From contig NZ_CP069163.1 in the NCBI RefSeq assembly GCF_018802765.1, forward strand, positions 496,001-560,000: a stretch of DNA of 64,000 nucleotides. The letters run 5' to 3'. Shown here in pieces: positions 1 to 64,000 of this stretch. The notes under the pieces are model-generated. The model was not told where the DNA came from. It did not search any database and saw nothing but the letters and a program-made list of their open reading frames with translations. The position numbers and the translations under genes are program-made. Position 1 is the stretch's first letter; the number at the start of each line of letters is the position of its first letter. The stretch comes from Paludibacterium sp. B53371 (GTDB taxonomy: Bacteria > Pseudomonadota > Gammaproteobacteria > Burkholderiales > Chromobacteriaceae).

Positions 1-163
1 GGATCTGCCGGGCGGGGAAGGGGGCTTCGGCTACGACCCTTATTTCCGCCTGCCGCCCTTCGACTGTACGGTCGCCGAGTTGCCGGCCGAGCAAAAGAAC
101 CGTCTGAGCCATCGCGGCCAGGCGATGCAGCAGATGCTGGCCAAGATACAGGCCATGGCATGA
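1..163 (+). CDS. rdgB: RdgB/HAM1 XTP/dITP pyrophosphatase, C-terminal end (partial)
   Basis: Only the last 53 residues are inside the window; the gene starts upstream. The family hydrolyses non-canonical purine nucleoside triphosphates (XTP, dITP) to monophosphates, cleaning the nucleotide pool. Visible motifs are GFGYDPYF, the family's late conserved block, and [10 protein letters not shown], matching the K-x-x-x-SHR-x-x-A nucleotide-binding signature just before the C-terminus. The reading frame begins at base 2. The stop overlaps the hemW start codon in an ATGA arrangement, so the two are almost certainly co-transcribed and translationally coupled. Confidence 0.9.
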
Positions 164-1341
164 GTCAGACCGTGTATGTCCAGCATGGTGGGCTGACCCA
201 GTTGCCACCCTTGTCCTTGTACGTTCATTTTCCCTGGTGCGTGCGCAAGTGCCCGTATTGTGATTTCAATTCTCATGAGGCGCGTGGCGGTCTGGATGAT
301 CTGGCCTATGTGCAGGCCTTGCTGCTTGATCTGGAGCACTCACTGCCGGCCGTCTGGGGGCGGGCTGTTCATACCATCTTCATTGGTGGCGGTACGCCGA
401 GCCTGATGTCCCCCGCTGCCATGGAGATGTTGCTGGACGGGATCCGTGCCCGGGTCAGGCTGTTGCCGGATGCCGAAATCACCATGGAGGCGAATCCGGG
501 CACCTTCGAAGCGGAGAAGTTCAAGGCGTTCCGGGCGTCGGGGGTCAATCGCCTGTCCATCGGCATTCAGAGTTTTGATGATCGCCAGTTGACGCGCCTG
601 GGGCGCATTCATGACAGCCGGCAGGCGCATGCCGCACTGGATCTGGCGCTGACGCACTTCGACAACGTCAATCTGGATCTGATGTACGCCTTGCCCGAGC
701 AGACCCTGCCGGAGGCGCTGGATGATCTGTCTCAGGGGCTGGCCCATGGCGTGACACATCTGTCGGCCTATCATCTGACGATTGAGCCCAATACCCTGTT
801 TTACCGTTATCAGCCAGCCGGCCTGCCGGACGAGGATCTGGCGGCGGACATGCAGGAGGCGCTGGAGGCGCGTCTGGCCGAGTCCGGCTTCGTCCACTAT
901 GAGACCTCGGCGTTTGCCCGACCGGGCAGGCAGTGCCGGCATAACCTCAATTACTGGCAGTTTGGCGATTATCTGGGGATTGGGGCTGGCGCGCATGGCA
1001 AGATCAGCTCGGCCGAGGGCATTGTGCGCGAGATGCGTTACAAGCAGCCGGCGGCCTATCTGCAGGCGGTACGCGATGGCGACGCGGCACAAAGCCGGCA
1101 GCGGGTCGCCCGCAAGGCGCTGCCGTTTGAATTCATGATGAACCTGCTGCGTCTGACCGATGGCTTCGAGCTGTCGCTGTTTGCCGAGCGCACTGGCCTG
1201 TCGCTGGCGAGTATTCAGCGCCAGCTGGCCCTGGCCGAATCACAGGGCCTGATCGAGCGAGATTTGCAGCGCTTGCGGCCTACCCTGATGGGACAACGCT
1301 TTCTCAATGATCTGCTGGGGATGTTTCTCGAGGAAGACTGA
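160..1341 (+). CDS. hemW: HemW-type radical SAM protein (heme chaperone)
   Basis: A 393-residue radical SAM protein. The CxxxCxxC cluster motif is C27, C31, C34 (context [12 protein letters not shown]), followed by a GGGTPS SAM-binding segment near residue 78. The HNxxYW motif (HNLNYW, about residue 264) marks HemW, the heme-binding chaperone formerly annotated as a HemN-like coproporphyrinogen oxidase; HemW does not perform that oxidase reaction. The length is close to E. coli HemW (378). Its ATG overlaps the rdgB stop by four bases, and rdgB-hemW adjacency is common in proteobacteria. The function rests on the family; the motifs are seen directly. Confidence 0.93.
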
Positions 1342-1390
1342 TGGATGTGGGCGCCATCCATGGCGGTAAGGGCCATTGCTACCGTCAGGC

Positions 1391-1424
1391 TTGACGTTTG
1401 ACGGGTCAATTGGCATTCTAGAGT
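1391..1424 (+). promoter_or_regulatory. Candidate promoter with TTGAC-GG-GTCAA palindrome
   Basis: Upstream of the DUF2147 gene, TTGACG (1391-1396) lies 17 bases before CATTCT (1414-1419). A second TTGACG at 1398 is 15 bases before TAGAGT (1419-1424). The second TTGAC also forms a small palindrome, TTGAC-GG-GTCAA (1398-1409), that could be an operator. The hexamers are imperfect, so the exact promoter is uncertain. Confidence 0.35.
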
Positions 1425-1468
1425 CCGGGCTCCAAACTTACGTTTAAATATTACAACGGGGAAAACTC

Positions 1469-1906
1469 ATGATGATTCGCTGCAAGGCCGTGCTGTTCTC
1501 GGCGGTATTGGGTCTGCTGTCTTCTTTTGCCTTTGCCGATCAGACGCCGGTCGGTGTATGGAAAAATATCGATGATGAAACGCATCAGGCCAAGGCGCTG
1601 ATCGAAATCAGCCAGACCGCCAATGGCGAGCTGACCGGCAAGATCGTCAAGCTGTTGCAACACCCGGATGCGGTTTGCGATAACTGTGAAGGGGCGCTCA
1701 AGGGAAAGCCTGTGATGGGCATGACCATGCTGTGGGGGCTGAAGCAGGACGGTAATAGCTGGAGTGGCGGTCGCATTCTGGATCCGAAGTCCGGCAAAGT
1801 CTATAGCGCCAAGATGACGGTGATCGACGGTGGCAAGAAGCTGGAAGTGCGCGGCTTCCTGGGGATTTCCCTGCTGGGTCGTTCGCAGGTGTGGGAACGC
1901 CAGTAA
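1469..1906 (+). CDS. Exported DUF2147 family protein
   Basis: A 145-residue protein with a typical Sec signal peptide (residues 1-23, ending SFAFA before DQTP). The mature part has the DUF2147 features: an early GVWKNIDDET segment, a CDNC pair (about residues 71-74), a central GGRILDPKSGK stretch and the terminal RGFLGISLLGRSQVW block. These small lipocalin-like periplasmic proteins have no established enzymatic role. The gene stands alone between hemW and recG, with its own candidate promoter and a strong hairpin after it. The start could be either of two consecutive ATGs; the first is used. Confidence 0.85.
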   Translation: MMIRCKAVLFSAVLGLLSSFAFADQTPVGVWKNIDDETHQAKALIEISQTANGELTGKIVKLLQHPDAVCDNCEGALKGKPVMGMTMLWGLKQDGNSWSGGRILDPKSGKVYSAKMTVIDGGKKLEVRGFLGISLLGRSQVWERQ

Positions 1907-1923
1907 TCAACTGATTCCTGATC

Positions 1924-1960
1924 AAACGGGCCGGCAGCCTTGGGGGGCGCCGGCCCGTTT
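1924..1960 (+). terminator. Hairpin after the DUF2147 gene
   Basis: A perfect 12-bp stem (1924-1935 with 1949-1960, AAACGGGCCGGC and its complement) and a 13-base loop, 17 bases past the stop codon. The following T content (GTTTGTCTT) is modest, so it is a probable rather than ideal intrinsic terminator. Confidence 0.65.
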
Positions 1961-2019
1961 GTCTTGGCCGCAGGGAAAGCGCTGCGGGGGGAAATCGAGT
2001 TGCGTTACAATCGTCAGTC

Positions 2020-4068
2020 ATGATCATCACGCCCGACCTTGCCAATCAGCCGATTACGGCCGCACCGGCATTACTCAAGAAACTGGAAAAGCTCGGCATC
2101 CGCCGCCGCTTCGACCTGGTGCTGCACCTGCCTTTGCGCTACGAAGACGAGAGCCACTTGTGTCCCATCAAGCACGCTCCCTACGGGCAGCCGGCGCTGG
2201 TGGAAGGGGTGGTGGTTGCGCAGGAGGTGCAGTTCCGGCCGCGCAAGCAACTGCTGGTGCGCCTTGAGGATGAGAGCGGGCAGCTGGTGTTGCGCTTCAT
2301 TCATTTCTATCCCAGTCAGCAGAAGCAGATGGCCAAGGGCGAGCGCCTGCGGGTACTGGGCGAAGTGAGGCGCGGCTTCTTTGGCGATGAAATGGTGCAC
2401 CCCAAGTGCCGGCCGGTGTTGCCGGGGGAGCCGCTGGCAGACCGGATGACCCCGGTCTATCCGACGCTCTCCGGTCTGACGCAGCCCCAGCTGCGCAAGC
2501 TGATTCATGCCGAACTCAAGGCGCAGCCCCTGCAGGAAACCTTGCCACCGGGCTGGCGCGAGCAACTGGGGCTGTGCACGTTTGCCGAGGCGGTGCAGTT
2601 GCTGCACGCGCCGACACCGGATTACTCCCTGCAGCAACTGAATGACCCCCTGCTGCCTGCCTGGCAACGACTGAAATTTGACGAGTTGCTGGCGCAGCAG
2701 CTCTCGATGCGGCTTTCCTATCGTCAGCGCCGAACCGGCAAGGCGCCGCAGCTCGCCGGCGATGGTTCGCTGCGCCAGGCGCTCTCCCGTCAACTGCCGT
2801 TCGCGCTCACCGGGGCGCAGCAGAAAGTTCTGCAGGAGATTCTGGCCGATATGCGCCAGCCGCATCCGATGCAACGCCTGCTGCAGGGGGATGTTGGCAG
2901 CGGCAAAACCGTGGTGGCCGCCATGGCCGCTCTGGCGGCCATCGAGGCGGGCTTCCAGGTGGCGCTGATGGCGCCGACGGAAATTCTGGCCGAGCAGCAT
3001 TTTCTCAAACTGTCTGCCTGGCTGGCTCCGCTGGGGATTGGCGTCGCCTGGTTGTCCGGTTCCTTGCGCAAGAAGCAGAAGACCGAGGCATTGCAGCAAA
3101 TTGCCAGTGGCTCGACCCGGCTGGTGGTGGGCACCCACGCTTTGTTCCAGGAAGAGGTGTCTTTCGAGCGGCTGGGGCTGTCGATCGTCGACGAGCAGCA
3201 CCGCTTTGGCGTCGGGCAGCGTCTGGCGCTGAAGGACAAGGGCGGCGAACCGCACCAGCTGATGATGTCCGCCACGCCGATTCCGCGCACCCTGGCGATG
3301 AGCTATTACGCAGATCTGGATGTCTCGATCATTGACGAGTTGCCTCCCGGCCGCTCGCCGATTGTTACCAAGCTGGTCAACAGCGACCGCCGGGATGAGA
3401 TGGTGGCGCATGTAGACCGTATCTGCAGCAAGGGGCAGCAAGCCTATTGGGTCTGTCCGCTGATCGAGGAGTCCGAGGCGCTGCAGTTGCAGACTGCCGT
3501 GGATACCTTTGAAGCGCTGACCGAAGAGTTACCGCACTGGCGGGTCGGCCTGGTGCACGGACGCATGAAGCCGGCGGAAAAGGCCGAGGTGATGGCGGCG
3601 TTTGCCGCCAATGAGATTCAACTGCTGGTCGCCACGACGGTGATCGAAGTCGGTGTCGATGTGCCCAATGCCACGCTGATGATCATCGAACATAGCGAGC
3701 GCATGGGTTTGTCGCAGCTGCACCAGCTGCGTGGCCGGGTAGGGCGGGGCAGTGCCGGCGGCATCTGCGTGCTGATGTTCGAGACCCCTCTGTCCGAACT
3801 GGCCAAGGCGCGCCTGCGGGTGATTTACGAGCATACCGATGGTTTTGAAATTGCCCGTCAGGACTTGCAGATTCGCGGCCCGGGTGAGTTGCTGGGGGCG
3901 CGTCAGAGCGGGATGCCGATGTTGCGCTTCGCGGATCTGGAGCAGGATGCCGAGTTGCTGGCACAGGCTCGCGAGCTGGCGCCCAGGATGCTGAGCGAGG
4001 CGCCGGAGCAGGCCGAAGCGCACCTGATCCGCTGGCTGGCGGGGCGCGAACATTTTCTCAAGGCATAG
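2020..4068 (+). CDS. recG: ATP-dependent DNA helicase RecG
   Basis: A 682-residue superfamily 2 helicase that remodels stalled forks and Holliday junctions. The N-terminal wedge/OB domain (about 1-230, including LVRLEDESGQLVLRF) precedes the helicase core. Walker A is GDVGSGKT near residue 290, motif II is DEQH (about residue 391) and the motif VI-type LRGRVGRG is near residue 570. The C-terminal segment DLQIRGPGELLGARQSG is characteristic of RecG. The length matches the family (E. coli 693). It starts at the ATG following GTCAGTC, and no long in-frame upstream extension competes with it. Confidence 0.97.
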   Translation: MIITPDLANQPITAAPALLKKLEKLGIRRRFDLVLHLPLRYEDESHLCPIKHAPYGQPALVEGVVVAQEVQFRPRKQLLVRLEDESGQLVLRFIHFYPSQQKQMAKGERLRVLGEVRRGFFGDEMVHPKCRPVLPGEPLADRMTPVYPTLSGLTQPQLRKLIHAELKAQPLQETLPPGWREQLGLCTFAEAVQLLHAPTPDYSLQQLNDPLLPAWQRLKFDELLAQQLSMRLSYRQRRTGKAPQLAGDGSLRQALSRQLPFALTGAQQKVLQEILADMRQPHPMQRLLQGDVGSGKTVVAAMAALAAIEAGFQVALMAPTEILAEQHFLKLSAWLAPLGIGVAWLSGSLRKKQKTEALQQIASGSTRLVVGTHALFQEEVSFERLGLSIVDEQHRFGVGQRLALKDKGGEPHQLMMSATPIPRTLAMSYYADLDVSIIDELPPGRSPIVTKLVNSDRRDEMVAHVDRICSKGQQAYWVCPLIEESEALQLQTAVDTFEALTEELPHWRVGLVHGRMKPAEKAEVMAAFAANEIQLLVATTVIEVGVDVPNATLMIIEHSERMGLSQLHQLRGRVGRGSAGGICVLMFETPLSELAKARLRVIYEHTDGFEIARQDLQIRGPGELLGARQSGMPMLRFADLEQDAELLAQARELAPRMLSEAPEQAEAHLIRWLAGREHFLKA

Positions 4069-4152
4069 GGCCCCTGCCTGGGGACGTTTTGCTTGCCGCC
4101 AACCTGCCGGGTGCCATTGTTTTGCATCAAATGCCGTTGCCTGCTAGCAGGC

Positions 4153-4230
4153 AAAAAAAATGCCTTGGCTGGGGGGCCAAGGCATAAATGGGATTGCTGC
4201 AAACAACAAAGGAGAAACCATGATGAAGCA
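4153..4230 (-). ncRNA. Candidate CU-rich trans-acting small RNA
   Basis: No protein gene explains this stretch, but the minus strand has every part of a small-RNA gene. There is a promoter (TTGAAC, 17 bp, TAATAT), a predicted start near 4229-4230, a largely single-stranded body of about 45 nt and an intrinsic terminator. The terminator stem is 10 bp (4160-4169 with 4176-4185, loop 6) followed by eight U residues (4160-4153). The body contains UUUCUCCUUU (complement of 4208-4217), exactly complementary to a strong Shine-Dalgarno sequence and typical of Hfq-dependent SD-masking RNAs. An FNR-type palindrome lies about 61-62 bases upstream of the start. The predicted size is about 78 nt. This is inferred from sequence only. 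The plus strand of the same segment reads as AAAGGAG-N5-ATG followed by ten codons, an alternative explanation for the SD-like match. Confidence 0.55.
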
Positions 4231-4235
4231 GGCGT

Positions 4236-4264
4236 ATATTAGCAACATGTAAACTTCAGTTCAA
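4236..4264 (-). promoter_or_regulatory. Sigma70-type promoter of the candidate small RNA
   Basis: Read on the minus strand, -35 TTGAAC (complement of 4259-4264), a 17-bp spacer and -10 TAATAT (complement of 4236-4241). Both hexamers match the consensus at four or more positions with optimal spacing. The predicted start is G4229 or its neighbour 4230. Confidence 0.6.
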
Positions 4265-4283
4265 TTGTAATCAGGCCGCTACA

Positions 4284-4299
4284 CTTGACGTGAGTCAAG
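4284..4299. promoter_or_regulatory. FNR/DNR-type palindrome CTTGAC-GTGA-GTCAAG
   Basis: A perfect 6-4-6 inverted repeat whose core TTGAC-N4-GTCAA resembles the FNR-family consensus TTGAT-N4-ATCAA. Its centre (4291.5) is 61.5-62.5 bases upstream of the predicted small-RNA start on the minus strand, the classical class I activator position for FNR/CRP proteins. The half-site differs from the FNR consensus at one base, so DNR/NNR-type or unrelated regulators are also possible. Confidence 0.45.
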
Positions 4300-4356
4300 T
4301 TCCGTTCAGTCTGCTGGAAAATAGCTCGATTTGAAGTGGATTGACGGTTTGGAGAT

Positions 4357-4388
4357 AAAAAAAGAGAGCCGGATGGCTCTCTTTTTTG
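4357..4388. terminator. Bidirectional intrinsic terminator after pit
   Basis: Stem AAAAAAGAGAGCC (4358-4370) pairs with 4375-4387 around a GGAT loop, with A and T runs on the two sides. It lies 15 bases past the pit stop on the minus strand and works as an intrinsic terminator in both directions. Confidence 0.85.
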
Positions 4389-4402
4389 TGCCCGGACGGC
4401 GC

Positions 4403-5860
4403 TTACTGAATCCACAGCGAGGCGAGATAGTACAGGCCGGCGGCCAGCGCCATGGACACTGGCAGGGTGAACAGCCAGGCCAGCAGGATGGCGCGGATGG
4501 TACCGAACTGCAGGCCGGATTTGTCGGCCACCATCGAGCCGGCGACACCGCTGGACAGGACGTGGGTGGTCGATACCGGCATGCCGATGAAGCTGGCCAG
4601 GCCGATGGAAATGGCCGCCGTGATCTGCGCAGCCATCCCCTGGGCGTAGGTCATGTCCTTTTTGCCGATGCCTTCGCCCACCGTCTTGACCACGCGACGC
4701 CAGCCGATCATGGTGCCCACACCCAGCGCCAGCGCGACGGAGAGGATCACCCAGTAGGGGGCGTATTCGGTGGTTTGGGTCAGATCACCGCGCAGGGCCT
4801 GCAGATTGCGCTTGTCGCCGTCGGCCAGATGCGGCAGCTGGCTGGCCAGCTTGGCGGCATCGTCCAGACACAGCAGGCGGGTGCGGACATCCCAGCGTTG
4901 TTCGGGCGACAGATTGTGATAATCGGTGTCGTTCATCAGCGTCTGGTTGAGGGCGTCCACCGTCTTGCCGGTAGCAAGCGGGTTGCAGCCGTGGCTGACG
5001 CTGTAGTGGTTCTTCGACAGCAGCGTCTGCAGGGCGGCATCGTGCTGGGCATAGAACTGCTGCAGGTGCAGGGCGGCATCACGGGTACGCTCGATCTGGT
5101 ACGGGTTGCTGTCCATGTTGAGCACATAGTTGGCCGGCACGATGCCGATCAGCACCAGCATGATCAGGCCGACGCCTTTCTGACCATCGTTCGAGCCATG
5201 GGCAAAGCTGACACCCATGGCGGACAGGATCAGCATGAAGCGGGTCCAGAACGGCGGGTGTTTGCGTCCCTCGACCTGCTGACGCTGGTACGGTGTCTTG
5301 TGCATGTTGCTGCGGCCACGATAGCGGCGCAGCAGGATCACGATCAGCCCGGAAATCAGGAAGCCCACCATCGGGGAGAGCAGCAGGGACATGCCGACCT
5401 CGATGGCCTTGCCCCAGTTGATGCCCTGGGACAGCGGCGAGTGGTTAAGCAGGGCATTGGCCAGGCCGACACCGAGAATGGCGCCGATCAGGGTATGCGA
5501 GCTGGAGGCGGGCAGGCCCAGGTACCAGGTGCCCAGATTCCACAGGATGGCCGCGGCCAGCAGGGCAAACACCATCGACATGCCGTGTGCGGTATTGACC
5601 GAGACCAGCAGGTCGACCGGCAGCAGGTGCACGATGGCGTAGGCGACGGCCAGGCCGCCGGACAGAACGCCCAGGAAGTTGCAGACGCCGGAGGCAAAGA
5701 CCGCCAGACGTGGCTTCATCGACTGGGTATAAATCACCGTGGCGACCGCATTGGCGGTATCGTGGAAGCCATTGATGAATTCGAATGTCAGGACAAAGCC
5801 GAGAGACAGGAACAGGGTGATCGCCAGTTTGAGGTAGAGCCCGGAAAAAAGTGCCAGCAT
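4403..5860 (-). CDS. pit: PiT-family inorganic phosphate transporter
   Basis: A 485-residue polytopic inner-membrane protein of the PiT family: low-affinity, proton-coupled uptake of inorganic phosphate, usually as metal-phosphate. Both signature repeats of the family are visible: FEFINGFHDTANAVATVIYT near residues 26-45, and the second half-repeat with GVSFAHGSNDGQKGVG (about residues 215-230) and MPVSTTHVLSSGVAGSM near the C-terminus. A hydrophilic stretch (about residues 250-340) separates the two membrane halves, as in PitA. It lies directly downstream of the pstSCAB operon on the same strand but behind that operon's terminator and with its own promoter, so it is probably expressed independently. 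Confidence 0.93.
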   Translation of the reverse strand: MLALFSGLYLKLAITLFLSLGFVLTFEFINGFHDTANAVATVIYTQSMKPRLAVFASGVCNFLGVLSGGLAVAYAIVHLLPVDLLVSVNTAHGMSMVFALLAAAILWNLGTWYLGLPASSSHTLIGAILGVGLANALLNHSPLSQGINWGKAIEVGMSLLLSPMVGFLISGLIVILLRRYRGRSNMHKTPYQRQQVEGRKHPPFWTRFMLILSAMGVSFAHGSNDGQKGVGLIMLVLIGIVPANYVLNMDSNPYQIERTRDAALHLQQFYAQHDAALQTLLSKNHYSVSHGCNPLATGKTVDALNQTLMNDTDYHNLSPEQRWDVRTRLLCLDDAAKLASQLPHLADGDKRNLQALRGDLTQTTEYAPYWVILSVALALGVGTMIGWRRVVKTVGEGIGKKDMTYAQGMAAQITAAISIGLASFIGMPVSTTHVLSSGVAGSMVADKSGLQFGTIRAILLAWLFTLPVSMALAAGLYYLASLWIQ

Positions 5861-5891
5861 GATTCTTAAGGTAGGTTGAGTCTGAGGGTGG

Positions 5892-5920
5892 ATTGTTGGG
5901 TGGCAGCGCTATTCCGTCAA
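5892..5920 (-). promoter_or_regulatory. Candidate promoter of pit
   Basis: On the minus strand, TTGACG (complement of 5915-5920), a 17-bp spacer and AACAAT (complement of 5892-5897), about 30 bases upstream of the pit start codon. I see no Pho-box here, consistent with a housekeeping transporter. Confidence 0.5.
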
Positions 5921-6025
5921 GCCTGCAGGACAAAGGGAATGCATGGTGTCGTTTCCTGTCCAATGCAGGGTCAGAATCTTCTTGACATATGCAGATCCGT
6001 GAGGTCGTCAATCAGGCAAAAATGT

Positions 6026-6054
6026 AAAAAAAGCCACTGATTTCAGTGGCTTTT
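6026..6054 (-). terminator. Intrinsic terminator of the pst operon
   Basis: Stem 6029-6040 (AAAAGCCACTGA) pairs with 6043-6054. On the minus strand it is followed by a run of seven T. It lies 24 bases beyond the pstB stop and separates pst from pit. Confidence 0.85.
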
Positions 6055-6077
6055 GTTGGCCGTTGACCCGGGTGTCA

Positions 6078-6851
6078 TTAACCGAACTTGCCGGTTATGT
6101 AGTCTTCCGTGGCACGCTGCTTCGGCGTGGTGAAAATGGTGTCGGTCTCGCCGAATTCGATCATTTCCCCCAGGTACATATAGGCGGTGTAGTCGGATAC
6201 CCGTGCCGCCTGCTGCATGTTGTGGGTCACGATCGCAATCGTGTAGTCCTCTTTCAGCTCATGGATCAGTTCTTCGATGTGCGCCGTCGAAATCGGGTCC
6301 AGTGCCGAGGTCGGTTCGTCCAGCAGCAACACTTCAGGCTTGGAAGCGACTGCCCGTGCGATGCAGAGACGCTGTTGCTGGCCACCCGACAGCGAATTGC
6401 CGGACTGCTTGAGCTTGTCTTTGACTTCTTCCCACAGCGCCGCCTTGCGCAGTGCCCATTCGACCCGGTCATCCATTTCGGTCTTGCTCAGCTTTTCATA
6501 CAGCTTCACGCCGAAGGTGATGTTGTCGTAGATCGACATCGGGAACGGGGTCGGCTTCTGAAACACCATGCCGACCTTGGCGCGCAGCAGGTTGATGTCG
6601 ACATCGCGGCCGAGGATGTTGCGCTTGTCGAGCAGGATTTCGCCTTCGGCGCGCAGGCCGGGGTAGAGCTCGAACATGCGGTTGAAGGTGCGCAGCAGGG
6701 TTGACTTGCCGCAGCCGGACGGACCGATGAAGGCCGTTACCTTGTTGGCGGCAATGCCGAGCGAAATGCCCTTCAAGGCATGGAAGTTGCCGTAGAAAAA
6801 GTTCAGGTCTTTGACCTGGAGCTTGGTGCCAGTTTCAGCCATGGTGTGCAA
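6078..6851 (-). CDS. pstB: Phosphate ABC transporter ATP-binding protein PstB
   Basis: A 257-residue ABC ATPase of the high-affinity phosphate importer. Seen in order: Walker [10 protein letters not shown] (about residues 43-51), Q-loop VFQKP, signature LSGGQQQR (about residue 154), Walker [13 protein letters not shown] and the H-loop [10 protein letters not shown]. The [14 protein letters not shown]-like tail region, here [14 protein letters not shown], is typical of PstB. It is the last gene of pstSCAB, three bases after pstA. A second in-frame ATG three codons in (MAETG) could be the true start. No phoU follows, unlike E. coli. Confidence 0.96.
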
Positions 6852-6854
6852 GCC

Positions 6855-7757
6855 TTAATGGGATTGGTGTTTTTGACTGCCCAGCCAGCGGGCGACAATG
6901 TTCAGCGCCAGGACGCTGAAGGTAATCAGCAGCGAGCCTGCCCATGCCAGTGTGTGCCAGTCGTTGTAGGGACTCATGGCGAACTGGAAGATGACGATCG
7001 GCAGGTTGGCCATCGGCTGGTTCATGTTGCTGTTCCAGAACTGATTGTTCAGCGCGGTAAACAGCAGGGGGGCGGTTTCGCCCGAAATGCGCGCCACAGC
7101 CAGCAGGACGCCGGTCAGTACGCCGGACTTGGCGGCGCGCAGGGTGACATACAGGGTCACTTTCCACTGCGGCGTCCCCAGGGCGATGGCCGCTTCGCGC
7201 AGGCTGTTGGGCACCAGGCGCAGCATGTTCTCCGTGGTACGGACCACGACCGGGATCACCAGCAGCGACAGCGCCAGGGAGCCGGCCCAGCCGGAAAAAT
7301 GGCCCTGGGCGACGACGAACACTTCATAGACGAACAGGCCGATCACGATGGACGGCGCCGACAGCAGGATGTCGTTGATGAAGCGGGTTGCCGGAGACAG
7401 CCAGCCACGCTGACCGTATTCGGCCAGGTAGATGCCGGCCAGAATGCCGATCGGGGTACCGATCAGGGTGCCGAAGGATGTCATCAACAGACTGCCGACG
7501 ATGGCATTGCCCAGGCCGCCGGATTCGCCCGGCGGCGGAGTGCTCTGGGTGAAGACCGAAAGATGGATGCCGCTCAGGCCGTTTTGCAACAGCGTGAACA
7601 GGATCCAGCACAGCCAGAACAGGCCGAAAACCATGGCAAGCATCGAGATGCCCATGGTGATGCCGTTGATCATGCGCCGACGGCGGTAGATCGTATTATT
7701 CATCGAGTAGGATTCCGTTTCTTGCTTCGACGGCGATGCCAGCAGGGTGTCACTCAT
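6855..7757 (-). CDS. pstA: Phosphate ABC transporter permease PstA
   Basis: A 300-residue inner-membrane permease with about six hydrophobic segments, the first around residues 32-60. The conserved cytoplasmic EAA-type loop is visible at [24 protein letters not shown], the contact site for PstB, and the early [11 protein letters not shown] segment is typical of PstA. It forms the translocation channel together with PstC. It lies between pstC and pstB with only a few bases of spacing. [10 protein letters not shown] at residue 19 is a plausible alternative start, which would bring the length nearer to the usual 280-296. Confidence 0.94.
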
Positions 7758-7773
7758 TGGGTCGCTCCTTGGC

Positions 7774-8748
7774 TCAGGATGCCTTGCCTTCCTGGCTCTT
7801 CAGGCGCAGGAGCAGGATCTTCGAGCAGGCCAGCACCACGAAGGTGATGAAGAACAGGATCAGGCCCAGCTGGATCAGCGAGGCAATGTACAGGTCGCCA
7901 TTGGCCTCGGCAAATTCATTGGCCAGAGAGGAGGCGATCGAGTTACCCGGCTGGAACAGCCCCGGGGCGAAGTGCGAGGAGTTGCCGATGACGAAGGTGA
8001 CGGCCATGGTCTCGCCCAGTGCACGGCCAAGACCCAGCATGATGCCGCCGACAACACCGGTCTTGGTGTAGGGCAGGACCACGTAGCGCACGACTTCCCA
8101 GGTGGTCGAGCCCAGACCATAGGCCGACTCTTTCAACAGGGTGGGGACCACTTCGAAGACGTCTCGCATCACCGAGGCGATGAACGGAATCACCATGATG
8201 GCCAGAATCAGGCCGGCGGTGAAAATGCCGATCCCCATCGGCGCGCCCTGGAAGATCCAGCCGATCATCGGCAGCGGGCCGACATTGTCGATCAGCCAGG
8301 GCTGGATGCGTTCGGAGAAGTAGGGAGCGAAGACGAACAGGCCCCACATGCCATAAATGATGGAGGGGATGCCTGCCAGCAATTCCACGGCGATGCCAAG
8401 CGGGCGTTTCAGCCAGGTCGGGCAAAGCTCGGTCAGGAACAGTGCGATGCCGAAGCTGACCGGAACACCGATCAGCAGGGCGATCATCGAGGTGATCAGG
8501 GTGCCGAAGATGGGCACGGCGGCACCGAAGCTGCCTGCAACCGGATCCCATTCGCTTGAGGTGATGAAGCTGAAACCGAATGCCTTGATGCTCGGCATGG
8601 CGCCGATCAGCAGCGAAATCAGGATGCCCAGCAGCAGGGCCAACACCAGGAAGGCAAAACTGCGGGTAACGACCTTGAACACCTGGTCGAGCATCATCTG
8701 ACGCCGCATTACCTGATCGTTACTGTACTTTTCCATACTCGGACTCAT
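7774..8748 (-). CDS. pstC: Phosphate ABC transporter permease PstC
   Basis: A 324-residue inner-membrane permease partner of PstA, with an N-terminal hydrophobic segment (about 28-50) and five more. Typical features are the periplasmic [21 protein letters not shown] stretch and the loop [19 protein letters not shown], followed by the EAA-like [22 protein letters not shown]. The length is close to E. coli PstC (319). It is separated from pstS by a 72-base gap containing a stem-loop and from pstA by 16 bases. A start at MEKYS, four codons in, is equally possible. Confidence 0.94.
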
Positions 8749-8762
8749 TGGTTGTCTGAGAC

Positions 8763-8788
8763 AAAAAGCCGGGGAGAGGCTCCCCGGC
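8763..8788 (-). terminator. Intercistronic hairpin/attenuator between pstS and pstC
   Basis: On the minus strand the stem GCCGGGGA (8768-8775 paired with 8781-8788, loop of 5) is followed by five T. It resembles a leaky intrinsic terminator. In pst operons such structures let the binding protein be made in excess over the membrane components. Confidence 0.75.
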
Positions 8789-8820
8789 CATTCTGGACAG
8801 CGTGAGCTGCCAATTCTGCA

Positions 8821-9852
8821 TTACTTCCAGACCGGCTGACCGCTGGTGTCGGTAATTTGCTTCCAGCTGTCGCGGATCATACCCTTGACGCCTTCCGGCA
8901 GGGGGATGTAGTCCATGCTGGTGGCAGCGCCGTCACCGGTTTTGTACGCCCAGTCGAAGAACTTCAGGGCAGCGGTGGCCTGAGCCGGCTTGTCTTGCTT
9001 CTTGTGCATCAGGATGAAGGTGGCACCGGCGATCGGCCAGGTGTCATGACCAGCCTGGTTGGTCAGCAGCAGGTAGTAGCCCGGTGCTTTCTTCCAGTCA
9101 GCGTGACCGGCTGCGGCCTTGAAGGACTCCTGGCTCGGCATCACGAACTTGCCGTCCGCATTCTGCATCTGGCCATAAGCCATGTTGTTTTGCTTGGCGT
9201 AGATGTACTCGACGTAACCGATCGAACCCTTGATGCGATTGACGAAGTTGGCCACGCCTTCGTTACCCTTGCCGCCCTGACCCGCCGGCCAGTTCACCGA
9301 GGTATTGTTGCCGACCTTGCTGGCCCACTCCGGCGATACCTTGGACAGGTAGTTGGTGAAGATGAAGGTGGTGCCGGAACCGTCTGCACGGCGTACCGGG
9401 AAGATGGTGTCCTTCGGCAGCTTGACGCCCGGGTTCAGCTTGACGATCGCCGGGTCGTTCCAGTTCTTGACCTTGCCCAGGTAGATGTCGGCCAGCAGTT
9501 GGCCGGTGAACTTCATCTGGCCGGGCTTCACGCCCGGGATATTCACGACCGGGACCACGCCGCCAATGACGGTCGGGAACTGGGTCAGACCAGCCTTTTC
9601 CAGTGCGTCGGGCTTCAGCGGCATGTCGGAGGCGCCGAAATCGACGGTCTTGGCGGTGATTTGCTTGATGCCGCCGCCCGAACCGATCGACTGATAGTTC
9701 ATCTTGCTGCCGGTTTCAGCCTGGTAGGTGGCTGCCCACTTGGCGTACAGCGGATACGGGAAGGTGGCGCCTGCACCGGTGATGTCGGTGGCGAAGGCGG
9801 AAACCGATGCAAAGGCACTGACGGCCAGTGCCAGACGAAGCGTGGTTTTCAT
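8821..9852 (-). CDS. pstS: Periplasmic phosphate-binding protein PstS
   Basis: A 343-residue periplasmic binding protein that delivers phosphate to PstCAB. The signal peptide is residues 1-21 (cleavage after SAFA). The mature N-terminus [18 protein letters not shown] carries the family's GAGATFPYP phosphate-contact motif, and the later [19 protein letters not shown] and [16 protein letters not shown] segments supply the other ligand contacts, including the conserved Arg and the SGT loop. It is the first gene of the operon, preceded by a Pho-box-like site and followed by a hairpin. Confidence 0.96.
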
Positions 9853-9915
9853 TACGAAATGGCTCCAGAGGTTGAGGTGCAGGGTAAGCGATGGGGGGCA
9901 TTGTGGCCTGTTTAT

Positions 9916-9933
9916 TTTTCAGAAATATTACAG
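9916..9933 (-). promoter_or_regulatory. Pho-box-like site upstream of pstS
   Basis: On the minus strand CTGTAAT-ATTT-CTGAAAA matches the PhoB consensus of two 7-base direct repeats (CTGTCAT) separated by 4 bases, at 6 of 7 and 4 of 7 positions. A possible -10 (CACAAT) follows about 13 bases later, the arrangement expected when PhoB replaces the -35 contact. Confidence 0.55.
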
Positions 9934-10009
9934 TTCCAATTTCTTCCGGAATGGCTGATGTCTTTATATGAAGAAATATCTGTCCTTCTCAGTCGATGTA
10001 ACCGGGGGA

Positions 10010-10015
10010 TATAAT
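10010..10015 (+). promoter_or_regulatory. -10 element (TATAAT) before tpiA
   Basis: A perfect -10 hexamer 29 bases before the tpiA start. The corresponding -35 region is poor, so only the -10 is called. It is the likely promoter for tpiA-secG-tRNA-Leu. Confidence 0.45.
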
Positions 10016-10044
10016 CCGGCCTGTCTCAAGCAGGAGTAATCTGA

Positions 10045-10791
10045 ATGACAGCCAAGCTGGTGGTGGGCAACTGGAAGATGAATGGCAGCCTCGCGTCCAA
10101 TCGCAAACTGGTGCGCGGCATGCTGGAGGATCGCCGCATCAACCGCTCGGGGGTGGCCCTGGCCGCACCGTATGTCTATCTGCTGCAGCTGGCTGACTTG
10201 TTGCAACTGAGCCCGATGGACCTCGGCGCGCAAGATGTCAGTCAGTTCGGGCGCGATGGCGCCTTCACCGGCGAAGTCTCGGCCTCCATGCTGGCCAACG
10301 TCGGCTGTCGTTATGTGCTGATCGGCCATTCGGAGCGCCGCCAGTATCTGGGCGAGGGGAGTGATCTGCTGGCCAAGAAGATGACCAACGCGTTGTCGGC
10401 ACATCTGGCGCCGATTCTCTGTGTCGGCGAGACCCTGGATCAGCGTGAGTCTGGCGAGCATCTGCAGGTCATTCGTCGTCAGCTCGAGATCGTGGCCGAC
10501 TTTGCGCCGGAGCAGGTGATCGTTGCCTATGAGCCCGTCTGGGCCATCGGTACCGGCAAGGTGGCCAGCCTGGAGCAGATTGCCGAAATGCATGAGTGCA
10601 TCAAGGAGACCGGCTTGCAAAGACAAAAAGGCTCTGCTAGTATGCGCGTTCTCTACGGCGGCAGCGTAAAGGCTGATAATGCCGAAGCTATTCTGTCAAT
10701 ATCAAGTGTCGATGGCGCCCTGGTGGGCGGTGCTTCACTCGATGTTGATTCATTTGGAATGATTTGCCAGGCCGCGGACAAATTGGTATAG
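10045..10791 (+). CDS. tpiA: Triosephosphate isomerase
   Basis: A 248-residue TIM-barrel enzyme interconverting dihydroxyacetone phosphate and glyceraldehyde 3-phosphate in glycolysis and gluconeogenesis. The substrate-binding VGNWKMNG with the active-site Lys is at residues 7-14, the catalytic His is in IGHSERRQ (about residue 96) and the catalytic Glu is in [12 protein letters not shown] (about residue 163). The phosphate loop [10 protein letters not shown] follows near residue 208. The length is standard. RBS CAGGAG lies 9 bases before the ATG. It is immediately upstream of secG with a one-base gap. Confidence 0.97.
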
Positions 10792-10792
10792 T

Positions 10793-11143
10793 ATGGAACT
10801 TCTTAAGACGTTAATCTGGATTGTTAATCTCATCTCTGCCGTATCCGTTGTGGTACTGGTGCTGATGCAGCACGGCAAGGGTGCGGACATGGGTGCTGCT
10901 TTTGGTAGCGGCGCATCCGGAAGCCTTTTTGGCGCGTCTGGCTCGGCAAATTTCCTGAGCAGAACAACCGCCCTCCTCGCGATTGTTTTCTTTACGACCA
11001 GTCTCACGCTCGTTTATCTGTCTGGGGGCAGTAAAAACGAACTTGGCGTGATGGGTGGTGCGGTAGTACAAAAAACGGTACCGCAAATCCCGAGCGGTAC
11101 CGCGAACAAGAATAATGCATCGGGTCCAAAGATACCCGACTGA
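10793..11143 (+). CDS. secG: Preprotein translocase subunit SecG
   Basis: A 116-residue accessory subunit of the SecYEG translocon. Two transmembrane helices (about residues 3-22 and 55-73) flank the hallmark cytoplasmic loop MQHGKGADMGAAFGSGASG (residues 23-41). A hydrophilic Gly/Asn/Lys tail follows. It starts one base after the tpiA stop. The tpiA-secG-tRNA-Leu order is common in proteobacteria and supports co-transcription. Confidence 0.95.
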   Translation: MELLKTLIWIVNLISAVSVVVLVLMQHGKGADMGAAFGSGASGSLFGASGSANFLSRTTALLAIVFFTTSLTLVYLSGGSKNELGVMGGAVVQKTVPQIPSGTANKNNASGPKIPD

Positions 11144-11156
11144 TAAAATTGACTGT

Positions 11157-11241
11157 GCCGACATGGTGAAATTGGTAGACACGCTATCTTGAGGGGGTAG
11201 TGGCGAAAGCTGTGTGAGTTCGAGTCTCACTGTCGGCACCA
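11157..11241 (+). tRNA. tRNA-Leu (anticodon GAG)
   Basis: An 85-nt cloverleaf with an encoded CCA end. Acceptor stem GCCGACA pairs with TGTCGGC. The anticodon stem CTATC/GGTAG encloses the loop TTGAGGG, giving anticodon GAG (codons CUC/CUU). The long variable arm (class II, TGGCGAAAGCTG) and the T arm TGTGAG-TTCGAGT-CTCAC are as expected for tRNA-Leu. It starts 13 bases after secG and is probably processed from the tpiA-secG transcript. Confidence 0.97.
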
Positions 11242-11250
11242 CCATTAAAG

Positions 11251-11280
11251 CAGGCCACCGGGATTCCGGTGGCCTGTTTT
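11251..11280 (+). terminator. Intrinsic terminator after tRNA-Leu
   Basis: Perfect 11-bp stem CAGGCCACCGG (11251-11261) with 11266-11276, loop GATT, followed by four T. It insulates the tpiA-secG-tRNA unit from the nuo operon, which starts 52 bases downstream. Confidence 0.85.
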
Positions 11281-11332
11281 GCTTGGAGCCGGGAAGGGTC
11301 AAACCTTTCCATAAAAATGGGGTATAGGGGAA

Positions 11333-11689
11333 ATGCTGCAAAACTACTTTCCTATTCTGTTGTTCGTCATCGTCGGGTTGTTGGTCGGCGCGGGTCCGTT
11401 GCTGTTGGGTCGGATTCTTGCTCCCAATCGTCCTGATGACGCAAAACTGTCTCCGTACGAGTGCGGCTTCGAGGCTTTCGAAGACGCGCGCATGAAGTTT
11501 GACGTGCGCTTCTATCTCGTCGCCATTCTCTTCATTCTTTTCGATCTCGAAATTGCATTCATGTTTCCGTGGGCTGTCGTGCTGAAAGAGCTCGGCATGT
11601 TCGGTTTGTCGGCAATGTTTGTATTCTTGGCTATTCTCACGATTGGCTTCGTATACGTCTGGAAAAAGGGAGCATTGGAATGGGAATAG
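11333..11689 (+). CDS. nuoA: NADH-quinone oxidoreductase subunit A
   Basis: A 118-residue small membrane subunit of complex I with three transmembrane helices (about 7-28, 62-84, 88-108). The conserved loop [22 protein letters not shown] (residues 42-63) lies near the quinone-site entrance and contains the conserved Cys and acidic residues. RBS GGGGAA lies directly upstream. It is the first gene of a contiguous nuoABCDEFGHIJKLMN operon. Its stop lies inside the nuoB start region (10-base overlap), implying coupled translation. Confidence 0.96.
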
Positions 11690-12156
11690 AAGGCGTTCTG
11701 GAGAAAGGTTTCATTACCACCACCGCCGATACGCTGATCAATTACACCCGCACTGGCTCGCTCTGGCCCATGACTTTCGGTCTGGCATGCTGTGCTGTGG
11801 AAATGATGCACGCTGGTGCGGCACGTTATGACCTGGACCGCTTTGGTGTGGTATTCCGCCCCAGTCCGCGTCAGTCTGACCTGATGATCGTGGCCGGCAC
11901 GCTGTGCAACAAGATGGCACCGGCGCTGCGCAAGGTTTACGATCAGATGGCGGAGCCGCGCTGGGTGATTTCCATGGGTTCCTGTGCCAACGGTGGCGGC
12001 TACTATCACTACTCTTACTCTGTCGTGCGCGGTTGTGACCGGATCGTTCCGGTAGACGTGTATGTTCCCGGCTGTCCCCCGACTGCCGAGGCGCTGTTGT
12101 ACGGCATCATCCAGCTGCAAAACAAAATTAAACGCACTCATACCATAGCCCGCTAA
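11680..12156 (+). CDS. nuoB: NADH-quinone oxidoreductase subunit B
   Basis: A 158-residue peripheral-arm subunit that carries the terminal cluster N2 next to the quinone site. The tandem cysteines appear in [11 protein letters not shown] (about residue 36), with the other ligands in [11 protein letters not shown] and [12 protein letters not shown]. The start chosen is the ATG at 11680 ([11 protein letters not shown]), which overlaps nuoA by 10 bases. A longer in-frame extension from 11569 lies inside nuoA and is rejected. Betaproteobacterial NuoB is typically about 158-160 residues, shorter than E. coli (220). Confidence 0.97.
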
Positions 12157-12166
12157 GGTAGAAACT

Positions 12167-12760
12167 ATGGCCTCCAAACTGGAAGCGCTCAAGGCGACCG
12201 TTGAACAGGTGCTGGGCGACAAGCTCGTGTCTGCAACGCTGGCGCTGGAAGAATTGAGCATCGTCTGCAAGGCAGCGGACCTGGTGGAAGTGGCGCAGAC
12301 TTTGCGCGACCACCCCTCGCTGGCGTTTGAACAATGCGTCGACTTGTGCGGCGTGGATTATCTCACCTACAAAGATTCGGCCTGGGATGGCGCGCGTTTT
12401 GCCGCCGTCTATCACCTGCTGTCGCTGACGCACAATGCGCGTCTGCGTCTGCGCGTGTTTGCCGAAGACGATGATTTCCCGGTCCTGCCCTCGGTGGTGG
12501 ATGTCTGGAATGCGGCCAACTGGTACGAACGTGAAGCGTTCGACCTCTACGGCATCGTCTTCGAGGGGCACCCGGACCTGCGTCGTCTGCTGACAGACTA
12601 TGGCTTCATCGGCCATCCGTTCCGCAAGGATTTCCCGCTGTCCGGTCATGTGGAAATGCGCTACGACCCGACCCAGCAGCGCGTGATCTACCAGCCCGTC
12701 ACCATCGAGCCGCGCGAAATTACGCCGCGCATCATTCGCGAGGAGAACTACGGTGGCTGA
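12167..12760 (+). CDS. nuoC: NADH-quinone oxidoreductase subunit C
   Basis: A 197-residue hydrophilic peripheral-arm subunit of complex I (30-kDa subunit family). The diagnostic block is [20 protein letters not shown] (about 121-140), followed by [20 protein letters not shown]. Unlike E. coli, where nuoC and nuoD are fused, this is a separate gene, as in most betaproteobacteria. It overlaps the GTG start of nuoD by 8 bases. Confidence 0.96.
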
Positions 12761-14006
12761 GATTCGCAATTTCACTCTCAACTTCGGCCCGCAGCACCCG
12801 GCAGCGCACGGTGTGCTGCGTCTGGTGCTTGAACTCGACGGGGAAGTGATCGAACGTGCTGACCCGCACATCGGCCTGCTGCACCGCGGCACCGAAAAAC
12901 TGGCCGAGCACAAGACCTTCATCCAGTCCCTGCCGTATATGGACCGTCTCGACTATGTGTCGATGATGTGCAATGAGCATGCCTACTGTCTGGCCATCGA
13001 GAAGATGGTCGGCGTCGATGTGCCGCTGCGCGCGCAATACATCCGGGTCATGTTTGCCGAGATGACGCGTATCCTGAACCACCTGTTGTGGATCGGGGCC
13101 CATGCGCTGGATATCGGTGCCATGACCATGTTCCTGTATGCCTTCCGTGAGCGTGAAGACCTGATGGACTGCTACGAGGCGGTCTCGGGTGCCCGCATGC
13201 ACGCGGCCTATTTCCGTCCGGGCGGTGTGTATCGCGATCTGCCGGACAGCATGCCGCAGTACACGGTGTCGAAGATCAAGAATGCCCGCGAACTGGCCCG
13301 CCTGAACGAGCGTCGCTCCGGCACCATGCTGGACTTCATCGAAGACTTCACGCGCCGTTTCCCCAAGTGTGTCGACGAATACGAGACCTTGCTGACCGAC
13401 AACCGTATCTGGAAGCAGCGGACAGTCGGCATCGGCGTTGTTTCGCCGGAGCGAGCGCTGAACCTGGGCCTGAGCGGTGCCATGCTGCGTGGTTCGGGCA
13501 TCGAGTGGGATCTGCGCAAGAAGCAACCCTACGATGTCTATCGCGAAGTGGATTTCGACATTCCTGTGGGCGTGAACGGCGACTGCTATGACCGTTATCT
13601 GGTGCGTATGGAAGAAATGCGTCAGTCCAACCGCATCATGGCGCAGTGCGTGGCCTGGCTGAAGCAGAACCCGGGTCCGGTGATCACCTCGGACCACAAG
13701 GTGGCCCCGCCGTCCCGCGAAGGCATGAAGAGCAATATGGAAGAGCTGATCCACCACTTCAAGCTCTTCACCGAAGGCATGCATGTGCCCGAGGGCGAGG
13801 TCTATGCCGCCACCGAGCACCCGAAGGGCGAATTCGGCATCTACCTGGTGTCCGATGGTGCCAACAAACCCTACCGACTCAAGATTCGTGCGCCGGGCTA
13901 TGCCCACCTTGCCGCGCTGGACGAAATGGCGCGCGGCCACATGATCGCCGACGCCGTCGCGATCATCGGCACGCAGGATATCGTATTTGGGGAGATCGAC
14001 CGCTGA
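12753..14006 (+). CDS. nuoD: NADH-quinone oxidoreductase subunit D
   Basis: The 417-residue 49-kDa subunit that lines the quinone cavity. The N-terminal [15 protein letters not shown] motif (residues 10-24) supplies the quinone-binding His, with the [10 protein letters not shown] and [12 protein letters not shown] blocks next. The C-terminal DPVFGEVDR-like end is present as IVFGEIDR. The start is GTG at 12753 inside the nuoC 3' end, supported by the AGGAGAA sequence 7-8 bases upstream and by the length matching the family. The stop overlaps the nuoE start (TGATG). Confidence 0.96.
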
Positions 14007-14479
14007 TGTTGTCCGCAGAATCGCTTGCCAAGATTGATATTGAGGTGGCCAAGTACCCTGCCGACCAGAAACGGTCGGCCGTGATGGGCGCGCTGCGCAT
14101 TGCCCAGCAGGAAAAGGGCTGGCTCGCTACCGAGACCATCGAATTCGTTGCCACTTACCTGGGGCTGCCCCCGGTACAGGCCTACGAAGTCGCCACCTTC
14201 TACAACATGTATGACCTGCGCCCGGTCGGCAAATACAAGCTGACCATGTGCACCAACCTTCCCTGTGCGTTGCAGGGCAGCGTCAATGCTGCCGAATATC
14301 TGCAGAAGAAGCTTGGCATCGGCTTTGGCGAGACCACGGCCGACGGCAAGTTCACGCTGCTGGAAGGGGAGTGCATGGGGGCCTGCGGTGACGCCCCGGT
14401 CATGCTGGTCAACAACCACAAGATGTGCTCGAAGATGACCCCCGAAGCCATCGATAAGAAACTGGCGGAGCTGGAATAA
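14006..14479 (+). CDS. nuoE: NADH-quinone oxidoreductase subunit E
   Basis: A 157-residue thioredoxin-like [2Fe-2S] subunit (24-kDa family) of the NADH-dehydrogenase module. Cluster ligands are seen as CTNLPC (about 83-88) and CMGACGDAP (about 121-129). The ATG at 14006 overlaps the nuoD stop by one base. The frame is open much further upstream inside nuoD (from 13646), but that extension is a shadow. The stop overlaps the nuoF start (TAATG). Confidence 0.96.
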
Positions 14480-15774
14480 TGGCGATCTTCGTTTCTGGCG
14501 TGATTTTCGAGGGGATCGATACCACCGATCCGGATTGCTGGACTCTGCAGGCTTATCGCGCTCGCGGCGGTTACAAGGCGCTCGAGCAGATTCTGGCCAA
14601 CAAGATGCCGCAGGATGACGTGGTGGCCGAGGTCAAGGCCTCCGGCCTGCGTGGTCGCGGTGGCGCCGGCTTCCCGTCCGGGCTGAAGTGGAGCTTCATG
14701 CCGCGCAGCTTCCCGGGCGACAAGTACGTCGTCTGCAACAGCGACGAGGGCGAGCCGGGCACCTTCAAGGACCGTGACATCCATCGCTACAATCCGCACG
14801 CCCTGATCGAGGGCATGATCATCGCGGGTTATGCCATGGGGACCAAGGCCGGCTACAACTACATCCACGGCGAAATCTTCGAAGAGTACGAGCGTTTCGA
14901 GCTGGCGCTGGCCGAAGCCCGCGCCGCCGGTTATCTGGGACAGAACATCCTGGGCAGCGGCTTCAACTTCGACCTGTTTGCCCATCATGGCTACGGCGCC
15001 TACATCTGCGGTGAAGAAACCGCGCTGCTGGAGTCGCTGGAAGGCAAGAAGGGGCAGCCACGCTTCAAGCCGCCGTTCCCCGCCAGCTATGGCCTGTACG
15101 GCAAGCCGACCACCATCAACAACACCGAAACCTTCGCGTCGGTGCCGTTCATCATGCGCGACGGCGCACAGAAATTCATGGACCTGGGCAAGCCGAACAA
15201 CGGCGGTACCAAGCTGTTCTCGATTTCCGGCCACGTCGAGCGTCCCGGCAACTACGAAGTGCCGCTGGGCACGCCGTTCACCAAGCTGCTGGAAATGGCC
15301 GGCGGCATGAAAGGCGGCAAGAAGCTCAAGGCGGTGATTCCGGGTGGTTCCAGCGCTCCGGTACTGCCGGCAGAGATCATGATGGACCTCACCATGGACT
15401 ACGATGCCATCGCCAAGGCGGGCTCCATGCTCGGCTCCGGTGCGGTGATCGTCATGAACGAGGACGTCTGCATGGTGAAGGCGCTGGAGCGTCTGGCCTA
15501 CTTCTATCATGAAGAATCCTGCGGCCAGTGCACGCCGTGCCGCGAAGGCACCGGCTGGCTCTATCGCATCATCCACCGCATTGAAAACGGTGAAGGGCGT
15601 CCGGATGACCTGGAGCTCCTGACATCGATCGGCAACAACATGGCCGGACGCACCATCTGTGCGCTGGCCGATGCCGCGGTGTTCCCGGTACGAAGCTTTA
15701 CCAAGCACTTCCTCAAGGAGTTCGAGTATCACATCGAACACAAGAAGTGCATGGTTGAGCATCAATGGTGTTGA
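14479..15774 (+). CDS. nuoF: NADH-quinone oxidoreductase subunit F
   Basis: The 431-residue NADH-oxidising 51-kDa subunit, binding NADH, FMN and cluster N3. [13 protein letters not shown] (about 57-69) is the nucleotide/flavin glycine-rich loop and [15 protein letters not shown] the flavin contact. [15 protein letters not shown] (about 346-360) and the later Cys in [11 protein letters not shown] ligate the [4Fe-4S] cluster. The family's usual length is 425-445. It overlaps nuoE by one base and is followed by a 42-base gap before nuoG, with an imperfect GC-rich stretch but no clear terminator. Confidence 0.97.
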
Positions 15775-15816
15775 TCCGGCCCCTCAGGGTGCCCCTAATT
15801 CAGGTAGCTGACCGCT

Positions 15817-18171
<2,355 letters not shown>

Positions 18172-18174
18172 ACC

Positions 18175-19221
18175 ATGGAGCTACTGCAAACCTATTTCGG
18201 CACACAGCTCGGGTACGTGATCTGGACCCTGCTGAAGATCATCGTCATCGTTGCGCCGATGATGATCGCCGTTGCCTACCTGACCTACGCCGAGCGCAAG
18301 GTCATCGGCTATATCCAGGTCCGTATCGGGCCGAACCGGGTCGGCCCGCTCGGGCTGCTGCAGCCGATTGCCGACGGCATCAAGCTGCTGATGAAGGAAA
18401 TCATCCTGCCGGCCAAGTCGAGCAAGGGGCTTTTCCTGCTGGCGCCGGTGCTGTCGATCATGCCGGCCATGGCCGCCTGGGCGGTGGTGCCGTTTACCGA
18501 CCATCTGGTACTGGCCAATACCAATGCCTCGCTGCTGTACATCATGGCCATCACCTCGATGGGGGTGTATGGCGTGATCATCGCCGGCTGGGCGGGCAAC
18601 TCCAAGTACTCGTTCCTGGGCGGCATGCGTTCCGCGGCCCAGATCGTTTCCTACGAAATCGCCATGGGCTTTGCCCTGGTGGGGGTACTGATGGTGTCCG
18701 GCAGTCTGAACCTGGTGGATATCGTCAAGCAGCAGGGTCACGGCATTGCCGGCGGCTCGATCCTGTCCTGGAACTGGTTGCCGCTGTTCCCGCTGTTCAT
18801 TGTCTATCTGGTCTCCGGTGTCGCCGAAACCAACCGCGCCCCGTTTGACGTGGCCGAAGGGGAGTCGGAAATCGTCGCCGGCTTCCACGTGGAATACTCC
18901 GGCATGGCATTTGCGATCTTCTTCCTGGCCGAGTACGCCAACATGATCCTGGTGTCGGCCCTGACCTCGCTGATGTTCCTCGGGGGCTGGCTGTCGCCGT
19001 TCCCGGCGAGCTGGGGTCTGCTGGGGGCCGGCGGCTTCTTCTGGATGGCTGCCAAGATGTCGTTTGTGCTGTTCTGCTTCCTGTGGTTCCGGGCCACCTT
19101 CCCGCGTTATCGCTATGACCAGATCATGCGTCTGGGCTGGAAGGTCTTTATTCCCGTAACGCTGGTATGGGTGGCGGTGCTGGGCGCTTGGATGATGAGC
19201 CCGGTTTCCCTCTGGAACTGA
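18175..19221 (+). CDS. nuoH: NADH-quinone oxidoreductase subunit H
   Basis: A 348-residue membrane subunit with eight hydrophobic helices that joins the peripheral arm to the membrane arm and forms part of the quinone chamber. The diagnostic cytoplasmic loop [20 protein letters not shown] (residues 37-56) is present. The third-loop acidic signature [30 protein letters not shown] contains the conserved glutamates. It lies three bases after nuoG. Confidence 0.97.
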
Positions 19222-19238
19222 TACTTTAGGCAAAGAGC

Positions 19239-19727
19239 ATGGAATCGATTCGCAAGTTTTTCAAAACCTTCCTGCTGGTCGAGCTGGTACAGGGCCTGAT
19301 GCTGACCGGGCGCCATCTGTTTGCGCGCAAGATCACCGTCCAGTATCCGGAAGAGAAGACCCCGCAGTCTCCGCGTTTCCGCGGCCTGCACGCCCTGCGC
19401 CGATATCCCAACGGCGAAGAGCGCTGCATTGCCTGCAAACTGTGCGAGGCGGTGTGCCCGGCGATGGCGATCACCATCGAGTCGGACCAGCGCGAGGACG
19501 GCACCCGCCGTACTACCCGCTACGACATCGATCTGATCAAGTGCATTTACTGCGGTTTCTGTGAAGAAGCCTGTCCGGTAGACGCCATCGTGGAAACCCA
19601 CATTCTTGAATTCCACGGCGAGAAGCGTGGCGACCTCTACTACACCAAGCCCATGCTGCTGGCCATCGGTGACAAGTACGAGGCCGAAATCGCTGCCAAC
19701 AAGGCAGCCGACGCCAAGTACCGCTAA
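19239..19727 (+). CDS. nuoI: NADH-quinone oxidoreductase subunit I
   Basis: A 162-residue 23-kDa subunit with two [4Fe-4S] clusters (N6a/N6b). The cluster motifs [12 protein letters not shown] (about 64-75) and [12 protein letters not shown] (about 103-114) are both complete. The preceding [18 protein letters not shown] stretch is family-typical, and an amphipathic N-terminal helix anchors it to the membrane arm. Confidence 0.97.
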
Positions 19728-19736
19728 GGGGGACGC

Positions 19737-20375
19737 ATGAGCTTTACTACGGTTGTTTTCTACATCCTGTCGGCCATCCTGCTGGTGGCGGCGTTCCGCG
19801 TGATCACCGCCAAGAACCCGGTGCATGCGGCGCTCTACCTGGTGCTGGCCTTCTTCACCGCCGCCGGTCACTGGATTCTGCTGGAGTCCGAGTTTCTGGC
19901 CATCGCCCTGGTGCTGGTCTATGTCGGCGCGGTCATGGTGCTGTTCCTGTTCGTGGTGATGATGCTCGACATCGACATCGAGAAACTGCGCGAGGGCTTC
20001 TGGAAGAACTTCCCGCTGGCCGGCACCATCGCCATCATCATGGCCGGTGAAATGGCGCTGATTCTCGGCAGCCCGGAAGCCGGTCTGAAGACCTATCCCG
20101 CGCGCGCCGAGCTGGCCGCCGATTTCAGCAATATCCGCGAGCTGGGTCTGCAGATGTATACCCACTACATGTTTGCGACCGAACTGGCCTCGGTGGTGCT
20201 GCTGCTGGCGATTGTCGCCGCGATTGCCCTGACCCAGCGCAAGCGCAAGGACACCAAGGTGATGAATGTGGCCGACCAGGTTGCCGTCAAGGCGTCCGAC
20301 CGGGTCCGTGTCGTCAAAATGGCCGCGACGCCGGTGGAAACCGTCGCCGCTGCCGATGATCAACCTCAGGCCTGA
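19737..20375 (+). CDS. nuoJ: NADH-quinone oxidoreductase subunit J
   Basis: A 212-residue membrane subunit with five hydrophobic helices. The conserved [20 protein letters not shown] (residues 24-43) and [20 protein letters not shown] (about 62-81, the helix with the pi-bulge in complex I structures) are visible. A charged C-terminal tail of about 40 residues (after ALTQRKRKD) is longer than in some relatives. RBS AAGGGGG lies before the ATG. Confidence 0.95.
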
Positions 20376-20401
20376 CGGCCACCATTGAAAAAGGAGGAAT
20401 C

Positions 20402-20707
20402 GTGCTGACACTCACACACTTCCTGGTGCTGGCCGCGATCCTGTTTGCCATCAGCGTGCTCGGGATTTTCCTGAACCGTAAAAACATCATCGTGCTGCTG
20501 ATGTCGATCGAGTTGATGCTGCTGGCGGTGAACTGCAACTTCATCGCTTTCTCGCATTACCTGTCGGATACCGCCGGGCAGATCTTCGTCTTCTTCATCC
20601 TGACCGTCGCCGCCGCCGAGTCGGCCATCGGTCTGGCGATTCTGGTGGTGCTGTTCCGCAATCTGCGCACCATCAACGTGGAAGACCTGGGCAGCCTCAA
20701 GGGCTAA
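20402..20707 (+). CDS. nuoK: NADH-quinone oxidoreductase subunit K
   Basis: A 101-residue three-helix membrane subunit, homologous to MrpC, with the conserved glutamates in [11 protein letters not shown] (about 35-45) and [11 protein letters not shown] (about 72-82), both part of the proton pathway. The start is GTG at 20402, supported by the very strong AAGGAGG sequence 5 bases upstream and by the standard family length. Confidence 0.95.
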
Positions 20708-20735
20708 CGCATAACCAAAAGACAAAGCAGACAAC

Positions 20736-22763
20736 ATGGATATGAAAACCCTACTACTGCTGATCGCCCTGGCGCCGCTGGCCGGGTCGCTCATTGCAGG
20801 CCTGTTTGGCTGGGCGATCGGCCGGCGTGCTGCGCACGTGGTGACCATCACCGGCGTGGCGATTTCCGCCATCCTGTCGCTTCAGGTCCTTTCCGGCTTC
20901 GTTTCCGGGCATGCCCCGGTATTCAACGAGCCGGTCTACACCTGGCTGACGGTGAACGGCAATACCTACTCGGTCGGCTTCCAGATCGATGCCCTGTCGG
21001 CGATGATGATGGCCGTGGTGACCAGCGTGTCGCTGATGGTTCACATCTACACCATCGGCTACATGCAGGATGACCCGGGCTACCAGCGCTTCTTCAGCTA
21101 TATCTCGCTGTTTACCTTCTCCATGCTGATGCTGGTGATGAGCAACAACTTCATCCAGCTGTTCTTCGGCTGGGAAGCCGTGGGCCTGGTGTCCTACCTG
21201 CTGATCGGTTTCTGGTTCAAGCGCCCGACGGCCATCTTTGCCAACCTGAAGGCCTTCCTGGTCAACCGCGTCGGCGACTTCGGCTTCCTGCTGGGCATTG
21301 GGCTGGTGCTGGCCTATTTCGGCGGCTCGCTGAACTACAACGATGTGTTTGCTGCCGCTCCGGCGCTGGCAGGCAAGACCATCGAGATCATCCCCGGCCA
21401 GTCCTGGTCGCTGATGACCGTGACCTGCATCCTGCTGTTCGTCGGCGCCATGGGTAAATCCGCCCAGTTTCCGCTGCACGTCTGGCTGCCGGACTCGATG
21501 GAAGGCCCGACCCCGATCTCGGCGCTGATCCACGCTGCCACCATGGTGACGGCCGGTATCTTCATGGTGGCGCGCATGAGCCCGCTGTTCGAGCTGTCCG
21601 ATACCGCCCTGAACTTCGTCATGGTCATCGGCTCGATTACTGCCCTGTTCATGGGCTTCCTCGGGGTGGTGCAGAACGACATCAAGCGTGTGGTGGCTTA
21701 CTCGACCCTGTCGCAGCTCGGCTACATGACCGTTGCGCTGGGGGCCTCGGCCTACTCGGTGGCAGTGTTCCACGTCATGACCCACGCGTTCTTCAAGGCG
21801 CTGCTGTTCCTGGCTGCCGGTTCCGTCATCATCGGCATGCACCACGACCAGGACATGCGCAATATGGGCGGTCTGCGCAAGTACATGCCGATCACCTGGA
21901 TCACTTCGCTGATCGGCTCCCTGGCCCTGATCGGTACACCGTTCTTCGCCGGCTTCTACTCGAAGGACTCGATCATCGAAGCCGTCAATCAGTCGCATCT
22001 GCCGGCAGCCGGTTTTGCCAGCTTTGCCCTGACGGCCAGTGTCTTCGTGACCGCGCTGTATTCCTTCCGCCTGTACTTCATGGTGTTCCATGGTCCGGAG
22101 CGCTGGAAGCAGAAGGCTCACCATCACGAGGATCATCATGATGACGAACATCATCACGGCCTGGGCCCGAATGACAATCCGCACGAATCGCCGTGGGTCG
22201 TGACCCTGCCGCTGGTGCTGCTGGCCATTCCGTCGGTGGTGATCGGTTATCTGGCCATTGGCCCGCTGGTGTTTGGTGACTTCTTCCATGGCGCAATCTT
22301 CATCGATGCCATCAAGCATCCGGGTCTGTCGCACCTGGGCGAAGAGTTCCACGGCCCGGTTGCCATGGCGCTGGAGTCGCTGCACTCGCTGCCGCTGTGG
22401 CTGGCTGCGGCTGGTGTCCTTGCCGCCTGGATCGGCTATATGAAGGCGCCGCACCTGCCGGAGCAGATTCGCAGCCGTGTCAATGGCCTCTATCAGCTGC
22501 TGGTCAACAAGTACTACCTGGATGAGCTGTACTTCGCCGTGTTCGCCAAGGGGGCGCGTGCGCTGGGGAATGCGTTCTGGAAGATCGGCGACATGCTGCT
22601 GATCGACGGACTGGTGGTCAACGGCTCTGCCGCGCTGGTCGCTGCTTTCTCGCGCACCATCCGCAAGTTGCAGACCGGCTTCATCTACAGCTACGCCGCC
22701 ACCATGATTCTGGGCGTGCTGGCACTGATGACTTACTGGTTCGCCCCGCTGATCTTGCGCTGA
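20736..22763 (+). CDS. nuoL: NADH-quinone oxidoreductase subunit L (antiporter-like)
   Basis: The 675-residue largest antiporter-like subunit at the distal end of the membrane arm, with about 14-16 helices and the long lateral helix at the C-terminal side. The conserved acidic and lysine helices are seen in LFFGWEAVGLVSYLLIGFW (Glu near residue 147), MGKSAQFPLHVWLPDSMEGP (Lys near 239) and HAFFKALLFLAAGSVI. Residues 462-474 are an unusual His/Asp-rich run (HHHEDHHDDEHHH) in a soluble loop after helix 13. It lies 28 bases after nuoK. Confidence 0.96.
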   Translation: MDMKTLLLLIALAPLAGSLIAGLFGWAIGRRAAHVVTITGVAISAILSLQVLSGFVSGHAPVFNEPVYTWLTVNGNTYSVGFQIDALSAMMMAVVTSVSLMVHIYTIGYMQDDPGYQRFFSYISLFTFSMLMLVMSNNFIQLFFGWEAVGLVSYLLIGFWFKRPTAIFANLKAFLVNRVGDFGFLLGIGLVLAYFGGSLNYNDVFAAAPALAGKTIEIIPGQSWSLMTVTCILLFVGAMGKSAQFPLHVWLPDSMEGPTPISALIHAATMVTAGIFMVARMSPLFELSDTALNFVMVIGSITALFMGFLGVVQNDIKRVVAYSTLSQLGYMTVALGASAYSVAVFHVMTHAFFKALLFLAAGSVIIGMHHDQDMRNMGGLRKYMPITWITSLIGSLALIGTPFFAGFYSKDSIIEAVNQSHLPAAGFASFALTASVFVTALYSFRLYFMVFHGPERWKQKAHHHEDHHDDEHHHGLGPNDNPHESPWVVTLPLVLLAIPSVVIGYLAIGPLVFGDFFHGAIFIDAIKHPGLSHLGEEFHGPVAMALESLHSLPLWLAAAGVLAAWIGYMKAPHLPEQIRSRVNGLYQLLVNKYYLDELYFAVFAKGARALGNAFWKIGDMLLIDGLVVNGSAALVAAFSRTIRKLQTGFIYSYAATMILGVLALMTYWFAPLILR

Positions 22764-22802
22764 GCCACGAACAACCGGGATTGAAATAATAAAGGTTCGA
22801 CT

Positions 22803-24296
22803 ATGTTGACTCATGTTTTAAGTCTGGTGATCTGGGTGCCGATTCTGTTCGGCCTGCTGGTCCTGGCAACCGGCGGTGACAGCCGGGCAGGGCTGGCACG
22901 CTGGATTGCCGTGGTCGGTGCGCTGGCGGGTTTCCTGCTGTCGCTGCCCCTGTTCTTCAACTTCACCGAACTGCACGGCGGTATGCAGTTCGAAGAGATG
23001 CACGGCTGGATTGATGCGCTGAACATCAACTATCACCTCGGGGTGGACGGCATTTCCATGCTGTTCGTGGTGCTCAACAGCTTTACCACCCTGCTGGTGG
23101 TGATTGCCGGCTGGGAAGTGATCCAGAAGCGTACTGCGCAGTACATGGCGGCATTCCTGATCATGTCCGGTCTGATCAACGGGGCGTTTGCCGCGCTGGA
23201 TGCCATCCTGTTCTATGTCTTCTTCGAAGGCATGCTGATCCCGATGTACCTGATCATCGGTGTCTGGGGCGGTCCGCGTCGGGTGTATGCCTCGATCAAG
23301 TTCTTCCTGTACACGCTGCTGGGTTCGCTGCTGATGCTGGTGGCCTTCATCTACCTGTACGGCAAGGCGGGCAATACCTTCGAGATCTCTGCCTTCCAGG
23401 ATCTGCGTATCCCGATGGGCATCCAACTGATGCTGTTTACCGCCTTCTTCCTGTCCTTCGCCGTGAAGGTGCCGATGTGGCCGGTGCATACCTGGTTGCC
23501 GGATGCGCACGTGGAAGCGCCGACAGGTGGCTCGATGGTGCTGGCGGCCATCACCCTGAAGATCGGTGCCTACGGTTTCCTGCGTTTTGCTCTGCCCATC
23601 GTGCCGGATGCCTCGCGTTATCTGTCCGGTTTCATGGTGACCCTGTCGCTGATCGCCGTGGTGTACATCGGCCTGGTGGCGCTGGTGCAGAGCGACATGA
23701 AAAAGCTGGTGGCCTATTCGTCGATTTCCCACATGGGTTTCGTGACCCTGGGGATCTTCATGTTCGCCGGCAACACCCAGAACGTGTATGCCGTCGAAGG
23801 CGCACTGATCCAGATGGTGTCGCACGGCTTCGTGTCCGCCGCGATGTTTATGTCGATCGGTGTCATGTATGACCGCATGCACAGCCGCAACATCGGTGAC
23901 TATGGCGGTGTGGCCAACAAGATGCCGATCTTTGCCTCCTTCATGATGCTGTTTGCCATGGCCAATGCCGGCCTGCCGGCGACCTCGGGCTTCGTGGGCG
24001 AGTTCATGGTCATTCTCGGTGCCGAGCAGGTGAACTTCTGGTATGCCGCGCTGGCCGCCACCACGCTGATTTTCGGTGCTGCCTACACGCTGTGGATGTT
24101 CAAGCGGGTGATCTTCGGCGAAGTGGCCAACGACCATGTCGCCGAGCTGAAGGACATCAACAAGCGCGAATTCCTGGTGCTGGCGCTGTTGGCGCTGACC
24201 GTGCTCGGCATGGGTCTGTATCCGCAGGCCTTTATCGACAAGATGCACCCGGCGGTGAACGACCTGATTGCCCATGTGGCGCAAAGCAAGCTGTAA
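22803..24296 (+). CDS. nuoM: NADH-quinone oxidoreductase subunit M (antiporter-like)
   Basis: A 497-residue antiporter-like membrane subunit of complex I with about 14 helices. Family hallmarks are FYVFFEGMLIPMYLIIGVWG (about residues 138-157, with the key Glu), FAVKVPMWPVHTWLPDAHVE (Lys, about 219-238) and the SDMKKLVAYSSISHMGF segment (about 298-314). Proton translocation is shared with NuoL and NuoN. It starts 39 bases after nuoL and precedes nuoN by 15 bases. Confidence 0.97.
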   Translation: MLTHVLSLVIWVPILFGLLVLATGGDSRAGLARWIAVVGALAGFLLSLPLFFNFTELHGGMQFEEMHGWIDALNINYHLGVDGISMLFVVLNSFTTLLVVIAGWEVIQKRTAQYMAAFLIMSGLINGAFAALDAILFYVFFEGMLIPMYLIIGVWGGPRRVYASIKFFLYTLLGSLLMLVAFIYLYGKAGNTFEISAFQDLRIPMGIQLMLFTAFFLSFAVKVPMWPVHTWLPDAHVEAPTGGSMVLAAITLKIGAYGFLRFALPIVPDASRYLSGFMVTLSLIAVVYIGLVALVQSDMKKLVAYSSISHMGFVTLGIFMFAGNTQNVYAVEGALIQMVSHGFVSAAMFMSIGVMYDRMHSRNIGDYGGVANKMPIFASFMMLFAMANAGLPATSGFVGEFMVILGAEQVNFWYAALAATTLIFGAAYTLWMFKRVIFGEVANDHVAELKDINKREFLVLALLALTVLGMGLYPQAFIDKMHPAVNDLIAHVAQSKL

Positions 24297-24311
24297 GGCA
24301 AGGAAAACACA

Positions 24312-25766
24312 ATGAACTGGGCTACCCTGAACCTGATGCCAGCCTTGCCCGAGCTGTTCATGCTCGCGGCGGTGCTGCTGATTCTTGTGATCGACATGCT
24401 GTTGCCGGACGAACGTCGTGACATCACTTATGGCCTGAGCCTGCTGACGCTGGCTGGCTGTGCCGTGATGCAGTACCTCGCCTGGACTGCCGTGCCGGTT
24501 GAAACCTTCCAGAAAATGTTTGTTGCCGATCCCTTGTCCGGCATCATCAAGTTCTTCCTATATGGCGTGACCGCCGCCGTGCTGGTGTACTCGCGCCAGT
24601 ACATCGCCGACCGCCAGATGTTCAAGGGCGAGTTCTACACCCTGACGCTGTTTGCCCTGCTCGGCATGAATGTCATGGTTTCGGCCAGCCACTTCATGAC
24701 GCTGTACATCGGGCTGGAGCTGCTGTCGCTGGCGCTGTATGCCCTGATTGCGCTGCGTCGTGACTCGGTGTCTGCGACCGAGGCGGCCATGAAATACTTT
24801 GTGCTCGGTGCGCTGGCTTCCGGTCTGCTGCTGTACGGCATGTCGATGGTGTATGGTGCCACCGGTTCGCTGGAAATCGGCCGCATTGCCCAGGTGATCG
24901 CCAGCGGCAACGGTAATACCGTGCTGCTGATCTTCGGCGTGGTGTTCCTGGTGGCCGGCCTGTGCTTCAAGCTGGGCGCCGTGCCGTTCCACATGTGGGT
25001 GCCCGACGTTTACCAGGGCTCGCCGACGGCCGTAACCCTGATGATTGGCGCCGCGCCGAAGCTGGCGGCCTTCGTGTTCCTGGTGCGCATCCTTGGCGAA
25101 GCCATGGGGCCGCTGCTGTCGCAATGGCAAGGCATGCTGGTGATCGTCGCCGTGCTGTCGATGGCCATCGGTAACATCACCGCCATCGTCCAGACCAACA
25201 TCAAGCGCATGCTGGCCTATTCGACCATCTCGCACATGGGTTTCCTGCTGGTCGGTTTCCTGACCGGTAATGCCGATGGCTTCTCCTCGGCCATGTACTA
25301 CGCCATCATCTATGTGCTGATGTCGCTGGCGGCCTTCGGGGTTCTGCTGGCGCTGTCGCGTGCCGGGTTTGAGTGCGAGAAGGTGGCGGATCTGAAGGGG
25401 CTGAACCAGCGCAACAGCTGGTATGCCTTCCTGATGCTGCTGGTCATGTTCTCGATGGCGGGCATCCCGCCGGTGGCCGGCTTCTATGCCAAGTTTGCCG
25501 TGATCCGTGCGGCGCTCAGCGTAGGCATGGTGCCCCTGGCGGTGTTTGCCGTGCTGATGTCGCTGATTGGTGCCTTCTACTATCTGCGCGTGGTCAAGGC
25601 CATGTACTTTGACGCCGCAGAAGACGACAGCGCCATCGTGGTACGGGCCGACATGCGTCTGGTGCTGTCGCTCAATGCCTTGGCCCTGCTGGTGCTCGGC
25701 ATCCTGCCGCAGCAACTGGTTGCCCTGTGCATGGATGCCGTCAAGCAATCGCTGACGGCGCTGTAA
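24312..25766 (+). CDS. nuoN: NADH-quinone oxidoreductase subunit N (antiporter-like)
   Basis: A 484-residue antiporter-like membrane subunit, the third of the Mrp-related trio. Seen are LYIGLELLSLALYALIALRR (Glu, about residues 131-150), CFKLGAVPFHMWVPDVYQGSP (Lys, about 218-238) and TNIKRMLAYSTISHMGFLLVG. RBS AAGGAA lies before the ATG. It is followed nine bases later by the DUF2818 gene, a usual neighbour in betaproteobacteria. Confidence 0.97.
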   Translation: MNWATLNLMPALPELFMLAAVLLILVIDMLLPDERRDITYGLSLLTLAGCAVMQYLAWTAVPVETFQKMFVADPLSGIIKFFLYGVTAAVLVYSRQYIADRQMFKGEFYTLTLFALLGMNVMVSASHFMTLYIGLELLSLALYALIALRRDSVSATEAAMKYFVLGALASGLLLYGMSMVYGATGSLEIGRIAQVIASGNGNTVLLIFGVVFLVAGLCFKLGAVPFHMWVPDVYQGSPTAVTLMIGAAPKLAAFVFLVRILGEAMGPLLSQWQGMLVIVAVLSMAIGNITAIVQTNIKRMLAYSTISHMGFLLVGFLTGNADGFSSAMYYAIIYVLMSLAAFGVLLALSRAGFECEKVADLKGLNQRNSWYAFLMLLVMFSMAGIPPVAGFYAKFAVIRAALSVGMVPLAVFAVLMSLIGAFYYLRVVKAMYFDAAEDDSAIVVRADMRLVLSLNALALLVLGILPQQLVALCMDAVKQSLTAL

Positions 25767-25775
25767 GGAGCGATC

Positions 25776-26069
25776 ATGCAAGCCAGTGTTGCGGTGTTGC
25801 TGATCGTGGCCGTTCTGGCGGCCAACCTGCCATTCGCCCTGCCGCGTATCGGCGGGGTGGTGGCGGTGGTGCACAAGCATTTCGGCTGGCGCCTGCTGGA
25901 GCTGGTTGTGCTTTATCTGCTGGTCGGGCTGTTTGCCCGACTGCTCGAATCACGGCTGATGCCGGTACATGAGCAGAACTGGCAGTTCTATGCCAGCACC
26001 TTCGCCCTGTTTGTGGTCTTTGCCTTTCCTGGATTTGTCTGGCGCTATTTCTGGCGACAGCCGCACTGA
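25776..26069 (+). CDS. DUF2818 family membrane protein
   Basis: A 97-residue protein with three hydrophobic segments (about 3-22, 38-58, 73-90) and a C-terminal PGFVWRYFWR. Proteins of this family occur almost exclusively right after nuoN in betaproteobacteria, suggesting an accessory or assembly role for complex I, but no function is established. It is translationally close to nuoN (9-base gap, RBS AAGGAG) and is followed by the operon terminator. Confidence 0.85.
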   Translation: MQASVAVLLIVAVLAANLPFALPRIGGVVAVVHKHFGWRLLELVVLYLLVGLFARLLESRLMPVHEQNWQFYASTFALFVVFAFPGFVWRYFWRQPH

Positions 26070-26070
26070 A

Positions 26071-26099
26071 GCACATCGGGCCTGGCCCGATGTGCTTTC
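26071..26099 (+). terminator. Terminator of the nuo operon
   Basis: Perfect 11-bp stem GCACATCGGGC (26071-26081) with 26085-26095, loop CTG, followed by TTT. It sits directly after the DUF2818 stop codon. Confidence 0.8.
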
Positions 26100-26187
26100 C
26101 CTCACCCCTGTCCTTCCTCTCGACCACCGGTCGCACACGCTCTGTCTGATTGCATAACGCTTAGTGGCCGTTTATGACGATCTGTAG

Positions 26188-26214
26188 CGATTTTGTATAA
26201 ATCGTTTATACTAT
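26188..26214 (+). promoter_or_regulatory. Candidate -10 and small inverted repeat before the lipoprotein operon
   Basis: The AT-rich stretch has a -10-like TATACT (26207-26212) but no convincing -35. Just upstream is an inverted repeat CGATTT-N5-AAATCG (26188-26204), possibly a regulator site. It lies 45-70 bases before the first lipoprotein start. Confidence 0.3.
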
Positions 26215-26257
26215 CTACCTTTTTTTAAATTGTTTCTCATTGTCTTGGAGAGGGTAG

Positions 26258-26941
26258 ATGCTCAACAGCAGACAGGCGAAGTCGTTTTTTGCGGTTGCGG
26301 CCCTGGCCGCATTGTTGGCCGGCTGTGCCACGGAGAGTTCGCAGTCATTGGCGGTGACGCAGGTTACCAGTGCCAGTCAGCCGTATACCGGCGTGCGTTC
26401 GCCGATTGCTGTCGGCAAATTTGATAACCGATCAAGCTTCATGCGCGGGATTTTCTCCGACGGGATCGACCATGTTGGCTCTCAGGCCAAGACCATTCTG
26501 ATCACCCACCTGCAGCAGACCAATCGCTTCAATGTGCTCGACCGCGACAATATGGCGGAAATCAAGCAGGAAGCCGGTTTGAAAAAACAAGCTCAGTCGC
26601 TCAAGGGTGCTGATTATGTCATTACCGGTGATGTGACCGAGTTTGGTCGCAAGGAAGTGGGGGATGATCAGCTGTTCGGTCTGCTGGGCAGCGGCAAGCA
26701 ACAAATTGCTTATGCCAAGGTGAGTTTGAACGTCGTAAACACCCACACTTCCGAAGTCGTCTACTCGAGCATGGGGGCGGGTGAATACAAGCTGTCGAAT
26801 CGTGAAGTGCTCGGTTTTGGCGGGACGGCCAGCTACGACTCAACCTTGAATGGCAAGGTACTCGATCTGGCCATTCGCGAAGCCGTCAACCGCCTGGTCG
26901 ACGGTATTCAGTCGGGTGCCTGGCAGCCGGCAAAACCCTAA
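26258..26941 (+). CDS. CsgG/HfaB family lipoprotein
   Basis: A 227-residue outer-membrane-directed lipoprotein: signal peptide with lipobox LLAG-C near residue 23, then a CsgG/HfaB-like domain (PIAVGKFDNRSSF, DRDNMAEIKQEAGL, ADYVITGDVTEFGRK, VSLNVVNTHTSEVVYS). Curli CsgG forms an outer-membrane secretion pore. This shorter relative has no curli genes nearby, so a pore is not implied. It leads a three-gene operon with DUF4810 and DUF799 lipoproteins, the same set as the Neisseria locus that includes GNA1162. The in vivo function of that set is unclear; an envelope role is inferred. Confidence 0.85.
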   Translation: MLNSRQAKSFFAVAALAALLAGCATESSQSLAVTQVTSASQPYTGVRSPIAVGKFDNRSSFMRGIFSDGIDHVGSQAKTILITHLQQTNRFNVLDRDNMAEIKQEAGLKKQAQSLKGADYVITGDVTEFGRKEVGDDQLFGLLGSGKQQIAYAKVSLNVVNTHTSEVVYSSMGAGEYKLSNREVLGFGGTASYDSTLNGKVLDLAIREAVNRLVDGIQSGAWQPAKP

Positions 26942-26959
26942 TTCACGGATGCAAGCAAG

Positions 26960-27328
26960 ATGAAATCGACCATGCAGAAACGTTCGGGTCTGGTGTTGGG
27001 CCTCATCGCCAGTGTCATGCTGTGTGCCTGCGCCTCACAGCCGGATACGCTCTATCAATGGGAAGGTTATCAGTCGCACGTGTACAGCTATCTGCGTGCG
27101 GACTCCGGTACCAGCCCGGACAAGCAGATTCAGGAGATGGAAGCGGAGTTGCAGAAGATCCGCGCCAGGGGAAAGACGCCGCCTCCCGGCTACTATGCGC
27201 ATTTGGGCATGCTGTATGCCAATGTCGGTAACACCGCCATGATGGCGCAGAATTTTCAGGTGGAAGAAAAGCTGTTCCCCGAGTCTGCACCCTATCTGGA
27301 CTATCTGATGTCCAAAGTGAAGAAATAA
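26960..27328 (+). CDS. DUF4810 family lipoprotein
   Basis: A 122-residue putative lipoprotein with signal peptide and Cys near residue 25 (lipobox-like LCAC). The mature part contains LYQWEGYQSHVYSYLR, typical of DUF4810, and a short tetratricopeptide-like helical stretch (GYYAHLGMLYANVGNTAMM). It is the middle gene of the CsgG-like/DUF4810/DUF799 operon, 18 bases after the first gene and 9 bases before the third. The function is unknown; the constant co-occurrence suggests a shared complex. Confidence 0.8.
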   Translation: MKSTMQKRSGLVLGLIASVMLCACASQPDTLYQWEGYQSHVYSYLRADSGTSPDKQIQEMEAELQKIRARGKTPPPGYYAHLGMLYANVGNTAMMAQNFQVEEKLFPESAPYLDYLMSKVKK

Positions 27329-27337
27329 GAGATCAAC

Positions 27338-28000
27338 ATGTTCAAATCCATGTGCAAATATCTTGCCCTGGCCTCCATGCTGGGTTTTCTTGCGGGTTGT
27401 GCCACTGAGCCGCCGAAACAGCTGGATTACACCGCCTATAAGAAGAGTAACCCGCACTCGATTCTGGTTTTGCCGCCGATCAGCAAGGCGACCGATGTGA
27501 ATGCCGGCAACGGCGTGCTCGCTCAAGTCACCTATCCCCTGGCAGAGGCAGGCTACTATGTCCTGCCCGTCGGTCTGGTCTCTGAGACATTCAAGCAAAA
27601 TGGCCTGACCACGGCGGATGATATTCATCAGGTGCCACTGGCCAAGCTGCGCCAGATTTTTGGTGCAGACGCTGTGCTGTATATCGAGGTCAGCAAATAT
27701 GGCGTCAGCTACCAGGTACTGGATAGTGTTGCCTCGGTCAGTGTTTCCGCCCGGTTGGTGGATCTGAGAAGTGGTGCCACCTTGTGGACCGGCTCTGCGC
27801 AGGCCTCCGATGCCGAGAACAACAACAATAACAATGATCTGCTGGTTCAACTGGTCAGTGCCGCCATCAAGCAGATTGCCAAAAAGGTGACGGATGCTAC
27901 CTATCCGGTAGCGGGGGTGGCGGATCAGCGCCTGCTCGAGCCTGGCCGGTTCAACGGCATTCTGTACGGGCCGCGCTCACCGAAATACATGGCCCAGTAA
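27338..28000 (+). CDS. DUF799 (GNA1162-like) lipoprotein
   Basis: A 220-residue lipoprotein (lipobox FLAG-C near residue 22) of the DUF799 family, which includes the meningococcal surface antigen candidate GNA1162. The mature domain shows HSILVLPPISKATDVNA, an ABC-transport-auxiliary/TolB-N-like fold start, and a conserved ARLVDLRSGATLWTGSA segment. An Asn-rich stretch (NNNNNN) lies near residue 167. It is the last gene of the three-gene lipoprotein operon and ends before a strong bidirectional terminator. The function is unknown. Confidence 0.85.
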   Translation: MFKSMCKYLALASMLGFLAGCATEPPKQLDYTAYKKSNPHSILVLPPISKATDVNAGNGVLAQVTYPLAEAGYYVLPVGLVSETFKQNGLTTADDIHQVPLAKLRQIFGADAVLYIEVSKYGVSYQVLDSVASVSVSARLVDLRSGATLWTGSAQASDAENNNNNNDLLVQLVSAAIKQIAKKVTDATYPVAGVADQRLLEPGRFNGILYGPRSPKYMAQ

Positions 28001-28023
28001 TGCACTGATTGTTGCCCTGATAT

Positions 28024-28054
28024 AAAAAGCCCTCTGCATGCAGAGGGCTTTTTT
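28024..28054. terminator. Bidirectional terminator between lipoprotein operon and lpxL genes
   Basis: A near-perfect palindrome AAAAAGCCCTCTGC/GCAGAGGGCTTTTTT with an AT centre and A/T runs on both flanks. It ends the plus-strand lipoprotein operon and the minus-strand acyltransferase pair. Confidence 0.88.
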
Positions 28055-28058
28055 CGGA

Positions 28059-28925
28059 TCAGTAAATCGGCGGCTGTCCTTCTGGCCTGGTCTTGAATCG
28101 CTTGTGCAGCCAGAAATACTGATCCGGCTGTTCGCGAACCCGCGCTTCCAGGAAATCGTTCATACGCTGAGTATCGGCAGACACATCTTCGCTGGGGAAG
28201 TTGTCCCAGGCAGGATAGAACTCCAGTTCGCAGCGATTACCCACTCGGCGGGCGATGGCCGGTACCACCTTGGCGCGCGCCAGTTGGCTGATGCGCGACA
28301 AACCGGTGATGGTGGCGGTCTCGATGCCAAAAAACCGGGCGAAAATCGAGTCGCGCGCACCATAGTCCTGATCCGGCAGGTAGAGGAAGGGGACATGGTT
28401 CTTGCGCATGGCCTTGATGATCGGCCGCAGTCCTTCCTGGCGTGAAACGATGAATGCATTGTTGTACCGCTGGCGACCCTGGTAAATCATGGCATCCAGC
28501 GTATCGTTCTTCTGGGCGGAATAGACGCTGACCAGCGGCAGATGCTGATTGAGGGCAAACACACACATTTCGAAACCGACAAAATGCGGGTAGAACAGGA
28601 TGACATCCTGCCCCTGCTCGCGCAGATCGGTGACGTAGTGCAGGTTCTTGATGTCCACCAGTCGGTCCAGCCGTTCGGCCGAACTCCACCAGACGACGCT
28701 GTATTCCAGTACCAGCCGCAGCATGTAACGGAAATTGTTGCGCAGCATGCGCTTGTGTTCGGCGTCACTCAGTTCGGGGAAGCACAGGCGCAGGTTGATC
28801 ATACCGACACGGCGGCGATCTGCGGCCAGCAGATAGGCCACACTGCCCAGCAACCAGGCGAGTGCGCCAATCACCGGCATCGGCAGAAAGCGGATCAGCC
28901 ACAGCAGGGCAAAGGCGATTCTCAT
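28059..28925 (-). CDS. Lipid A biosynthesis acyltransferase (LpxL/HtrB family), second gene
   Basis: A 288-residue inner-membrane acyltransferase that adds a secondary acyl chain to lipid A. It has an N-terminal membrane anchor (about residues 5-37) and the catalytic HX4E motif as HFVGFE (about residue 116), with the later LPDQDYGARDSIFARFFG block, typical of LPLAT/HtrB proteins. The chosen start (28925, MRIAFALLW) overlaps the upstream acyltransferase stop as ATGA. A start 15 codons earlier (28970) would lie fully inside the upstream gene and is rejected. It is one of two tandem paralogues, so the pair could act as LpxL1/LpxL2 (or LpxL/LpxM). Confidence 0.9.
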   Translation of the reverse strand: MRIAFALLWLIRFLPMPVIGALAWLLGSVAYLLAADRRRVGMINLRLCFPELSDAEHKRMLRNNFRYMLRLVLEYSVVWWSSAERLDRLVDIKNLHYVTDLREQGQDVILFYPHFVGFEMCVFALNQHLPLVSVYSAQKNDTLDAMIYQGRQRYNNAFIVSRQEGLRPIIKAMRKNHVPFLYLPDQDYGARDSIFARFFGIETATITGLSRISQLARAKVVPAIARRVGNRCELEFYPAWDNFPSEDVSADTQRMNDFLEARVREQPDQYFWLHKRFKTRPEGQPPIY

Positions 28926-29815
28926 GGGGATCCTTCTTGCCCGGCCGGCTGTTCGACACCTGCCGGGCATTTGTAGCGGTTATAACTCCACAGATATTGC
29001 AGTGGGCATTCCGTGATCAGGGTCTCAACCGCATGGTTGAGGATGGCGGCATCCTGATCCCGTTCACCGGTGAACGGCTGGGGCAAGGGGCGGATGTGAA
29101 CTTTGAATCCTTGACCTCTCGCCAGTCGTTCTCCATAAAACAACAAGGTCTCCACACCCTTGAGCTGGGCCAGGCGCGGCACCAGGGTCATGGTATAGGC
29201 GGGTTGTCCGAAGAAGGGCGCCCAGACGCCTTCTCCATTGCCGGGAACCTGATCCGGCAAAATGATGGTGGCTTCGCCTGCCTTGAGTGCTTTCATCAGC
29301 ACGCGCACGCCAGCGCCGGTTGCCGGCGCCGTTTTGCCCTTGCCCCTGGCGCGGCCGGCATTCATGACCGGTTCAAGCCAGGATAACTTGGGCGGGCGAT
29401 ACATGGCGGTCAGCGGAAAGGGCAGGCGATGGCTGATATAGCGGCCGGCAATATCATAGCTGCCCAGATGCGGCGTGACGAAGACAATGCCATGGCCAGC
29501 GCTGATCGCCTTTTCGACATGCTCCCAGCCGTCGCATGCCTTGACCATGCGGGCAATGTCGCGCGGTTCGCGACACCAGGCGATGGCCAGCTCCAGCGCG
29601 CCCTTGCCGGTTTCTTCTGCGCACTGTTTGACTGCGTCGCGGGAAAGCTGATAATTTGGAAGAATTTTACTATCTTCAAGATTTTTCGCCATGCGGGCAC
29701 GGAATGAGCCTGACAGTGTCAGGGTCATGCGGCCGAGCAGGGCACCCAACACCTGCAACCATGCCAGAGGCAGGCGGGCAAGCAGGGTAAGCAGTAGTTT
29801 GACCAGCGAAGCCAT
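28922..29815 (-). CDS. Lipid A biosynthesis acyltransferase (LpxL/HtrB family), first gene
   Basis: A 297-residue LPLAT-family acyltransferase with an N-terminal hydrophobic segment (about 5-32) and the catalytic HX4D motif as HLGSYD (about residue 117). It also has the ILPDQVPGNGEGVWAPFFGQPAYT block. It is paralogous to the downstream gene, with which it overlaps by four bases, so the two are co-translated. Acyl-chain specificity cannot be read from sequence. It is divergent from metK, with 74 bases between them. Confidence 0.9.
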   Translation of the reverse strand: MASLVKLLLTLLARLPLAWLQVLGALLGRMTLTLSGSFRARMAKNLEDSKILPNYQLSRDAVKQCAEETGKGALELAIAWCREPRDIARMVKACDGWEHVEKAISAGHGIVFVTPHLGSYDIAGRYISHRLPFPLTAMYRPPKLSWLEPVMNAGRARGKGKTAPATGAGVRVLMKALKAGEATIILPDQVPGNGEGVWAPFFGQPAYTMTLVPRLAQLKGVETLLFYGERLARGQGFKVHIRPLPQPFTGERDQDAAILNHAVETLITECPLQYLWSYNRYKCPAGVEQPAGQEGSP

Positions 29816-29889
29816 GGTAGGGATTTGAGTCGCATTAAAGCGGCGTATTTTATCATCACGAATGCAGATTATTCGGAAAGCAGATCAAA

Positions 29890-31059
29890 ATGAGTGAATA
29901 TTTGTTTACGTCCGAGTCGGTCTCGGAGGGCCATCCGGACAAGGTTGCCGACCAGATTTCCGACGCCATCCTTGACGCGATCCTGCGCGAAGACAAATTC
30001 GGCCGCGTGGCTGCGGAAACGCTGGTGAATACCGGCCTGGTCGTGCTGGCCGGTGAAATTACCACCCATGCCAACATCGATTACATCCAGGTGGCGCGTG
30101 AGACCATCAAGCGTATCGGCTACGACAATTCCGAGCTGGGCTTCGATTATCACGGTTGTGCGGTGATGGCCTGCTACGACAAGCAGTCGCCGGATATTGC
30201 CCAGGGCGTCAACGAAGGCCAGGGGCTGGATCTCGATCAGGGTGCCGGTGACCAGGGCCTGATGTTCGGTTACGCCTGCGACGAGACCCCGACGCTGATG
30301 CCGTTCCCGATCTATTATTCGCATCGCCTGATGCAACGCCAGGCCGAGCTGCGCAAGGATGGTCGTCTGCCATGGCTGCGTCCGGATGCCAAGAGCCAGA
30401 TCACCTGCGTCTACGACAGTGCCACCGGCCTGCCAAAGCGTATCGAAACCGTGGTGCTGTCGACTCAGCACAGCCCGGACATCGATCACAAGACCCTGAC
30501 CGAAGCCGTCATTGAAGACATCGTCAAGCCGGTCCTGCCGCCGAATATGCTGACGGCAGAAACCAAGTTCCTGATCAACCCGACTGGCCGCTTCGTGATT
30601 GGCGGCCCGATGGGCGATTGCGGTCTGACTGGCCGCAAGATCATCGTCGATACCTACGGTGGTGCCGCGCCGCATGGTGGCGGTGCCTTCTCCGGCAAGG
30701 ATCCGTCCAAGGTTGACCGTTCTGCCGCCTATGCCGGTCGCTATGTGGCCAAGAACATCGTGGCCGCCGGTCTGGCGCGTCAGTGCCAGATTCAGGTTTC
30801 CTACGCCATCGGTGTGTCGCAGCCGACCTCGATTGCCGTGGATACCTTCGGTACCAACCGCATTCCCAATGAGCAGATCGTTGAGCTGGTCAAGCGCCAC
30901 TTCGACCTGCGTCCGAAGGGCATCGTACAGATGCTGGACCTGCTGCGTCCGATCTACAGCAAGACCGCGGCCTATGGCCACTTCGGTCGCGAAGAGCCGG
31001 AGTTTACCTGGGAGCGTACCGACAAGGCCGAAGCCCTGAAAGCCGACGCCGGGCTGTAA
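29890..31059 (+). CDS. metK: S-adenosylmethionine synthetase
   Basis: A 389-residue enzyme forming SAM from methionine and ATP. Diagnostic segments: [17 protein letters not shown] (residues 9-25, with the ATP-contact His), [12 protein letters not shown] (about 118-129), [18 protein letters not shown] (about 234-251) and [19 protein letters not shown] (about 261-279, the phosphate-binding P-loop). The standard length is 383-396. It starts the methyl-cycle cluster metK-ahcY-metF on the plus strand. No SAM riboswitch is seen in its short leader. Confidence 0.97.
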
Positions 31060-31069
31060 TCCACTTATT

Positions 31070-31165
31070 TCCGGGAAGCGCTGCGAGACGGACAACGTCC
31101 CAGGCCCGGTTCAAAACGGCGCTTACCTGACAATCCGTGCCGGGGTGCGGGATGTAGGTAAGCGC
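31070..31165 (+). promoter_or_regulatory. SAH riboswitch upstream of ahcY
   Basis: The leader matches the S-adenosylhomocysteine riboswitch, a class found before ahcY. CCGGG (31071-31075) pairs with CCCGG (31105-31109), a GACG-GACAA-CGTC hairpin occupies 31087-31099, and AAGCGC (31076-31081) pairs with GCGCTT (31119-31124) across AAAACG. Downstream, GGTAAGCGC (31157-31165) is a perfect 9-base complement of 31119-31127, an obvious competing strand for the expression platform. SAH accumulation would be expected to turn on ahcY. Confidence 0.88.
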
Positions 31166-31181
31166 ATCTCCCCCTCGGCCG

Positions 31182-31199
31182 CGTGTAAAGGAACACACG
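31182..31199 (+). promoter_or_regulatory. Hairpin presenting the ahcY Shine-Dalgarno
   Basis: CGTGT (31182-31186) and ACACG (31195-31199) form a 5-bp stem whose loop AAAGGAAC contains the AAAGGA SD, ending directly at the base before the ATG. It may modulate ribosome access as part of the SAH riboswitch platform. Confidence 0.45.
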
Positions 31200-32600
31200 A
31201 TGGCTGAATTCACTGATTTTCTGGTTGCCGATATCCAGCAAGCGGCCTGGGGCCGCAAGGAACTGAGCATCGCCGAGACCGAGATGCCGGGTCTGATGGC
31301 CTTGCGCGAAGAGTATCGTCATCAGCAGCCGCTGCGCGGTGCGCGCATTGCCGGCTCCCTGCACATGACCATTCAGACCGGCGTGCTGATCGAGACGCTG
31401 GTGGCCCTCGGTGCCGATGTGCGCTGGGCGTCGTGCAATATCTTCTCCACCCAGGACCATGCCGCCGCGGCGATTGCCGCCGCCGGGATTCCGGTGTTTG
31501 CCTTCAAGGGTGAAAGCCTGGACGAGTACTGGGAATATACCCACCGCATTTTCGAGTGGCCGGCCGGCCAGTCCGCCAACATGATTCTGGATGATGGCGG
31601 CGATGCCACCTTGCTGTTGATGCTGGGCGCACGGGCCGAACAGGATCGCAGCGTTCTGGCCCATCCGTCCAACGATGAGGAAACCGCGCTGTTTGCCGCG
31701 ATCAAGCGTCATCTGGAAGTGGATGGCCAGTGGTATTCCAAGCGTCTGGTCCAGATCAAGGGCGTGACCGAAGAAACGACCACGGGTGTGCATCGTCTGT
31801 ACCAGTTGCACAAGGAGGGGCGCCTGCCGTTCCCGGCCTTCAACGTCAACGACTCAGTGACCAAGTCCAAGTTCGACAACCTGTACGGTTGCCGTGAATC
31901 GCTGGTCGATGGCATCAAGCGTGCGACTGATGTGATGATTGCCGGCAAGGTGGCCGTCGTGGCGGGCTATGGCGATGTCGGCAAGGGTTGTGCTCAGAGT
32001 CTGCGTGGCCTGGGGGCGACTGTCTGGGTGACGGAGATTGACCCGATCTGCGCCCTGCAGGCGGCCATGGAAGGCTATCGCGTGGTACGCATGGAAGATG
32101 TTGCTGACAAGGCGGACATTTTTGTCACCGCCACCGGTAACGTCAACGTGATCAATCACGCCCACATGAAGGCCATGCGCAACCAGGCCATCGTGTGCAA
32201 TATCGGCCATTTCGATTCGGAAATCGAAGTGTCCAGCCTGCGTCAGTACCAGTGGGAAAACATCAAGCCACAGGTTGATCACATCATCTTCCCGGACGGC
32301 AAACGCATTATCCTGCTGGCCGAAGGGCGCCTGGTCAATCTGGGTTGCGCCACCGGTCACCCGAGTTTCGTCATGTCCAACTCGTTTACCAATCAGGTGC
32401 TTGCCCAGATCGAACTGTTCGTTAATGGCGACCAGTATCAAAAGCAGGTGTATGTCTTGCCCAAGCATCTGGACGAGAAGGTGGCGCGCTTGCACCTCAA
32501 GCGCATTGGCGCCCAGCTGACTGAACTGAGCAATGAGCAGGCCAACTATATTGGCGTGCCGCAAAACGGTCCGTACAAGCCCGATCACTATCGTTATTAA
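31200..32600 (+). CDS. ahcY: S-adenosylhomocysteinase
   Basis: A 466-residue NAD-dependent enzyme that hydrolyses S-adenosylhomocysteine to adenosine and homocysteine, relieving product inhibition of methyltransferases. The NAD-binding Rossmann motif is [15 protein letters not shown] (about residues 257-271). Substrate-binding blocks are [28 protein letters not shown] and [14 protein letters not shown]. It ends in PDHYRY, the typical C-terminal Lys/Tyr tail. The length agrees with the bacterial family. It is controlled by the SAH riboswitch directly upstream. Confidence 0.97.
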
Positions 32601-32609
32601 TGCCTGACC

Positions 32610-32658
32610 CGGGGAGGGAGACCACAGTCGTGGTTCTATAATCAGAGTCTCCCCCCCG
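32610..32658 (+). other. Stable hairpin between ahcY and metF
   Basis: A 12-bp stem with one bulged A (CGGGG-A-GGGAGAC at 32610-32622, pairing with 32647-32658) encloses a small ACCAC-AGTC-GTGGT hairpin and a TATAAT-like hexamer. There is no T run after it, so it is not a classical terminator. It could stabilise the ahcY transcript, limit read-through to metF, or overlap a metF promoter. Confidence 0.45.
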
Positions 32659-32695
32659 TCTGATCAATCCGACAAAGAGAGAGCCCGAGGAGCGC

Positions 32696-33532
32696 ATGGC
32701 CGAACGGACATCCAATTTCAGTTTCGAATTTTTCCCGCCCAAGACGCCCGAGGGCATGACTCGTCTGCAGAACACGCTGATGCAGCTGGCTCCGCTGAAG
32801 CCGGAGTTCTTTTCGGTGACCTTCGGTGCCGGTGGCAGCACCCGCGAAGGAACCCTGGCGACGGTGCAAGAGATCCGTTCGCGCGGACTGGCTGTGGCGC
32901 CGCATCTGTCCTGCATCGGTTCGACCCGCGACAATATCCGGGCTTTGCTGGACGAGTATCGTTCCCATGGCGTCCGCCACATCGTGGCCCTGCGCGGAGA
33001 CATGCCCAGCGGCATGGTCGAGGCTGGGGAGTTTCGCTATGCCAACGAACTGGTGGCTTTTATCCGCGAAGAACATGGCGAGCATTTTCATATCGAGGTG
33101 GCGGCTTATCCGGAATTCCATCCTCAGGCGCGTTCCGCCGAGGATGATCTGAATAACTTTGTGCGCAAGATTCATGCAGGCGCCGACTCGGCCATCACGC
33201 AGTACTTTTTCAACATCGACAGCTATCTGCGCTTTGTTGATGAGGTGCGCGCCCGTGGCGTGGATGTGCCGATCGTGCCGGGCATCATGCCAATCAGCAA
33301 TTTCAGTCAGATGTGCCGTTTCTCTGATGCCTGCGGCACGGAAGTGCCGCGCTGGCTGAGGCTGCGCATGCAGGCTTATGGGGACGATGTCGCTTCGGTG
33401 CGAGCCCTGGGGCTGGATGTCGTGACCGAGCTGTGTGACCGTCTGTTGCAGGCCGGTGCGCCAGGGTTGCACTTCTATACGCTGAATCAGGCTGGCGTGG
33501 TCTCAACCATCTGGCAGCGACTAGGCTTGTAA
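32696..33532 (+). CDS. metF: 5,10-methylenetetrahydrofolate reductase
   Basis: A 278-residue FAD-dependent TIM-barrel enzyme producing 5-methyl-THF for methionine synthesis. N-terminal FSFEFFPPKTPEGMTRL (residues 8-24, with the catalytic Glu), SVTFGAGGSTREGT (about 40-53), HLSCIGSTRDNI, ALRGDMPSGM, and PGIMPISNFSQ are all MetF hallmarks. It starts at the ATG after GAGGAGCGC. It completes the methyl cycle with metK and ahcY and is followed by a strong terminator. Confidence 0.96.
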   Translation: MAERTSNFSFEFFPPKTPEGMTRLQNTLMQLAPLKPEFFSVTFGAGGSTREGTLATVQEIRSRGLAVAPHLSCIGSTRDNIRALLDEYRSHGVRHIVALRGDMPSGMVEAGEFRYANELVAFIREEHGEHFHIEVAAYPEFHPQARSAEDDLNNFVRKIHAGADSAITQYFFNIDSYLRFVDEVRARGVDVPIVPGIMPISNFSQMCRFSDACGTEVPRWLRLRMQAYGDDVASVRALGLDVVTELCDRLLQAGAPGLHFYTLNQAGVVSTIWQRLGL

Positions 33533-33547
33533 TAGCCATGACCTAAT

Positions 33548-33570
33548 AAGGGGCTTAGGCCCCTTTTTTT
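33548..33570 (+). terminator. Intrinsic terminator after metF
   Basis: Stem AAGGGGC (33548-33554) pairs with 33559-33565, loop TTAG, followed by a T run to 33570. Confidence 0.9.
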
Positions 33571-33712
33571 GTTTTATGCTGCGGCGCGTCGTAAAAAAGA
33601 CACACACAAAATCATGGGGTTGATGAGGTGATAGCGGCCTGATTTCATGGCTTTGCATAATTTATAATTATTTAATGTTATTTGGGATGAATAGCGAAAT
33701 CATGCAAAACCA

Positions 33713-33741
33713 TTGACCTTGCAATGAGGGGCGGATATCTT
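33713..33741 (+). promoter_or_regulatory. Candidate promoter of the first 24-codon ORF
   Basis: TTGACC (33713-33718), 17-bp spacer, TATCTT (33736-33741). Upstream is an unusually AT-rich stretch (about 33650-33700) that contains further weak promoter-like hexamers such as TTGCAT-N17-TGTTAT. The predicted transcript leader is about 58 bases. Confidence 0.5.
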
Positions 33742-33747
33742 TGATTT

Positions 33748-33787
33748 ACCGGCAAATAAAAGCCATATAAGGCACCTGCCGGTTTTT
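33748..33787 (+). other. Leader hairpin with T run before the first 24-codon ORF
   Basis: ACCGGCA (33748-33754) pairs with TGCCGGT (33777-33783) and is followed by TTTT, an intrinsic-terminator-like structure inside the 5' leader. It could act as an attenuator, giving either a short leader RNA or read-through into the small ORF. Confidence 0.45.
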
Positions 33788-33805
33788 CACTCAAGGAGAG
33801 TTACC

Positions 33806-33880
33806 ATGATCAAGCTTCTGTCCCAACTGCAACACGCCTGGTCCGTTTACCATCGCCAAGGCCGCCGCTATGCCCGCTAA
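33806..33880 (+). CDS. Small basic protein, 24 residues (paralogue 1)
   Basis: An ATG-initiated 24-codon ORF with a strong SD (AAGGAG, 7 bases before the ATG). It has a hydrophobic N-terminal half (MIKLLSQLQHAW), an AWxxY motif and an Arg-rich end (GRRYAR, then TAA). A second ORF of identical length and the same layout lies 232 bases downstream, sharing the AWxxY spacing, the RRxAR C-terminus and the last nine bases GCCCGCTAA. This resembles the front half of DUF1127 small proteins (W..Y then Arg-rich), but the relationship is not certain. No function is assigned. The promoter, SD and paralogue argue that it is real rather than chance. Confidence 0.6.
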   Translation: MIKLLSQLQHAWSVYHRQGRRYAR

Positions 33881-33944
33881 TCCTGGGGATGGCAAACGAA
33901 ACGGGCGACAGTGATGTCGCCCGTTGTCATTTGAGCCCCAGGAT
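33880..33944 (+). terminator. Two-tier 3' hairpin after the first 24-codon ORF
   Basis: An inner 10-bp stem (33900-33909 with 33916-33925) sits inside an outer 9-bp stem ATCCTGGGG/CCCCAGGAT (33880-33888 with 33936-33944). The outer stem begins at the last base of the stop codon. Only weak T runs follow, so it may be a stability element as well as a terminator. Confidence 0.6.
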
Positions 33945-34112
33945 AAAGGCTCGTTGTGCGCAATGGTCATACAACCATATTGTTTTTTAGTTTTTTGGAT
34001 TATTCAGATTAGTCCTATCGAGTGATGGGGCGCTGCGGGCTAAAGTTCTGTCTGACAGCGCGGCCGTGCTTTTGTCCGGCAAGTCTCTACCCCTATATCG
34101 AAGGAGAACAAT

Positions 34113-34187
34113 ATGTTTGTATCGTTCATCAATGCCATCAAACTGGCTTGGCAGCACTACCAGAACCATCGTCGCGTAGCCCGCTAA
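34113..34187 (+). CDS. Small basic protein, 24 residues (paralogue 2)
   Basis: A 24-codon ORF with SD AAGGAGA 7 bases before the ATG. It has a hydrophobic start (MFVSFINAIKLAW), an AWxxY motif and a basic end (NHRRVAR, then TAA). Compared with the ORF at 33806-33880, the W-x-x-Y spacing and the RRxAR tail are the same, with a one-residue shift between them. It is immediately followed by a 20-bp perfect hairpin. A possible promoter is TTGTCC-N16-TATATC directly upstream, though this would leave almost no leader. The pair probably arose by duplication; the function is unknown. Confidence 0.6.
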   Translation: MFVSFINAIKLAWQHYQNHRRVAR

Positions 34188-34195
34188 GCCGCGAT

Positions 34196-34244
34196 GCATA
34201 AAGAAAACGGCCGCTCCTTCCGGAAGCGGCCGTTTTCTTTATGC
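34196..34244. terminator. 20-bp perfect bidirectional terminator
   Basis: Perfect 20-bp stem (34196-34215 with 34225-34244) and a 9-base loop, with AAAGAAAA and TTTTCTTT inside the arms. It ends the small plus-strand ORF and the minus-strand GGDEF gene, whose stop is 10 bases away. Confidence 0.85.
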
Positions 34245-34253
34245 CGGTACCGT

Positions 34254-36092
34254 TCAGCCTGTGCAGTTGCGTCCGGAGGCCTTGGCGCGGTATAGCCCGG
34301 CGTCGGCCTCGGCAATCATCTGATCGATGCTGCTGTGGTTTGCCGTGTCCAGGGCGGCAATCCCCAGGCTGATGGTGAGACGGTCTGCGACACGCGAGCT
34401 GGCGTGGGGCAGGTTCAGTTCCCAGACCGCCTGTCGCAGCGCTTCGGCGCGTGACCTGACGGCCTGGGCGTCCAGTCCCGGCAGCAGCACGGCAAATTCC
34501 TCCCCGCCGATTCGCGCGGCCAGTTCGCCCGGATAAACGAAGAAACGCGTCAGCAGGGCAGCGAGCTGCTGCAGGCATTGATCTCCCGCCAGGTGACCGT
34601 AGTGGTCGTTGTATTCCTTGAAGAAGTCGATATCCAGCATGATCAGCCCGAGGGGCTCCGCCTTGCGGCGCGCCTTGTCGAAGGCCTGACGCTTTTCTTC
34701 GTCAAAGTGACGGCGGTTGGCCAGTCCGGTCAGGCTATCGCTCAAGGCCATGCGTGCCAGGTTGGCATTGGCCTGCTCCAGTTGCTGCTGCGTTTCGGAC
34801 AGATCTTGCAGCTGCTGGCAGCGGATAATCATGTTGGCAAACATATCGGCCAGCAAACGGGCCTGAACCAACTCCTCCTCCTGCCATTGTCTGGCATGGC
34901 GCAGCATGTCACAGCCGAAGACGCCGACCGGGTGGCCGAGGTAGTCGATGCGGATCATCAGCATGCTCTGGATCGCATCCTGCGCGCTGGCCAGATCTGC
35001 CTGCGGGAGTGACTGGCAGTGCGGCAGGTTCAGCACGCCCTCGCGCATCAGGGTGGCGAACAATGATGGCCGTGCCGTCAGGGGAGCAAATCCCAGTCCC
35101 TCCTTGCCGCTGTCGATCCCTGGTGCCTGCCACTCGTGCACCATGCTGACGATTTGCAGGTGATCGACGCCGATCAGGTAGCAGCGATCGACATCCATGA
35201 ACTGACCAATCTGCATCAGGGCCTGCGACATGGCCAGATTCACTTCTGCCAGCGGGATGTTGATGAAGCGTGAGGAAATCGCCGAGACCAGTTGCTGGAA
35301 ATTCAGCAGCCTGTCCAGCTGCGCGGTGCGTTCTTCCACCCGGCGTGCCAGCTCATCGCGCGCCTGGGTCAGGGCGGTTTCATAACGCTCGCGGTCGGCC
35401 AGATGGTTGTTGATGCTGGTGCGCATGGCATTGAACGACGCCAGCAACTGGGTCATCTCGTCTTCGATATGGCTGGGATAGTTCAGGCGAAACGTCGGTG
35501 TCGCCTCGCCAGGCCGGAAGGTGCGTGCCGCCTGGGCCAGCTGCTGGACCGGCAAGACGAAGCGGCGGCGCAGAATAAAGACGATCAGCAGTGCCAGTGC
35601 CGTGAAGTCGAGGACACGCTGCGCCATGCTGCTGAGCAGATCGTTGACGATTTCGCTTTGAACCGGCTTGTTGGAGACGAACAGTGTCAGCGTGCCGAGT
35701 GACTCGCGGGTGCCGTGATTGAGGTGAACGTCCAGGTGGTAGACGTTGTGGGGGGCGTTGCCGGCATGCGGGCTGTCATAGCGCAGGCGCTGCCCCAGGC
35801 GTGTCTCCAGAATGACTGATTCGACGCCATTGATGGCGCTGATGCTGGCCAGTTCCTTCTGGGTGGTGTTGAGTTCGACATCCCAGACGCTCTGCGCCAG
35901 CAGCGGCATGTACAGGGTGTTGACCGTCTCCGGGATCTCGGCGAGGCGTTTCTGGCCGTGATAAAACAGCAGGCCGGCGCGTACGGCACTGACCAGAAGC
36001 CAAAACAGAACCGCATAGAGCAGGATCTGCTGCAGCACCTGTATTGCCAGCGGTTTGAAACGCATCCGACGCCCTTGCTGGATGACCCGCAT
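34254..36092 (-). CDS. Membrane sensor diguanylate cyclase (GAF-GGDEF)
   Basis: A 612-residue inner-membrane signalling protein. It has TM1 (about 13-33), a periplasmic sensing stretch to about residue 150, TM2 (about 152-172), a HAMP-like linker, a coiled-coil (about 235-265), a GAF-type domain (about 275-430) and a C-terminal GGDEF domain. The GGDEF domain is catalytically intact: DSLTGLANRRHF, DIDFFKEYNDHYGH and active-site GGEEF near residue 527. The residues five before GGEEF do not form an RxxD inhibitory site, so product feedback is not expected. Synthesis of c-di-GMP from GTP is inferred; the sensed signal is unknown. MRFKPLAIQ at residue 10 is an alternative start. Confidence 0.9.
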   Translation of the reverse strand: MRVIQQGRRMRFKPLAIQVLQQILLYAVLFWLLVSAVRAGLLFYHGQKRLAEIPETVNTLYMPLLAQSVWDVELNTTQKELASISAINGVESVILETRLGQRLRYDSPHAGNAPHNVYHLDVHLNHGTRESLGTLTLFVSNKPVQSEIVNDLLSSMAQRVLDFTALALLIVFILRRRFVLPVQQLAQAARTFRPGEATPTFRLNYPSHIEDEMTQLLASFNAMRTSINNHLADRERYETALTQARDELARRVEERTAQLDRLLNFQQLVSAISSRFINIPLAEVNLAMSQALMQIGQFMDVDRCYLIGVDHLQIVSMVHEWQAPGIDSGKEGLGFAPLTARPSLFATLMREGVLNLPHCQSLPQADLASAQDAIQSMLMIRIDYLGHPVGVFGCDMLRHARQWQEEELVQARLLADMFANMIIRCQQLQDLSETQQQLEQANANLARMALSDSLTGLANRRHFDEEKRQAFDKARRKAEPLGLIMLDIDFFKEYNDHYGHLAGDQCLQQLAALLTRFFVYPGELAARIGGEEFAVLLPGLDAQAVRSRAEALRQAVWELNLPHASSRVADRLTISLGIAALDTANHSSIDQMIAEADAGLYRAKASGRNCTG

Positions 36093-36143
36093 CCACGGGC
36101 CGTGGGTGACAGCCGGAACGGTCGGCGCCGTTCCGGCCCGGGA

Positions 36144-36641
36144 TTAGCGCAGGTGGCTCAGCGGCAGAGCCGTGGTGCGCTTGAACTCTTTCAGGACGAA
36201 GCTCGATTTGACGTCTTCGACCCCTTGCTGTTGCAACAGCTCGTTCATGACGAAACGTGAAAAATGCTCCATGTCTTCGAAATGAACCTGCAGCAGATAG
36301 TCCATTTCGCCGGTCATGGCGAAGCAATTGACGACTTCGGTCCAGCGCTGAACGGCATCGACAAAGCTCTGATTGTGCGAATTGCCGCGCTTTTCCAGTG
36401 TGACACGCACGAAAGCCTGCAAACCGAGGCCGATCTTGGCAGGATCCAAAAGTGCAACATATTGGCTGATGACCCCCGATTCTTCCAGCTGTTTCAGGCG
36501 GCGCAGACACGGAGAAGGAGACAACGCGACCCGTTCGGCCAGCTCTACGTTGGTCAATCTCCCGTTGAGTTGCAGCTCCGCCAGAATCCTCAAGTCGGTC
36601 TTATCTAGTGTAAGACTTGGCATCTCTTGTCCTTTTGTCAT
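36144..36641 (-). CDS. Lrp/AsnC family transcriptional regulator
   Basis: A 165-residue regulator. The N-terminal winged HTH (LDKTDLRILAELQLNGRLTNVELAERVALSPSPCLRRLKQLE region, about 12-52) is followed by the RAM/AsnC ligand-binding domain (VALLDPAKIGLGLQAFVRVTLEK, then GEMDYLLQVHFEDMEHFSRF). It is divergent from phhA-hppD, with a 151-base shared control region, so it is the likely regulator of phenylalanine/tyrosine degradation, probably responding to an aromatic amino acid. MPSLTL at residue 7 is an alternative start. Confidence 0.93.
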   Translation of the reverse strand: MTKGQEMPSLTLDKTDLRILAELQLNGRLTNVELAERVALSPSPCLRRLKQLEESGVISQYVALLDPAKIGLGLQAFVRVTLEKRGNSHNQSFVDAVQRWTEVVNCFAMTGEMDYLLQVHFEDMEHFSRFVMNELLQQQGVEDVKSSFVLKEFKRTTALPLSHLR

Positions 36642-36673
36642 GGTGTGTTGAAATTTTGTTCTTTTATCTTTGC

Positions 36674-36726
36674 ATTATAAGACATATTAGCTAGGAAATT
36701 GGCGAAAGACTTCTCTAGAATAAAAT
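36674..36726. promoter_or_regulatory. Divergent control region Lrp-type regulator / phhA
   Basis: Plus strand: TTGGCG (36699-36704), a 16-bp spacer and TAAAAT (36721-36726) upstream of phhA. Minus strand: a perfect -10 TATAAT (complement of 36674-36679) upstream of the Lrp-type gene. The two promoters are back to back, suiting joint control by the Lrp-type protein. Confidence 0.5.
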
Positions 36727-36792
36727 GCCTAACATGCCTATTTTACACGCGGAAGTTATCTCTTCGGAATCAATAAGTAAGGAAAAGATGCA

Positions 36793-37569
36793 ATGTATAC
36801 CACTGATGCAGGCTTGATCCGTCCGGACATGAAGATGGCATTAGTGCAACAGCAGGATATCCATGAGGTACCTGTCCCTGCATATAGTCCGATCGAGCAT
36901 CAGACCTGGGCTACCTTGCTGGCCAATCAGCAACGGGTCCTGCCCGGACGAGCCTGCCGAGAGTTCCTGAGCGGTCTGGAGGCCATCGACTTTCCGCGTG
37001 ATCATATTCCGCGTCTGGCCGACATCAGCGATCGGGTCGAAGCCTGCACTGGCTGGCGGCTGGTGCGTGTGGACGGCATCGTGCCGGATGCCGAGTTTTT
37101 TGCCCTGCTGGCCTCGCGGCATTTCCCCTCAACGGATTTCATTCGCAAGCCCGAAGAGCTGGGTTATACCCCGGCGCCGGACATGTTTCATGATCTGATG
37201 GGGCATGTGCCCCTGCTGACGGATCCCCGTTTCTGTGCTTTTTTCGAGCGCTTTGGTCAGGTGGGGGTCAAAGCCTTTGAACTCGACCATCCGGCCAGGG
37301 AATGGTTGCCAAGAATTTACTGGTATGCCGTGGAGTTTGGCCTGATTCGCGAGGGTGATGAACATCGTATTTATGGTTCAGGCATCTTGTCGTCCCCGGA
37401 TGAGGTGTTGTTCAGCCTCTCGGATCAAACCCGGAAGTGTCCTTTTGATATCGAGGTGGTGAGTGCCGAGCCCTACGATATCTGGCACATGCAGCAAAAG
37501 CTGTTCGTCATCGAGAGTTTCGATCAACTGGAGCAGTCGTTTGCCCGCTGGGCGGACGCCCTGTTCTGA
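36793..37569 (+). CDS. phhA: Phenylalanine 4-monooxygenase
   Basis: A 258-residue iron- and tetrahydropterin-dependent hydroxylase converting phenylalanine to tyrosine. The iron ligands are the two His of DMFHDLMGHVPLL (about residues 132-144) and the Glu in YWYAVEFGLI (about residue 182). The size and monodomain layout match short bacterial PAHs such as that of Chromobacterium violaceum. No pterin carbinolamine dehydratase (phhB) is adjacent. It is followed 60 bases later by hppD, giving a short Phe-to-homogentisate route (the aminotransferase is elsewhere). Confidence 0.95.
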   Translation: MYTTDAGLIRPDMKMALVQQQDIHEVPVPAYSPIEHQTWATLLANQQRVLPGRACREFLSGLEAIDFPRDHIPRLADISDRVEACTGWRLVRVDGIVPDAEFFALLASRHFPSTDFIRKPEELGYTPAPDMFHDLMGHVPLLTDPRFCAFFERFGQVGVKAFELDHPAREWLPRIYWYAVEFGLIREGDEHRIYGSGILSSPDEVLFSLSDQTRKCPFDIEVVSAEPYDIWHMQQKLFVIESFDQLEQSFARWADALF

Positions 37570-37629
37570 TCTGTCCGGACCGATATCCCGCAGAGGATGG
37601 TCCTTCGCCTACAAAAACGGAGAAACTGC

Positions 37630-38694
37630 ATGAACCTGAACAATCCCCTTGCCACCGACGGCTTCGAATTTGTCGAGTACACCGCAGCCGATGCCGACGG
37701 GGTCGCCAGGCTGGGTGAACTGTTTCGCTCGCTGGGCTTTGCTGCCGTTGCGCGGCATCGCCATCGCAATGTGACGCTCTATCGCCAGGGCGATATCAAC
37801 TTCATTGTCAATGGTGAGCCGGTTGCGCCCTTTGTTGATTTTGCCCGCTTGCATGGTCCTTCTGTCTGCGCCATGGCCTGGCGCGTCAAGGATGCCGCCA
37901 AGGCTTATGAGTATGCACTGGCCAATGGGGCCAAAGCCTATGAACACCCCGTCGGGGCGATGGAACTGAATATACCGGCGATTCAGGGGATTGGTGGTTC
38001 GGCCATTTATCTGGTTGACCGCTATGGCGAGCGCAATATCTATGATGTTGATTTCGTGTCCTTGCCGGGGGCCGACTGGCATCATCAGGGGGCAGGGCTG
38101 CAGGAGATCGATCATCTGACGCACAATGTGGCGCGCGGCAATATGGATGTCTGGGCTGGTTTTTATACCGCCATCGCCAATTTCCGCGAGATCCGCTATT
38201 TCGATATCGAAGGCAAGTTGACGGGACTGACCTCGCGCGCCATGGTCAGTCCCTGCGGCAAGATCCGTATCCCCATCAACCAGTCGGCCGATGACAAGAG
38301 TCAGATCGAAGAGTTCTTGCGTCTGTATCACGGTGAAGGGATCCAGCACATTGCCCTGTCGACCAGTGATATTTATGCCACGGTGGAAGGTCTGCGTGCG
38401 GCCGGCACCAAATTTCTCGATACGCCGGACACCTATTATGAGCGTGTCGACAGCCGTGTGCCCGGTCATGGGGAAAACCTTGCCCGCATGCGCGATAACC
38501 GTATTTTGATCGATGGCGCACCGACCGAGGGCGGCGGGATCTTGCTGCAGATCTTTACCGAGACCGTGATCGGCCCGGTATTCTTCGAAATCATCCAGCG
38601 CAAGAATAATGATGGCTTTGGCGAGGGTAATTTCAAGGCGTTGTTTGAGTCGATGGAAGAAGATCAGGTCCGTCGAGGGGTGTTGACCGCCTGA
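37630..38694 (+). CDS. hppD: 4-hydroxyphenylpyruvate dioxygenase
   Basis: A 354-residue Fe(II) dioxygenase converting 4-hydroxyphenylpyruvate to homogentisate. The three iron ligands are visible: His in QEIDHLTHNV (about residue 162), His in GIQHIALST (about residue 240) and Glu in PVFFEIIQRKN (about residue 319). The C-terminal GFGEGNFKALFESMEEDQ is the family's closing helix. The start chosen is ATG 37630 (MNLNNPLATDG) behind the ACGGAGA sequence; an in-frame start 11 codons earlier lacks an SD. It is in one transcription unit with phhA and is followed by a terminator. Confidence 0.95.
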   Translation: MNLNNPLATDGFEFVEYTAADADGVARLGELFRSLGFAAVARHRHRNVTLYRQGDINFIVNGEPVAPFVDFARLHGPSVCAMAWRVKDAAKAYEYALANGAKAYEHPVGAMELNIPAIQGIGGSAIYLVDRYGERNIYDVDFVSLPGADWHHQGAGLQEIDHLTHNVARGNMDVWAGFYTAIANFREIRYFDIEGKLTGLTSRAMVSPCGKIRIPINQSADDKSQIEEFLRLYHGEGIQHIALSTSDIYATVEGLRAAGTKFLDTPDTYYERVDSRVPGHGENLARMRDNRILIDGAPTEGGGILLQIFTETVIGPVFFEIIQRKNNDGFGEGNFKALFESMEEDQVRRGVLTA

Positions 38695-38703
38695 TGAGCG
38701 CGC

Positions 38704-38737
38704 GAGCCTCGCGCAAGGCGCGGGGCTCGGCTGTTTT
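38704..38737 (+). terminator. Intrinsic terminator after hppD
   Basis: Stem GAGCCTCGCGC (38704-38714) pairs with 38718-38728 (one wobble), loop AAG, T run 38733-38737. Confidence 0.8.
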
Positions 38738-38825
38738 TGCTCAAAATGTCGCGAAGCCAAGTGTCTGTTTCTGTTGTCGCTTTTTCTCTTGTTAGGAATT
38801 TGTCTGAAAAAAGGCGGCGAAAAGC

Positions 38826-38854
38826 TTGACGGAGCAGGGAGCCTCTGGTTAAAT
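38826..38854 (+). promoter_or_regulatory. Promoter of tRNA-Phe
   Basis: TTGACG (38826-38831), a 17-bp spacer and TTAAAT (38849-38854), about 35 bases before the tRNA 5' end. Confidence 0.6.
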
Positions 38855-38889
38855 GGCGACCTCTGACGACGCAGCAGCGCCGCCAAGAA

Positions 38890-38965
38890 GGCCAGTTAGC
38901 TCAGTTGGTAGAGCAGCGGATTGAAAATCCGCGTGTCCGTGGTTCGATTCCGCGACTGGCCACCA
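38890..38965 (+). tRNA. tRNA-Phe (anticodon GAA)
   Basis: A 76-nt cloverleaf with encoded CCA. Acceptor stem GGCCAGT/ACTGGCC, D arm GCTCAGTTGGTAGAGC, anticodon stem GCGGA/TCCGC with loop TTGAAAA (anticodon GAA), T arm CCGTG-GTTCGATTC-CGCG region. It has its own promoter and terminator and lies right after the phenylalanine-degradation genes, probably by chance. Confidence 0.98.
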
Positions 38966-38973
38966 GAATTACC

Positions 38974-39005
38974 AAAAAAGCCACTCTGAAAAGGGTGGCT
39001 TTTTT
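38974..39005 (+). terminator. Intrinsic terminator after tRNA-Phe
   Basis: AAAAAAGCCAC (38974-38984) pairs perfectly with GTGGCTTTTTT (38995-39005). It starts nine bases after the CCA end. Confidence 0.9.
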
Positions 39006-39235
39006 GCATTTCATCCTTCCGCTTGCTTTGTCCGCCGCCACCAGGGGACGCTCTGAGCCAGTTCTTCGTCCGGCCTTCAAACCCCACGCGGCCATGCCCG
39101 CCGCCTCCCTGGCAGTGATGCTTAAAAAACACAGGCCTTTGATCTCGGGCAGTGCACACTGATTATGCTTGGAGAATTTTTATTTGAAGATGCTAAGATC
39201 TTTAGTCATTCAATGATTGGCGCCGCTGTCTGATC

Positions 39236-39303
39236 CTGTTGTGGCGACGCCGTCTCAATGTGGTGGCGGAGGCCTGCTCCGCGACACAACGGAGATCGAT
39301 ACC
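39236..39303 (+). promoter_or_regulatory. Riboswitch-like structured leader of the PCC/ECF operon
   Basis: GTTGTG (39238-39243) is perfectly complementary to CACAAC (39285-39290). The helix can extend by C36-T37 pairing with G91-G92, the first two G of the SD (GGAG, 39291-39294). Inside it, GCGGAG (39266-39271) pairs with CTCCGC (39277-39282). CTCCG (39277-39281) can alternatively pair with the SD CGGAG (39290-39294), giving a mutually exclusive SD-sequestering hairpin. This on/off logic in front of a transporter operon resembles a translational riboswitch, but I do not recognise a known class. Confidence 0.5.
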
Positions 39304-39717
39304 ATGGGGCATGCTGCCCGTTTCTTCGCGCTGCGGCTGTTGCCAGGCGATGAGCTGCTGAGCGCATTGAATGCTTTCCTTGTTCAAAATGATATCCGTG
39401 CCGGCTGGATTGCCGGGGTCGTCGGCAGTCTGAGCCAGGCATCGCTGCGCTTTGCCGGCGAACCGGACAGTACCGTGCTGCACGGTGCATTCGAGATCAT
39501 TGCCTTATCCGGCACGCTGGATCAGCAGGGCGGGCATTTGCACATGTCCGTGTCGGATGCCTGTGGTCAGATGCGTGGCGGGCATGTCATGCCAGGATGT
39601 CTGGTGCGTACCACATGCGAACTGGTAATCGGCGAGCTGCAGGGACTCGTGTTTTCGCGCGAGCCGTGTGCACGGTCCGGTTACGACGAGTTGGTCATTA
39701 CTGATAGTCACTCTTGA
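39304..39717 (+). CDS. PCC (DUF296) domain protein
   Basis: A 137-residue single-domain protein of the PCC/DUF296 fold, which forms trimers and in plants is joined to AT-hooks; the bacterial single-domain forms have no settled role. Seen are HAARFFALRLLPGDELLSAL, the central HGAFEIIALSGTL, and the conserved GGHLHMSVSDACGQMRGGHVMPG-type segment with its two GGH repeats. The start chosen is the ATG at 39304, preceded by ACGGAG. A longer in-frame form from 39217 would lack homology and cover the structured leader. It is the first gene of an operon with the ECF transporter. Confidence 0.85.
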   Translation: MGHAARFFALRLLPGDELLSALNAFLVQNDIRAGWIAGVVGSLSQASLRFAGEPDSTVLHGAFEIIALSGTLDQQGGHLHMSVSDACGQMRGGHVMPGCLVRTTCELVIGELQGLVFSREPCARSGYDELVITDSHS

Positions 39718-39731
39718 AACCGAGGCTAACC

Positions 39732-40307
39732 ATGAAAAACCTGTTTTCGACGCGTACTTTGGCACTGATGTCGGCGGCGATTGCCATCAATATGGCCTTC
39801 GGCCAACTGGTGAGCATGCTCAAGTTGCCGATTTTCCTTGATTCGATCGGTACGGTGGTGGTGGCGATGATGGCCGGCCCGCTGGCCGCGGTGGTCGCCG
39901 GCGTGGTGACTAACCTGCTCTGGGGTTTGATCACCGACCCGGTGGCCGCTGCCTTCGCGCCCGTTGCGGCGGTCATTGGTCTGGTTGCCGGCCTGTGCGC
40001 CCGCTCGGGGGGCTACCGCACTCTGCCCAGAGCACTGCTGTCCAGTCTGTTGATCACGCTGGGGCTGATGGTGGTGGCGACGCCGATTCGCACCTATCTG
40101 TTTGGCGGGGTGACCGGCAGCGGTGCCGACTTCGCTGTGGCCTATCTGCACGCCATGGGAAAAGATCTGCTGGAGTCGGTGGCACTGACGGTCTTTGCCG
40201 CCAATCTGGCCGACAAGGTCATCACCGTGCTGGTGGCCTGGTATGTGGTGCGTCGTCTGCCTGAACGGGTTCTGGTCGAATTCCCCGACGCGACGGCTGT
40301 GCGTTGA
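39732..40307 (+). CDS. ECF transporter substrate-binding S component
   Basis: A 191-residue membrane protein with about six hydrophobic segments, consistent with an energy-coupling-factor S component. The first helix starts TLALMSAAIAINMAFGQLVS. The LDSIGTVVVAMMAGPLAAVV and VTNLLWGLITDPVAAAFAPVAA segments are conserved in a subgroup of uncharacterised S components. The substrate cannot be deduced. The start chosen is ATG 39732; an upstream TTG frame overlaps the previous stop. It is followed by one T gene and two ATPase genes, so this is a complete dedicated (group I type) ECF system. Its stop overlaps the T-component start. Confidence 0.8.
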   Translation: MKNLFSTRTLALMSAAIAINMAFGQLVSMLKLPIFLDSIGTVVVAMMAGPLAAVVAGVVTNLLWGLITDPVAAAFAPVAAVIGLVAGLCARSGGYRTLPRALLSSLLITLGLMVVATPIRTYLFGGVTGSGADFAVAYLHAMGKDLLESVALTVFAANLADKVITVLVAWYVVRRLPERVLVEFPDATAVR

Positions 40308-41014
40308 TGCATCCGTTTACCGGCCTGGCCTGGGTGCTGCCGCTTGCTTTGCTGGTGCTACAGCTTGAACAACCGGGCCACGGACTGGGGCTGCTGGTTC
40401 TGCTGGTCGTGTTGTTGGGGCTACGCCCGGACGGTAGTGCGCGCCTGCGTCGCTGGGCGCTGGTCATGGTGCCGCTGGCGCTGGGTTTGTTGCTGGTGCA
40501 CGGCCGCTGGCTCTCCGTCTGGCTGGGGGCCGATCTGCGCCAGGCCGATGTGGCGCTCAAGCCGGTGATGATGCTGTGGCTGCGGGTGGGGACCGTGCTG
40601 GCCGCCGCCCTGCTGTGGTTATCCACGCTGACGCCGGAGCGTCTGATCCGAGCCTTGTTTGCCAGTCGCCTGCCGCCAGGCGCTGCCTATTTGCTGGCCA
40701 ACCCGATGTTGCTGGTGTCGCAGATCAAGACCCGGCTGGCGGCCATTGCGCAGGCTCAGGCGGCGCGCGGGGTGGATGTGCAGGCTTCACGCTTCCGGCG
40801 TTGGCGACATTTGCTGGCGCTGACTTTCCCTCTGCTGGTCTGGACGCTCTCCGATGTGACCGCCCGTGCGGCCGCGCTGGATGGGCGGGCCTTTCGCAGC
40901 CGGCCGCGGCGCACGACCCTCGATGCACCATCCATGGCCTTCTGGGAGCGAGGCGTGATCGCTCTGGGGCTGTCTTTGTCTGCCCTGCTGACGGGGGTCG
41001 CTTTATGGCACTGA
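40307..41014 (+). CDS. ECF transporter T component (CbiQ/EcfT-like)
   Basis: A 235-residue integral membrane protein with hydrophobic helices at about 5-30, 45-65, 80-105 and near the C-terminus. The coupling region contains IAQAQAARGVDVQASRFRRWR (about residues 145-165), matching the conserved A-R-G motif of EcfT coupling helices that contact the ATPases. It overlaps the S component stop (TGATG) and the first ATPase start by 10 bases, indicating tight co-translation. It links substrate capture to ATP hydrolysis in the importer. Confidence 0.85.
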   Translation: MHPFTGLAWVLPLALLVLQLEQPGHGLGLLVLLVVLLGLRPDGSARLRRWALVMVPLALGLLLVHGRWLSVWLGADLRQADVALKPVMMLWLRVGTVLAAALLWLSTLTPERLIRALFASRLPPGAAYLLANPMLLVSQIKTRLAAIAQAQAARGVDVQASRFRRWRHLLALTFPLLVWTLSDVTARAAALDGRAFRSRPRRTTLDAPSMAFWERGVIALGLSLSALLTGVALWH

Positions 41015-41850
41015 TTCATTTCGAACAGGCCAGCCTGACGCGTCGAGGTGCCTCGGCGCCGGTGTTGTCCGGTCTCGATTTTACGCTCGCCGCAGGCGAG
41101 TCCCTGGCGGTTCTGGGGGGCTGTGGCAGCGGCAAGACCACTCTGGCCAACTGGCTGGCCGGCTGGGTGCCTCATGCCCTGCCGGCGACCACGGCCGGCC
41201 TGGCGATGATCGATGGTGCACCGCTGGCCGGGCAACACCCGGCCAGGCTGGCCGAACGGGTGCAACTGGTGCAGGCCAGTCCCTACGTTGGATTGAGCGG
41301 CTGTGCCTTCACCGTCGAGGCCGAGGTGGCTTTCGGCCCGGAGAATCTCGGCCTGGCCGAGTCGGAGATCCGGCTGCGTGTCGCAGAGGCATTGGCCTTG
41401 TGTGAGGCCGAAGACCTTGCCGGGCGCCATCCTGCCACCTTGTCAGGCGGCGAGGCGCAGCGGGTGGCTGTGGCGGCGGCCCTGGTCATGCGTCCGCAAA
41501 TCTTGTTACTGGATGAAGCCTTTAGCCGTCTGACGCCCTTGGCCGCCAGCCGCATTCTGGCGCGTTTGTCAGGGCTGACGCGGGAGGGCATGGCGCTGGT
41601 GTTGTTCGAAAAGCGCTTTGACCTGGCCGCCAGCATGGCGCAGCGGGTTGTCCTGTTGCAGGAGGGCCGCCAGCTTGCCTGCGATTCCCCGGCGGTGGTG
41701 TTTGATCAGGCGCTGACGCATGTTTGTGCCAGTGATGCACTGCGCGCGGCGCATCAGGCCAGAAGCGAAGGGTTGTGGCGCGCCTCGGTGACGGCGCCCC
41801 TGAGTGCGGCGGCTGCCCCGGCACAGTTCATGGCGGTGCTGCATGGCTGA
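41005..41850 (+). CDS. ECF transporter ATPase 1 (switch histidine replaced)
   Basis: A 281-residue CbiO/EcfA-type ABC ATPase. Walker A GGCGSGKT is residues 38-45, the Q-loop is Q90, the signature LSGGE is 146-150 and Walker B ends in D170-E171. At the switch-histidine position the sequence is FEKR with K203, whereas relatives have an EHR or SHD histidine, and the D-loop (SRLTP) is also atypical. This subunit therefore has a good signature motif but probably a weakened hydrolysis site of its own. It works as a heterodimer with the next gene, which it overlaps by 8 bases. Confidence 0.88.
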   Translation: MALIHFEQASLTRRGASAPVLSGLDFTLAAGESLAVLGGCGSGKTTLANWLAGWVPHALPATTAGLAMIDGAPLAGQHPARLAERVQLVQASPYVGLSGCAFTVEAEVAFGPENLGLAESEIRLRVAEALALCEAEDLAGRHPATLSGGEAQRVAVAAALVMRPQILLLDEAFSRLTPLAASRILARLSGLTREGMALVLFEKRFDLAASMAQRVVLLQEGRQLACDSPAVVFDQALTHVCASDALRAAHQARSEGLWRASVTAPLSAAAAPAQFMAVLHG

Positions 41851-42676
41851 ACCGCTGCTGAAATTTGAAGAAGTGTCGTTCGCCTGGGCAGAGGCTTCGC
41901 CGCTGCTGCAGTGCATGACGCTGCAGATTGCGCCCAATGAGTGTGTGGCACTGGTAGGGCGCAACGGCGCCGGCAAGTCTACCCTGTTCCAGTTGGCCTG
42001 CGGCCTGCTCAGGCCCGCCAGCGGCAAGGTCTGGCTGGGGTCGCTGGATACGGCTCAGGCGCGTCCTCCGCAGCTGGCTCGTCAGGTATCGCTGATGTTT
42101 CAGGAAGCCGAGCGACAGATCTGCCGCGAGCGGGTGGATGCCGAGGTCGGATTTGCGCCATCACTGGCCGGGCTGTCGGCCGAAGAAGTCGAACAGCGCG
42201 TGTCGATGGCGCTGAGTTTGACCGGATTGACCGGGCTGGCAGCGCGCCATCCAATGGATCTGAATGCCGGCGAGCGCCGCATGCTCAGTCTGGCGTCGCT
42301 GATTGCGCAGGATACACCGCTGATCTTGCTGGATGAGCCGACGCGTGACTTTGATGCGCCCTTGCTGGCCCGGTTCGAGGCCTGGATGAACATGGCCCGG
42401 GAGCAGGGGCGCGCAGTCCTGTTCATCAGTCATGATCTGGATTTCATTGCCCGTCATGCCAGTCGCGTCCTGCACCTCAAGGCGGGGCGAATCGAGGCCA
42501 ATGGTCCGGCCGGACAAGTGTTGCTGCATCCCGATCTGCAAGAGACAGGCCGCATGGCGGCACCAACCTTGCCGGCATTGTGCCGGTCCCTGAACCTGCC
42601 GGAGTGCAGGCAGCTGGATGCCTTTGCCGCCCTCTGGCGATCACATGTCGCGGCCTTTCCGGACGGAAAGCCTTGA
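41843..42676 (+). CDS. ECF transporter ATPase 2 (degenerate signature)
   Basis: A 277-residue EcfA-type ABC ATPase. Walker A GRNGAGKS is residues 39-46, Q-loop Q87, Walker B ends D164-E165, and the switch histidine H197 is intact (FISHDLD). The ABC signature is degenerate: LNAGE (140-144) instead of LSGGQ/E. In a head-to-tail dimer with ATPase 1, the site using this subunit's Walker and His residues meets the intact LSGGE of the partner and should be competent. The start chosen is ATG 41843, overlapping the previous stop; an earlier frame start inside the upstream gene is rejected. Confidence 0.88.
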   Translation: MAEPLLKFEEVSFAWAEASPLLQCMTLQIAPNECVALVGRNGAGKSTLFQLACGLLRPASGKVWLGSLDTAQARPPQLARQVSLMFQEAERQICRERVDAEVGFAPSLAGLSAEEVEQRVSMALSLTGLTGLAARHPMDLNAGERRMLSLASLIAQDTPLILLDEPTRDFDAPLLARFEAWMNMAREQGRAVLFISHDLDFIARHASRVLHLKAGRIEANGPAGQVLLHPDLQETGRMAAPTLPALCRSLNLPECRQLDAFAALWRSHVAAFPDGKP

Positions 42677-42760
42677 CTGGCCAGGGTTTGCCAGGAGTCA
42701 GTCGCCGTCGGGAGCGATCTTTGCTAAGGTAGCACCATTCCCTTTTAAGCGAGTGGTGTC

Positions 42761-43123
42761 ATGAAGATCAAGCAAGCTGTCTGGATGCTTTCCTTTACCG
42801 TACTGGCTTCCGCCTGGGCTCAGGCCGGGGAGAATGCTTCGGCGCCAGCCAAAACGGGTGTCATCTCCAGCATCAAGCAGGATGCCGTGACCGTCGGGCA
42901 TGTCGTGGCCAAGGATGCCAAACATGCCGGCCACAGCATTGCCAAAGGCGCGAGCTCGGTCGGCCATGCTGCCGTCAAGGGCGGCAAGGAGGTCGGTCAT
43001 GCCTTCAAGGACGGGGCGCTGGCCGTGGGCAAGGCGGTCAGCGAAGGCGTCGAGTCGATCAAGGATGCCGTCGACCCCCAATCCAAGGGGGCGCCGGCAC
43101 CGATCGAGCAGGGCAGTCACTGA
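42761..43123 (+). CDS. Exported hendecad-repeat protein of unknown function
   Basis: A 120-residue protein with a clear signal peptide (1-22, SAWAQA). Residues 34-105 consist of tandem 11-residue repeats in register: VISSIKQDAVT, VGHVVAKDAKH, AGHSIAKGASS, VGHAAVKGGKE, VGHAFKDGALA, VGKAVSEGVES, then a partial one. Such 11-mer repeats form long amphipathic helices in LEA-type and synuclein-like proteins that bind membranes or protect on drying; that analogy is inference. It is a monocistronic-looking gene between the ECF operon and a minus-strand gene. The product would be periplasmic. Confidence 0.75.
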   Translation: MKIKQAVWMLSFTVLASAWAQAGENASAPAKTGVISSIKQDAVTVGHVVAKDAKHAGHSIAKGASSVGHAAVKGGKEVGHAFKDGALAVGKAVSEGVESIKDAVDPQSKGAPAPIEQGSH

Positions 43124-43127
43124 GCGG

Positions 43128-43532
43128 TCATTCGTCGATCCAGGTTTCCTGCAGGTGGCGCAGCAGGGGTTCGCCATCTGCGCCGCGGGTGAACGTGGCG
43201 GTCGAGATGCGGCGGTGGAAACCCTTTGGGGTTCGCCGCTGTTCTTCATAGGTAAAAATGGCCACGTCGCTGGTGGCATGGACCAGCTCCAGGTCGACGA
43301 TGTTGATGTCCAGTTCGCTGCGGCGGTCGATGGCCTCGAGGATGGTTCTCACCAGCGCCTCGCGCCCCTGGCGTTTTCCTGCCGGGGCAATCATGACAAA
43401 TTCCGGATGAAAGTGGGCGAGAAAGCCCGCCATGTCGACCGGCGGCGCATCGGCCCCGCCCCGGACCCATGCCTCGACCAATTCATGCAGATCCAGAATG
43501 TCGCGCGCGGCGGCATCAATGAAACGATTCAT
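43128..43532 (-). CDS. SnoaL-like / DUF4440 (NTF2-fold) protein
   Basis: A 134-residue cytoplasmic protein of the NTF2-like superfamily: N-terminal helices (DLHELVEAWVRGG), FLAHFHPEFVMIAPAGKRQGREALV typical of DUF4440, and alternating strands ending TFTRGADGEPLLRHLQETWID. Family members are cone-shaped proteins with diverse or unknown small-molecule roles; no catalytic residues can be assigned. It is convergent with the hendecad-repeat gene (4 bases apart) and divergent from tyrS. Confidence 0.8.
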   Translation of the reverse strand: MNRFIDAAARDILDLHELVEAWVRGGADAPPVDMAGFLAHFHPEFVMIAPAGKRQGREALVRTILEAIDRRSELDINIVDLELVHATSDVAIFTYEEQRRTPKGFHRRISTATFTRGADGEPLLRHLQETWIDE

Positions 43533-43671
43533 GTTTTCACTCCGGCAGGCAACCCAGCTGGTTTAACTATAGCTTTGTTCTGTGGCTTTGGACGGGGATG
43601 CAGAGCAGGCGGGTTATCCGCTAGAATGACCCATTCATTTGATGTCCCGACTTAGCGTAAGGAAGTAAGAC

Positions 43672-44949
43672 ATGTCTCAGCAGAATCTGATCAGCCAGCT
43701 GGAAGAACGAGGTCTCCTCGCCCAGGTATCCGACCGTGAAGCGCTGGAAGCGCAGTTGTCCGAGGGTATGGTGACCTTGTATTGCGGCTTTGATCCGACC
43801 GCTGACAGTCTGCATATCGGCCATCTGGTGCCGCTGTTGACGCTGAAGCGCTTTCAGCAGGCCGGTCACCGCCCGGTCGCGCTGGTCGGCGGTGCCACCG
43901 GCATGATCGGTGACCCCAGCTTCAAGGCTGCCGAGCGCAAGCTCAACACCCCGGATGTCACGGCCAGCTGGAGCGAGCGTATCCGCCAGCAGGTGTCGCC
44001 TTTCCTCGATTTTGACCGCGGCGCCAACAGCGCCATCGTCAGCAACAACTTCAACTGGTTCGGCAGCATGAACGTGCTGGATTTCCTGCGCGACATCGGC
44101 AAGCACTTTTCGGTCAATGCCATGATCAACAAGGAATCGGTCAAGCAGCGCATCAACCGCGATGAGGTGGGCATTTCCTTCACCGAGTTTTCCTACAGCC
44201 TGCTGCAGGGTTACGACTTCGTCGAGCTGAACCGTCTGCATCAGTGTCGCCTGCAGATCGGCGGCTCTGACCAGTGGGGCAATATCGCCTCCGGTATCGA
44301 CCTGACCCGCCGTCTGAATCGCGAGCATGTTTTCGGTCTGACCCTGCCGTTGATCACCAAGTCCGATGGCACCAAATTCGGCAAGACCGAAACCGGGACC
44401 GTGTGGCTGGATCCGAAAAAGACCTCGCCCTACAAGTTCTACCAGTTCTGGCTCGGGACGGCTGATGCCGATGTTTACCGCTTCCTGGCGTTCTACACCT
44501 TCATGCCGATGAGCGAGATTCAGGCCATCGAGGCGGCCGACAAGGCGCGTGAGGGGGCCCCGGAGGCGCAGCGCATTCTGGCCGAACAGGTCACCACGCT
44601 GGTACACGGTGCCAGTGCACTGGAGGCCGCCAAGCGCATCAGCCAGAGCCTGTTCTCCGAAGACCAGCAATCGCTGACCGAGGATGACTTCGAGCAACTG
44701 GCGCTGGATGGCCTGCCGACCGTGCAACTGACCCTGGGCGAAGGCAATCTGATCGACGCGGTGGTGGCTGGTGGTCTGGCAACTTCGAAGAGCCAGGCAC
44801 GAGGCTTTATCGAGAGCGGTGCCGTGGTGGTCAATGGGGCCAAGGTGACCGATCTGAGCTATGTCCTGCAGGCAGCCGATCAGCGCTTTGGTCGTTACAC
44901 CCTGCTGCGTCGCGGCAAGAAGAACCACTGCCTGGTGGTCTGGGCCTGA
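43672..44949 (+). CDS. tyrS: Tyrosyl-tRNA synthetase
   Basis: A 425-residue class I aminoacyl-tRNA synthetase. The HIGH motif appears as HIGHL (about residues 48-52) within [29 protein letters not shown] (about residues 197-207) and KFGKTETG (the KMSKS-equivalent, about 237-244) follow. A C-terminal S4 RNA-binding domain ([30 protein letters not shown]) completes it. The length equals that of E. coli TyrS (424). It is monocistronic, with a bidirectional terminator after it. Confidence 0.97.
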
Positions 44950-44969
44950 GGTTTTGCCCGACAAAACGG

Positions 44970-44999
44970 AAAAAGCCCGGTACATTGCCGGGCTTTTTT
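44970..44999. terminator. Bidirectional terminator between tyrS and phaC
   Basis: AAAAGCCCGG (44971-44980) pairs with CCGGGCTTTT (44988-44997), loop of 7, with A and T runs on both sides. It serves convergent tyrS (plus) and phaC (minus). Confidence 0.88.
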
Positions 45000-45011
45000 G
45001 TCTGTGTGTCA

Positions 45012-46721
45012 TTACCCCAGCACATACGTGCCCGGAGCGGGACCAAGTTGAGGGTAGTGCTTGCTGTCCAGCTTGAACGGGACCATGTCGCCGCTGCGAG
45101 GTGTCAGCCACTCCACCCAGCTGGGCCACCAGGAGCCTGCATGCGCTTCATGATGGGCCAGCCAGTAATCCGCGCTCTGTCCTTGCTGCGGCGTCCCCTG
45201 CCAGTATTGGCGCTTGGAGCCCGGTGACGGCGGATTGACGATGCCCAGGATGTGGCCCGAGGACGACAGGGTGAAGGTGATCGGTCCGCTGACATGCTGG
45301 GTCAGCTTCCAGGTCTGTTTCCACGGGGCGATGTGGTCCTCTTCGGTCGACACCATGAATAGTGGCGTTTCGATGCGTTGCAGATCAATCGGCTCACCGG
45401 CAATGACCAGGGCATCTGGCTGGCACAGCTTGTTGTGGTAGTAAAACTCGCGCAGATAAAAACTGTGCATCTGCTGCGGCATGCGCGTGGTATCCATGTT
45501 CCAGTAGAGAATGTCGAAGGCCCGCGGGGTTTCTCCCAGCAGATAATTGCCCACCCAGTAGTTCCAGACCAGACTGTTGGCCCGCAGCATGCGGAAACTG
45601 GACGCCATGTCCTTGCCGTCCAGATAACCACGTTGCGCCATCTTGCGCTCGACAAAATCCAGCCCCTCTTCGCCCAGGAATACCTCGATGTCGCCCGGGC
45701 GGGCGAAATCGGTCAGCGTGGTCAGCAGGGTGGCAGAGGCGACCTTGCCGGCCTGTTTGCGGGCGGCCAGCCAGGCCAGATAAGTGGCGGTCAGGGTACC
45801 GCCGATGCAATAGCCGGTGAGGTGGACCTGCTCGCTGCCGCTGATTTTGCGCGCCACTTCCACGATGCGGTCAATGCCGTCGTGGATGTAGTCGTCAAAG
45901 GCCAGGTCACGGGCTTCCTCACGCGGGTTTTTCCAGCTGGTGATGAAGACCGAGAAGCCCTGGCTGACCAGCCAGCTCACCATGCTCTTTTTGGCGTCCA
46001 GATCCAGAACGTAATATTTGTTGATCCACGGCGAGACGATGACGATCGGGACGGCGCGGACCTTTTCTGTGGTCGCCTGATAGTGCAGCACTTCCAGCAA
46101 CGGGCCACGGTACACCACGGCGCCGGGGGTGGTGGCCAGATTGACGCCGACCTGGAAGGCGTCGCGGTCCGTCATGGCAATATCGCCGTGCTCCATATCG
46201 CGCAGGAAATTGCGCAGGCCGTTGAGCAGGCTCTCTCCCCCGGTTTCACGGGCTTTCTCCAGCGCTCGCGGATTGAAGGGCAGGTAGTTGGTCGGGGCCA
46301 GGGCGTTGAGGTATTGCCGCAGCCAGAAGGCACTGAGGTTACGCTCCTTGTCGCTCAGCTCCGGCGTGGCATACAGGGTGTCTTGCAGCCAGCGGGTATT
46401 GAACAGATACCATTCCTTGAGCATGTCCCAGCCGGGCTGGCTGCGCCAGGCTTCGTCGGCAAAGCGATCGTCGCTGGGGTTGGCCGGAAATTCGTCTTCG
46501 TCCCCCTCGCCCAGCAAGCGGCGCCAGGCCTGAGCCTGCCAGCGCAGGGCATCACTTTGCCAGTTGCCGATGGCATTCATCATGTCCTTGGGGTGCGACC
46601 ACCAGGCCAGTTGTGCCTTGCCGATGATCGGGCCCAGTTCAAATGGGTCGATGGCCCGGTAGAGCTCTTCTGCCAGTGGGGGATGCCAATCCTCTTGCTG
46701 CACGCGCTCATGCTTGCCCAT
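45012..46721 (-). CDS. phaC: Class I polyhydroxyalkanoate synthase PhaC
   Basis: A 569-residue enzyme that polymerises (R)-3-hydroxyacyl-CoA into storage polyester. The lipase-like box is GYCIGG with catalytic Cys305, in the LTGYCIGGTLTATYLAWL segment. The general-base region includes STEEDHIAPWKQTW (catalytic Asp) and SSGHILGIVNPP (catalytic His). The N-terminal phasin-interaction-like domain ends near residue 230. The length is as in class I synthases. No phaA, phaB or phaR gene is adjacent, unlike the C. necator operon, so precursor genes must lie elsewhere. Confidence 0.95.
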   Translation of the reverse strand: MGKHERVQQEDWHPPLAEELYRAIDPFELGPIIGKAQLAWWSHPKDMMNAIGNWQSDALRWQAQAWRRLLGEGDEDEFPANPSDDRFADEAWRSQPGWDMLKEWYLFNTRWLQDTLYATPELSDKERNLSAFWLRQYLNALAPTNYLPFNPRALEKARETGGESLLNGLRNFLRDMEHGDIAMTDRDAFQVGVNLATTPGAVVYRGPLLEVLHYQATTEKVRAVPIVIVSPWINKYYVLDLDAKKSMVSWLVSQGFSVFITSWKNPREEARDLAFDDYIHDGIDRIVEVARKISGSEQVHLTGYCIGGTLTATYLAWLAARKQAGKVASATLLTTLTDFARPGDIEVFLGEEGLDFVERKMAQRGYLDGKDMASSFRMLRANSLVWNYWVGNYLLGETPRAFDILYWNMDTTRMPQQMHSFYLREFYYHNKLCQPDALVIAGEPIDLQRIETPLFMVSTEEDHIAPWKQTWKLTQHVSGPITFTLSSSGHILGIVNPPSPGSKRQYWQGTPQQGQSADYWLAHHEAHAGSWWPSWVEWLTPRSGDMVPFKLDSKHYPQLGPAPGTYVLG

Positions 46722-46810
46722 GTCGACCTCCTTTATTAAGTCTTCTCAATAAGTGTAGTAGCCATCTGGCAAATCACAGAGGATGTTGCGGTGCAAAATT
46801 GATTTGGGGC

Positions 46811-46847
46811 AAAAACAAACCCGCCCGTCGGCAGGCCGGCGGGCGGG
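46811..46847 (-). terminator. Terminator after the DoxX gene
   Basis: On the minus strand CCCGCCCG (complement of 46840-46847) pairs with CGGGCGGG (complement of 46820-46827), followed by TTTGTTTTT. It lies 20 bases past the DoxX stop and also isolates phaC's upstream region. Confidence 0.75.
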
Positions 46848-46867
46848 CAGGATGAGGCAAGGCGGGA

Positions 46868-47260
46868 TCAGGCGCCGGCGCGGTCGGACGGCTTGCCATT
46901 CCCCAGGAAGAACAGGGCGATCGAGGCGGCGATCAGGAAAGCTGAATACTCCCAGCCACCCCCCGGATTGGCGAACATCCAGCCATTGGCGCCATGAACC
47001 AGGACGATGGTGCCCAGCAGCAAGGGAACCAGGGCAATCGCCGCCCAGCGGGCCATGAAGCCGGACAACAGCAAGGCGGCACCGCCCAGCTCAGCCACGA
47101 TGGCCAGGTAACCGACAAAGCCGGGAACCCCCAGGCTGGCAAAGAACTTGGCCGTACCGGCCGGGGTGAAGACAAACAGTTTGGTGGCGCCATGCGCCAG
47201 ATACATCAGGCCCAGCGCAAGACGCAAACTCAGGCTGGCCAGTCTCGGGTTGGTGTTCAT
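46868..47260 (-). CDS. DoxX family membrane protein
   Basis: A 130-residue inner-membrane protein with four hydrophobic segments (about 8-25, 47-66, 70-90, 100-120). The DoxX-type LRLALGLMYLAHGATKLFVF and GVPGFVGYLAIVAELGGAALLLSGF segments are present. Bacterial DoxX-like proteins have diverse, mostly undefined roles, some linked to thiol or redox stress. It is transcribed divergently from the LysR-type gene at 47412, across a 151-base region containing a palindromic site. Confidence 0.85.
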   Translation of the reverse strand: MNTNPRLASLSLRLALGLMYLAHGATKLFVFTPAGTAKFFASLGVPGFVGYLAIVAELGGAALLLSGFMARWAAIALVPLLLGTIVLVHGANGWMFANPGGGWEYSAFLIAASIALFFLGNGKPSDRAGA

Positions 47261-47363
47261 CTGTAACTCCTTGAAAGCAATCCATAAAAGGGCACGTGTT
47301 TTGGTGCATCCGGCAGGATGCTCGATGCCGTGCTGTTACCCCTATTAAAGCGGGTTTGCTTTG

Positions 47364-47383
47364 TTGAATAAATAGTTGTTCAA
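47364..47383. promoter_or_regulatory. Palindromic operator between doxX and the LysR-type gene
   Basis: TTGAA-N10-TTCAA (47364-47383) with further internal symmetry (AA..TT), fitting the T-N11-A style of LysR-type boxes. The embedded TAAATAGTT recurs at 48330-48338 upstream of the isochorismatase-fold gene, suggesting a shared regulator. Confidence 0.5.
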
Positions 47384-47411
47384 TAAAAGCATTGTTTACC
47401 TGGAGGAAATT

Positions 47412-48314
47412 ATGGATCGCTTCTCGGAAATTACGGCGTTTGTCACGGTGGCCGAGCAGGGTAGCTTTGTAGCGGCGGCTGAGCGCATGGGCTTATCACG
47501 TGCCATGGTGACCAAGCTGGTGTCTGCACTGGAGGCCCGACTCGGGGTGCGGCTGATGCATCGCACGACGCGGCGCCTGTCGCTGACGTCGGAAGGGGAG
47601 GCGTATCTGGCAGAGGCCGGCATGTTGCTGGGTGAGCTGGCAGCGCTGGAGGCGCGGCTGTCGCAAGGGGCGGCACAACCGGCAGGCCGCTTGCGCCTGA
47701 CGGCGCCGGTGTCGCTTGGCGAGCGTTTTCTCGGCGCTGCATTGACCGAATTTTGCCGGCTGTATCCGCAGATCGAGATCGATCTGTCGCTGAATGACCG
47801 CCGTGTCGACCTGGTGGAGGATGGCTATGACCTGGCACTGCGCATCACCCGCCCTGGCGACTCCACGCTGATCGCGCGTCGACTGGTCAAGGTCAACGGG
47901 GCCATTGCCGCTTCGCCTGCCTATCTGGCCGAGCACGGCACCCCGCAACGCAAGGAGGATCTGGTCGACCACAATTGTCTGGTCTATACCCTGACGGATC
48001 AGGCCGGTTACTGGACCTTTGTCGATGCCGATGGCACCGAACGCCGGATCAAGGTGCAGGGCAGTCTGCGCGCCAATAACGGAGACTTGCTGATCGATGC
48101 CGCCGTCAATGGCATGGGCATCACGGTGCAGCCGCGCTTCCTGCTGGCCCGTGCGCTGGAGAGTGGGCAACTGGTCGAGATTCTGACGGAGTATGGACGT
48201 CTGCCGCTGGACCTGTATGCGGTGTACCCGGTACGGCGCCATGTGCCCGGCAAGGTGCGGGCCCTGGTCGAGTTTCTCCAGCAGTTTTTCCAGGAACGGC
48301 AGGCATTCTTCTGA
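47412..48314 (+). CDS. LysR family transcriptional regulator
   Basis: A 300-residue regulator. The N-terminal winged HTH (MDRFSEITAFVTVAEQGSFVAAAERMGLSRAMVTKLVSALEARLGVRL region, residues 1-50) is followed by the effector-binding domain (PAGRLRLTAPVSLGERFL onward). The start chosen is ATG 47412 behind GGAGGAAA; an earlier in-frame ATG (47376) lies within the AT-rich control region and overlaps the palindrome. It is divergent from the DoxX gene and upstream of the isochorismatase-fold/FUSC pair; these neighbours are the likely targets. Confidence 0.92.
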   Translation: MDRFSEITAFVTVAEQGSFVAAAERMGLSRAMVTKLVSALEARLGVRLMHRTTRRLSLTSEGEAYLAEAGMLLGELAALEARLSQGAAQPAGRLRLTAPVSLGERFLGAALTEFCRLYPQIEIDLSLNDRRVDLVEDGYDLALRITRPGDSTLIARRLVKVNGAIAASPAYLAEHGTPQRKEDLVDHNCLVYTLTDQAGYWTFVDADGTERRIKVQGSLRANNGDLLIDAAVNGMGITVQPRFLLARALESGQLVEILTEYGRLPLDLYAVYPVRRHVPGKVRALVEFLQQFFQERQAFF

Positions 48315-48329
48315 TTGAATTGTAATAAT

Positions 48330-48352
48330 TAAATAGTTATGTTAAAGTAACT
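48330..48352 (+). promoter_or_regulatory. Candidate operator upstream of the isochorismatase-fold gene
   Basis: Contains TAAATAGTT (48330-48338), also found in the palindrome before the LysR-type gene, overlapping a perfect inverted repeat AGTTA-N8-TAACT (48335-48352). It lies 23-45 bases before the start codon, in an AT-rich pocket of about 50 bases. Confidence 0.45.
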
Positions 48353-48374
48353 AAAGTTCAACAAGGAGAACACC

Positions 48375-48947
48375 ATGAATACCGCGTTCATCGGGCTGGA
48401 TTACATCGTCGACATCATGCATCCGAGTGGCAAGATTGCCGGTTCGGCTGCCCATGCCGCCGAGCGTGACGTGATTGGCAAGGCCAATCGTTTGCTGACG
48501 TTGGCCAGGGAGAAAAACTGGCTGTCGATTCTGGTCAAGGTCGGCTTTGCCGCCGGTTACCCGGATCAGCCCAAGCATTCGGCCATGTTCGGCCGGGCAC
48601 ATGAATTCGGCGCCTTGGAGCATGGCTCCGCCGGCATGCATTTCCACCCGGATCTGCACGCCGAACTGGCAGACATGGTGATCGTCAAGCCGCGTGTCAG
48701 TGCTTTCTACAGCACCAATCTCGAGGCTGCCCTGCGTGCCCGTCGCATCGAGCGCGTGGTGATTGCCGGTGTGAGCAGCTCCTGGGCGGTGCAGGCGGCG
48801 GCACGCGATGCGCATGACCGCGATTATCAGGTCGTGGTGGTGGAAGATGCCTGTGCAGCGGTCAATGATGAAGAGCACAAAGTGTCCATGGCCATGCTGT
48901 CGCGCATTGCCCGCATCATCACGACCGACGAGGTGGCATCGTTGTGA
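48375..48947 (+). CDS. Isochorismatase-fold protein lacking the catalytic cysteine
   Basis: A 190-residue protein of the isochorismatase-like hydrolase superfamily. Asp9 (FIGLDYIVD) and Lys105 (IVKPRVSAFYSTNLEAALR) of the usual Asp-Lys-Cys triad are present. The nucleophile segment reads AGVSSSWAVQAAARDA, with Ala138 where relatives of the form GVxTxxCVxxTARDA have Cys. It is therefore unlikely to be a Cys-dependent amidohydrolase. True isochorismatases also lack that Cys, but other features of EntB/PhzD are not seen. RBS AAGGAG lies upstream. It overlaps the downstream membrane-protein gene (GTGA). Confidence 0.85.
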   Translation: MNTAFIGLDYIVDIMHPSGKIAGSAAHAAERDVIGKANRLLTLAREKNWLSILVKVGFAAGYPDQPKHSAMFGRAHEFGALEHGSAGMHFHPDLHAELADMVIVKPRVSAFYSTNLEAALRARRIERVVIAGVSSSWAVQAAARDAHDRDYQVVVVEDACAAVNDEEHKVSMAMLSRIARIITTDEVASL

Positions 48948-49957
48948 ACTGGCTGGCTGAAATCCACCTCAGGCAGGCCGGGCGCTGTCTGATGGTGTTG
49001 ATGCCGGTGTTATTGCTGTGGGTGATCAGCGGCGATGCGCTCTGGTTGCGCGCTGCCGTCATGGCCGTGGCGACGCTGATCGGGGTCGAGCGTGTACATC
49101 TGGCCCCGGCCGGAGTGTTACTGCAGGCACTTGCGGTCACAATGGGCTTCTTGCTGCTGTTCTTTGCCCTGCAGCAGCCGGTGCTGTTTGTATTGGGCTG
49201 CGGGCTGATGGCTGCGGCGGCCATCGGTCTTTCGGCGTTTGGGCGCAAATTGCGCTCGCTGGGAAATTTTGTCTTTATTCCTGCCTTGTACCTGGCCTGT
49301 GAAACCGCCGAAGGGCTGGTACCGGCACAGTTCGCCGCGCACGCGTGGCATTTCCTGCCTTATATGCTGATCAGCATGCTTCCGGTGTTGCTGCTGTCTC
49401 TGATTGAGCATCACCGGCGTGGCCGTCAGCAAGCCGCAGGGATGTGGCGCCACTATTTGTGCTGGCGCCACCAGCGCGATGCCGGAGAGGCCATGCCGGT
49501 TGCGGCGGCCATGCTGGCCGTCGGCCTGGCCGTGGCTTGTGCGGCTGCGCTAGTGGAATGGCAACAGCTGGGACATGGGCAGTGGGTGGTTTGGTCGGCC
49601 GCCAGCGTGGTGACCGGTGATGTTCTGTCATCGCGCCGCAAGCTGAGAGATCGTGGCCTTGGCGCACTGATTGGCGTGCCGCTGGGCATCGGCATCGGCA
49701 GCCTGTTACCGCACACCCCGGTGATGTATGCCCTGGTCGCTTTGGCCTCGGTGACGACGCTGGTGTCCTTTCACCGCTACATCGTTGGCTTTGCCGCGCG
49801 CTGTACTTGCGTGGCGTGTGCCCTGATTCTGCTGAATGAATCTGCCATGGTGGCATCGGAACGGCTGGTGAATGTGTTGCTGGGCGGCGTGATCGGGCTG
49901 GGATTTGTGCTGCTGGTCGACAGGCTGCTGCCTGCACCACGTATCCGTGTGGCCTGA
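48944..49957 (+). CDS. FUSC-like integral membrane protein
   Basis: A 337-residue protein with about ten hydrophobic segments in two halves (roughly 14-140 and 180-330) separated by a soluble HHRRGRQQAAGMWRHYLCWRHQ stretch. This resembles the fusaric-acid-resistance/aromatic-acid exporter (FUSC-like) superfamily, though it is shorter than typical members and lacks a large cytoplasmic domain. It starts at GTG 48944, overlapping the preceding stop by four bases, which implies co-expression with the isochorismatase-fold protein. Export of a small acid or drug is plausible but not shown. Confidence 0.7.
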   Translation: MNWLAEIHLRQAGRCLMVLMPVLLLWVISGDALWLRAAVMAVATLIGVERVHLAPAGVLLQALAVTMGFLLLFFALQQPVLFVLGCGLMAAAAIGLSAFGRKLRSLGNFVFIPALYLACETAEGLVPAQFAAHAWHFLPYMLISMLPVLLLSLIEHHRRGRQQAAGMWRHYLCWRHQRDAGEAMPVAAAMLAVGLAVACAAALVEWQQLGHGQWVVWSAASVVTGDVLSSRRKLRDRGLGALIGVPLGIGIGSLLPHTPVMYALVALASVTTLVSFHRYIVGFAARCTCVACALILLNESAMVASERLVNVLLGGVIGLGFVLLVDRLLPAPRIRVA

Positions 49958-49973
49958 AACAACCAGAAAAAGA

Positions 49974-50022
49974 CCGGGGTCAGGTCTTGTTTTTTGCTGC
50001 AAAAAACAAGACCTGACCCCGG
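49974..50022. repeat. 23-bp perfect inverted repeat, REP/MITE-like
   Basis: Arms 49974-49996 and 50000-50022 are exact reverse complements with a 3-base loop, and contain GGGGTCAGGTCTTG followed by six T (mirrored in the other arm). A GGGGTCAGGTCTTG-type palindrome is, as far as I recall, found scattered in many proteobacterial genomes, often near REP-associated transposases. It lies between two convergent genes and may also end their transcripts. Confidence 0.6.
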
Positions 50023-50038
50023 GTTGTGCGGTTGATGC

Positions 50039-51907
50039 TTACTTGCGGGCGCTGCCGGCGATCAGGGGCAGGACAAAGATGCGGCATTCCAGCGCGCCGT
50101 TATACAGCGGTACACGACGCTTGATGGTCAGCCGGATCAGTTTCTGCAGTCGCAGGTCACCGGTGAACAGATGGGCGGTCCAGCCGGCAAAATGCTGTTT
50201 CAGCCAGTCTCCTAATTTCGGGTACATCTCGGCCAGGGTGTCCTGTTCTTCCAGACGAACACCGTAGGGCGGGTTGGTGACGATCAGCCCTTGTTCAGCG
50301 TGGGGACGGGTGTCAAACACGTCCTTGACCTCGACCTCAACCAGTCCGCGCAAACCGGCGCGTTCCAGATTGGCCCGGGCGATGCTGACCATCTTGCGGT
50401 CGGCGTCGCTGCCGCGGATCGGCAGCGCCGTGGAGGGTTTCTCGGCCAGCCGGGCCTGTTCTCTCAACTGCTGCCAGGCGGCGGCATCAAAGGACTTCCA
50501 CTTTTCGAAGGCAAAGTTGCGGGCACGGCCCGGTGCGCGATTCAGGGCGATATCGGCGGCTTCCACCAGGAAGGTGCCGCTGCCGCTCATCGGGTCCAGC
50601 AAGGGCTGGCTGCCATCGTAGCCTGCCAGCAGCAGGATGCCGGCCGCCAGGTTCTCGCGCAGCGGCGCTTCACCACTTTCTTTGCGCCAGCCTCGCTTAA
50701 ACAGGGCGTCACCACTGCTGTCGAGATAGATCGAGGCCTCGGTCGGGCTGAGGAAGACCTGGATGCGCACGTCCGGCGCGCGGGTGTCAACGCTTGGCCG
50801 GCCCAGCTGCGCCTGACGGAAGCGGTCACATACCGCATCCTTGACGGTCAGCGAGACGTATTCCAGGCTCTTGACCCGGGCGCCGACGCCATCGGTCTTG
50901 ACCTTGATGGTCCGGCTGACATCGAACTGTGCCGGCCAGTCGACCTGCATGGCCAGCGCATTGATGTCGCGCTCGTTCTGATAAGCGCCCTGTGCCAGGC
51001 GCAGCAGCACCCGGCTGGCCACCCGGCTGTGCAGGTTGAGCTGCATCATGGTGTGCAGTGAACCGCTGAAGCCGACGCCGCCATCGGCGACCTGGATGTT
51101 CTCGGCCCCCAGTTTTTGCAGTTCATGCTGCAGTACCGGCTCGAGGCCGCGCGGGCAGGGGGCAAAGAGGGCCAGGGCCGGGACAGGCTCGCCACGACGG
51201 CGTGTCTCGGCACTGCGGCGTTCGAATACCGGACGCTCGGTCGGCAGGGTATCGGTGGCGGGCAGTCCGCGGCGGGCGCTCGGGGCATGCCGGCTCGGCT
51301 GGCGCAGGCGTACCGGTGCATCAGACTGCGGTGCTTCAGTCGTCTCTGGTGCAGCCGGTGCGGGCGCGGCGGCCGGGACGTGGCCTTCTGCCGGTTTGAT
51401 GAAGCGTCGGCGCGGTGCCGGGGTGGCGGCATCGGTGGCCTCTGCGCGCGCCGGGGCGGGTTCCTGAGCGGGCGGGGCGACGGCAGGGACGTGATCGGCG
51501 GCTGGCTTGATCAGCGAGCGGCGCGGCTTGCTTTGCGCCGGCGCGGGCGCAGGTGCCTCACGCGCCGGGCGGGGGGGCGGCGATGCCGTGACAGGCGGCG
51601 CAGCCTCATCCGCCGGTTTGATAAAGCGCCGACGTGTTGCCGGGGCTGGCTGTTCGACCGGCACCTCAACCGGGCGTGCCGCCTTGGCTTCTGGCGCCGG
51701 TTTGGTCTCGCGTTGCGGCGTTGTGCGACGGTTGTCCGCTTTGGCAAAGTGCGGCTTGCCGGCCTGTTCGGGCTGGCGGCGACGTGCTCCGGGGGGCGTT
51801 TCGGCTGCCGGTGCCGGCTTGGGCGTCGGTGCGGCGGGCGCGTGTCGTTCGTCGCGCTTGCCGTCGCGGCGCTGGCTGGCGCGCTGGCGTGAGCGGAAGG
51901 TGGCCAT
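50039..51907 (-). CDS. THUMP-domain 23S rRNA methyltransferase (RlmL N-domain-like) with long N-terminal extension
   Basis: A 622-residue protein. The C-terminal 380 residues are a THUMP/UPF0020 methyltransferase: ALFAPCPRGLEPVLQHEL (about 245-262), the THUMP region, DPMSGSGTFLVEAADIALN (SAM-binding motif I) and catalytic NPPYG near residue 543. These resemble the RlmL/RlmK N-terminal half that makes m2G2445 in 23S rRNA. The first 240 residues are an Ala/Pro/Arg-rich, probably disordered extension with three RR(R/S)(F/L)IKPA motifs at residues 92, 129 and 166, exactly 37 apart. Basic tails of this kind could bind rRNA; that is inference. Confidence 0.88.
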   Translation of the reverse strand: MATFRSRQRASQRRDGKRDERHAPAAPTPKPAPAAETPPGARRRQPEQAGKPHFAKADNRRTTPQRETKPAPEAKAARPVEVPVEQPAPATRRRFIKPADEAAPPVTASPPPRPAREAPAPAPAQSKPRRSLIKPAADHVPAVAPPAQEPAPARAEATDAATPAPRRRFIKPAEGHVPAAAPAPAAPETTEAPQSDAPVRLRQPSRHAPSARRGLPATDTLPTERPVFERRSAETRRRGEPVPALALFAPCPRGLEPVLQHELQKLGAENIQVADGGVGFSGSLHTMMQLNLHSRVASRVLLRLAQGAYQNERDINALAMQVDWPAQFDVSRTIKVKTDGVGARVKSLEYVSLTVKDAVCDRFRQAQLGRPSVDTRAPDVRIQVFLSPTEASIYLDSSGDALFKRGWRKESGEAPLRENLAAGILLLAGYDGSQPLLDPMSGSGTFLVEAADIALNRAPGRARNFAFEKWKSFDAAAWQQLREQARLAEKPSTALPIRGSDADRKMVSIARANLERAGLRGLVEVEVKDVFDTRPHAEQGLIVTNPPYGVRLEEQDTLAEMYPKLGDWLKQHFAGWTAHLFTGDLRLQKLIRLTIKRRVPLYNGALECRIFVLPLIAGSARK

Positions 51908-52021
51908 AAAAAATCCCCGGAATGTTTAAAGCAGTATTTTAGCGGATTTTTATCTTCCCTTCTTGGTGCTGTTTTGCGATTGCGCTAACATAACCGGTTA
52001 AATTTTCATTTTTGGGCATTC

Positions 52022-53068
52022 ATGGAGCAGCAGCAATTTGCCAGTCGGCTGATTCAGTGGCAGCAGCGCCATGGGCGCCATGATTTGCCTTGGCAGGTGC
52101 GGGACCCTTATCGCGTCTGGCTGTCGGAAATCATGCTGCAGCAGACCCAGGTGGCCTCGGTGCTGCAGTATTACGCTCGCTTCCTGCAGGCTTTTCCAAC
52201 GGTCGACGCGCTGGCAGCGGCGCCTCAGGACGAGGTTCTGGCGTTGTGGAGTGGCCTGGGGTATTACAGTCGGGCGCGCAATCTGCACCGTGCGGCACGC
52301 ATGGTGATGGACGAGTTCGGCGGCGCGTTTCCTGCCTCGCGCAGCGAGCTGGAGCGTCTGCCGGGCGTGGGGCGTTCGACGGCGGCGGCGATTGCCGCCT
52401 TTGCCTTCGACCGCCGCGAGGCGATTCTGGACGGCAACGTCAAACGCGTGTTGACGCGGGTGTTCGGCATAGAGGGTTTTCCTGGTGACAAGCCGGTCGA
52501 GAATCGTCTGTGGGCGCTGGCGGAGCGTCTCCTGCCCGAGCAGGGGATGGTTGCCTATACCCAGGGTCTGATGGATCTCGGCGCCACCGTCTGTCTGCGC
52601 GGCAAGCCGCAATGTGTGGCGTGCCCGATGGCGGATTTCTGTGTGGCCAATGCCCAGGGCCGGCAGGCCGAGTTGCCGGTGCGCAAGGCCAAAAAGGCGC
52701 AGCCGCTGCGTCAGGTGATGATGGTGCTGGCGGTTTGCCAGGGACGGGTGTATCTGCAGCGTCGGCCGGATAGCGGTATCTGGGGCGGTTTGCTGTCCTT
52801 GCCCGAGTGTGCTGACAGCAGTGAGGCCGAAGCCTGGCTGGCGCGGCATGGTGAGGGGGATTTGCTGCCTTCCTGGCCGGAAATGACGCATGTGTTTACC
52901 CATTTTCGCCTGCAGATCACGCCGCAGCCGATCCGGCTGTCGCGCTGCTGGCCCGGGGTGGAGCCGGAAGCCGGTGCCTGCTGGCTTCCGGTCGATGAGG
53001 CGTTGGCCGCGGGTGTGCCGACGCCGGTCGGCAAGCTGCTGAAGCAGTGGCTGGCCGGGTTGAACTGA
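52022..53068 (+). CDS. mutY: A/G-specific adenine glycosylase MutY
   Basis: A 348-residue base-excision repair enzyme that removes adenine opposite 8-oxoguanine. The catalytic Glu is in WLSEIMLQQTQV (about residue 38). The helix-hairpin-helix LPGVGRSTAAAIAAFAF (about 114-130) precedes the catalytic Asp in ILDGNVKRVLTRVFG. The [4Fe-4S] ligands are spaced C-x6-C-x2-C-x5-C in CLRGKPQCVACPMADFC (about 193-209). A C-terminal NUDIX-like domain that senses 8-oxoG ends the protein. The length equals that of E. coli (350). It lies 14 bases upstream of relA. Confidence 0.96.
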   Translation: MEQQQFASRLIQWQQRHGRHDLPWQVRDPYRVWLSEIMLQQTQVASVLQYYARFLQAFPTVDALAAAPQDEVLALWSGLGYYSRARNLHRAARMVMDEFGGAFPASRSELERLPGVGRSTAAAIAAFAFDRREAILDGNVKRVLTRVFGIEGFPGDKPVENRLWALAERLLPEQGMVAYTQGLMDLGATVCLRGKPQCVACPMADFCVANAQGRQAELPVRKAKKAQPLRQVMMVLAVCQGRVYLQRRPDSGIWGGLLSLPECADSSEAEAWLARHGEGDLLPSWPEMTHVFTHFRLQITPQPIRLSRCWPGVEPEAGACWLPVDEALAAGVPTPVGKLLKQWLAGLN

Positions 53069-53081
53069 AAGTAAAGAGAAT

Positions 53082-55286
53082 ATGGTTTCTGTCGTCCGAT
53101 CTGTCGCTGATACGCTGGCGGATGCTGCCAATCCGGAGCGTTGGCTGGAACAGCTGTCGTCGTCCCTGACGGATGCCGATCGCGCCATGCTGGCGCGGGC
53201 CTTTGCCGAGGCGCGCACCTTGTATGCCGATCGTTGTCTGCCATCGACGGGTGAGGATGTCTTCAGCCATGCGGTTTCCGCTGCCGCCATTGTGGCGGAT
53301 CTGAATTTGCTGCCGGATGCCATTGCCGCGACCCTGCTGTTTTGTGTGCCGGACTTTATGCCCGACTGGCAGGTCTGGCTCAACGAGCAATTCAATCCCA
53401 CGGTGGCCATCCTGGTGGAAGGGGCCAGCCGTGTGCGCCGCCTGACCGAGCTGGCTCATATCGATCATCTGGATACCCCGGAGGAGCGTGCGCGCCAGGC
53501 AGAGACCATGCGCAAGATGCTGCTGGCGATGGTGGCCGATATCCGCGTGGTGTTGATCAAGCTGGCATGGCGTACCCAGACCATGCATTACCTGGTGCAT
53601 TGTGACGAGCCGGTCAGACGGCGCATTGCCCAGGAAACCATGGATGTGTTTGCGCCGCTGGCCAACCGCCTGGGCGTCTGGCAGATCAAGTGGGAGCTGG
53701 AGGATCTGGGGTTCCGCCATCAGGACCCGGATAACTACAAGAAGATTGCCCGCCTGCTGGATGAACGCCGGCTGGAGCGTATCGACTATATCGAGCGCGT
53801 GCTGGAAGCCCTGCGCCAGGAGCTGAAGAAGGCCGGGATCCACGGTGAGGTGGCCGGCCGTCCGAAGCATATCTACAGCATCTGGCGCAAGATGCGCAAA
53901 AAGAATCTGGATTTCAATGAGTTGTACGATATCCGGGCGGTGCGGGTGCTGGTGGATACGGTACAGGATTGCTATACCGTATTAGGCCTGATGCACAGTA
54001 TGTGGCAGCCGATTCCGGGTGAGTTCGACGATTATATTTCCCACCCCAAGGCCAATGATTATCGCAGTCTGCACACGGCGGTGATCGGGCCGGAAGACCG
54101 TGGCATCGAGGTGCAGATCCGTACCTTCCAGATGCACGAGCATGCCGAGTTCGGCGTGGCGGCCCACTGGCGCTACAAGGAAGGCGGCAAGGGGGATGCA
54201 CAGTATGAGGAGAAGATTTCCTGGTTGCGTCAGCTGCTCGACTGGCGCGAGGAGATCTCCGACCGTTCCGGACTGGCTGACGCCTTCAAGACTGAGCTGT
54301 TTGCCGACACCATCTACGTGCTGACACCTGCCGGTCGCGTGCTGGCTCTGCCCACGGGCGCGACGCCGATCGACTTTGCGTATGCGGTGCACAGTAATGT
54401 GGGTGATCGTTGCCGCGGCGCCAAGGTGGATGGCCAGATCGTGCCGCTGTCGACGCCGCTGCAAAATGGGCAGCGCGTCGAGATCCTCACTGCCAAGGAA
54501 GGCGGGCCGAGTGTCAACTGGCTGCATGAAGGCTGGGTCAAGAGTCACAGGGCCATTGCCAAGATCCGGCAGTATATTCGTCTGCAGAACGCAGACGTGG
54601 TGCGCGAAACCGGCCGCCAGCTGTTTGAGAAGGAGCTGGTGCGCCATGCCCATGCCCGGCCGAATCTGACGCAACTGGCCGAGAAGCTGGGGTTTGAAAA
54701 GCTGGATGATCTGTATGCCGCGCTGGGACATGGCGAACTGACGCTGCGGCTGGTGGCTCAGGCGCTGGAAAGCTTTGCCCCGCCGCCCGCCCCGAAGGAA
54801 GTGGCGCCGGAAGATCTGGTCAAGGCCAGCAAGGGCAGTCACGATGCCGGCGGGATCCTGATTGAGGGGGTGAACAACCTGATGACGGTGCTGGCGGGCT
54901 GCTGCAAGCCGGCGCCGCCCGATGCGGTGATGGGCTTTGTGACGAAGGGCCGAGGCATTTCGATCCACCGTGCCGGTTGTCAGACACTCAAGCGTTTGTC
55001 GGCTCAGGCGCCGGAGCGGCTGATCGCCGCCGACTGGGGCGAGCAGAAGAACAGTATTTTCCCGATCGACATCGAGGTGGTCGCGCAAGACCGGCACGGT
55101 CTGTTGCGCGATATCTCGGATGTGTTGTCACGGGAGAAGCTGAATGTGATTGGCGTGCACACCCAGAGCAAGGATCTCAAGGCGCTGATGCGCTTCACCG
55201 TCGAAGTGCGACAGGTGAGCGAGATCAACCGGGTGCTGGCGCATGTGATGGATGTCACTGGCGTTATCGAGGCCCGGCGCTGCTAG
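53082..55286 (+). CDS. relA: GTP pyrophosphokinase RelA (synthetase only)
   Basis: A 734-residue long RSH protein making (p)ppGpp on starved ribosomes. The N-terminal hydrolase-like domain lacks the HD metal motif (LLFCVPDF where SpoT has a HD pair), so it should not hydrolyse ppGpp. The synthetase domain (YDIRAVRVLVDT, HSMWQPIPGEFDDYISHPKANDYRSLHT) has the EFDD form (E314) of the switch motif, the mark of monofunctional RelA; bifunctional SpoT has RxKD. A TGS domain (DTIYVLTPAGRVLALPTGATPIDFAYAVHS), the conserved Cys region (GCCKPAPPD) and the ACT domain follow. A separate SpoT should exist elsewhere. Confidence 0.96.
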   Translation: MVSVVRSVADTLADAANPERWLEQLSSSLTDADRAMLARAFAEARTLYADRCLPSTGEDVFSHAVSAAAIVADLNLLPDAIAATLLFCVPDFMPDWQVWLNEQFNPTVAILVEGASRVRRLTELAHIDHLDTPEERARQAETMRKMLLAMVADIRVVLIKLAWRTQTMHYLVHCDEPVRRRIAQETMDVFAPLANRLGVWQIKWELEDLGFRHQDPDNYKKIARLLDERRLERIDYIERVLEALRQELKKAGIHGEVAGRPKHIYSIWRKMRKKNLDFNELYDIRAVRVLVDTVQDCYTVLGLMHSMWQPIPGEFDDYISHPKANDYRSLHTAVIGPEDRGIEVQIRTFQMHEHAEFGVAAHWRYKEGGKGDAQYEEKISWLRQLLDWREEISDRSGLADAFKTELFADTIYVLTPAGRVLALPTGATPIDFAYAVHSNVGDRCRGAKVDGQIVPLSTPLQNGQRVEILTAKEGGPSVNWLHEGWVKSHRAIAKIRQYIRLQNADVVRETGRQLFEKELVRHAHARPNLTQLAEKLGFEKLDDLYAALGHGELTLRLVAQALESFAPPPAPKEVAPEDLVKASKGSHDAGGILIEGVNNLMTVLAGCCKPAPPDAVMGFVTKGRGISIHRAGCQTLKRLSAQAPERLIAADWGEQKNSIFPIDIEVVAQDRHGLLRDISDVLSREKLNVIGVHTQSKDLKALMRFTVEVRQVSEINRVLAHVMDVTGVIEARRC

Positions 55287-55318
55287 GGCCCCTCTGAACC
55301 AGCTATTTTTCGTGATGC

Positions 55319-55354
55319 CCGGGCTGTGGGGCATTTGCCCCAGGCCCGGCTTTT
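55319..55354 (+). terminator. Terminator after relA
   Basis: Outer stem CCGGGC (55319-55324) with GCCCGG (55344-55349), inner TGGGGC (55327-55332) with GCCCCA (55337-55342), followed by CTTTT. It lies 32 bases past the relA stop. Confidence 0.75.
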
Positions 55355-55383
55355 CCCGTTGCTTTATTCAAATAGCAATTGAT

Positions 55384-55393
55384 TTCACGTGAA
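55384..55393. promoter_or_regulatory. Palindrome TTCACGTGAA upstream of deoC
   Basis: A perfect 10-bp palindrome flanked by AT (GATTTCACGTGAAGAT), about 20 bases before the -35 of the deo operon. It could bind a nucleoside-responsive regulator; no regulator gene is adjacent. Confidence 0.4.
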
Positions 55394-55411
55394 GATAAAG
55401 TCCATAATTTC

Positions 55412-55439
55412 TTCTTGTTGTTTTACTCATTGCTAGTAT
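55412..55439 (+). promoter_or_regulatory. Candidate deo operon promoter
   Basis: TTCTTG (55412-55417), 16-bp spacer, TAGTAT (55434-55439), 31 bases before the deoC start. Confidence 0.5.
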
Positions 55440-55469
55440 CCATTTTTCGTTAGAAAAGAGAGGGACGAA

Positions 55470-56246
55470 ATGTCCGATTTGGTTTTGGCCGCCCGGCGCG
55501 CCTTGTCTTTGATGGATTTGACGACCCTGAATGACGACGATACCGATGGCAAGGTCGCCGATCTGAGCCGCAAGGCGGCGGGTCCGGCCGGCAAGGTCGC
55601 CGCAGTATGCGTCTTTCCGCGTTTTGTCCCGATCGCCAAAAAGACGCTGCGTGAGCAGGGGACGCCCGATGTGCTGGTCGCCACGGTGACCAATTTCCCG
55701 CACGGTAACCCGGATGTGGCCGTGGCGGTGGAAGAAACCCGCGAGGCGGTTGCGCTGGGGGCCGACGAAGTGGACGTGGTGTTCCCGTACCGGGCCCTGA
55801 TGGAAGGCAATGCCGATCTGGGCGCCCGCCTGGTGGCGGCCTGCAAGCAAGCTTGCGGCAGCGCGGCTCAGCTCAAAGTGATCATCGAGAGCGGCGAGCT
55901 GAAAGACCCGGCACTGATTCGCCAGGCCAGCCTGATTTCGATTGAGGCCGGTGCCGATTTCATCAAGACTTCGACCGGCAAGGTTCCGGTCAATGCCACG
56001 CTGGAGGCCGCCGAGATCATGTTGCAGGCCATCAAGGACAGCGGGCGTGATTGTGGTTTCAAGGCGGCTGGCGGCGTGCGCAGTGCCGCCGAGGCCGCTG
56101 AGTACCTGGCGCTGGCCGAACGCATCATGGGGAAAGACTGGGTCAGCCCGGCCCACTTCCGCTTCGGTGCCTCCAGCCTGCTGGCCAGCCTGGAAAGTAC
56201 GCTGGGTGTCGGAAGTGCCCAGCAACAAAACAACGCAGCATATTGA
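55470..56246 (+). CDS. deoC: Deoxyribose-phosphate aldolase
   Basis: A 258-residue class I aldolase cleaving deoxyribose 5-phosphate to glyceraldehyde 3-phosphate and acetaldehyde. The Schiff-base Lys is in [18 protein letters not shown] (about residue 167-171), preceded by [26 protein letters not shown] and the [14 protein letters not shown] phosphate loop (with the proton-relay Lys) complete the active site. The length matches E. coli (259). It is the first gene of a deoCABD operon for nucleoside catabolism. Confidence 0.96.
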
Positions 56247-56291
56247 TGACAGGCGCCCCTCGCGGGCGCTTTCTGGTTGAAGGAGCAGGGA

Positions 56292-57629
56292 ATGTTTCTG
56301 CCGCAGGAGTTCATTGTCAAAAAGCGCGACAACAAGGCGTTGTCGTTGAGCGAAATTCAGCAGTTCGTCCAGGGGATTACCGATGGTTCGGTCGCCGACA
56401 GCCAGATTTCGGCTTTCGCGATGGCGGTTTTCTTCAACGACCTGACGCTGGATGAAAACGTCGGCCTGACCATGGCCATGCGTGACTCGGGTCGCCGCAT
56501 GCAATGGTCGGATCTGCATTTGCCGGGCCCGGTGCTGGACAAGCACTCGACCGGCGGGGTGGGCGACGTGGTGTCGCTGATGCTCGGGCCGATGATTGCT
56601 GCCTGCGGTGGCTTCGTGCCGATGATTTCCGGCCGTGGTCTGGGCCATACCGGCGGTACGCTGGACAAGCTGTCGGCCATTCCGGGTTATGACCCGTTCC
56701 CGACTGCCGAGAATTTCCGTCGCATCGTCAAGGAGGTCGGTGTGTCGATCATTGGTCAGACCAATGACCTGGCACCGGCCGATCGCCGTTTCTACGCCAC
56801 CCGTGATGTGACCGGTACGGTGGAGTCGATTGCGCTGATTACCGCTTCGATCCTGTCGAAGAAGCTGGCTGCCGGACTGGATGTGCTGGTGATGGACGTC
56901 AAGACCGGGACCGGCGCTTTCATGCCGACCTTCGAGTTGTCGAAGGCGCTGGCCGAGCGGATCGTCCGTGTCGGCAATGGTGCGGGCGTCAAGACCAGTG
57001 CCCTGGTGACCGATATGAACCAGTCGCTGGCGACCTGTGCCGGTAACTCGATCGAAACCGCCGAGGCTGTGCGCTACCTGACCGGCGAAGTCCGTTCTGA
57101 TCGTCTGCATGAAGTGACCATGGCGCTGTGTGCCGAGATGCTGATTGCCGGTGGCCTGGCGCGTGATGTGGCCGAGGCCAGTGCCCGTCTGCAGCAGGCG
57201 CTGGACAGCGGCCGTGCGGCCGAGATCTTCGGCAAGATGGTGGCCACCATGGGGGGGCCGGCCGATTTCGTCGAAAACTATGCCAAGTATCTGGCGCCGG
57301 CACCGCTGGTACGCCCGGTGTTCGCACCCGAAGCCGGATTTGTGTCGGCGACCGATACCCGCGGTCTGGGCATGGCCGTGTGTGCGCTGGGTGGTGGCCG
57401 TCGTCAGGCTGCCGATGTGCTGGATTATCGTGTCGGCCTGACCGATCTGGTGGCCCTGGGACAAAAGGTCGACAGCCAGACCCCGCTGGCGGTGGTGCAT
57501 GCCGCCGACGAGGCCGGTTTCGAAGAGGCCAAGCGCCGTGTGCTGGCAGCCGTCAGCATTGGTGCGACGCCGGTCGCCCGTCCCGAGCAGGTGCATTGCA
57601 TCCTGCGCGAGGGTGATCTGAAGAACTGA
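56292..57629 (+). CDS. deoA: Thymidine phosphorylase
   Basis: A 445-residue enzyme that phosphorolyses thymidine to thymine and deoxyribose 1-phosphate. [18 protein letters not shown] starts the alpha domain. [18 protein letters not shown] (about 83-100) and [19 protein letters not shown] (about 116-134) form the phosphate and nucleoside site, with [12 protein letters not shown] further on. The start is ATG 56292 behind AAGGAG; the in-frame TTG at 56277 is not needed. Its stop codon lies 14 bases before the deoB ATG. Confidence 0.96.
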
Positions 57630-57643
57630 TGGAGGAGTGCGTC

Positions 57644-58861
57644 ATGAAACGAGCCATTATTTTGATTCTGGATTCGCTGGGCATTGGTGCCGCGGCGGAT
57701 GCCGATCGCTTTGGCGATGTCGGCAGCAATACGCTGGGGCATATCGCCCGTGATGCCGCCGCTGGTCTGCTCGACCGGGGCGGTCGCAGCGGTCCGCTGA
57801 ACATGCCGAATCTGACCCGGCTCGGCCTGGCGCACGCCTGCGAGCTGTCATGCGGCGAGTTCCCGGCGGGCGTCGAGCGTCTCGAACCGATCGCGGCTTA
57901 CGGTTTTGCCCGTGAGCTGTCGTCCGGCAAGGATACGCCGTCCGGTCACTGGGAAATCGCCGGGGTGCCGGTGCTGTTTGACTGGGGTTACTTCACCGAC
58001 AAGGAAAATGCATTCCCGGCGGCGCTGCTGGATGCCATCGTCGAACGTGCCGGCCTGCCGGGCTATCTGGGTAATTGCCATGCCTCCGGCACGGAAATCC
58101 TCGATCGCCTGGGCGAAGAGCATATGCGCACCGGCAAGCCGATCTTCTATACTTCGGCCGACTCGGTGTTCCAGATTGCCTGCCATGAAGAAACTTTCGG
58201 GCTGGAGCGTCTGTACCAGCTGTGCAAGATCACCCGTGAGCTGCTCGAGCCCTACAATATCGGCCGGGTGATTGCCCGTCCGTTCCTGGGCAGCGGCAAG
58301 GGCCAGTTTGCCCGTACCGGCAACCGCAAGGATCTGGCCGTCGAACCGCCGGCGCCTACCGTGCTGAAGAAGCTGGCGGATGCCGGCGGGCAGGTGGTGT
58401 CGGTCGGCAAGATTTCCGATATCTATGCGCATGTCGGCATCACGCGTGCCGTCAAGGCGACCGGTCTTGACCAGCTGTGGGACGTGACGCTTGAGGAAGT
58501 GCGCCAGGCGCCTGATCGCAGCATCGTAATGACGAACTTCGTCGATTTCGACTCCAGCTACGGTCATCGTCGCGATACGGCCGGCTATGCAGCCGCGCTG
58601 GAGGCGTTTGATCGCCGGCTGCCGGAGATTCTGGCGCTGCTGGGCGAGGACGACATTCTGATTCTTTCCGCCGACCACGGTTGTGATCCGACCTGGCCCG
58701 GCTCCGACCATACGCGCGAGCACATTCCGGTGCTGTGCTATGGCAAGAAGGTGCCGGCCGGTTCACTGGGTGGTCGCGATACTTTTGCCGATATTGGCCA
58801 ATCGGTCGCGCGTCATCTTGACCTGCCGCCGATGGACTACGGTACTTCATTTCTTGGCTAA
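57644..58861 (+). CDS. deoB: Phosphopentomutase
   Basis: A 405-residue metalloenzyme of the alkaline-phosphatase superfamily, interconverting (deoxy)ribose 1- and 5-phosphate. The metal and phospho-acceptor region is [21 protein letters not shown] (Asp near residue 9), with [12 protein letters not shown] (about 94-105, the phosphorylated Thr) and the C-terminal [21 protein letters not shown] metal-binding segment. The start chosen is ATG 57644 behind GGAGG; an earlier in-frame ATG (57629) overlaps the deoA stop. The length equals that of E. coli (407). Confidence 0.96.
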
Positions 58862-58877
58862 TTTTTAAAGGACTGCC

Positions 58878-59588
58878 ATGGCTACTCCGCATATCAGCGC
58901 CCAACCGGGTGACTTCGCCGACATCGTTCTGATGCCGGGAGATCCGCTGCGCGCGCAGATGATTGCCGAAACCTACCTCGAGAACCCGCGTCAGGTGACG
59001 GCGGTGCGTAATATGTTCGGCTACACCGGTACCTACAAGGGCCGCCGGTTGTCGGTGATGGCGCACGGCATGGGCATCCCCTCCTGCAGCATCTACGCGA
59101 CCGAGCTGATCAAGGATTACGGCGTCAAGACCATCATTCGCGTCGGCTCCTGCGGCGCGACCACCAGCAAGCTGAAGCTGCGTGATCTGGTCATCGCCAT
59201 GGGTGCCTCGACCGACAGCAAGGTCAACCGCATGCGCCTGATGGATCACGACTTCGCCGCGATTGCCGACTATGACGTCCTGCGTACCGCCGTGGATACC
59301 GCCAAGCGCCTGAATAAGCCGGTGCATGTCGGCAATGTGTTCTCGGCCGATCTGTTCTACTCGGTGCAGCCGGGCATGCTCGATGCGCTGGCAGCCATGA
59401 ATGTTCAGGCGATCGAAATGGAACTGGCCGGCATTTACGGTGTTGCGGCGCAATATGGCGCACGTGCCCTGGGCATCCTGACCGTGTCGGATGTGATCCC
59501 GACCGGCGAGGCAACCAGTGCCGAAGATCGTCAGAAGAGCTTCAATGACATGATCGAGATCGCGCTGGAAACCGCTCTGGCGCTGTAA
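58878..59588 (+). CDS. deoD: Purine nucleoside phosphorylase (DeoD type)
   Basis: A 236-residue hexameric phosphorylase for purine (deoxy)ribonucleosides. [30 protein letters not shown] starts the fold, with the phosphate-binding GDP-Arg and the RVGSCGA loop (about residue 87). [19 protein letters not shown] (about 176-194) carries the ribose contact Glu, and [11 protein letters not shown] (about 203-213) the catalytic Asp. It is the last gene of deoCABD, matching E. coli order, and is followed by a terminator. Confidence 0.96.
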
Positions 59589-59605
59589 TTCGGTATGTTT
59601 CCCCC

Positions 59606-59629
59606 AGCCCGGCCCTGTGCCGGGCTTTT
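59606..59629 (+). terminator. Terminator of the deo operon
   Basis: AGCCCGG (59606-59612) pairs with CCGGGCT (59620-59626), loop of 7, followed by TTTTG. It lies 17 bases past deoD. Confidence 0.85.
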
Positions 59630-59677
59630 GTTTTGTTGTGCAGATGCATATCGCATAGTGCAGTGCACAAAAAATCC

Positions 59678-59706
59678 TTGCCATCCTGCCGGGCTCTGCC
59701 AATAAT
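59678..59706 (+). promoter_or_regulatory. Promoter of the second candidate small RNA
   Basis: TTGCCA (59678-59683), 17-bp spacer, AATAAT (59701-59706): both hexamers match the sigma70 consensus at 5 of 6 positions. The predicted start is A59713. Confidence 0.65.
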
Positions 59707-59712
59707 GGATTT

Positions 59713-59805
59713 ACATCAGACGCTTGTGCGTTTTGGTGTTGTCTCCTCCATCCTCCTTTCAAAGGTGGAACTTGGCGCGATCACAACCGGGTTGCGCTTT
59801 TTTTT
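59713..59805 (+). ncRNA. Candidate CU-rich small RNA upstream of rplM
   Basis: About 93 nt with its own promoter and a T8 intrinsic terminator. The 5' part can form a small ACGC-TTGT-GCGT hairpin (59719-59730). The middle is strikingly CU-rich (UCUCCUCCAUCCUCCUUU, 59742-59759), complementary to Shine-Dalgarno sequences. The terminator combines GCGC (59775-59778) and AAC (59785-59787) with GTT (59791-59793, hairpin loop CGG) and GCGC (59794-59797), before eight T (59798-59805). This 5' hairpin, CU-rich single strand and terminator layout is typical of Hfq-dependent regulators of translation. A 78-codon frame across the same DNA has no family features and reads through the terminator. Confidence 0.55.
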
Positions 59806-59857
59806 GGCCAAAAAAACGACTTTTCCCGCGCCGGATTTCTTCTTGTCTCACAATGGT

Positions 59858-59887
59858 TTGACAGGGTAGTCGGCCTTGTAATAGAAT
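59858..59887 (+). promoter_or_regulatory. Promoter of rplM-rpsI
   Basis: Consensus TTGACA (59858-59863), an 18-bp spacer and TAGAAT (59882-59887), giving a leader of roughly 30 bases before rplM. Confidence 0.65.
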
Positions 59888-59922
59888 CCGTAACTTTCAA
59901 GAATTACGATGAGAAGAGTTCC

Positions 59923-60357
59923 ATGAAGACCTTTTCTGCCAAGCCGCATGAGGTAAAGCGCGAGTGGTTCGTGGTCGACGCCTCCGACAAGGTGCTGGGT
60001 CGTCTGGCTGCTGAAATCGCGCACCTGTTGCGCGGCAAGCATAAGCCGGAATACACCCCGCACGTTGATACCGGCGACTACATTGTCGTCGTTAACGTCG
60101 ACAAACTCCGCGTTACCGGTGCCAAGGCACAGGACAAGATTTACTACCGTCATACCACCTACCCGGGCGGTATCCGCGAGCGTACCTTCACCGAACTGCA
60201 AAACCAGTTCCCGGAGCGCGTTCTGGAGAAAGCCGTTAAGGGTATGCTGCCGAAGGGTCCGCTGGGCTACGCGATGATCAAGAAGCTCAAGGTATACGCT
60301 GGTAGCGAGCACCCGCACTCGGCCCAACAGCCGAAAGTGCTGGAAATCAGTTTTTGA
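59923..60357 (+). CDS. rplM: 50S ribosomal protein L13
   Basis: A 144-residue ribosomal protein. [20 protein letters not shown] is the typical start, [35 protein letters not shown] follows, and [12 protein letters not shown] plus [12 protein letters not shown] are family-specific. Length as usual (142-144). It forms a two-gene unit with rpsI (9-base gap), conserved across bacteria. Confidence 0.98.
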
Positions 60358-60366
60358 GGCTAAAAG

Positions 60367-60759
60367 ATGAACGGTAAATACTACTACGGTACCGGCCGTC
60401 GCAAGAGTTCGGTTGCGCGCGTTTTCATGCAAAAGGGTAACGGCCAGATCATCGTCAACGGCAAGCCGGTTGACGAGTACTTCGCCCGTGAAACCGGCCG
60501 CATGGTGATTCGCCAGCCGCTGGCGCTGACCGAAAATCTCGAATCCTTCGACATCAAGGTCAACGTTGTTGGCGGCGGTGAAACCGGCCAGGCCGGCGCG
60601 ATCCGTCACGGCATCACCCGCGCTCTGATCGACTACAACGCCGATCTGAAGGCTGCCCTGTCCAACGCCGGCTTCGTTACCCGCGATGCCCGTGAAGTTG
60701 AACGTAAGAAGGTCGGTCTGCGCAAGGCCCGTCGTGCCAAGCAGTTCTCCAAGCGTTAA
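60367..60759 (+). CDS. rpsI: 30S ribosomal protein S9
   Basis: A 130-residue ribosomal protein: [16 protein letters not shown] at the start, [20 protein letters not shown] centrally, and the basic C-terminal tail ending [12 protein letters not shown], whose last Arg contacts the P-site tRNA. It is co-transcribed with rplM and ends in a strong terminator. Confidence 0.98.
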
Positions 60760-60780
60760 TCGCCGGATTACCTGTTTTAC

Positions 60781-60809
60781 AAAAAAAGCCGCCCTCGGGC
60801 GGCTTTTTT
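60781..60809. terminator. Terminator after rpsI
   Basis: AAAAAAGCCGCCC (60782-60794) pairs with GGGCGGCTTTTTT (60797-60809) with a two-base centre; a strong intrinsic terminator, symmetrical on both strands. Confidence 0.9.
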
Positions 60810-60901
60810 ATTGCCCTTTTCACGGACGGCTTGTTGCATTGCAAGAGGCTTGAACGGGATAATGTCGCCTTTGCGACATGAATTTACGTTTGGGTGACGG
60901 C

Positions 60902-61930
60902 ATGATCAAGGTAGGCATCGTAGGCGGGACCGGGTATACCGGCGTTGAACTTTTGCGGCTGCTGGCGGGGCACCCGTCGGTCAGTGTGGTGAGCGTGACA
61001 TCCCGCAAGGAAGCCGGTATGCGCATCGACCATATGTTTCCCAGTCTGCGCGGCCATGTGGATCTGGCCTTTTCTTCACCGGATGAGGCATCGCTGAGCG
61101 ACTGTGATGTGGTGTTTTTCGCCACGCCGAATGGTGTCGCCATGCAGGATGCCCGCCGCCTGCTGGAGGCCGGGGTGCGTGTCATCGATCTGTCGGCAGA
61201 TTTTCGCCTGCGCGATGTCGAGCAATGGCAACAGTGGTACGGCATGACGCATGCCTGTCCGGATCTGATTGCCGACGCGGTCTATGGCCTGCCGGAGGTG
61301 AATCGCGAGGCGATTGCCTCTGCCCGTCTGGTGGCCAATCCGGGGTGTTATCCCACGGCGGTGCAGTTGGGCTTCCTGCCGCTGATCGAGGCGGGAGTGG
61401 TCGACGCGTCTTCGCTGATCGCCGATTGCAAGTCGGGCGTTTCCGGTGCCGGTCGCAAGGCCGAGGTGGGGGCGCTGTTCTGCGAGACCGGCGATTCCTT
61501 CAAGGCTTATGGTGTGGCTGGCCATCGTCACTTGCCGGAAATTCGCCAGGGCCTGTCGCGCCTGTCCCGGAATGCCGTCGGTCTGACCTTTGTACCGCAC
61601 CTCACGCCGATGATCCGTGGTATTCATGCGACGCTCTATGCGCGCCTGACGACCGAGGTGGATCTGCAGTCTTTGTATGAATCGCGTTATGCCGATGAGC
61701 CATTTGTGGATGTCATGCCGGCAGGCAGTCAGCCGGAAACCCGCTCGGTACGAGGGGCCAATCTGTGCCGTATGGCGGTGTATCGGCCGCAGGGCGGTGA
61801 CATGGTGGTGGTGCTGTCGGTGATCGACAATCTGGTCAAGGGGGCGGCCGGTCAGGCGGTGCAGAACATGAACCTGATGTTCGGCTTGCCGGAGTCTGCC
61901 GGGCTGGCGGTCGTACCCTTGCTGCCCTGA
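60902..61930 (+). CDS. argC: N-acetyl-gamma-glutamyl-phosphate reductase
   Basis: A 342-residue NADPH-dependent enzyme of arginine biosynthesis. The Rossmann start is [19 protein letters not shown] (residues 3-21). The catalytic Cys lies in [18 protein letters not shown] (about residue 148). The substrate segment [13 protein letters not shown] and the [16 protein letters not shown] block follow. The start chosen is ATG 60902, preceded by GGGTGA; an in-frame ATG 8 codons earlier has no SD. It is monocistronic here; the other arg genes are not in the window. Confidence 0.94.
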
Positions 61931-61960
61931 TGTTGAATTTCTCGCCAGACGCCACCATAT

Positions 61961-61977
61961 CCTACTAAAATAGTAGG
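61961..61977. promoter_or_regulatory. IscR-like palindrome CCTACTA-AAA-TAGTAGG upstream of erpA
   Basis: A perfect 7-3-7 inverted repeat, 38 bases before the erpA start, resembling type 1 IscR sites (AT-flanked CC-x-ACT-AAAA-AGT-x-GG). It also overlaps a possible -10 (TAAAAT). erpA is under IscR control in E. coli, so the assignment is reasonable but unproven. Confidence 0.5.
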
Positions 61978-62014
61978 AAAGCCGCTGTCCGGCTCAACGC
62001 TTTAGAGGCTAATC

Positions 62015-62365
62015 ATGACTGAAACGACTGAAGTGCTGTCCCCGATCAATTTCACCGACAGCGCATGCAGCAAGGTGCGCGAACTGATCGCTGAAGAAGG
62101 TAACCCCGATCTGAAACTGCGGGTGTTCGTCACCGGTGGTGGTTGTTCCGGCTTCCAGTACGGCTTCACCTTCGATGAGCTGGTGAATGAAGATGATACC
62201 CAGATCGCCCGCGAAGGCGTGACCTTCCTGGTGGATCCGATGAGCTACCAGTATCTGGTCGGCGCGGAAATCGATTATCAGGAAAGCCTGGAAGGCTCCC
62301 AGTTCGTCATCAAGAATCCGAATGCCACTACCACCTGCGGTTGTGGATCTTCGTTCTCGGTGTAA
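62015..62365 (+). CDS. erpA: Iron-sulfur cluster insertion protein ErpA
   Basis: A 116-residue A-type carrier that inserts [4Fe-4S] clusters into apoproteins. The three cluster Cys are in [12 protein letters not shown] (about residue 48) and the C-terminal CGCGSSFSV (about residues 108 and 110). The [28 protein letters not shown] lead is ErpA-like rather than IscA/SufA. It is a single gene behind an IscR-like palindrome and before a terminator. Confidence 0.94.
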
Positions 62366-62383
62366 GGTTTTTTGCGATAAGAT

Positions 62384-62412
62384 AAAAGCCTGGGGTATTC
62401 CCAGGCTTTTTT
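62384..62412 (+). terminator. Terminator after erpA
   Basis: AAAAGCCTGGG (62384-62394) pairs with CCCAGGCTTTT (62400-62410), loop of 5, T run to 62412. It lies only 12 bases before the cheR start, so cheR needs a promoter within or upstream of it, or read-through. Confidence 0.85.
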
Positions 62413-62424
62413 ATTTGGATCGAC

Positions 62425-63324
62425 ATGGACAAGCAGCCACCTCTGACGATGCCCAAGGTTGAATTCAGCCGCGAATTCAATTTCACCGACGCCGACTTTG
62501 AACGTATCCGCAAGCTGATATACAAAGAGGCCGGGATTTCGCTGAATACCTCCAAGAAGGACATGGTTTACGGTCGCCTGGTGCGCCGTATTCGCGAACT
62601 GAAACTGGCAGGTTTTGCGGCCTACCTGGACTTGCTGGAATCAATCCAGGGCAAGCGCGAGTTCGAACAGTTCGTCAATGCCCTGACCACCAACCTGACT
62701 TTCTTCTTCCGCGAGGAGCATCATTTTCCGCTGCTGGCGGAACATTTGAAGAAGCGGGTGGCGGCAGGGGCGACCGAGATCAATATCTGGTGTGCCGCTT
62801 CGTCGACAGGCGAAGAACCTTATTCCCTGGCCATGACCGCACTGGAAACGCTGCGCGGCACCGGTCCGAAGGTCAATATTGTCGCCACGGACCTGGATAC
62901 GCTGGTGCTGGAAACCGGTCGCAAGGGGATCTATCCCGCCGACAAGGTGGCCAGGCTGCCCACGGGGCATGCCAGCAAGTATTTCGACAAATTGCCGGAT
63001 GGTACCTATCAGGCGAAATCCCAGCTGCGCAATATGATCACCTTCTCCCGGCTGAATCTGATCGAGCCGCAGTGGTCGGTGCACAAGCAGTTTGACGCGA
63101 TCTTCTGCCGCAATGTGATGATCTACTTTGATCGCGATACGCAGTTCGCGATCCTCAAGCGCTTTGCCCCCTTGCTGCGTCCCGATGGTTTGTTGTTTGT
63201 CGGTCACTCCGAGAATTTCTATTTTGCTTCGGATTATTTCCGCCTGCGCGGCAAGACCGTGTATGAGCATGCCCCCAGGGGCGATGCCGGGCATAAACCG
63301 GGCGAGCTGGCCAAGGGACGTTAA
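62425..63324 (+). CDS. cheR: CheR chemotaxis methyltransferase
   Basis: A 299-residue SAM-dependent protein-glutamate methyltransferase for chemoreceptors. An N-terminal helical domain (FTDADFERIRKLIYKEAGISL) precedes the Rossmann domain: AASSTGEEPYSLAM (about 131-144, SAM motif I), NIVATDLDTLVLETGRKGIY, and FCRNVMIYFDRDTQ (about 227-240). SHSENFYF-like VGHSENFYFASDYFR ends it. No other che gene is in the window. MPKVEFS, eight codons in, is an alternative start. Confidence 0.94.
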   Translation: MDKQPPLTMPKVEFSREFNFTDADFERIRKLIYKEAGISLNTSKKDMVYGRLVRRIRELKLAGFAAYLDLLESIQGKREFEQFVNALTTNLTFFFREEHHFPLLAEHLKKRVAAGATEINIWCAASSTGEEPYSLAMTALETLRGTGPKVNIVATDLDTLVLETGRKGIYPADKVARLPTGHASKYFDKLPDGTYQAKSQLRNMITFSRLNLIEPQWSVHKQFDAIFCRNVMIYFDRDTQFAILKRFAPLLRPDGLLFVGHSENFYFASDYFRLRGKTVYEHAPRGDAGHKPGELAKGR

Positions 63325-63332
63325 GGAGCACC

Positions 63333-64000
63333 ATGAAGGTAGCGGTACTGGGGGCAGGAGTAGTGGGGGTCAGCACCGCCTGGTTTCTGGCGTGTGATGG
63401 TCATGAGGTGGAAGTGATCGATCGTGCCTGCGGGCCGGCGCGCGAGACCAGTTTCGCCAATGGTGGACAGATTTCGGTCAGTCAGTCGGAGCCCTGGGCT
63501 TATCCGGGGGCGCCGCTGCAGATCCTGCGCTGGCTCGGGCGGGAGGATTCTCCGCTGTTGTTCCGCCCCCGGCTGGATCCCGCTCAGTGGCGCTGGATGG
63601 CCGGCTTCCTGCGCGAGTGCCTGCCCGGCCGTTTCGATCGCAACATGCGGCAGATGCTGGCACTGGGCAAATACAGCCGCGACACGTTTGCCGAGTTGCG
63701 CCAGACTCTGGGCCTGCGTTACGACAATCTGGAACGCGGCATCGTGACCCTGATTGCCTCGCAGCAGGGCCTGGACGAAGCGGCGGCGACCTGTCGGGTC
63801 ATGCAGGGTTACGGTGTGCAGAAGCGGGTGGTGTCGCGCGAGGAGTTGCTGGACATCGAGCCTGCGCTATCTCCGGTGGCCGGCCAGCTGGCCGGCGGGA
63901 CCTACTGTCCGGATGACGAGTCAGGCTGTGTGCATTTGTTCACGGCCCAGTTGGCGCAGCATGCGGCGGCACGTGGCGTGCGCTTCCGTTTCAATACCCG
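63333..64000 (+). CDS. dadA: D-amino acid dehydrogenase small subunit (partial)
   Basis: The first 222 codons of a FAD-dependent oxidoreductase running off the window end. The N-terminal dinucleotide-binding motif VAVLGAGVVGVSTAWFLA (residues 3-20), then VIDRACGPARETSFANGGQISVSQSEPWA, a DadA hallmark, and LGLRYDNLERGIVTLIAS are visible. DadA oxidises D-amino acids (notably D-alanine) to keto acids, passing electrons to the respiratory chain. It starts at ATG 63333 behind AAGGAG, nine bases after the cheR stop, suggesting one transcript. Confidence 0.9.
   Translation, partial: MKVAVLGAGVVGVSTAWFLACDGHEVEVIDRACGPARETSFANGGQISVSQSEPWAYPGAPLQILRWLGREDSPLLFRPRLDPAQWRWMAGFLRECLPGRFDRNMRQMLALGKYSRDTFAELRQTLGLRYDNLERGIVTLIASQQGLDEAAATCRVMQGYGVQKRVVSREELLDIEPALSPVAGQLAGGTYCPDDESGCVHLFTAQLAQHAAARGVRFRFNT

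Follow-up and report, generated by a model that had tools for sequence, protein, structure and literature searches.

A predicted small RNA family with a conserved FNR-type control site in Paludibacterium, Chromobacterium and related genera

Small RNAs (sRNAs) driven by FNR are known in enteric bacteria and in Neisseria. The accessible text of PMC3032703 describes gonococcal FnrS as an RNA of 108 nt that begins with AUG and is encoded opposite NGO0796, next to the bacterioferritin genes, under an FNR site at -41.5; the same text places the FNR site of E. coli FnrS at -41.5. Gonococcal FnrS and AniS of N. meningitidis are presented, in the accessible parts of the sources, as sRNAs induced by FNR under oxygen limitation, with a role of Hfq inferred in the case of AniS (PMC3032703, PMC4423775). 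Other described RNAs carry segments complementary to SD sequences. NmsR, NgncR_162-163 and RcoF1, which come in sibling copies, are reported in the available text of PMC5362039 to repress metabolic genes with UC-rich anti-SD segments. CU-rich, RBS-complementary stretches are also described for RF02278 (Betaproteobacteria_toxic_sRNA; ncS27 and its sisters) and for S17/bdhR1, and repression of transport and metabolism genes was either predicted or shown, as far as the accessible sections of these papers go (PMC5688073, PMC11722255). Our search of the literature on Chromobacterium or betaproteobacterial FNR sRNAs, which left most subscription papers outside its reach, returned none beyond those of Neisseria.

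Here, we analysed a stretch of 64,000 nucleotides of the Paludibacterium sp. B53371 genome (the window) in which an FNR-type box, a promoter, a 77-nt transcript and a terminator follow one another on the minus strand at 4298-4153, between pit and recG. Gene order identifies the pit-type transporter gene (4403-5860, minus strand) as the conserved upstream neighbour and recG (2020-4068, plus strand) as the conserved convergent one; a terminator-like hairpin follows pit at about 4388-4348. On the minus strand, the FNR/Anr-type box TTGACTCACGTCAA lies at 4285-4298, the -35 element TTGAAC at 4259-4264 and, after a 17-nt spacer, the extended -10 TTGC-TAATAT at 4236-4245, with TAATAT itself at 4241-4236. 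The G of GCUUC, which follows TAATAT by seven bases, was taken as the +1, and the predicted transcript, delimited by covariance model matches and our reading of them, covers 4153-4229 with this inferred start. The box centre lies 62.5 nt from the G at 4229, or 61.5 nt if the start is one base earlier, which bears out the distance of 61.5-62.5 proposed originally. The 5' seed GCUUCAUCAUGGUUUCUCCUUUGUUGUUUGC (4199-4229), complementary to an SD, a spacer and a start codon, includes the anti-SD core UUUCUCCUUU (4217-4208). In folds, a 6-bp hairpin occupies transcript positions 21-36 (4194-4209), and the Rho-independent terminator (4153-4185) consists of a 10-bp stem and U8, the hairpin spanning 4185-4160 and the eight T ending at 4153. 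Upon re-reading of the window sequence, every part named in the original prediction was found where it had been placed. No Rfam family reached its gathering score at the locus, where 18 low-scoring matches were found at E up to 10. Elsewhere in the window, at 31067-31131 (plus strand), there is an SAH riboswitch of 38.7 bits, just above the gathering score of 37.

Taken from a single sequence, these signals are within reach of chance. The promoter scores 8/12 to consensus by our own count and was missing from the output of a scan whose threshold was 9; terminator-like sites in 9 kb number 10 against 6.9 expected. It is the comparison with other genomes that makes the signals significant. Our family sample comprised 61 genomes, i.e., the window's genome and 60 relatives, and a DNA search of these gave strong matches in several genera. 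A covariance model (R1), built from 23 transcripts (alignment A1), found matches at E 0.01 or better in 47 of the 61 genomes, the window copy scoring 99 bits. Six genomes (G014, G027, G078, G079, G082 and G084) had weak matches only, which we read as NmsR-like RNAs in five cases and as something else in G079; because these six were discounted, 41 of 61 genomes are counted as sRNA carriers. They include every genome of g1, the window's genus (6/6), g3 (2/2), g6 (1/1), g7 (10/10) and g9 (4/4), together with 18 of the 19 in g8, the Chromobacterium group; the R1 search found no sRNA in g2, g4, g5 and g10 (3, 2, 13 and 1 genomes). According to one pattern scan, named records with the sRNA belong to Chromobacterium, Aquitalea, Paludibacterium, Crenobacter and Craterilacuibacter, and further to a Pseudogulbenkiania MAG, Neisseriaceae bacterium JH1-16 and a record titled Xenophilus sp. 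AP218F. A match in a Desulfuromonas MAG (L128) was rejected as false, being antisense to a gene start and missing the terminator in the stretch read.

Both pit and recG were within the scanned flanks at 36 of the 41 loci (pit alone at three, recG alone at two), and wider stretches reveal both for two of the remaining five, G003 and G005. The original prediction had proposed a conservation check in relatives, and in the pit/recG-linked copies the box, the -10 and the terminator are indeed kept. Outside the family, R1 matches in 12 order-level genomes were discarded as NmsR-like or other anti-SD RNAs, gene starts and unrelated terminators, as far as they were read. G187 belongs to a family that we take to be Neisseriaceae on account of an uptake-sequence-like repeat, and across 41 genomes of that family the best R1 score was 27.7 bits; the matches there were of the same kinds as far as read, 6 of 31 having been returned as loci.

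A TTG-N7-TCAA box lies upstream of all 41 linked copies, so that in each of them the predicted FNR-type site sits at an activating position: -61.5 in 28 copies, -60.5 in two, -62.5 in five, -63.5 in two, -64.5 in two and -42.5 in two. Base-shuffled upstream regions, which preserve single-base content only, carry such a box in 0.5% of cases; the linked copies are related by descent, and thus 41 boxes are not 41 independent events. Of 39 copies checked, 37 have the -35 TTG at a distance of 17 or 18 nt from the -10, and 32 have TTGC ahead of the -10, which makes it an extended -10. The two copies without a -35 TTG, both from Crenobacter, are the two whose box is at -42.5, an arrangement that class II activation would lead one to expect. 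Class I and class II activation by CRP and FNR in E. coli differ in just this way. The claim of an sRNA gene combining an FNR-type box in the class I position with an SD-complementary seed is upheld by the alignments, where both are seen.

As for the protein that reads the box, the window's genome has one fnr gene above the NCBIfam cut-off (G000:C1:602112-602816). A match to fnr is present in 60 of 61 genomes, and above the cut-off in 59, genera without the sRNA included; the FNR protein that we read in one relative has the CX2CX5C motif. It is nevertheless conceivable, though unlikely, that another CRP/FNR-family protein, a Dnr-type nitric-oxide sensor, binds here, so that the sRNA would answer to nitric oxide or denitrification and not to oxygen. 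Dnr-type regulators share the TTGAT-N4-ATCAA half-sites, and most of the boxes show one or two departures from the FNR consensus, both of which would suit such a sensor; the near-universal canonical fnr match speaks for FNR instead.

In folds of the RNA, which give a z of -3.5, transcript positions 1-20 are mostly unpaired, and the 6-bp hairpin appears in four of eight folded copies. The terminator stem covaries: all five tested pairs changed on both sides, 91.9% of cells are paired, and the covariation score is 0.555 against 0.236 when shuffled and at most 0.181 when slid. In A1 (23 sequences) the seed columns are mostly invariant or nearly so, and the seed is complementary to an entire start site, AAAGGAG-AAACC-AUG. 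The seed segment UUUCUCCUUUG survives in 27 of 39 copies, and the 12 that have lost it all belong to g8. The unit has the features of an Hfq-type sRNA, namely its own promoter, a mostly unpaired 5' end and a Rho-independent terminator with a U-tail, and hfq was found in the window's genome.

Since the seed is antisense to a start site, the opposite strand of the window copy carries a perfect AAGGAG-AAACC-ATGATG, and with it a mini-ORF (MMKQAYISNM, SD AAGGAG, 4220-4252, plus strand). One could propose that a leader peptide of the type MMKxxYISx with a strong SD is what evolution has kept and that the minus-strand RNA is accidental, and peptides of 9-10 residues do recur in many copies. Yet the recurring residues (MMK...YIS or NIS) come from reading the seed and the -10 in reverse, and the SD-AUG on the plus strand is missing from 12 of 39 copies, whose box, -10 and terminator stay. 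The length and frame of the ORF vary as well, the peptide being MKRYLY or MMKRDGC in g9 and 22 or 32 residues long in two other copies, and the T-run is present on the minus-strand side only. We therefore rejected the ORF as a conserved feature, judge it a by-product, and consider the leader-peptide explanation highly improbable. The case that would have spoken against the sRNA, an ORF kept while the promoter and hairpin are not, is found here the other way round.

Some genomes carry more than one copy of the sRNA. Each of the 18 g8 genomes with a linked copy has a second one, which is away from recG and pit within the fetched flanks and has its TTG-N7-TCAA box at -41.5 in 17 cases and at -52.5 in one. 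The same upstream search found no box in four g9 siblings and two g3 tandem copies. In g3, the tandem sibling CATTCATCATGGTTTCTCCTTTTTGTTGC (near L043 3242 and L306 1638) follows closely after the linked sRNA; it has a terminator of its own and no FNR-type box. The box is thus mostly at -61.5 and elsewhere at -42.5, where the -35 is missing, or at -41.5, which amounts to a natural experiment in promoter evolution. In g8, CUCC is lost from the seed of 13 of the 18 linked copies, 11 of which read GGUUUCUUUUGUUUGC, and the sibling retains GGCUUCUCC. We see about even odds that the locus represents a third, separate origin of a low-oxygen switch from FNR to an sRNA: a sibling family driven from class I and class II sites, whose seed offers a ready antisense to an entire translation start signal, and in which a division of labour has arisen in those 13 Chromobacterium-group genomes, where the class I copy is without the anti-SD core and its sibling keeps it. 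Such siblings allow one to ask how an sRNA regulon divides after duplication, and there are laboratory strains of Chromobacterium in which genes can be deleted.

Possible targets were sought with three patterns. The seed complement AACAAAGGAGAAACCATGATG, with up to three mismatches, matched nothing in the window's genome but the sRNA's own gene and a single site away from gene starts; the site G000:C1:1000144 was rejected as a target, as it is not at a gene start. When up to two mismatches are allowed, each of 18 genomes holds 5-13 sites of the plain SD-AUG pattern CAAAGGAGAAACCATG, counting the sRNA's own. Non-self sites number 109 in 13 sRNA genomes and 39 in five without the sRNA, about 8 per genome both ways (reversed control: 9 and 1, respectively), and across these 18 genomes plain SD-AUG sites are not enriched where the sRNA exists. 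Many of the 109 precede transporter and catabolism genes, mostly named by eye and without a comparison background, all 109 sites having been read and most of the 39 left unread.

A different picture emerged with the extended pattern GCAAACAACAAAGGAG, which reaches further upstream and is less generic; it gave 86 non-self matches against 23 for the reversed pattern in the 41 sRNA genomes, and 17 against 22 in the 20 genomes without the sRNA (Fisher p 8e-5), although one prophage gene accounts for 14 of the 39 sites read and the matches are therefore not independent of one another. Outside g8 the counts, summed by hand, were 33 against 12 (p 0.008). The window's genome has no non-self extended site at two mismatches or fewer. 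Thus, of the seed search against SD regions suggested in the original prediction, the extended sites yielded an enrichment with the sRNA and the plain ones did not. These two results bear on the idea that the FNR-controlled sRNA is mainly a sponge which titrates Hfq or the partners of other anti-SD sRNAs. The lack of enrichment of plain sites would fit a sponge, and so would the other anti-SD sRNAs in the same genomes (RF02278-type matches in 60 of 61; NmsRb in L097). However, the seed complements mRNA start sites, and only the genomes with the sRNA show a surplus of extended mRNA sites, which leaves the sponge quite improbable.

We read 39 of the extended sites, 37 of them from sRNA genomes, picked by recurrence or few mismatches and not at random; at ten of them there is no ORF of 70 residues. 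In 14 g8 loci (L341-L347, L349, L350, L353, L356-L358 and L379), GCCAACAACAAAGGAG or a near variant of it precedes the start of the prophage gene, whose product is a DNA circularisation protein (PF07157 in L353). Gamma-glutamyltranspeptidase genes stand at three sites (L348, L352 and L355; PF01019 in L352), and PF01019 is also found in L156, reached via the plain pattern. Further extended sites precede genes for an acid phosphatase (L364) and for solute-binding proteins of family 3 (L372) and family 5 (L359), and L248, from the plain pattern, resembles a family-3 solute-binding protein by eye. The putative target set would perhaps concern amino-acid and peptide uptake and breakdown. In five g8 genomes R1 also matches, in antisense, the place where an Orn/Lys/Arg decarboxylase gene begins (Pfam run on L104); the decarboxylase leader in L103, L104, L108, L110 and L111, near 1025-1061, has a long broken complementarity to the sRNA, with GCAAACACAACAGGAGAAACC in two of the five. 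Sites at cytochrome b (petB, named by eye) in three genera were set aside, since they fall within the first codons, where the match may owe itself to coding by coincidence.

The original prediction also held that the RNA silences aerobic functions, and this exceeds the evidence. ETF-QO, the aerobic candidate that we tested, is complementary to the sRNA in the window's genome, but its leader pairs no better where the sRNA is present: the mean was -26.6 kcal/mol in 17 sRNA genomes and -27.3 in 13 without, a comparison covering 30 of the 59 genomes with a match. ETF-QO was accordingly dropped as a conserved target.

The reading that we favour, with a probability of roughly 80%, is that of an FNR-activated, Hfq-type trans-acting sRNA which would block translation initiation. 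It is built on the anatomy of the unit, its conservation, the box position, the covarying terminator and the presence of fnr and hfq, all read from sequence; from these we infer transcription and its start, control by FNR and not by a sister regulator, dependence on Hfq, repression and the set of targets. When oxygen is scarce, FNR would switch the sRNA gene on. Bound at about -61.5, it would recruit RNA polymerase as a class I activator to the extended -10 promoter, and the resulting 77-nt RNA, probably together with Hfq, would present its 5' seed. The seed, as antisense of the SD AAAGGAG, the spacer AAACC and the AUG, could then stop the ribosome from starting on matching mRNAs. If this is true, the sRNA probably turns genes down as oxygen runs short.

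Several described RNAs resemble parts of this unit. RsaE/RoxS (RF01820) are respiration-linked sRNAs which share a UUCUCC...UUUG stretch with it; with a score of 18.6 bits (E 0.75; cut-off 79), the resemblance is confined to the seed. The likeness to RF02278 is limited to CU-rich, RBS-complementary stretches, the RF02278 sRNAs being double hairpins at other loci; RF02278 (gathering score 50) has no match at the sRNA locus and has matches elsewhere in the window's genome. At 59740-59805 of the window (plus strand) we noticed an RF02278-like sRNA with CU-rich stretches, scoring 42.4 bits against that gathering score of 50.

An anti-SD segment and sibling copies are shared with NmsR (RF02877, NmsRb), which is a separate gene: RF02877 scores 91.3 bits in L097, and its gathering score of 52 is not reached in the window. 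In a scan of ten loci, RF02877 matched in L097 and L084 only and at none of the new-sRNA loci L005, L011, L024, L032, L036, L105 and L112, and R1 in turn gives NmsR-like RNAs only about 27 bits. The new sRNA and the NmsR-like RNAs may be distant kin. The NmsRb homologues themselves (L097 982-1070, 91.3 bits; L084 1344-1433, 58 bits) lie outside the presumed Neisseriaceae, and L084 seems to hold two units side by side.

With FnrS and AniS of Neisseria the new RNA has in common that it is an FNR-linked sRNA of a related lineage, its induction being predicted here from the box. It differs from gonococcal FnrS, as described, in its length of 77 nt, its box at about -61.5 and its pit/recG neighbourhood. 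As for E. coli FnrS, whose counterpart the RNA had been proposed to be, the analogy would hold for the logic of an FNR-activated sRNA in anaerobic reprogramming and does not extend to a sequence match: FnrS, for which Rfam holds a family, was not among the 18 Rfam matches at the locus at E up to 10. What emerges is a new family within a known kind of sRNA, in which both the predicted gene and its FNR-type control site are conserved. The Chromobacterium/Aquitalea/Paludibacterium lineage thereby gains a predicted FNR-driven sRNA of its own, for which the tests made here revealed no sequence relationship to the FNR-driven sRNAs already described.
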